Virus record (IMG/VR): IMGVR_UViG_3300028173_000073
Span: 1-20,821 of that record
From: a virus
Length of the DNA: 20,821 nt
Strand: one strand, 5' to 3'
The position numbers and the translations under genes are program-made. The notes under the pieces are model-generated. The model did not search any database, was not told the origin of the DNA, and saw only the letters and a program-made list of their open reading frames with translations. Of this stretch, positions 1 through 20,821 are shown piece by piece. Every line of letters starts with the position of its first letter. Positions within the stretch are counted from its first letter, which is position 1.

Positions 1-1
1 G

Positions 2-226
2 ACCTGCCACGAATGCCAGCACGGCCCCGGCCTCTGCGCTCACCCGCTCGTCCAGCCATTCCACGGCGAGCCACCCAGTAGTCTCGGCTCGTCCATCGTG
101 GACTGGTGCGCGGACCACCTCGTCCCCGCCGGGAAAACGTGGGCACGCCCGCGCAGGGATGCCCCGCCGTGCCCGGGGGCGACTCCCCCGAGGGGCAGCC
201 GTGAGCGGAGCCCCAGCAGGGCGTAA
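2..226 (+). CDS. 3' end of a small cysteine-containing protein (partial)
   Basis: The reading frame is open from the first base of the window to a TAA at 224-226, giving 74 residues without a visible start. The beginning is rich in cysteine and histidine: a C-x2-C pair (TCHEC), then GPGLCAHP, and a WC further on. This spacing resembles small phage zinc-binding proteins, but the family is not recognised. The last third is arginine- and proline-rich and less convincing as folded protein. The gene must begin upstream of the window. It could be a short unknown phage protein of the early or middle region. Confidence 0.4.
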   Translation, partial: TCHECQHGPGLCAHPLVQPFHGEPPSSLGSSIVDWCADHLVPAGKTWARPRRDAPPCPGATPPRGSRERSPSRA

Positions 227-281
227 CCTCAGCGGCAAGACGCCGGCCGGTGCCTCGCTGCTGGCTGGCGCTGGGCTCCGC
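205..281. repeat. Imperfect inverted repeat
   Basis: GCGGAGCCCCAGC at 205-217 is the reverse complement of GCTGGGCTCCGC at 270-281 apart from one bulged C. The arms are 52 bases apart. As RNA this could form a 12-bp stem. No U-run follows, so it is not a classical intrinsic terminator. Chance matches are possible in DNA this GC-rich. Confidence 0.3.
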
Positions 282-465
282 CTTCGCGCCTCTGACGCCG
301 CCGCTCGTGCCGACCGGAGGGACGACTCTACCCGGGCGCGTCAAGCGGGCGGCCGTAAGTCGGCGGGATCGTTTGCGGCCGTGCTGCTCGGGGGGTGGGG
401 CGCAGGCATGCCCGGTTGACGGATTGCGCCGCCTGTGATTACGTCAATCTCGACACGGAGACCCG
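227..465 (+). other. Weakly coding or intergenic stretch
   Basis: No convincing gene is seen in these 239 bases. Two candidates overlap. A GTG at 201 has a good AGGGG site five bases upstream and would give 72 residues ending at 419, but its codons end in G or C less often than in neighbouring genes. A GTG at 250 gives 62 residues ending at 438, with slightly more coding-like third positions but no ribosome-binding site. Neither protein resembles anything known. The stretch also carries parts of two inverted repeats, listed separately, so it may be a regulatory or structured leader for the genes that follow. Confidence 0.3.
416..447. promoter_or_regulatory. Possible operator: TTGACG / CGTCAA inverted half-sites
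   Basis: TTGACG at 416-421 and its reverse complement CGTCAA at 442-447 are separated by 20 bases, just upstream of the small gene at 466. The first half also resembles a -35 box, but no good -10 hexamer lies 16-18 bases downstream. It could be a repressor-binding site, a weak promoter, or chance. Confidence 0.15.
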
Positions 466-714
466 GTGCCGCTGCCCCGCCTCGCGCCCATGTTGCCCGC
501 AGACCGTCGGCCGTCCATCGGGCGCCGCTGCTACCTGTGTCGAGCCTCGGGGGCGCTCTGGAGGGTGGCAGCAGACCACGCCGGGGCCGCATCGGAGAAC
601 ACCGCGAGAGCTGGCGCACACCGCTGGGCGAAGCGGTACGGCAAGGCGTGGCCGCCCGAGGTCGACCAGCACGGCGATCCCGTCGATGCTGCACACAAAA
701 AGGGTGACGCATGA
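466..714 (+). CDS. Small hypothetical protein
   Basis: This 82-residue protein is not recognised. Its codons end mostly in G or C, as in the certain genes of this window, and its stop overlaps the start of the ParB-like gene as ATGA, both of which support it being real. The GTG start at 466 has GGAG at 457-460, five bases upstream. An in-frame ATG at 490 is an alternative. The protein is basic, has one C-x2-C (CYLC near residue 23), and ends in a hydrophilic tail. It contains no membrane segment. It is probably co-translated with the ParB-like gene, so a role in the same process is possible but unproven. Confidence 0.55.
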   Translation: MPLPRLAPMLPADRRPSIGRRCYLCRASGALWRVAADHAGAASENTARAGAHRWAKRYGKAWPPEVDQHGDPVDAAHKKGDA

Positions 715-1331
715 CGACGCAGGCAGCAACACCAGCCGCGGAATGGGTGGCGCTCGACGCTCTGGAGCCGTGGGACCGCAACGCTCGGCAGCACAGCGAC
801 GACAGCACTCGGAAACTGGTCGCGGGCATCCGGCGGTTCGGCTTCCTGGTGCCGCTCACCGCGTGGCGGGCGGAGTCGCGCATCGCCGCGGGGCATGGGC
901 GCCGGCTGGCGATGCTGGCGCTGCTCCGTGAGGACCCCGCCTTCATCCCGCGGAACGCGCCCCCCGGGGTCGGGCCGGGCATGGTCCCCGTCATGTTCGA
1001 GGACTTCGCCACAGAGGCGCAGTTCAAGGCGTTCGCCATCGCGGACAACCGGCAGGCGAAGAACGCTGAGGACGACGACGAGGCGGTTGCTGCCGTGCTC
1101 GCGGAGCTTGACGCGCAGGGGATCGAGTTCGACGGGATGGGCTTCGACGACGACGAGATCGCGGAGTTGCTCAATCCCGAGAGCGACGAGGACGATCCGT
1201 TCGAGGGCGGCGTGGACGATATGGACGAGGTCTGCGACGTGATGGTGGAGTGCGCCGACGAGAACGAACAGGGGCGAGCGTTGGAGCTGCTCCACAATGA
1301 GGGGTTCACATGCCGCGCGCTCACATCGTAA
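711..1331 (+). CDS. ParB-like (ParB/sulfiredoxin fold) protein
   Basis: The 206-residue protein has an N-terminal ParB-type domain at about residues 11-115. It opens with the typical VALDALEPWDRNAR segment, followed by a helix ending GFLVPLT, the nucleotide-binding motif GHGRR at 61-65, and an IADNR motif at 110-114. Family members bind or hydrolyse CTP in chromosome partitioning, or act as phage nucleases or partners of DNA-modifying enzymes. A strongly acidic linker follows (about 119-175). The C-terminal 30 residues read like a small alpha/beta unit (VMVECADENEQ, then EGFTCRAL), a tail often seen on phage ParB-fold proteins. There is no DNA-binding HTH of the kind found in true partition ParB, so plasmid-style partitioning is unlikely. 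The start is preceded by an AAAGGG site. The gene overlaps the ABC/GNAT gene by 22 bases. Confidence 0.85.
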   Translation: MTTQAATPAAEWVALDALEPWDRNARQHSDDSTRKLVAGIRRFGFLVPLTAWRAESRIAAGHGRRLAMLALLREDPAFIPRNAPPGVGPGMVPVMFEDFATEAQFKAFAIADNRQAKNAEDDDEAVAAVLAELDAQGIEFDGMGFDDDEIAELLNPESDEDDPFEGGVDDMDEVCDVMVECADENEQGRALELLHNEGFTCRALTS

Positions 1332-2392
1332 GAGAGTCTCGGGTGGTCCGCTCGGGTCGTGTGATGCAGTTGGAGGGCATGTTCGACGTGCTCCCGTCTG
1401 ACGTGTCGCGCGTCGAGTGGGACGTGTCGGTGCCGGTAGAAGATCGAGACTGGCAGGTAGGCTTGATCGTTGGCCCGTCGGGCTCGGGCAAGAGCACGAT
1501 CGCCGCGGAACTATTCGGCGAGGCCCTGGTGGACGAGCACGAGTGGGCGCACGATCGCGCGCTCGTCGACGGGTTCCCTGCCGACATGACTGCCACGCAG
1601 GTAGCGGACACCCTGTCACGGGTGGGGTTCTCGTCGCCGCCGGCATGGCGACGGCCATACCATGTGCTAAGCACCGGGCAGAAGTTCCGCGCGGACGTGG
1701 CACGGGCGATGGCCGAGAACCGTAGCGGGCTCGTGGTCTTCGATGAGTTTACGAGCGTGGTCGACCGGCAGGTCGCGCAGATCGGATCCAGCGCGGTTGG
1801 GCGTGCCGTTCGAGCCACGCCGGGTCAGCAGTTCATCGCGGTGACTTGTCACTATGACGTGGAGGAATGGCTCCAGCCCGATTGGGTGCTGCGCGTCGAT
1901 GAGGGACGATTCCTGTGGAGGTCGGTTCAACGACGACCCCCGATCACGCTCGACATTCGGCAGTGTGACGTTGAAGCGTGGCGGCTATTCCGCGAACATC
2001 ACTATCTGAGCCGCACGATCTCGAATAGTTCGCGCTGCTATGTGGCGTTCGTCGACGGGCGCCCGGCAGCATTCGTAGCGATGAACCCGTGGAGCCACGT
2101 TCGGCGGGGAGCGTGGCAGATGCATAGGGTGGTCTGTCTCCCCGACTTTCAAGGCGTTGGGATCGGACGACGTATGATGGACCATGTGGCGGCGCTATTC
2201 CTGCGAGAGAGCGGCCCCGTGTATATCGTGACCAGCGTGAGAGGGTTGGCGCGGTCGCTGGCGCGCGATCCAAAGTGGCGAATGACTCGCAAGCCGTCTC
2301 GCGTCACGTCCAAGCCCGGCAAGAACATGGTTCAGAAGACGATTTCACGCGGCCGACTGACCACGACGTTTCGGTATGCGGGGTCTCGCTGA
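1310..2392 (+). CDS. ABC-type ATPase fused to GNAT acyltransferase (COG2401-like)
   Basis: The 360-residue protein joins two domains. Residues about 40-205 are an ABC ATPase with Walker A GPSGSGKST (55-63), signature LSTGQ (120-124), Walker B LVVFDE with catalytic E146, D-loop SVVDR (149-153) and switch H181. All the residues needed for hydrolysis in a dimer are present. Residues about 213-325 are a GNAT fold with HHYL (230-233) and the acyl-CoA loop region VVCLPDFQGVGIGRR (274-288). This order matches the family named ABC-type ATPase fused to a predicted acetyltransferase. There are no membrane segments and no transporter partner, so it is not a transporter. Mu Mom, a DNA base-modifying enzyme, also has a GNAT fold, which makes an act on DNA conceivable. 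The start has GAGGGG five bases upstream. GC content is visibly lower than in neighbouring genes, suggesting later acquisition. Confidence 0.85.
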   Translation: MPRAHIVRESRVVRSGRVMQLEGMFDVLPSDVSRVEWDVSVPVEDRDWQVGLIVGPSGSGKSTIAAELFGEALVDEHEWAHDRALVDGFPADMTATQVADTLSRVGFSSPPAWRRPYHVLSTGQKFRADVARAMAENRSGLVVFDEFTSVVDRQVAQIGSSAVGRAVRATPGQQFIAVTCHYDVEEWLQPDWVLRVDEGRFLWRSVQRRPPITLDIRQCDVEAWRLFREHHYLSRTISNSSRCYVAFVDGRPAAFVAMNPWSHVRRGAWQMHRVVCLPDFQGVGIGRRMMDHVAALFLRESGPVYIVTSVRGLARSLARDPKWRMTRKPSRVTSKPGKNMVQKTISRGRLTTTFRYAGSR

Positions 2393-2994
2393 TGGCACGC
2401 AAGCCCCGCGCCGACAAGTTCGCCGGCCAGCCCGTCGCCCGCCTCGCCGACGCCATCGACCGCGCCATCACCAAAGGCGCGCTCTCGGGTGACGCTCAGA
2501 TGCTCGCCGCGCTTCAGCGCGAGGTCCGGGCGCTCATGCTCGGGGTGTGCGAGCCACCGCCGCCGCCGAAGGTGTTTCGCGGGCGCAAGCAGCTCGTGTT
2601 CGAGGCCGTGCTCCAAGGCATGACCCCGGCCGAGACCATGGAAGCCGTGGGGTGCAGTCGCGCGACGGAGTACCGCTGTCGGAAGGATCCCGAGTTCCAA
2701 GCGGCGCTGGCCGAGGCGCGGGCGCATCGCATCGTGGCGGTGCAGGAGTCGGCCGGCGACCTGCTGCCGCTCGCCCTCCAGCGCATGCGCGGGATCCTGC
2801 TCGACCCGGCCGCAGCGCACAAGGATCTGATCGCGGTGTTCCGCGAGTTGGCCGACCGATCGGGGCTGGCGAAGACCGAGCGCGTGGAGGTCGAGGAGGT
2901 CGGCGACAAGCACGCGGGCGACGTTCGCGGGTCCGCGGCCGAGGCTGCCACCCGTCTCCGGGTGCTCGTGGGCGGTCGCGCCGAGTCGATCTGA
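2392..2994 (+). CDS. terS: Putative terminase small subunit (HTH protein)
   Basis: The 200-residue protein has a helix-turn-helix region at about residues 67-110: a helix, then GMTPAETMEAVGCSRATEY and a helix beginning with the DPEFQAAL segment. This layout is typical of phage small terminases, which bind the packaging site and load the large subunit. The helical stretch at 111-160 could oligomerise, and the C-terminus is charged. The position two genes before the large terminase supports the call. ATG at 2392 is chosen because it forms a TGATG junction with the previous stop. An upstream in-frame start at 2275 would add 39 unlikely residues inside the previous gene. It could instead be a general DNA-binding regulator. 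Confidence 0.65.
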   Translation: MARKPRADKFAGQPVARLADAIDRAITKGALSGDAQMLAALQREVRALMLGVCEPPPPPKVFRGRKQLVFEAVLQGMTPAETMEAVGCSRATEYRCRKDPEFQAALAEARAHRIVAVQESAGDLLPLALQRMRGILLDPAAAHKDLIAVFRELADRSGLAKTERVEVEEVGDKHAGDVRGSAAEAATRLRVLVGGRAESI

Positions 2995-3809
2995 TGCTCG
3001 TCGGCCCCTCGCTACTCGTGACCCTCGCCCCGCATTCGGGGTCCCGCTCGCTCGCCCGCCGGCTCCAGGTCGAGGTCGAGCGACCCGCGGGCCTGACGGC
3101 AGGGACGCACGTGGGCCTGTGGGCTGGCGCTGACCGATGGCCCGGCCGGCGCATGCTCGGGGCGACCCGCGACCCGGTGGCGTGGCACGTGGCGCACTTC
3201 GGGCACTGGGCGCGCGGGGCGAGCGGCGCGGAGCGGCTGGCCCCGTGGATGGCCCCCGCGGCGGCTCAGGCGGCCCGTGCTGCCGCTGCCGAGTTCGGCA
3301 CGCTCGCGAGTGCAGCGCGGCACGCCCCGGCGCTGCTGGGCTACCTGTGGGCGTCCTACGTGGTGGGCGTGGCGACCCCGGGCGCGGTCCTCGCCGACGT
3401 GGACGCCCGGCCGGCGGCGATGTCGTGGCCGATGCAGGGCGAGACGGTGGCCCCGGCCCGGTGGATGGCCGAGCGTGGCGCGGGCCTCGCGACCTGGGGC
3501 TATGTGCGACAGTTCTACCCCCGGCGGCTGTGGTCGCGCGGGGTCGACGACCTCATCGCGAAGGCCCCGGACATGCTCGCCGACGCGCTGGTCGACTGCG
3601 GCCAGCTCGACGCGGGGCTCGCCGAGGTGTCCCAGGTGTGGGGCCTCGCCCTGTCGGGTGGTGCGGGCGCTGGGGCGTCCGCTGCGCCCTCGCCCGCCGT
3701 GGCCCCCACCTCGGAGCAGGCCGAGCGGTTGCGACGCGCTGAGCGGCTGATCTACGTGCTGCATCCCGGCTACCTGGACGGCACGGCGCCCCCGGTGGTG
3801 TGGGCATGA
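2994..3809 (+). CDS. Possible sulfotransferase-like protein
   Basis: The 271-residue protein sits between the terminase subunits, joined to both by TGATG and ATGA overlaps. Its start LLVTLAPHSGSRSLARRL (7-24) resembles the 5'-phosphosulfate loop of small phage and bacterial sulfotransferases, and ATRDPVAWHVAHF (57-69) resembles their 3'-phosphate motif. However, the serine usually found about eight residues after that arginine is not there. The middle is alanine- and tryptophan-rich, and 220-240 is a low-complexity Gly/Ala/Pro linker before a short charged C-terminal helix. If active it would transfer sulfate from PAPS to a sugar or protein. It may be a degenerate or structural relative, or an unrelated packaging accessory. 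Confidence 0.4.
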   Translation: MLVGPSLLVTLAPHSGSRSLARRLQVEVERPAGLTAGTHVGLWAGADRWPGRRMLGATRDPVAWHVAHFGHWARGASGAERLAPWMAPAAAQAARAAAAEFGTLASAARHAPALLGYLWASYVVGVATPGAVLADVDARPAAMSWPMQGETVAPARWMAERGAGLATWGYVRQFYPRRLWSRGVDDLIAKAPDMLADALVDCGQLDAGLAEVSQVWGLALSGGAGAGASAAPSPAVAPTSEQAERLRRAERLIYVLHPGYLDGTAPPVVWA

Positions 3810-5569
3810 CCGCGGCACTACGCGCGGCGGGGCCTCTCGACCTGGACGCGCTGCTCCAGCGGGTCGAGGACGCGCAGACGGCACGGCGGCAGGCCCGCGC
3901 GCTGCTCGTGCTCGTCGAGCAGTTGGCCGCGCACCCCGCGTCGGAGGGCACCGACGGGTCGCGCGTGCTGTCGTGGGCGGTCGAGCAGATGGAAGCGCAC
4001 CACGCGGCGGCCGGGCGCTCGCCGCTCGCCTACGCCGAACCGTGGGCGCCGAGGTGCAACCGCTGCGGGGCGTGGGATCCCGTCATGGGCGAACTCGCGA
4101 GTCCCGAGATGACGTGGACCGGGGAGGGCGCGGTCCATGAATGCCCGTGCTGCGGGGTGCGGGAGGCGCGGACCTCGCAACGGCTGGCGCTGCGGCGCGC
4201 GCTCGTCGAAGACGCGGACTATGCGTTCATCCTCGGCGGGAACCGTACCGGCAAGTCGGAGGGGGCCGCGCAGCTCTGCGCCGCCGTGACCCTCGGGCGA
4301 GACGACCCCGGGACGCGCGAGTGGGTGCGGTCGCTGGGCATCGACCTCGCCGACATCAGCCTACGCAAGTTGCCCGAAGGGGCGGGCCTGTCCTACGCCA
4401 TCGCGCTCACCTCTCACGACTCGCTCCAGTACGTGCGGCCGAAGTTGGCGCGCTACCTCCCCGCCGGGACCCGGTACCGGGCGTGGACGGGCAACCAGCA
4501 GGCCGAAGCGCGGACGGAGGACGGTGGGAAGGTGGTGTGCAAGTCCGTCGACCAGGGCCGGCGGGCGATGCAGGGCGCGGCGGCCCGGTTCGTGTGGCCC
4601 GACGAGGAGATCGACGGGAACGAAGCGATCGAGATCATGGAGGAACTGGACGCCCGGTTGACCGACGCGAACGGGTGGATGGTGCTGTCGATGACCCCGC
4701 TAAAGGGGTGGACGCCGATGCTGGAGCGGTACGTGAAGACGCCCCGCCCTGATGTGCTCGTGTCCCACCTCAGCGTCCTGGATAATCCCTACATCGAGCG
4801 GGCCAGCGTCGTGAAGCGGCTGGCGCGGTACGGCGAGCGGATCCGGCTGGCCCGTGAGCGCGGGACCATCACGGCGATAGAGGGGGCGGTGCATCCCGAT
4901 TTCGACCGGGCGGTGCATGTCGTCCCGGCGTTCCCGATCCCGACCGAATGGCCGCGCCTCGCCGGTATCGACTTCGGCGTGCGGGACCCCTTCGTCCACC
5001 TCTGGTGCGCGCTCGGCCCGGACGAGGTCGTCCACGTCTACCGCGAGCATTACAAGCGCGACGACCGGCTGCGGGACCATGCGCGCGCGATCTGGGAGAT
5101 CGAGGGGTGCCCCGACTGCATGCCGCCCGAGTTCGGGTCAGACAAATGGCAGGGCTGGACGGTGCGGGTCGCGATGGGCGAGGTCAAGTGTGACACGTGC
5201 GACGGCACGGGGCGGCGGGAGCCGGAACCCGACGTGCGGTGGGCGGACGCGGCGGGGCTCGACCAGCGGCGGACCCTGTCGGGCGAGTACGGCATCGTCA
5301 CGGCGCCCGCGCACAAGGACCGGGCGGCCGGGTTCGACGTGCTCGACGAAGCGATGCAACTCGACGCGGAGGGGCGGCCCCACTTCGTCGTGCATGACTG
5401 CTGCCCCGAGACGATCCGCGAGTTGGAGGGCATCCGGTGGAACGATAAGCGGGTGAATGAGACGGCGACAATCGGCGACGACCACGCATGGGACACGCTC
5501 CGGTATGTGCTGCTCGGCGCTCGCCGGGCGGGCTATCTGTCGCCTCCGCCCGCGCTGGACGAGGATTGA
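3806..5569 (+). CDS. terL: Terminase large subunit
   Basis: This 587-residue protein is the packaging motor ATPase and headful or end-cutting nuclease. Walker A GGNRTGKS lies at 144-151, Walker B FVWPDEE at 262-268, and the coupling motif VLSMTP at 293-298. The RNase H-like nuclease follows, with D389 in GIDFG, a likely second acid near D481, and GDDHAWDTLRY at 558-567 supplying the third. Two cysteine modules are unusual. The first is before the ATPase (C84/C87 and C113/C116). The second lies inside the nuclease domain (C435/C438 and C462/C465, the latter in CDTCDGTG). Both could bind zinc. ATG at 3806 overlaps the previous stop as ATGA. A GTG two codons upstream is less likely. Confidence 0.95.
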   Translation: MTAALRAAGPLDLDALLQRVEDAQTARRQARALLVLVEQLAAHPASEGTDGSRVLSWAVEQMEAHHAAAGRSPLAYAEPWAPRCNRCGAWDPVMGELASPEMTWTGEGAVHECPCCGVREARTSQRLALRRALVEDADYAFILGGNRTGKSEGAAQLCAAVTLGRDDPGTREWVRSLGIDLADISLRKLPEGAGLSYAIALTSHDSLQYVRPKLARYLPAGTRYRAWTGNQQAEARTEDGGKVVCKSVDQGRRAMQGAAARFVWPDEEIDGNEAIEIMEELDARLTDANGWMVLSMTPLKGWTPMLERYVKTPRPDVLVSHLSVLDNPYIERASVVKRLARYGERIRLARERGTITAIEGAVHPDFDRAVHVVPAFPIPTEWPRLAGIDFGVRDPFVHLWCALGPDEVVHVYREHYKRDDRLRDHARAIWEIEGCPDCMPPEFGSDKWQGWTVRVAMGEVKCDTCDGTGRREPEPDVRWADAAGLDQRRTLSGEYGIVTAPAHKDRAAGFDVLDEAMQLDAEGRPHFVVHDCCPETIRELEGIRWNDKRVNETATIGDDHAWDTLRYVLLGARRAGYLSPPPALDED

Positions 5570-5600
5570 CGCCGCACGGGCCAGCGTGGTACGCCTCGTG

Positions 5601-5610
5601 GGAGGTGATC
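5601..5610 (+). promoter_or_regulatory. Near-perfect ribosome-binding site for the portal gene
   Basis: GGAGGTGATC is complementary over ten bases to the usual 3' end of bacterial 16S rRNA. It fixes the GTG start at 5612, with six bases between GGAGG and the start codon. It is the strongest such site seen in the window, and this gene is one of the few not translationally coupled to its neighbour. Confidence 0.85.
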
Positions 5611-5611
5611 C

Positions 5612-7090
5612 GTGCCTGACGAGTCCAAGCGGCAGATCCCCGAGGGGGCCATGGTCCCGCGCCCGAGCATGTGGGGCCGGGCTGGCGCTGCCATCATGCG
5701 CGCCCTCCGCATCGTGGACCCGGTCGTCCCGCTCGCCGAGACGCACACCCCGGGCGGCGACTTCGCTGCGGGCACGGCCACGGGTCCCGGCTACTCCATC
5801 CGGCGGGCGTGGTTCAGCTACGCCTTGTCGCCATGGGTCCAGGTCTGCGTTGAACGCATCGCCGAGGATCTGGCGTCGCTGCCCCTCGTCGCTGAGCGGC
5901 GCGCGGCCGATGGCTCGTGGGAGCGGGTCGACCGCAGCGAAGCGGTGGACATGCTCAACGACCCCGGGCGCGGTGGCGGGCTGGTGATGCGGTCGCAGTT
6001 CGCCGCGGATCAGGCGCTCGCCGCCAACGTGTTCCTCCTGCCGCTGCTCTCGGCGCTCAACGGTCGGCCGATCTCGATCACTCGGCTGCACCCCGCGCGG
6101 GTCGAGGCTATCCCGGGCGAGCAGGGGCTATTGGGCTGGTCGGTGGACGAAGGCGGGATCGCCCGCGAGTACACGGCTGATGCGGTCATCCACGCGCGGG
6201 GCCTGTCCTGGTCGGACGACCCGCGGGGCCTGATGGGCACGCCGCCGATCCAGGCGCTCGCCGCTGACCTCGACGCGGACCTCGCGCTTGCGGGGATGAC
6301 GAAGCGGAGCGCCGAGAAGGGCCGCCCCGATGCCATCTACCACCCCTCCAAAGAGGGCGAGCAGTGGGCGCCGCGGATCGTGGCGCTGATCAAGCGGCAA
6401 CTGGAGAGCGTGTTCTCGTCGTCGCACGGCGGCGTCGCCGTCCTGGACGGGGCCGGAAAGCTCGACGTGATCGGGTGGTCGCCGCGGGACATGGAAGGCG
6501 TCGAGGCGCGCACGTGGACGCGGCAGACCATCCTGTCCCGCTTCGGTGTGCCCCCGACGATCGCCGGCATTCCCGACGCCGCCAACTACGCGACCGCACA
6601 GCAGGAGGCGGTCACGTACTGGACGCGGCTCCAGGCCCGCGCGGCGACGCTGGATCAGGCGTTCACGGAGTTGTCGGTGCGGCTCGACCAGCCCGACCTA
6701 CGGATCCGGCACGACTTCTCGCGGGTCCCGGCGCTGGCTGACGTGCAGACGGCGGCGGTCGCCCGGGTGCAAGCATGGGTGCTGATGGGCGCCGACCCTG
6801 TGGCCGCCGCGGCGTATGAAGGGCTGGAGGACGTGCCCGCGTCCATGTTCCCGCTCCCCGACGCGGTGATCACTGCCGCGGAGGATGACGCCGACGACGC
6901 CGACGAGCCGACCCCGGCCGTGGTCGAGGTCGACACCGCCGCCGCCGAGGAGGCGCGCGACGAGCTGGCCGCCGCCCTCGACGCGCTGAGCGACCCCGAC
7001 GCCGACCCCGAGGTTGTGGCCGACGCGCTGGGGGGCCTGCGGGCCGCCCTGGACGCCGTCGAGGCGCTGATTGCTGAGGCGCGAGCGTGA
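5612..7090 (+). CDS. Portal protein (HK97-type)
   Basis: The 492-residue protein forms the dodecameric ring at the capsid vertex through which DNA passes. Typical portal features are the SPWVQVCVERIAEDLASLPL helix region near residues 70-90, the segment with FAADQALAANVFLLPL, the HPARVE strand, and the RFGVPPTIAGIPDAANYATAQQ segment around 310-330, which matches the conserved stem region. The last 70 residues (423-492) are very acidic and Ala-rich, with runs of Asp and predicted helix. This is longer than a minimal portal needs. The GTG start is set by an excellent ribosome-binding site. The gene lies directly after the large terminase, as is usual, and overlaps the next gene as GTGA. Confidence 0.93.
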   Translation: MPDESKRQIPEGAMVPRPSMWGRAGAAIMRALRIVDPVVPLAETHTPGGDFAAGTATGPGYSIRRAWFSYALSPWVQVCVERIAEDLASLPLVAERRAADGSWERVDRSEAVDMLNDPGRGGGLVMRSQFAADQALAANVFLLPLLSALNGRPISITRLHPARVEAIPGEQGLLGWSVDEGGIAREYTADAVIHARGLSWSDDPRGLMGTPPIQALAADLDADLALAGMTKRSAEKGRPDAIYHPSKEGEQWAPRIVALIKRQLESVFSSSHGGVAVLDGAGKLDVIGWSPRDMEGVEARTWTRQTILSRFGVPPTIAGIPDAANYATAQQEAVTYWTRLQARAATLDQAFTELSVRLDQPDLRIRHDFSRVPALADVQTAAVARVQAWVLMGADPVAAAAYEGLEDVPASMFPLPDAVITAAEDDADDADEPTPAVVEVDTAAAEEARDELAAALDALSDPDADPEVVADALGGLRAALDAVEALIAEARA

Positions 7091-8301
7091 GCACCGACCG
7101 CTACGCCGGGATCAGCTTCGCCCCGCCCGCCGCGGTGGCGCAGGCGGTAGCCCGGGGGCTCGCCCTGAACGCAGCGCACAAGCGGGGCGGGACGACGGTG
7201 GGCACGGCCCGCGCTCGGGTGCTGGCCGCACGGTCGGAGGTGTCGCCCGACGACATCCGGCGCATGGTTCGGCACTTCGGCCGGCACGAGGCCGCGGCGA
7301 CGGTCGACGGCGGAGCCCCGTCCGCTGAGTGGGTCGCGTGGCTGATGTGCGGGGGCACCGCGGGCCGGGCGTGGGCACGCCGCACCCTGCGGGCCATGGA
7401 GCGCGCCGACGAGCGGGCGCAGGCCGACCAGCGCGCGGCGACGTGTGGCGGTGGGCCGTCCCAGGCGTGGGGCTGGCTCGGCGACCGCGTCGACCGCGCG
7501 CCTTCCTCACCCCCGACGACCGAGCGCGCACGCGCGGCGCTGTGGCGGGGATGGGTCCAGCGGGCGCAGGGACCCGCAGAGGACCGGCTACGCCAGCGGT
7601 GGGCCGGCTACCTCAGTGCGTCCCGGCGGCGCGTCGTCGAGCGGCTGGCCGAGGTCGTGCCCAGCACGGCGGGCATGGACGGGCGCATGGTTCAGCGCGT
7701 GCTGTCGTCCTCGGACATGGCCTATGTGCTGTCCACGGATGACGAGTACGACGCCGCGATCGAGCACATCGGCCAGCACCGGATCCGCGCGATCCTGCGG
7801 GTGGGGTTCTCCGAGGCCGCGAGCGTGCTCGACGTGGCCGAGTGGGATCCGCTGATGGACCCGTCGGTCGCCGAGCTGGCCGCGCAGGTCCGCCGGGTCT
7901 CCCCGCTGACCATCCAGCGCACGCGGGCCATCGTCCAGACGGGGCTACTGGAGGGCGAATCCGTCCAGACCATCGCCGGCCGCCTGTCCCGAGACATCGC
8001 GTACAGCCCCCAGCGGGCCGTGCGTATCGCCCGCACCGAGGCCACCCGCCTCAACGGCATGGGCACGCGCCTCGCCTACGAAGACGCCGCCGACAAGGGA
8101 TCCCGGTTCGAGATCCAATGGTTGAGCGCGCGGGACGGCATCGTCCGCCCCACGCACGAGGACGCCGACGGAATGACGGTGGCGCCAAGCGAACCCTTCA
8201 CGCTATCGTCAGGTGCAGTAGGTGCCGGGCCGGGCGAGTTCTCGGAGGCGTCCGAGGTCGTGAACTGCCGTTGCACGACGATCCCCATTCTCCGAGAGTA
8301 G
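7087..8301 (+). CDS. Minor head protein, Mu F/SPP1 gp7-like
   Basis: The 404-residue protein has a C-terminal Mu F-type head morphogenesis domain at about 300-404: ARTEATRLNGMG (315-326), W345, D350, VRPTH (353-357) and the closing NCRC at 393-396. Such proteins sit beside the portal and are ejected or help assembly. The N-terminal 100 residues form a second module (FAPPAAV, RGGTTVGTARAR, RRMVRHFGRHE, WVAWLMCGGTAGRAWA) found as an accessory domain in many phage head proteins. Its role is unknown to me. A low-complexity linker joins the two. The GTG start overlaps the portal stop. Confidence 0.85.
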   Translation: MSTDRYAGISFAPPAAVAQAVARGLALNAAHKRGGTTVGTARARVLAARSEVSPDDIRRMVRHFGRHEAAATVDGGAPSAEWVAWLMCGGTAGRAWARRTLRAMERADERAQADQRAATCGGGPSQAWGWLGDRVDRAPSSPPTTERARAALWRGWVQRAQGPAEDRLRQRWAGYLSASRRRVVERLAEVVPSTAGMDGRMVQRVLSSSDMAYVLSTDDEYDAAIEHIGQHRIRAILRVGFSEAASVLDVAEWDPLMDPSVAELAAQVRRVSPLTIQRTRAIVQTGLLEGESVQTIAGRLSRDIAYSPQRAVRIARTEATRLNGMGTRLAYEDAADKGSRFEIQWLSARDGIVRPTHEDADGMTVAPSEPFTLSSGAVGAGPGEFSEASEVVNCRCTTIPILRE

Positions 8302-8304
8302 CCC

Positions 8305-9132
8305 ATGCTGACCCGCATCACCCGCACCCCCGGCGCCGCGCTGGCTTCCATCATCCTGGAGGCCGAGCGCCACGGGTCGACGCAGGCCCGCACCCTCGAC
8401 GCGCTCGCGCTGGCGACGGGTTCGACGGCGCGCGACCTCGGCGCCATCGTCCGCGGTGAGCGGTTCTGCAAGGCTGACGACCTCGACGAACTCGCCGCGG
8501 TGGCCATGGCCACGAAGCAGAGCACGGGCGCCCTGTGCTACGGGATGACGATGCGCGCGGGCGAGGCGATCGAGGGCGAGGACGACCGCCCCCGGTACCG
8601 GTTCCGCATGAGCACGGCCGACGTGGACCGGGCGCACGACATCGTGGACCAGTCGTGGAAGCTCGCCGACTTCAACGCCAACCCGGTGGCGCTCTGGGCG
8701 CATCGCACGGACACCCCGGCCGTGGGCGTGTGGCGTGATGTCCATGTCGAGGAGGGCGGCGGGCTCGTGGGCGACATCGTCCCGGCCCCGATCGAGTCCT
8801 ACCCCCTGTCCGTCACGGTGGCCGAGCAGTTGCGTATGGGCGTGCTCCGCACCGTCTCCGTCGGGTTCCTGCCCGGCGTGGCGATGCACCGAAGCAGCTT
8901 CGACCCCGAGGACGAGCGGCACGCCCGGCGCGGCGTGTGGTTCTCGTCCAACGCCCTGATCGAATGCACCCTCACCCCGGTGCCGATGAATCAGGCGGCC
9001 GTCCGAATCCCGGCCGAGGCCGCCGAGGGCGACACGGCACAGCGTTCCGCGGGCGTGTTCGACTGGCTCACCACGTCCACCGACACCGCCCCTACCCGTC
9101 CCGCACTCGCGTGGGACTGGCTCACCGAGTAG
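8305..9132 (+). CDS. Prohead maturation protease (HK97 gp4-type)
   Basis: The 275-residue protein is a serine protease that trims the capsid scaffold during maturation. The core at about 98-240 includes HDIVDQSW, NPVALWAHRTDTPAVG with probable catalytic H133, and TVSVGFLPG with probable catalytic S185, followed by ALIECTLTPVPMN. The N-terminal 80 residues are extra. They contain ALATGSTARDLGAIVRGER and a following DELAAVA, which read like a small helix-turn-helix of the Cro type. Some prohead proteases carry such insertions. The C-terminus is short and Trp/Thr/Pro-rich. The gene is just upstream of the capsid gene, its substrate, with a short gap containing the candidate promoter. Confidence 0.9.
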   Translation: MLTRITRTPGAALASIILEAERHGSTQARTLDALALATGSTARDLGAIVRGERFCKADDLDELAAVAMATKQSTGALCYGMTMRAGEAIEGEDDRPRYRFRMSTADVDRAHDIVDQSWKLADFNANPVALWAHRTDTPAVGVWRDVHVEEGGGLVGDIVPAPIESYPLSVTVAEQLRMGVLRTVSVGFLPGVAMHRSSFDPEDERHARRGVWFSSNALIECTLTPVPMNQAAVRIPAEAAEGDTAQRSAGVFDWLTTSTDTAPTRPALAWDWLTE

Positions 9133-9134
9133 CG

Positions 9135-9148
9135 CGGGCCGCGGCCCG
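9135..9148. repeat. GC palindrome after the protease gene
   Basis: CGGGCCGCGGCCCG is a perfect 14-base palindrome starting three bases after the protease stop. As RNA it can fold into a short hairpin, but no U-run follows. It ends where the candidate promoter begins, so it could slow upstream transcription, bind a dimeric regulator, or be chance in GC-rich DNA. Confidence 0.4.
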
Positions 9149-9177
9149 TTGACAGCAGACCCGGGGCGCGGTAGCGT
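9149..9177 (+). promoter_or_regulatory. Candidate promoter for the major capsid gene
   Basis: TTGACA at 9149-9154 is a perfect consensus -35 box and the only one I noticed in the window. After 17 bases comes TAGCGT at 9172-9177, which matches the TAnnnT pattern of -10 boxes in high-GC bacteria. Transcription would start about 15 bases before the capsid ATG at 9199, leaving room for the GGAGAAG site. Placement in a 66-base gap before the most abundant virion protein supports it. Confidence 0.5.
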
Positions 9178-9198
9178 CCCACAACTGGAGAAGTCCCA

Positions 9199-10794
9199 AT
9201 GATCGACCTCGACAACATCACCGATCCCGAGGCGGCCAAGGCTGCCGTTTCGGGCGCCATTAAGACCCTCCACGAGCAGCACGCCGCCGGTACCCGGTCG
9301 CTCGCCGAGGTCCACGCCTCCGCCAAGAAGGCCGCGGCCGACTGTCAGGCGCTCGACGCCGAGGTCTCCCGCCTCAAGGCCGCCGACATGGCGCGCGACC
9401 TCGCGACCCGCCGCGACGGCGCGGACATCGAGCTGCGCCATTTCAAGGCCGGCGACACCGACAAGGGCGGCCCGCTCCGCCTCGTTGGCCGCTCGGTCCA
9501 GTACCGCGGCCAGCGGTACAGCGAGCCCGGCCTCCTGGACTCCAGCGAGCAGTACGGCGAGTGGCACGCCGAGATCAAGCAGACCTATGAGTCTGCCGTC
9601 ATGTGCTCCGCCATGCAGGCCGGTCGCGTGACCCGCCCCGGCGACGCGGTCAGCGTCCACGCCTTCCGCAAGCACGCCCCGAAGCTGCTCGACCGGCTCG
9701 GTTACCTGCTGACCAAGGCCCCGGCCCCGATCCGCGCCGAGGCGCTGGAGATGGAGCGCCGCCTGTTCTCGGACACCGCGAGCGGTGGCGCCGAGATGAT
9801 CCCCGACGCCATCCAGCTCCCCGAGCTGGAGAAGTCCATGAACGTGATGGCGGCCGAGATGCCGCTCGTCAAGGACCTGATCCGCGAGCGGACCATGTCG
9901 GGTAAGAACCTGACGAGCGCCGTGCAGGACCGCGTCCCGATGGGCTACAACCTCGCCGGAGCCGCGAGCGCCGACCGCGCCAGCATGCAGGACAGCCGCA
10001 TGCAGACGAGTGAGGTGGACTACAGCGCCAAGGACCTCGCCCTCCGCATCGCTGCCGACCGTAGCGCGCTGGAGGACTCCCCGATCGACGCCATGGCCGC
10101 GCTCCGCGAGGCGATGATCGTTGGTGGCGCGCTCACCGAGGAGTCGCTGATCTTCCATGGCGACACCTCGGGCACGCACCAGGACACCGGGATCGCCTCC
10201 TGGAACCCGGGCAACCTGTTCGACACGAACAGCATCCTCGGCGGCACCGCAGACCACCGCAAGATGTTCCTCGGCCTGCGCGCCCGCGCTGCCGACATGA
10301 GCGCCACCACGGACCTCTCGACCTTCGACTACTCGAACCTGTTGGCCCTCGCCGGCAACCTCGACGCGCCGATCGGCATGACCCCGGGCGGCCTCGTGCT
10401 CGCGATGGGCTACGAGACGTACTTTACCAAGGTCCTCGGCCTCACCGAGACCAAGACCATGGACGTGTACGGCGCCAACGCTGGCGTGCTCGGCGGGTTC
10501 GTCGGTGTCGTCGGACCCTGGGCCATCCGGCTCACCCCGGTCCTCTCCAAGCAGTACAACGCCTCGGGCATCTACGATGGTGCCACCGAGACCAAGCAGG
10601 TCGTGGTCGGCTTCGCGCCCGGCCGGTTCACCCGGTGGCGTCGTCGGTCGGCTCGCTTCGAGATCGCCAACGACATCACCACGAACCTCGCCAACATGGT
10701 GCTCACCAAGCGGTTCGCCTTCGGCTCGCCCGACGGCAACAGCTCGCTCACCTCGGCGTCGCCCACCAACGTCGCCGTCGGCTACAACATCTGA
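9199..10794 (+). CDS. Major capsid protein (HK97 fold)
   Basis: The 531-residue protein builds the icosahedral shell. The first 65 residues form a coiled coil, and the region up to about 190 behaves like the HK97 delta (scaffolding) domain, which the adjacent protease would remove. The capsid core starts near SGGAEMIP (195-202) and includes LVKDLIRERTMSGKNL, the ALTEESLIFHGDTSG segment typical of the family, and the C-terminal VVGFAPGRFTRW and ANMVLTKRFAF stretches. The delta region is longer than the roughly 100 residues of HK97. The start follows GGAGAAG. The gene is isolated from both neighbours by gaps, with a candidate promoter before and a hairpin after. Confidence 0.93.
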   Translation: MIDLDNITDPEAAKAAVSGAIKTLHEQHAAGTRSLAEVHASAKKAAADCQALDAEVSRLKAADMARDLATRRDGADIELRHFKAGDTDKGGPLRLVGRSVQYRGQRYSEPGLLDSSEQYGEWHAEIKQTYESAVMCSAMQAGRVTRPGDAVSVHAFRKHAPKLLDRLGYLLTKAPAPIRAEALEMERRLFSDTASGGAEMIPDAIQLPELEKSMNVMAAEMPLVKDLIRERTMSGKNLTSAVQDRVPMGYNLAGAASADRASMQDSRMQTSEVDYSAKDLALRIAADRSALEDSPIDAMAALREAMIVGGALTEESLIFHGDTSGTHQDTGIASWNPGNLFDTNSILGGTADHRKMFLGLRARAADMSATTDLSTFDYSNLLALAGNLDAPIGMTPGGLVLAMGYETYFTKVLGLTETKTMDVYGANAGVLGGFVGVVGPWAIRLTPVLSKQYNASGIYDGATETKQVVVGFAPGRFTRWRRRSARFEIANDITTNLANMVLTKRFAFGSPDGNSSLTSASPTNVAVGYNI

Positions 10795-10803
10795 GCCGCG
10801 CCC

Positions 10804-10829
10804 GCGGTGGCCGGTTCGCCGGTCGCCGT
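10804..10829 (+). terminator. UUCG hairpin after the capsid gene (partial terminator or mRNA stabiliser)
   Basis: Bases 10804-10814 pair with 10819-10829 around a TTCG loop, giving an 11-bp stem that includes three G-U pairs. It lies ten bases after the capsid stop. The downstream sequence has no U-run, so it is probably not an efficient intrinsic terminator. It could protect the capsid transcript 3' end or reduce read-through into downstream genes. Confidence 0.4.
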
Positions 10830-10863
10830 CGCTGCCCTCCCCCGCATCCTCTCGGAGAACATC

Positions 10864-11262
10864 ATGGCAAACAAGCGCGGACAGATCGTCATCCCGACGC
10901 CGCTCATCAACGCGGCTGCGGCCGGCGCGAACGCGAACGACTACGGCGCCTGGGGCCTGCCCCACGGTGCCCGCATCGTCGGTCTCGGCCTCCTGCCGAA
11001 CGCCGCCGCGACGGCCCACGACACGAACTACTCGGTGATCACCGTCTCGGCTGGTGGCACCGCCATCGCCGCGGTGGACACCGACACGGCGGGCACGGGT
11101 AGCCTTGTCGCCGGGACCCCGGTGTCTGTCGCCCTCTCGGGCACGGGTACGGACCTGGAGCTGGCGGAGGACGAGGTGATCACGGTCGCCAAGACCTACG
11201 CCGGCACCGGCCTCGCGGTCAGCTTCGCGGGCGTCCTCGTCAAGTATGAGCTGCTCGTCTGA
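10864..11262 (+). CDS. Putative head decoration protein
   Basis: The 132-residue protein follows the capsid gene, where phages commonly encode a decoration or head-stabilising protein. It is rich in Ala, Gly, Thr and Val, with alternating strands (ARIVGLGLLP, YSVITVSAGG, AVSFAGVLVKYELL) that suggest a small beta-sandwich. It has no cysteine, membrane segment or signal peptide. ATG at 10864 is chosen because GGAG lies six bases upstream. An earlier in-frame start at 10807 would fall in the hairpin region. No family was recognised, so the role rests on position and fold impression. Confidence 0.5.
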   Translation: MANKRGQIVIPTPLINAAAAGANANDYGAWGLPHGARIVGLGLLPNAAATAHDTNYSVITVSAGGTAIAAVDTDTAGTGSLVAGTPVSVALSGTGTDLELAEDEVITVAKTYAGTGLAVSFAGVLVKYELLV

Positions 11263-11624
11263 TGGCCGCGCGCGCCCTCGTGCAGTGTCGCATTCATGGC
11301 GGCTACCATCGGCCCGGCTGGGCTGTTGGTGACGTCGTCATGGAACGCATCGCCGAGGGCGCGATCGTGGACCTGCCAGCGCCGGAGGTGGATCGGCTGG
11401 TCGCCACCTTCGGCCCGTCCGCTTGGCACCGTCTCCCGGTGCCGGGCGAGGTTTCCCCCACCCTGGCGACCACGCGCGACGTGGCCGCCCTGTCGGTGCG
11501 GGACCTTCTGCCAGCGATTCGCGCGGGCGACTTCGACGACGCGCTCGACGTGCTCCAGCAGGACACGCGGGCGACCGTCGCCAAGACCGCCAACGCCCGA
11601 GCCCGAACCATCGCGCGGGGGTGA
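11262..11624 (+). CDS. Hypothetical head-region protein
   Basis: The 120-residue protein is not recognised. It starts at a TGATG junction with the decoration-like gene, so it is translated in coupling. The first half, about 1-60, looks like a small beta unit (QCRIHGGYHRPGWAVGDVV, then VDLPAPEVDRLVATFG), similar to short proteins that many phages encode between capsid and connector genes. The second half is helical and ends in an Arg/Ala-rich tail. A minor head or connector accessory role is likely from position only. Confidence 0.6.
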   Translation: MAARALVQCRIHGGYHRPGWAVGDVVMERIAEGAIVDLPAPEVDRLVATFGPSAWHRLPVPGEVSPTLATTRDVAALSVRDLLPAIRAGDFDDALDVLQQDTRATVAKTANARARTIARG

Positions 11625-11627
11625 CCC

Positions 11628-12248
11628 GTGGCGCTCTGCACTGCGGCACAGATCCGGGGCTATGACGCCTCCGTTACGTCCTCCGAGGACGCGCTACTGA
11701 CGAGCATCGCCGCGGCGGTGTCGTCGGTGTTCGCGACGGTCTGCGGCTACCCGCCGGCCAGCGCGGGCGCAGACCCGACGATGGAAGACACGACCTACAC
11801 GGTCTACACCGACCGCGGCGCGGCCCGGGTGCTGCGCCTCGACGACGCGGACCTGCTGCTCCCGGTGTCGCCGGTCGTCTCCATCACGTCGATCCACGAC
11901 GACGCAAACCGCGATTTCGGCGCGGGCGACCTCGTCGACTCCGGGGACTACGACTTCGACGGCACGACGGGTGAGGTGTTGCTACGCCCGAGCCGCACGC
12001 ACGGGGCCTGGACGGAGGCCCGCGCGGGGATCAAGGTCGTGGCCGTCGCCGGGTACGAAACGGTCCCGGACGACCTGCTCCACCTCGCGATTGTCCAGTC
12101 ACTCGCGTGGCTCCGGGGCGTCCAGCGCGTCGGGCTGGCGAACATGAACCAGAACGGCGTTGCGGTCACGTTCTCGCCGCGCACGCTGCTCCCCGAGGTC
12201 GTGGAGGGGCTCCAGGACTACCGGCTCCACCTCGGCGGCATGGCATGA
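11628..12248 (+). CDS. Head-tail connector (adaptor), gp6/gp15-like
   Basis: The 206-residue protein resembles the adaptor that docks beneath the portal. Early helices (AAQIRGYDASVT and DALLTSIAAAVSSVFATVCGY) are followed by a beta region with YTVYTDRGAARVLRLDDADLLLPVSPVVSITSIHDD, where the LPVSPVVSITSI stretch is typical, then a strand pair and the helix PDDLLHLAIVQSLAWLRG. This helix-strand-helix order matches HK97 gp6 and SPP1 gp15 proteins. The GTG start has GGGGGTGA just upstream. The gene overlaps the next as ATGA and sits in the expected slot after the capsid genes. Confidence 0.75.
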   Translation: MALCTAAQIRGYDASVTSSEDALLTSIAAAVSSVFATVCGYPPASAGADPTMEDTTYTVYTDRGAARVLRLDDADLLLPVSPVVSITSIHDDANRDFGAGDLVDSGDYDFDGTTGEVLLRPSRTHGAWTEARAGIKVVAVAGYETVPDDLLHLAIVQSLAWLRGVQRVGLANMNQNGVAVTFSPRTLLPEVVEGLQDYRLHLGGMA

Positions 12249-12700
12249 GCACGCTCACCCCGGCGGAGTTCGCGCGGGCCATGCGCCGGCTCGGCGGCAC
12301 GGGGCGCGCCAGCGTGTCGGCCGCGGTGTCGAAGGTCGCGCGGAATACCAGCCTGTACGCGGAGCGGGTGGCAAAAGAGGCGGTCACGCTCGGCGGCTCG
12401 TCGGGGCTGCGGGTCCGCACGGGCCTGCTGCGCTCCAGCATCGCGGGGCGCGTCCTCCAGGACCCCGGGAGCATGTCGGTCGTCTTGTCGGCCGGTGGGC
12501 GCCGCCGGGGTCGGGACGTGGTCTATGCCCGCATCCACGAGCTGGGCGGCGAGGCGGGCCGGGTGAGCGCCCGGGTCCGCATCCCAGCGCGCCCCTACCT
12601 GCGGCCGGCGATCGACAAGGTCGGAGAACGGTTGCCCGAGCGCATGGGCAAGGCCGTCACGGCGGCCGTGCGCGCTGCTGAGCGCGGCGGGGGCTCCTGA
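12245..12700 (+). CDS. Neck/tail-completion protein, HK97 gp10 / Mu gpG-like
   Basis: The 151-residue protein has the hallmark series of this family: an N-terminal helix pair, VRTGLLRSSI at 57-66, YARIHELGG at 94-102, and RIPARPYLRPA at 112-122, followed by a C-terminal helix. Such proteins are needed to finish and join the tail to the head. ATG at 12245 overlaps the adaptor stop as ATGA, and the stop forms TGATG with the next gene. The protein is notably basic. Confidence in the family is good; the precise virion position is less certain. Confidence 0.8.
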   Translation: MSTLTPAEFARAMRRLGGTGRASVSAAVSKVARNTSLYAERVAKEAVTLGGSSGLRVRTGLLRSSIAGRVLQDPGSMSVVLSAGGRRRGRDVVYARIHELGGEAGRVSARVRIPARPYLRPAIDKVGERLPERMGKAVTAAVRAAERGGGS

Positions 12701-13161
12701 TGCCGGCGAGTCCCTACGAAGCCTCACGCGAGGCGCTGGCTACCCTGCTGGCGGCGGCGAACGGTGCCGGGTCGTTCACGTACGACCTCAGCGCGGCGGT
12801 GACCATCGGCGCCCCTCCCGACACCGTCCGGGCCTCGCCCGCGGTGTGGCTGTGGTGCGACCGGATCCGGTTCGACACGGACACCACCATCGGGGATTAC
12901 GTCGCGGTCCAAGAGATCGACGTGATCGGGTTCGTGGCCGGCGCGGACAACACCCCGACCGAGCGTATGCGGGCGGCCGAACGGCTGGCGCACGACTTCC
13001 ACCTCGCGATCCGGTCTGACCGGGGGTTGGCTGGTACGGTGCGCGATGTGCGGTTCGTCGAGGTGCTGGCGCTCGACGGCGAGAGCACGCAGATGGGGAC
13101 GCGCTACGGCGTCTGCCTCGTCCGCGTGGAGATCACCCAGGACATCGACGGGGTTCCCTGA
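12700..13161 (+). CDS. Putative tail terminator protein
   Basis: The 153-residue protein lies between the gp10-like gene and the tail-tube region, where tail terminators are usually encoded. The order of elements also fits: an N-terminal helix (YEASREALATLLAAANG), strands around AVWLWCDRIRF, then YVAVQEIDVIGFV, a helix RMRAAERLAHDFHLAIR and a final strand pair including VCLVRVEITQ. These proteins cap the tail tube and bind the neck. No catalytic motif is seen. Both ends are TGATG junctions. The call depends mainly on position and predicted fold pattern. Confidence 0.5.
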   Translation: MPASPYEASREALATLLAAANGAGSFTYDLSAAVTIGAPPDTVRASPAVWLWCDRIRFDTDTTIGDYVAVQEIDVIGFVAGADNTPTERMRAAERLAHDFHLAIRSDRGLAGTVRDVRFVEVLALDGESTQMGTRYGVCLVRVEITQDIDGVP

Positions 13162-13916
13162 TGAGCTGGTACAGCGGGCGCACGGTGCGATTCCCGGTCG
13201 CGGTCGACAAGCTGACCGCCGGAACCACGGCGATCGATCTCACCTTCGACATCCCGGCCGACCTGATTGAGTTCTGGGCGGAGGTCGCGAGCGACAAGAG
13301 CGACATCCGGGTCACGGACGCCGACGGGCTCACCAACCTCACGTGGCAGGCGTCCGCGTGGTCGCACTCGGCGACGGGCGGCACGGCCACGATCCAGGTG
13401 GACGCATGGACGCCGCCCGCAGAGGACTGCATTGCGCTGATCTGGATCTACGCAGGCGGCGGCGACACCACGAACGAAGGCAGCTTCACGGCGTCCGCGC
13501 CCCGCACGGGCACGGTGTGGTCATGCGGCATCGACGGCCCGGTCGCTCAGGCGTCAACGGGCCTCGTCGGCGCGACCCGGCCCACCCAGGTCGTCGGCAA
13601 GTCCACGGACGAAACCCTGATGATCTGGCTCGACGTGGGCGCTCGGCTCGCCCCTCGCCCCGTGGCATTCAACGGGACGAAGGACTGCGAGGAGATCGAA
13701 TCGATCACGTACACGGTCGAGCTGGCCGGGGCGGATCAGTCGGCGCTGTACGATGAGACCGCGGTGCGCTTCGACCGGCGCGGCCTCGTGCGCCTCCAGG
13801 TGCAGGCCGGCACGGTGGACACGGAGTACACTGTGTCACCGGTCATCACGACGACCAACGGGCGGACGCTGAACCCTCGGCTGATCCTGTCCGTCATCGA
13901 CCCCGACGAAACCTGA
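13161..13916 (+). CDS. DUF2341-like beta-sandwich tail protein
   Basis: The 251-residue protein begins SWYSGRTVRFPV and has SDIRVTDADG at 47-56, then WSHSATGGTATIQVDAW and IALIWIYAGGGD, which follow the pattern of DUF2341 domains (a dDlRFtd-type motif, an AtiWV-type strand and a YYG-type strand). Those domains occur in surface and glycan-related proteins. The second half, about 110-251, is beta-rich and Ig-like, with EIESITYTVELAGADQ and VSPVITTTNGRTL. It sits between the tail terminator and the tail tube, so it may decorate the tail or be an extra tube-associated protein. The function is not established. Confidence 0.55.
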   Translation: MSWYSGRTVRFPVAVDKLTAGTTAIDLTFDIPADLIEFWAEVASDKSDIRVTDADGLTNLTWQASAWSHSATGGTATIQVDAWTPPAEDCIALIWIYAGGGDTTNEGSFTASAPRTGTVWSCGIDGPVAQASTGLVGATRPTQVVGKSTDETLMIWLDVGARLAPRPVAFNGTKDCEEIESITYTVELAGADQSALYDETAVRFDRRGLVRLQVQAGTVDTEYTVSPVITTTNGRTLNPRLILSVIDPDET

Positions 13917-13929
13917 GCAGGAGAGCACC

Positions 13930-14880
13930 ATGGCACCCCCCAACGCAGGCCGCGGCGCATGGGTCGGATTCGGCGCACAGTCCGCATTCGCCACCGCCGA
14001 CACCCGCACCGTTTTCGCTCGCCTGATCTCGGCGGACCTCACCCGCGTGCAGAATGATGACCTGTCGTCCGTGCTGCACCACGGCGACGCCGCCGACGTG
14101 CGGCACAACTTCCAGGTGAGCGAGGTGGTCGAGGGCGCGATCGTCCTCCGCATGCGGTACGACGGCGTGGGCCTCCTGCTCCGGGCGGCGCTCGGCGCCG
14201 TGACCGACGCGGGCACTGGCAGCCCCTACACGCACACGGCCACGATGGACACCTCGCTCGAACTGCTGAGCGTCGAGGTCTACCGCGGCACGGCGGCGGT
14301 CTCGGAGCTGTTCGACTCGTGCAAGGTCCGCCGGATCGTCATCACGCAGTCCGCGCAGAGTGAATGCACAGTGGAACTGGACATCATCGGGCGGACGGGG
14401 GCGGCCCGCGGGGCGGCCTCCACGCCGACGTTCACCGATCACGAGGTCGTGCGCCACAACAACACCTTCGCCCTCTCGTGGGGCGGCGCGGTGTCGGGCG
14501 TCACGGACTGGACGCTGACCCTGGACAACGGGCTCGCCGAGGTGCGTGAACTCGGGTCCCTGTTCACCCAGGAGATGGTCATTGGCTCCGGCCGCATCGC
14601 CACGCTGGACCTCGGCCTCCACTACCGCTCGGACACCGGGTACAACGCGCATCAGGCGCTCACCGAGCAGGACGCGACCCTCACGCTCACGGGCGGCACG
14701 TCGCCCAACGCGGTCGCCATCCTCCTGCGGAACGCCAAGATGATCACCCACAACGGCGGGCCGATCTCCGACTTCGGCGTCGTGACCGAGGCGGTGACGC
14801 TCCGAGGCCACGCCGACGGCACCGACCCGTCGCTCCAGATCACGGTGACGAACGCCACCGCGAGCGGTATCGCGAACTGA
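13930..14880 (+). CDS. Major tail tube protein
   Basis: The 316-residue protein resembles siphovirus tail-tube subunits that polymerise around the tape measure. It has the usual opening (GRGAWVGFGAQSAFATADT), a segment PYTHTATMDTSLELLSVEVYRG, and a long beta-rich C-terminal half with VTDWTLTLDNGLAEVRELG, DATLTLTGG and ALTEQ. Tube proteins have this kind of repeated beta-sandwich structure. GGAGAG lies just before the ATG. The gene precedes the chaperone pair and tape measure, as expected. The C-terminal part may include an added Ig-like domain; I cannot resolve the boundary. Confidence 0.8.
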   Translation: MAPPNAGRGAWVGFGAQSAFATADTRTVFARLISADLTRVQNDDLSSVLHHGDAADVRHNFQVSEVVEGAIVLRMRYDGVGLLLRAALGAVTDAGTGSPYTHTATMDTSLELLSVEVYRGTAAVSELFDSCKVRRIVITQSAQSECTVELDIIGRTGAARGAASTPTFTDHEVVRHNNTFALSWGGAVSGVTDWTLTLDNGLAEVRELGSLFTQEMVIGSGRIATLDLGLHYRSDTGYNAHQALTEQDATLTLTGGTSPNAVAILLRNAKMITHNGGPISDFGVVTEAVTLRGHADGTDPSLQITVTNATASGIAN

Positions 14881-14926
14881 CGCGAGCCGCGCCCCTACCC
14901 CCAACCGGACACGCCCCGGAGACCCC

Positions 14927-15421
14927 ATGCCCCTCGATCTCGCCAGTCTGAAAGGCTACACCGAAGCCGTCATCGTCCAGAACATGCCCGACGGGCGCGT
15001 GCTGGAGTGGCAGGTCCACCCGATCACGGCGAGCGCCGGGGCACGGGCGGGCATCGGCCTCAGTGCGGTGCAGGCCGCCGTTGCGGGGTCTGCCGGGGCG
15101 ACCGACGCCGACGAGGGCGGGGCGCCTCCTGAGCCCGTGCGGCTCGACCTCCAGAAGCTCGCCGACCTGGGTGAGTATTCGGAGCGCCTGTGCATCGTGG
15201 GCGTGCGAGCCGTGCGGGATCAGGGCGACACGGAGTGGACCCCGATTCGCCTCGCGGCCGAGGCGAACGACCGCGCCAACCCCGTGCGCCTCCCGGTGGC
15301 CATGCTCCAGATGGGGCGCACCCCGGACGGGGCCGTCCCGCTCAACGCGGTGGCCGCGGCGGCTGGCGCGCGCATGCAGGAGGCCGCGGAGAGCGCGGGC
15401 ACGTTTCGCGGCAGCGAATGA
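14927..15421 (+). CDS. Tail assembly chaperone (G-like)
   Basis: The 164-residue protein directly precedes the tape-measure gene, the usual place of tail assembly chaperones that coat the tape measure during assembly. It has an N-terminal strand region (YTEAVIVQNMPDGRVLEWQVHPI), a linker rich in Ala, Gly and acidic residues, a middle helix-strand part (LQKLADLGEYSERLCIVGVR) and a helical C-terminus. GGAG precedes the ATG. A second open frame overlaps its end and continues to 15644, as in lambda G and G-T. The tail tube lies 46 bases upstream. Confidence 0.6.
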   Translation: MPLDLASLKGYTEAVIVQNMPDGRVLEWQVHPITASAGARAGIGLSAVQAAVAGSAGATDADEGGAPPEPVRLDLQKLADLGEYSERLCIVGVRAVRDQGDTEWTPIRLAAEANDRANPVRLPVAMLQMGRTPDGAVPLNAVAAAAGARMQEAAESAGTFRGSE

Positions 15422-15437
15422 CGGACAGGCGCCGCTC

Positions 15438-15644
15438 GTGCTCGACGTGACCGCCCGCCGCTACGGGCAGCGCCCGAGCACGCTGATGGACATCAGCGAC
15501 CCGTGGGAGGCGCTGATGGTCGACGCGGTGTGCGCCGATGCGGGACGGGCGTGGCAGGAGGCGGCCACCCGCCGGATCCAGCAGCGGGCCGGCAAGGGTA
15601 TGATCCCCGTGCCGCTGCCTGTGTCCATCGTCGGAGGGTTGTAG
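15438..15644 (+). CDS. Second chaperone part (T-like), separately started or by frameshift
   Basis: This frame is open to a TAG at 15642-15644 and has strongly G/C-ending codons after 15421, so it is translated. The listed GTG start gives 68 residues, weakly supported by GGACAGG upstream. An ATG at 15486 is an alternative. In phages of this type the second chaperone part is usually made by programmed frameshifting from the first gene. Here that would need a +1 or -2 shift, since the -1 frame stops at 15450. The protein contains RRYGQRPSTLMDISDPWEALMVD and a helical VCADAGRAWQEAATRR segment. I recognise no domain. Confidence 0.5.
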   Translation: MLDVTARRYGQRPSTLMDISDPWEALMVDAVCADAGRAWQEAATRRIQQRAGKGMIPVPLPVSIVGGL

Positions 15645-15647
15645 CCC

Positions 15648-17774
15648 ATGGCCAAGTCCGTGATTGAATACGCGCTCAAGGTGAGCGATCAGGCGACGCC
15701 GACGCTCCGCAAGGCGGCGGCGTCCACGGACACCCTCACGGCGGCGGAGGCGCGCGAGACCACGGCCGCGGCGTCGTCGGCGGCGGCGAAGCAGACGCAG
15801 CGCATGGCCCTGCTCGGGTACGCGGCTGCGGCTGCGGCTGCGGTCGGGGCCGGGGCGGCGCTGATCAAGTCGGTGGTGGACTCCCGCAACGCCATCGCCG
15901 ACGCATCGGCCCGGACGGGCGTGGCAGCGTCCACGATCCAGGGGCTCGCGCTGGCGTTCGAGGGCAGCGGGCAGACCGCGGAGGCGTCCGAAGCCTTCCT
16001 CAAGGGCTACACCAACCGGCTCGCGACGGTCGTGGCCGGGTCCAAGGAAGCGGCCGAGGCGTTCACCGACCTCGGGGTTGCCACCGAGAAGACGGGCGGG
16101 GGCCTGCGGGCGTCCGACGCCATCCTACGGGACACGGTCGCGGCCCTCCAGTCGATCGAGGACCCCACGCAGCGGGCCGCAGAGGCTACCAGGGTGCTCG
16201 GGCGGCAGGGCGGGCAACTGCTCCAGGCGCTCGGCAACGCGGACAGCCTCGACGCCTTCACGGGCATGGCCGACACCTTCGGGACGCAGTCGGGACCGCG
16301 GGCGGCATCGGCGGCGGCCGAGTGGCAGCGGGCCACGGCGGCGCTCAGCCTCGTCCTCGCGGGGTCGGCCGACCGGCTCGTCGACATGGTCGGCGGCGTC
16401 GAGGGCATGACCGGCGCGATCAAGGGCGCGGCCATGGGCGTGATCTATGCGGTCGAACTGTTCAAGTTCTTCGCCGACGGCGTGTGGGCCGCGCTGATCC
16501 CCATCCGGGCGCTCGGTACGGCGTGGCTGACGCTCGGGAGCGCCATGGTGCTCGCCGCTGAGGGCGATTTCATGGCGGCCGGGCGTGCGCTCAAGTTCGG
16601 CGTGGGCGACGCGATCGACTCGGTCGCTGACAGCATCTCCGATCTCGTGTTGACCCCGACCCGGTTGGCCGACGCGCTCGGCACGGCCTCGGATCGGACG
16701 TCGGAGTTCGCCAAGTCGCTCGGCCAGATCAACGCGGCGGCGGCCGGCGGCGGGGGCGGGGGCGGCGCGCCCATCCCGAAGATCACCGAGCAGACGAAGG
16801 AAGCGACCGCCGAGGTGGTCAAGGCCACGGACGCGGTGGACGAACTCGCGGCGGCGCTCGACGAGCTGGCAGGCTCGGGCGGCGACTGGCTGGGGGACAT
16901 CGACACGGGGCTGAGGGGCATTGTCGATGACTTCTCGCGGCGGTTCTCGGCGACGGGGTCGCAGTTCGCCGGGCTGCTCCAGGGCGACCCGTCACAGCTC
17001 ATCGGCCGCGGCGTCGGTGTTGCGTCCGAAGGCATCGGGGGGATGCTCGGCGGTGCCGGCGGGGCTGCTCTCGGCGCGGCGATGTCGGGAGGTATCACGG
17101 CGGCTATTGCTGGGCTGGCGGCCCTTGGCGCCGCGGAGGGCGGGGGCGACGCGGTCGCGGAGCAGGCGGTGGGCTACCTCGACCAGATCGCGGCCGGGAT
17201 TGGCCAGCTCGACGAGCTGATCGTGGGCATCGCCGAGCGGTTGCCCGGGGCGCTGCTCGACGTGGCGGTCGCCATCCTCAAGGGGTTGCCGAACATCCTG
17301 TTTGCGCTGCTCATCGAGCTGCCTATCGCGTTCATGCGGGGCCTCGTGATGTGGTTCCGCGACGTGTGGGAGGGCATCAAAGCGTTCTTTCGGGGCGCCC
17401 TCAACCCGCTCACCAAGAAGAACGGAGAGCGGACGGCGCTCGGCAAGGTGGCGGACACGCTGAAAGAGGCGGTCACGTTCGGGCAGGCCAATACACAGAC
17501 GTTCAACGGCTCACGCGACGTGGGCGGGCTCATCCCCGAAACGGGGCTGTACCTGATGCACCGAAATGAGCAGGTCGTCCGCGCGCCCGGCTCCGGCCCC
17601 ACCCCGGGGACCACCCGGGCGGCGGCGGGCGCGGCCGGCATGGGCGGGGGCGCGTCGGTGGTCGTCAACGTCACGGCGCCCGTGGCTGATGCGGCGTTCG
17701 CCGAGTTCATGGGCCGCGAGCTTGAGCGCCTCTTCGGCGCTGGCGGCCTGCGAACCTCCACGGTCATCGGATAG
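15648..17774 (+). CDS. Tape measure protein
   Basis: The 708-residue protein sets tail length and is ejected with the DNA. The N-terminus is helical and Ala-rich, with a hydrophobic stretch at about 53-73. The middle includes SRNAIADASARTGVAASTIQGLALAFEGSGQTAEA, a typical tape-measure segment, and a Gly-rich break near 365-372. Further hydrophobic regions lie at about 464-495 and 531-569 and may cross the host membrane during injection. With the usual 0.15 nm per residue the tail would be near 105 nm. The C-terminus ends in a charged helix. GGAGGG lies nine bases before the ATG. Confidence 0.9.
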   Translation: MAKSVIEYALKVSDQATPTLRKAAASTDTLTAAEARETTAAASSAAAKQTQRMALLGYAAAAAAAVGAGAALIKSVVDSRNAIADASARTGVAASTIQGLALAFEGSGQTAEASEAFLKGYTNRLATVVAGSKEAAEAFTDLGVATEKTGGGLRASDAILRDTVAALQSIEDPTQRAAEATRVLGRQGGQLLQALGNADSLDAFTGMADTFGTQSGPRAASAAAEWQRATAALSLVLAGSADRLVDMVGGVEGMTGAIKGAAMGVIYAVELFKFFADGVWAALIPIRALGTAWLTLGSAMVLAAEGDFMAAGRALKFGVGDAIDSVADSISDLVLTPTRLADALGTASDRTSEFAKSLGQINAAAAGGGGGGGAPIPKITEQTKEATAEVVKATDAVDELAAALDELAGSGGDWLGDIDTGLRGIVDDFSRRFSATGSQFAGLLQGDPSQLIGRGVGVASEGIGGMLGGAGGAALGAAMSGGITAAIAGLAALGAAEGGGDAVAEQAVGYLDQIAAGIGQLDELIVGIAERLPGALLDVAVAILKGLPNILFALLIELPIAFMRGLVMWFRDVWEGIKAFFRGALNPLTKKNGERTALGKVADTLKEAVTFGQANTQTFNGSRDVGGLIPETGLYLMHRNEQVVRAPGSGPTPGTTRAAAGAAGMGGGASVVVNVTAPVADAAFAEFMGRELERLFGAGGLRTSTVIG

Positions 17775-17782
17775 GGGGCAGC

Positions 17783-18670
17783 ATGGCGCAGGACCCGTTT
17801 TTGCTGTACTACCCGGCGGGTACGACCCGGCTCCGCAAGGTGTCGTTGGGGTTCGTGGCCGATCTCCAGCCGCACGATCAGGTCGAGGCGGTCGACGTGC
17901 GGACGGGCGGGGCCTCGCCCTACCGACACACGTACCAGCGCACACGGACCGTCCTCGTCGCTAAAGAGCGGTTCACCTCGGCGAGCCTGCGGCGCGACCT
18001 GGAGGCGTTGGTCATCCACCTCCGGGCCGGCGGCGTCTGTCAGTTCGTCCTGGACATCGACAACGCGATCGCCCGGTTCGCCCGGCCCCCGGCGGCGGGC
18101 GACACGACGCTAACCATGGTGTCGCCGAACCTGATGGACCCGGCGGGGGCGAGCCCCTCGCACACCAGCGGCGATGAACTGCGGGTGGAGAGCCCCGAGC
18201 GGGTGCTACGCGCCGAGACGGTCACGTATTCGTCGGAGTCGGGCGACGTGCTGACCGTCTCCGAGTTGCGGAATGAGTACCCGACCGGCCCGGTTCTCGT
18301 GCGTGAGCGGGACGCCTACCCTGTGCTGCGGCTCCCGGCGGAGTTGGCGGCGTCCACCGACCTGCTGACCCATGACCGGCGGCTCAACTACACGCTGACC
18401 CTCCCGCTGGTCGAGTACCCGGCCGATCTGTGGGCGCTGTACGAAGCCCCGGCCCTCGGGAGCACCACGGACCTCACGCGCTCGCCCGACGTGGATAGCC
18501 TGGACTCGGCGCTCTCGCGGGCCAGCTACAACCGGTACAACTACGGCCGCTCATCGGTCATCGACAGCGTCGGCCGGGGCAACCGGTTCGCCACGGGCGA
18601 GGGTGAGATCCACGGTGTGAGCACGTCCGGATTCTCGCCGTACCGCACCGATCCCCGGTGGCTCCGATGA
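17783..18670 (+). CDS. Putative distal tail protein
   Basis: The 295-residue protein follows the tape measure, where distal tail (Dit-like) or tip proteins are encoded. It opens with LLYYPAGTTRLRKVSLGFVADLQP and a segment with YRHTYQRTRTVLVAKERF, then a helix RRDLEALVIHLRAGG, which fits the start of a ring-forming distal tail domain. The middle has beta segments with AETVTYSSESGDVLTV and HDRRLNYTLTLPL. The C-terminus is Tyr/Arg/Ser-rich. A GGGGG site is four bases before the ATG. It overlaps the next gene as ATGA. The exact position in the tip cannot be told. Confidence 0.5.
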   Translation: MAQDPFLLYYPAGTTRLRKVSLGFVADLQPHDQVEAVDVRTGGASPYRHTYQRTRTVLVAKERFTSASLRRDLEALVIHLRAGGVCQFVLDIDNAIARFARPPAAGDTTLTMVSPNLMDPAGASPSHTSGDELRVESPERVLRAETVTYSSESGDVLTVSELRNEYPTGPVLVRERDAYPVLRLPAELAASTDLLTHDRRLNYTLTLPLVEYPADLWALYEAPALGSTTDLTRSPDVDSLDSALSRASYNRYNYGRSSVIDSVGRGNRFATGEGEIHGVSTSGFSPYRTDPRWLR

Positions 18671-20256
18671 GCCGCACGCGGTCCACGTGGAACGCCGACC
18701 TTTCCGCGGCGGTCTCAGGGCCGGGCGGGGCGCTGGAGTGGTTGATCGAGCCAGTGATCGCGCTGGGGTCGAGCACGGGCGGGCCGTCGGGGCTGTACGT
18801 CGCCGGGGCCGTCTACGGCACCGCGCGGATCCCAGGCGTGCGCCCCACGATGGTCCCGCGCTCCGTCAACGTCGGGCCGTCCAGCGTGTCGCCGGTCTCG
18901 TGGCGGGCGAATGAAGGATCGTGGTCGTTCCGCATCGCCGACCGCGACCGGGCGACGCTGGCGCAGGCGTTCCGCCGGGGCTCCTGGTACCGGCTGCGGG
19001 TCGGCCTCGACGGGATGGCAGTCGCGGCCTATTCGCCGGTCGCCCTCGGGCGCGTGGCGGGCGTCACGGAGTCGGCGACGGGTGAGATCACCGTCACGAT
19101 GTGGGGGCCTGGGGCGTCGCTGGGGTCCCGCCCTGACACGATCTCGGTCCGGTCGAGCATCCACCCGACGATCACCGCCACGACGGTCAGCGGCGGCGCC
19201 TACACCGCGGGCGATGCCGCCATCAACCTCGCCAGCGTGAGCGACGTGGCCGGGCGGACGGGCGGCTACCTGATGCTGTACGTCGAGCCGACGGCGGGGA
19301 CCCCGTTCTACATCCGAGGCACGGGGATCACCGCATCCACGGTCGACGGCCTCGACGCCGCGGGTTCGTTCGGCACGACGGCGGCCAGCGCCCCCAACGG
19401 GTCCAGCGTCACGCCGATCTGGTACGACGAGGGCAACCCGTGGTCGCTGCTCCTGCGTATCCTGACGAGCACGGGGCAGGGCGCGAACGGCGGAAACGAC
19501 ACCCTGCCCGACCGCTGGGGCTACGGGCTGCCGGTCGACGTGATCGACTTCCCAGGGATCGAGGGGCACGGCCGCGAGCTGTTCAGCCCGTCGTCGGGGC
19601 TGTTCTCGCTCCGGCTCGGCGTGCTGAGCCCGCCCGAGAACCCCGGCGCGTGGCTCGTGTCGTGGATGTCTCGGATCGGGGCGTGGCTCTGCACCCGCGA
19701 GGGTTCGATCACGCTGCGGGCGGCGCAGGACATCACGTCGCGCGGCAGCATCGACCGGCACACGGGCATCGTCATCACGGACGCCGACATCATCCCGGGG
19801 CGCTCCACGGTCGAGTGGTTCGCGGGCGACCAGCCCACCGAGTACCTCCGCGCGCGCGTGCTGTCGGCCTCCGGCTCGACGCAGTCCAGCGCCGCGGCGA
19901 CGGCCGGCACGCTGCCCAACCGCGGGAGCGTGGTCGAATACGACCTCTCGGCGGTGCTGTGGGACAACGAAACCGCGACCCGCTCCGATGTCGTCGGCCG
20001 CCTCGCTCCATGGGTGAAAGCGGTGGGTGAGACGGTGCAGATCACGTGCCGGGGAATGGGCATGGCCCGGCGATGCCCCGGCGACGTGGTCGACATTCGG
20101 TCCTCTGACCTGCGGGGCAGGCTTGCCCGCACCGTGGTAGGCTACGGCGCAGGGATTCCCGCGATGATCACGGCGGTGGCGCCGAACTGGAGTCAGGGCA
20201 CAACCCAGCTCCGCGCGATCGTGCTGCCAGCCGACCGAAACGACGAGTGGAGCTGA
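18667..20256 (+). CDS. Putative tail tip/hub protein
   Basis: The 529-residue protein is mostly beta structure, with many Gly, Ser and Thr residues, and lies second after the tape measure, a usual slot for the tail hub. Features include SVSPVSWRANEGSWSFRIADRDRATLAQAFRRG near 80-110, a repeated pattern of strands around GRVAGVTESATGEITVTMWG, the segment GAWLVSWMSRIGAWLC near 335-350, and RGMGMARRCPGDVVDIRSSD near 460-480, which has the look of a hub oligomerisation strand set. No lysin motif is seen. ATG at 18667 overlaps the previous stop. Confidence 0.45.
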   Translation: MSRTRSTWNADLSAAVSGPGGALEWLIEPVIALGSSTGGPSGLYVAGAVYGTARIPGVRPTMVPRSVNVGPSSVSPVSWRANEGSWSFRIADRDRATLAQAFRRGSWYRLRVGLDGMAVAAYSPVALGRVAGVTESATGEITVTMWGPGASLGSRPDTISVRSSIHPTITATTVSGGAYTAGDAAINLASVSDVAGRTGGYLMLYVEPTAGTPFYIRGTGITASTVDGLDAAGSFGTTAASAPNGSSVTPIWYDEGNPWSLLLRILTSTGQGANGGNDTLPDRWGYGLPVDVIDFPGIEGHGRELFSPSSGLFSLRLGVLSPPENPGAWLVSWMSRIGAWLCTREGSITLRAAQDITSRGSIDRHTGIVITDADIIPGRSTVEWFAGDQPTEYLRARVLSASGSTQSSAAATAGTLPNRGSVVEYDLSAVLWDNETATRSDVVGRLAPWVKAVGETVQITCRGMGMARRCPGDVVDIRSSDLRGRLARTVVGYGAGIPAMITAVAPNWSQGTTQLRAIVLPADRNDEWS

Positions 20257-20259
20257 ACC

Positions 20260-20673
20260 ATGACCCGCCTTGATTTCTGCACCACCACGGCGACCAGCAC
20301 GGCCGCCGCCATCACGAGCGTGGGCACGTCCTACGCCGCCGCCAAGGTGCTCGCGGTGGACCTGCTGCTCCAGGGCCGCAAGCACGCCCACGTGGTCGGA
20401 CTGGACGCCCACCTGTCGAGCATCAGCAGCGCCACCACCCTCACGCTGCGGGTGAGCGCGGACACGGCGGGCGACGTGCCCATCGTGCCCGACACCACGG
20501 CGACGATCGCGGCCGGCATCACGACGGCCACGGTGGGCCTCGGCTCGACGGCGACGGATCGCCCATACGACCTGTCGGGCCTCACGGATGACAAGGTCTA
20601 CATCCACTTCTACACGGACGCTGGCACGGTCACGGTCGACGATGTGGATGTGGTCGTCCGCTCGGTCCTCTGA
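20260..20673 (+). CDS. Small beta-rich tail protein
   Basis: The 137-residue protein follows the hub-like gene with three bases between. It is rich in Ala, Thr and Val with alternating strands (AKVLAVDLLLQG, TTLTLRVSAD, KVYIHFYTDAGTVTVDDVDVVVRS). Its composition resembles the decoration-like protein at 10864, and both may be small beta-sandwiches, but I see no clear sequence match between them. No signal peptide or membrane segment is present. Position suggests a tail-tip or adhesion-associated subunit. Confidence 0.5.
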   Translation: MTRLDFCTTTATSTAAAITSVGTSYAAAKVLAVDLLLQGRKHAHVVGLDAHLSSISSATTLTLRVSADTAGDVPIVPDTTATIAAGITTATVGLGSTATDRPYDLSGLTDDKVYIHFYTDAGTVTVDDVDVVVRSVL

Positions 20674-20821
20674 TGTCCAAGACCTACGCCAGCGCATCGA
20701 CCTATCCCGAGGCTGCGGCGGGCGGCGGCGGCGGCTCAGACCCCACGCTGACCTCGACGCTCGGCGACATCGTGGACACCACGTCGCCGTACTCGTTCGC
20801 GCCGACGCTGACCCACACGGG
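20673..20821 (+). CDS. Unknown tail-region protein (partial, 3' end beyond window)
   Basis: The ATG at 20673 forms a TGATG junction with the previous gene. The 49 residues seen begin MSKTYASASTYPEAA, then a run of five glycines, then SDPTLTSTLGDIVDTTSPYSF. The glycine linker is typical of fibre or tail-tip proteins with a flexible arm, but the rest is missing, so no function can be given. Confidence 0.6.
   Translation, partial: MSKTYASASTYPEAAAGGGGGSDPTLTSTLGDIVDTTSPYSFAPTLTHT

Follow-up and report, generated by a model that had tools for sequence, protein, structure and literature searches.

What do two overlapping genes, one for a ParB-like protein and one for an ABC ATPase joined to a GNAT acyltransferase, do next to the terminase genes of a virus? 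The original prediction was that they form a two-part system that acylates or otherwise marks phage DNA, possibly coupled to packaging. We examined this in the window, the whole stretch of DNA analyzed (20,821 bases, positions 1 to 20,821 of virus record IMGVR_UViG_3300028173_000073), and in related loci. DNA marking emerged as the best-supported function: the pair is probably a DNA-base acylation system, a prediction to which we give a probability of about 0.6.

Two overlapping genes upstream of the terminase

The two ORFs, 711-1331 (206 aa) and 1310-2392 (360 aa), lie on the + strand and share exactly 22 nt, as had been claimed. The start codon of the ABC-GNAT gene lies inside the ParB-like gene and has its own purine-rich ribosome binding site there, which the first reading of the sequence had missed. 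The predicted place upstream of the terminase is also correct. A gene for an HTH protein begins within the sequence TGATG, where its ATG overlaps the ABC-GNAT stop codon, and is followed by the TerL and portal genes; the neighbors of the pair in the window are terminase and structural genes. The 271-aa protein encoded between the small-terminase-like gene and TerL (2994-3809) matched no Pfam or PHROG family.

711..1331, + strand: ParB-like protein P0001, 206 aa, with a ParB/Srx-fold domain (residues ~11-118), a helical region, and a C-terminal adaptor module (PHROG, AlphaFold2, Foldseek)
1299..1304, + strand: GAGGGG, a Shine-Dalgarno-like stretch for the ABC-GNAT gene, within the ParB-like gene (sequence)
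1310..1331, + strand: 22-nt gene overlap, kept in relatives across several phyla
1310..2392, + strand: ABC ATPase-GNAT fusion P0002, 360 aa (phrog_11143, 1.1e-102, full length)
2392..2994, + strand: HTH protein, probable small terminase subunit (phrog_2538, 6e-6; HTH_23, 6.6e-4)
3800..5569, + strand: large terminase subunit, TerL (phrog_2, 1.5e-20)
5612-7090: portal gene, after TerL, with capsid genes also downstream (Pfam/PHROG profile matches)

An intact ATPase joined to an intact acyltransferase

ABC-GNAT genes are found in hundreds of viral contigs and prophages from many phyla, annotated as "ABC transporter" or "hypothetical." The family matched by the window protein, phrog_11143, is also matched by clades B (Mu-like), C (Gordonia phage Sisko type), and D (Aeromonas AsFcp type) of these proteins; PHROG gives it no function. 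Pfam recognized both Acetyltransf_1 (PF00583, 1.8e-9) and ABC_tran (1.9e-7) in P0002, and its AlphaFold2 model has a pLDDT of 92.2 and a pTM of 0.87. With the full-length protein, the best 50 Foldseek matches were ABC ATPases only.

We measured residue conservation across 126 representatives or relatives less than 70% identical. Indeed, the complete set of ABC ATPase motifs that had been claimed (Walker A and B, signature, catalytic Glu, D-loop, and H-loop) is present together with the GNAT domain. One doubt had been whether this domain has a CoA-binding pocket; its CoA-binding motif is in place, with residues kept in 124 to 126 of the 126 proteins. R273 and W323 likewise vary little or not at all. 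Since the catalytic residues of both domains show this degree of conservation, the ATPase and the GNAT are both expected to be active.

1349..1390, + strand: N-terminal signature RSGRVMQLEGMFDV, family consensus RTxRVxQLEGMFDxP; R17 kept in partnered clades only
1472..1498, + strand: Walker A, GPSGSGKST; K61 126/126
1667..1681, + strand: ABC signature, LSTGQ; S121 and G123 126/126
1733..1768, + strand: Walker B (D145), catalytic Glu146, and D-loop, VVFDEFTSVVDR; D145, E146, D152, and R153 126/126
1847..1852, + strand: Cys180-His181, H-loop; H181 126/126, C180 125/126
1922..2389, + strand: GNAT domain (PF00583)
1997..2005, + strand: HHY motif with candidate active-site residues H231-Y232; H231 125/126, Y232 126/126
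2150..2167, + strand: GNAT motif A, QGVGIG, acyl-CoA pyrophosphate binding; Q281 124/126, G282 126/126, G284 125/126

The two genes travel together

We searched for relatives with the ABC-GNAT protein as the only query, taking 80 loci from IMG/VR and 80 from bacterial genomes, and scored pairing with a clean ParB HMM only among loci with enough upstream sequence. A ParB-like gene lies directly upstream of the ABC-GNAT gene in 147 of the 150 closest relatives and in 73/76 after redundancy removal at 70% identity, and in three loci (L004, L024, and L062) the two genes are naturally fused into a single ORF. The pairing foreseen in related phages thus holds for this clade, and the near-obligate linkage and the fusions support the view that the two proteins work together. 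The overlap itself is conserved. Among loci with differing sequence around the junction, 65 have an overlap of exactly 22 nt, and in 57 of these a Shine-Dalgarno-like purine-rich stretch precedes the ABC-GNAT start. The identical overlap occurs in phages of Firmicutes and of actinobacteria; elsewhere it measures 4, 10, or 19 nt. Genes of terminase families recur just downstream of ABC-GNAT, in clusters of 35, 17, 13, and 8 loci. The module stands apart from the terminase in Mu-like and jumbo phages.

The system also exists in pieces. Phages of Oenococcus and Streptococcus and Lactococcus P335 phages carry ABC and GNAT as separate genes, in the order ParB/ABC/GNAT. A more distant version is found in SSU5-like phage-plasmids such as Klebsiella phage pJN2-26, with the order ParB-ParB-ABC-x-acyltransferase-...-TerL. 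Like the window, this locus is close to the terminase and has homologous ParB and ABC proteins (hhalign: ABC, E = 2.5e-19; ParB, 2e-24); unlike the window, it keeps all parts separate, has two ParB copies, and carries an extra gene between the ABC and acyltransferase genes. Its acyltransferase (2e-4) shows a weaker GNAT kinship to the window protein than do its ABC and ParB parts. The split locus occurs in 871 plasmid records, usually annotated as an ABC transporter.

Pseudoalteromonas phage SL25 has both genes of the pair (L083:3468-5071), yet its public annotation lists neither. Rhizobium phage RHEph10 (L379) has the order ParB-hyp-ParB-hyp-ABC followed by a gene annotated DUF2829, upstream of TerL. 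The DUF2829 family includes the anti-Thoeris protein Tad2.

The conserved link is a C-terminal mini-domain

PHROG profiles matched P0001 well (phrog_620, 1.5e-29; phrog_15396, 2e-24), and Pfam ParB_N stayed below threshold in the Pfam profile search. The AlphaFold2 model (pLDDT 90.6) matched KorB (9e-5), Noc, ParB (1.6e-4), PadC, and sulfiredoxin (TMt 0.74) in Foldseek, which places the protein in the ParB/sulfiredoxin fold. The GHGRR motif noted originally is there, at residues 61-65, and the window protein has the GxxR motif. We rejected it as the conserved core, however: in an alignment of 49 partner proteins, its Arg is kept in only 31, the remainder having GNGT and the like, and two clades lack the ParB domain altogether. 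Three residues are invariant in this alignment: N24 and G61, both in the ParB domain, and Q187, within the final ~35 residues.

891..905, + strand: GHGRR motif (residues 61-65) of the ParB domain; G61 49/49, motif Arg 31/49
1224..1328, + strand: mini-domain, residues 172-206, with a strand-helix-strand pattern in the sequence; Q187 49/49, E184 48/49, G198 48/49

Q187 belongs to a separate conserved C-terminal module of ~35-40 aa (consensus VxxECxxExEQxxLLxxLxxEGxxCRA), which had escaped the original prediction. This mini-domain is homologous to a stand-alone protein of ~50 aa (phrog_28816) encoded directly before ABC-GNAT in Mu-like phages. The free-standing module is upstream of ABC-GNAT in 80/80 clade B loci, all of which lack a ParB domain; 62/80 raw "ParB" matches in this clade turned out to be the stand-alone protein and were discarded. 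Clade C has both the ParB domain and the adaptor module. The conserved link of the pair is therefore the C-terminal mini-domain of the ParB-like protein, rather than the ParB nucleotide motif.

Clade D has neither a ParB-like nor an adaptor gene next to ABC-GNAT (0/80 loci); some lineages can therefore do without the partner. In a tree of 80 ABC-GNAT proteins, partner states cluster strongly: six changes account for them, compared with a mean of 31 after shuffling. ABC-GNAT retains R17 and D87 in clades A to C and has other residues at these positions in clade D, a pattern that would fit a role in an interface with the partner; this is only a lead, because one clade amounts to one event.

Extra ParB-like genes stand beside the module in L064 (7107-8416), L061, and L075, as if the partner had been duplicated. 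Phages of Porphyromonas gingivalis (L092:3780-3908 and others) encode the adaptor as a stand-alone protein of 42 aa that carries the annotation "acr candidate." This protein is related to the C-terminal module of the ParB-like proteins and is encoded ahead of ABC-GNAT, both of which speak against an anti-CRISPR.

DNA is the probable target

An ABC-GNAT protein of this kind has been predicted before. A passage of PMC7824862 describes a GNAT coupled to an ABC ATPase as predicted to acylate a DNA nucleobase, giving QAX98348.1 as the example and crediting Iyer et al. (its ref. 136). This protein, from Aeromonas phage AsFcp_2, is 39% identical to the window ABC-GNAT over 313 aa (E = 3e-57), and the window protein shares with the family, as outlined there, the ABC ATPase joined to a GNAT and the intact ABC and GNAT CoA motifs. 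The cited jumbo-phage form has no ParB/adaptor partner, whereas the window has a ParB-adaptor with translational overlap and a place beside the terminase. In the literature that we searched and compared, which did not extend to Iyer et al. 2013, we found no description of the ParB-adaptor/ABC-GNAT pair and its near-obligate linkage, of the stand-alone module common to both forms, of the fusions, or of the split version in phage-plasmids.

We infer DNA as the target largely from the company that these genes keep. The ParB domain of the window is related to the N-terminal portion of the ParB-methyltransferase family of phages (phrog_498, 3.7e-31), in which a DNA methyltransferase is fused to the ParB module; in the window, the catalytic part would be the separate ABC-GNAT. 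Mom-family genes (PF25680; 3e-42 to 1e-14) occur near ABC-GNAT in about three independent arrangements: directly upstream (L261/L262), within ~3.3 kb (L302/L318/L320-L322), and downstream with a 4-nt overlap (L312-type loci). Of 50,697 phage records, only 226 have a Mom-like match. In L320, a DNA methylase adjoins the Mom-family gene. In clade B, the contig ends less than 2 kb downstream of ABC-GNAT in 52/80 loci, to be compared with mom at the right end of Mu.

Does the GNAT domain itself descend from Mom? It does not appear to. Aligned by hhalign with Mu Mom and with a nine-member Mom alignment, the GNAT profile gave probabilities of 0.1-0.15%, and a Pfam search of the window returned no PF25680 match. 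A Mom-like working mode, as distinct from descent, is plausible. Mu Mom is a GNAT-type acyltransferase encoded with a small overlapping upstream gene (com/mom), as in the window, and near the right end of Mu, as ABC-GNAT is in Mu-like relatives, and Mom genes neighbor some relatives; unlike the window protein with its ABC ATPase and ParB-adaptor partner, Mom has no ATPase and is partnered by Com. The DNA-marking hypothesis thus gains from Mom-family, methyltransferase, and other modification-type neighbors, from the Mom-like place in Mu-like phages, and from the published prediction (PMC7824862), and loses its supposed sequence kinship to Mom. For the suggested coupling to packaging, what stands is the position next to the terminase, and nothing beyond position.

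Heme biosynthesis genes lie between the ABC-GNAT and Mom-family genes of two viral contigs (L302:5678-8188 and L320:5114-7625). A scan of L302 identified them as uroporphyrinogen decarboxylase, coproporphyrinogen oxidase, and porphobilinogen deaminase.

Other targets and roles

GNATs also act on proteins, RNA, and small molecules, which counts against the DNA-acylation reading. The ATPase-GNAT could acylate tRNA or mRNA as TmcA/NAT10 do in making N4-acetylcytidine, and so shield phage or host RNA. TmcA/NAT10 likewise join an ATP-using module to a GNAT with a similar motif A, and NAT10 ranks among the top PDB sequence matches of the GNAT profile, weak as this match is (E = 0.018). In addition, an ASCH gene is within the flanks of about 25 clade A loci, and the E. 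coli ASCH protein YqfB is an N4-acylcytosine amidohydrolase, hydrolyzing N4-acylcytosines (PMC6972931); the ASCH neighbors are only candidates for an enzyme of this type. We nevertheless consider RNA an unlikely target. The window ATPase is of the ABC class and not a RecD-like helicase as in TmcA/NAT10, the similarity to NAT10 is limited to motif A, and the ParB/DNA-methyltransferase-type partners, the Mom neighbors, and the terminase linkage favor DNA.

Slightly less probable still is acylation of a protein for host takeover or anti-defense, in the way that phiKMV Rac acetylates host RNA polymerase. RNA polymerase can be a target of phage GNATs (PMC7824862), and one split relative adjoins a gene annotated as DUF2829. 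Protein acetylation, however, needs no dedicated ABC ATPase or ParB partner, and the module sits beside late packaging genes, not early genes, and has Mom-family neighbors. We give a similarly low chance to a DNA-handling accessory of packaging, an ABC-ParB pair that loads near the packaging site with the GNAT activity being secondary. Terminase genes are often adjacent, and ABC proteins and ParB proteins each belong to types known to bind DNA, but the GNAT catalytic residues are strictly conserved and the module is found away from the terminase in Mu-like and jumbo phages. Least credible is a chance operon of two unrelated genes, the ParB-like one coding for a partition protein or nuclease. 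Many phages encode ParB-like proteins, which often carry the annotation "partition nuclease," and clade D lacks the partner; such an accident is hard to reconcile with linkage in 147/150 relatives, fusions, a conserved overlap, and an adaptor module kept where the ParB domain is absent.

A proposed model for marking of DNA before packaging

For DNA-base acylation, which we prefer, the following sequence of events can be proposed. The overlap would ensure that both proteins are made together, and the C-terminal mini-domain would dock the ParB-like protein on ABC-GNAT to form a complex. The ParB-like protein would then be an accessory subunit whose ParB-fold domain targets the complex to DNA or gates it. 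ATP-driven dimerization of the ABC domains may grip, open, clamp, or distort the DNA, while the GNAT domain would bind acyl-CoA and pass its acyl group on to an exocyclic amine, at N6 in adenine or N4 in cytosine. Since the genes are in the terminase region and made together, late coexpression would limit marking to DNA about to be packaged. The mark would probably protect phage DNA from restriction in the next host. For Leptospira LE3/LE4, the phages' paper contains no restriction data.

With a ParB/adaptor subunit that travels with ABC-GNAT, an isolated prediction becomes a defined multipart machine, and there are cultured carrier phages for analysis of virion DNA (Gordonia phage Sisko, Rhodococcus phage Jace, Lactococcus P335, Leptospira LE4, and Pseudomonas Komp_PAO1_1) and residues for mutation. 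If the prediction is true, ATP-dependent acylation joins the known chemistries of DNA modification, and a large class of unexplained ParB-like phage proteins finds an explanation. A bolder version, which we regard as tentative, is an epigenetic system of phages built from modules, in which a very small docking unit, either by itself or joined to a ParB domain, would control an ATP-gated acyltransferase that makes a new N-acylated virion base, perhaps an aminoacylated one (e.g., beta-alanyl), with lineage-specific tailoring genes (formyltransferase-like, PanD, and Mom).

Neighboring genes hint at the chemistry

A Formyl_trans_N gene follows ABC-GNAT in 35/41 clade C and 41/80 clade B loci. These formyltransferase-like proteins keep the HPSLLP motif, and by a simple pattern the catalytic Asn of N-x-H is present in only 10/92, so we make no claim of formyl transfer. 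PanD (aspartate decarboxylase) genes stand directly after ABC-GNAT in unrelated genomes (L082:5059-5484, L079:7113-7469, L108:1508-1891, and L109:7220-7510), pointing to a possible supply of beta-alanine or CoA. Formyltransferase-like, PanD, and ASCH neighbors are limited to particular lineages. The window has none of the three and therefore presumably relies on one of the cell's usual acyl-CoAs as acyl donor. Gene 3 of Gordonia phage Sisko (L085:1814-2464), in a locus with the order ParB/ABC-GNAT/FMT, is annotated "tRNA-methyltransferase" and matches Formyl_trans_N at 4.5e-10.
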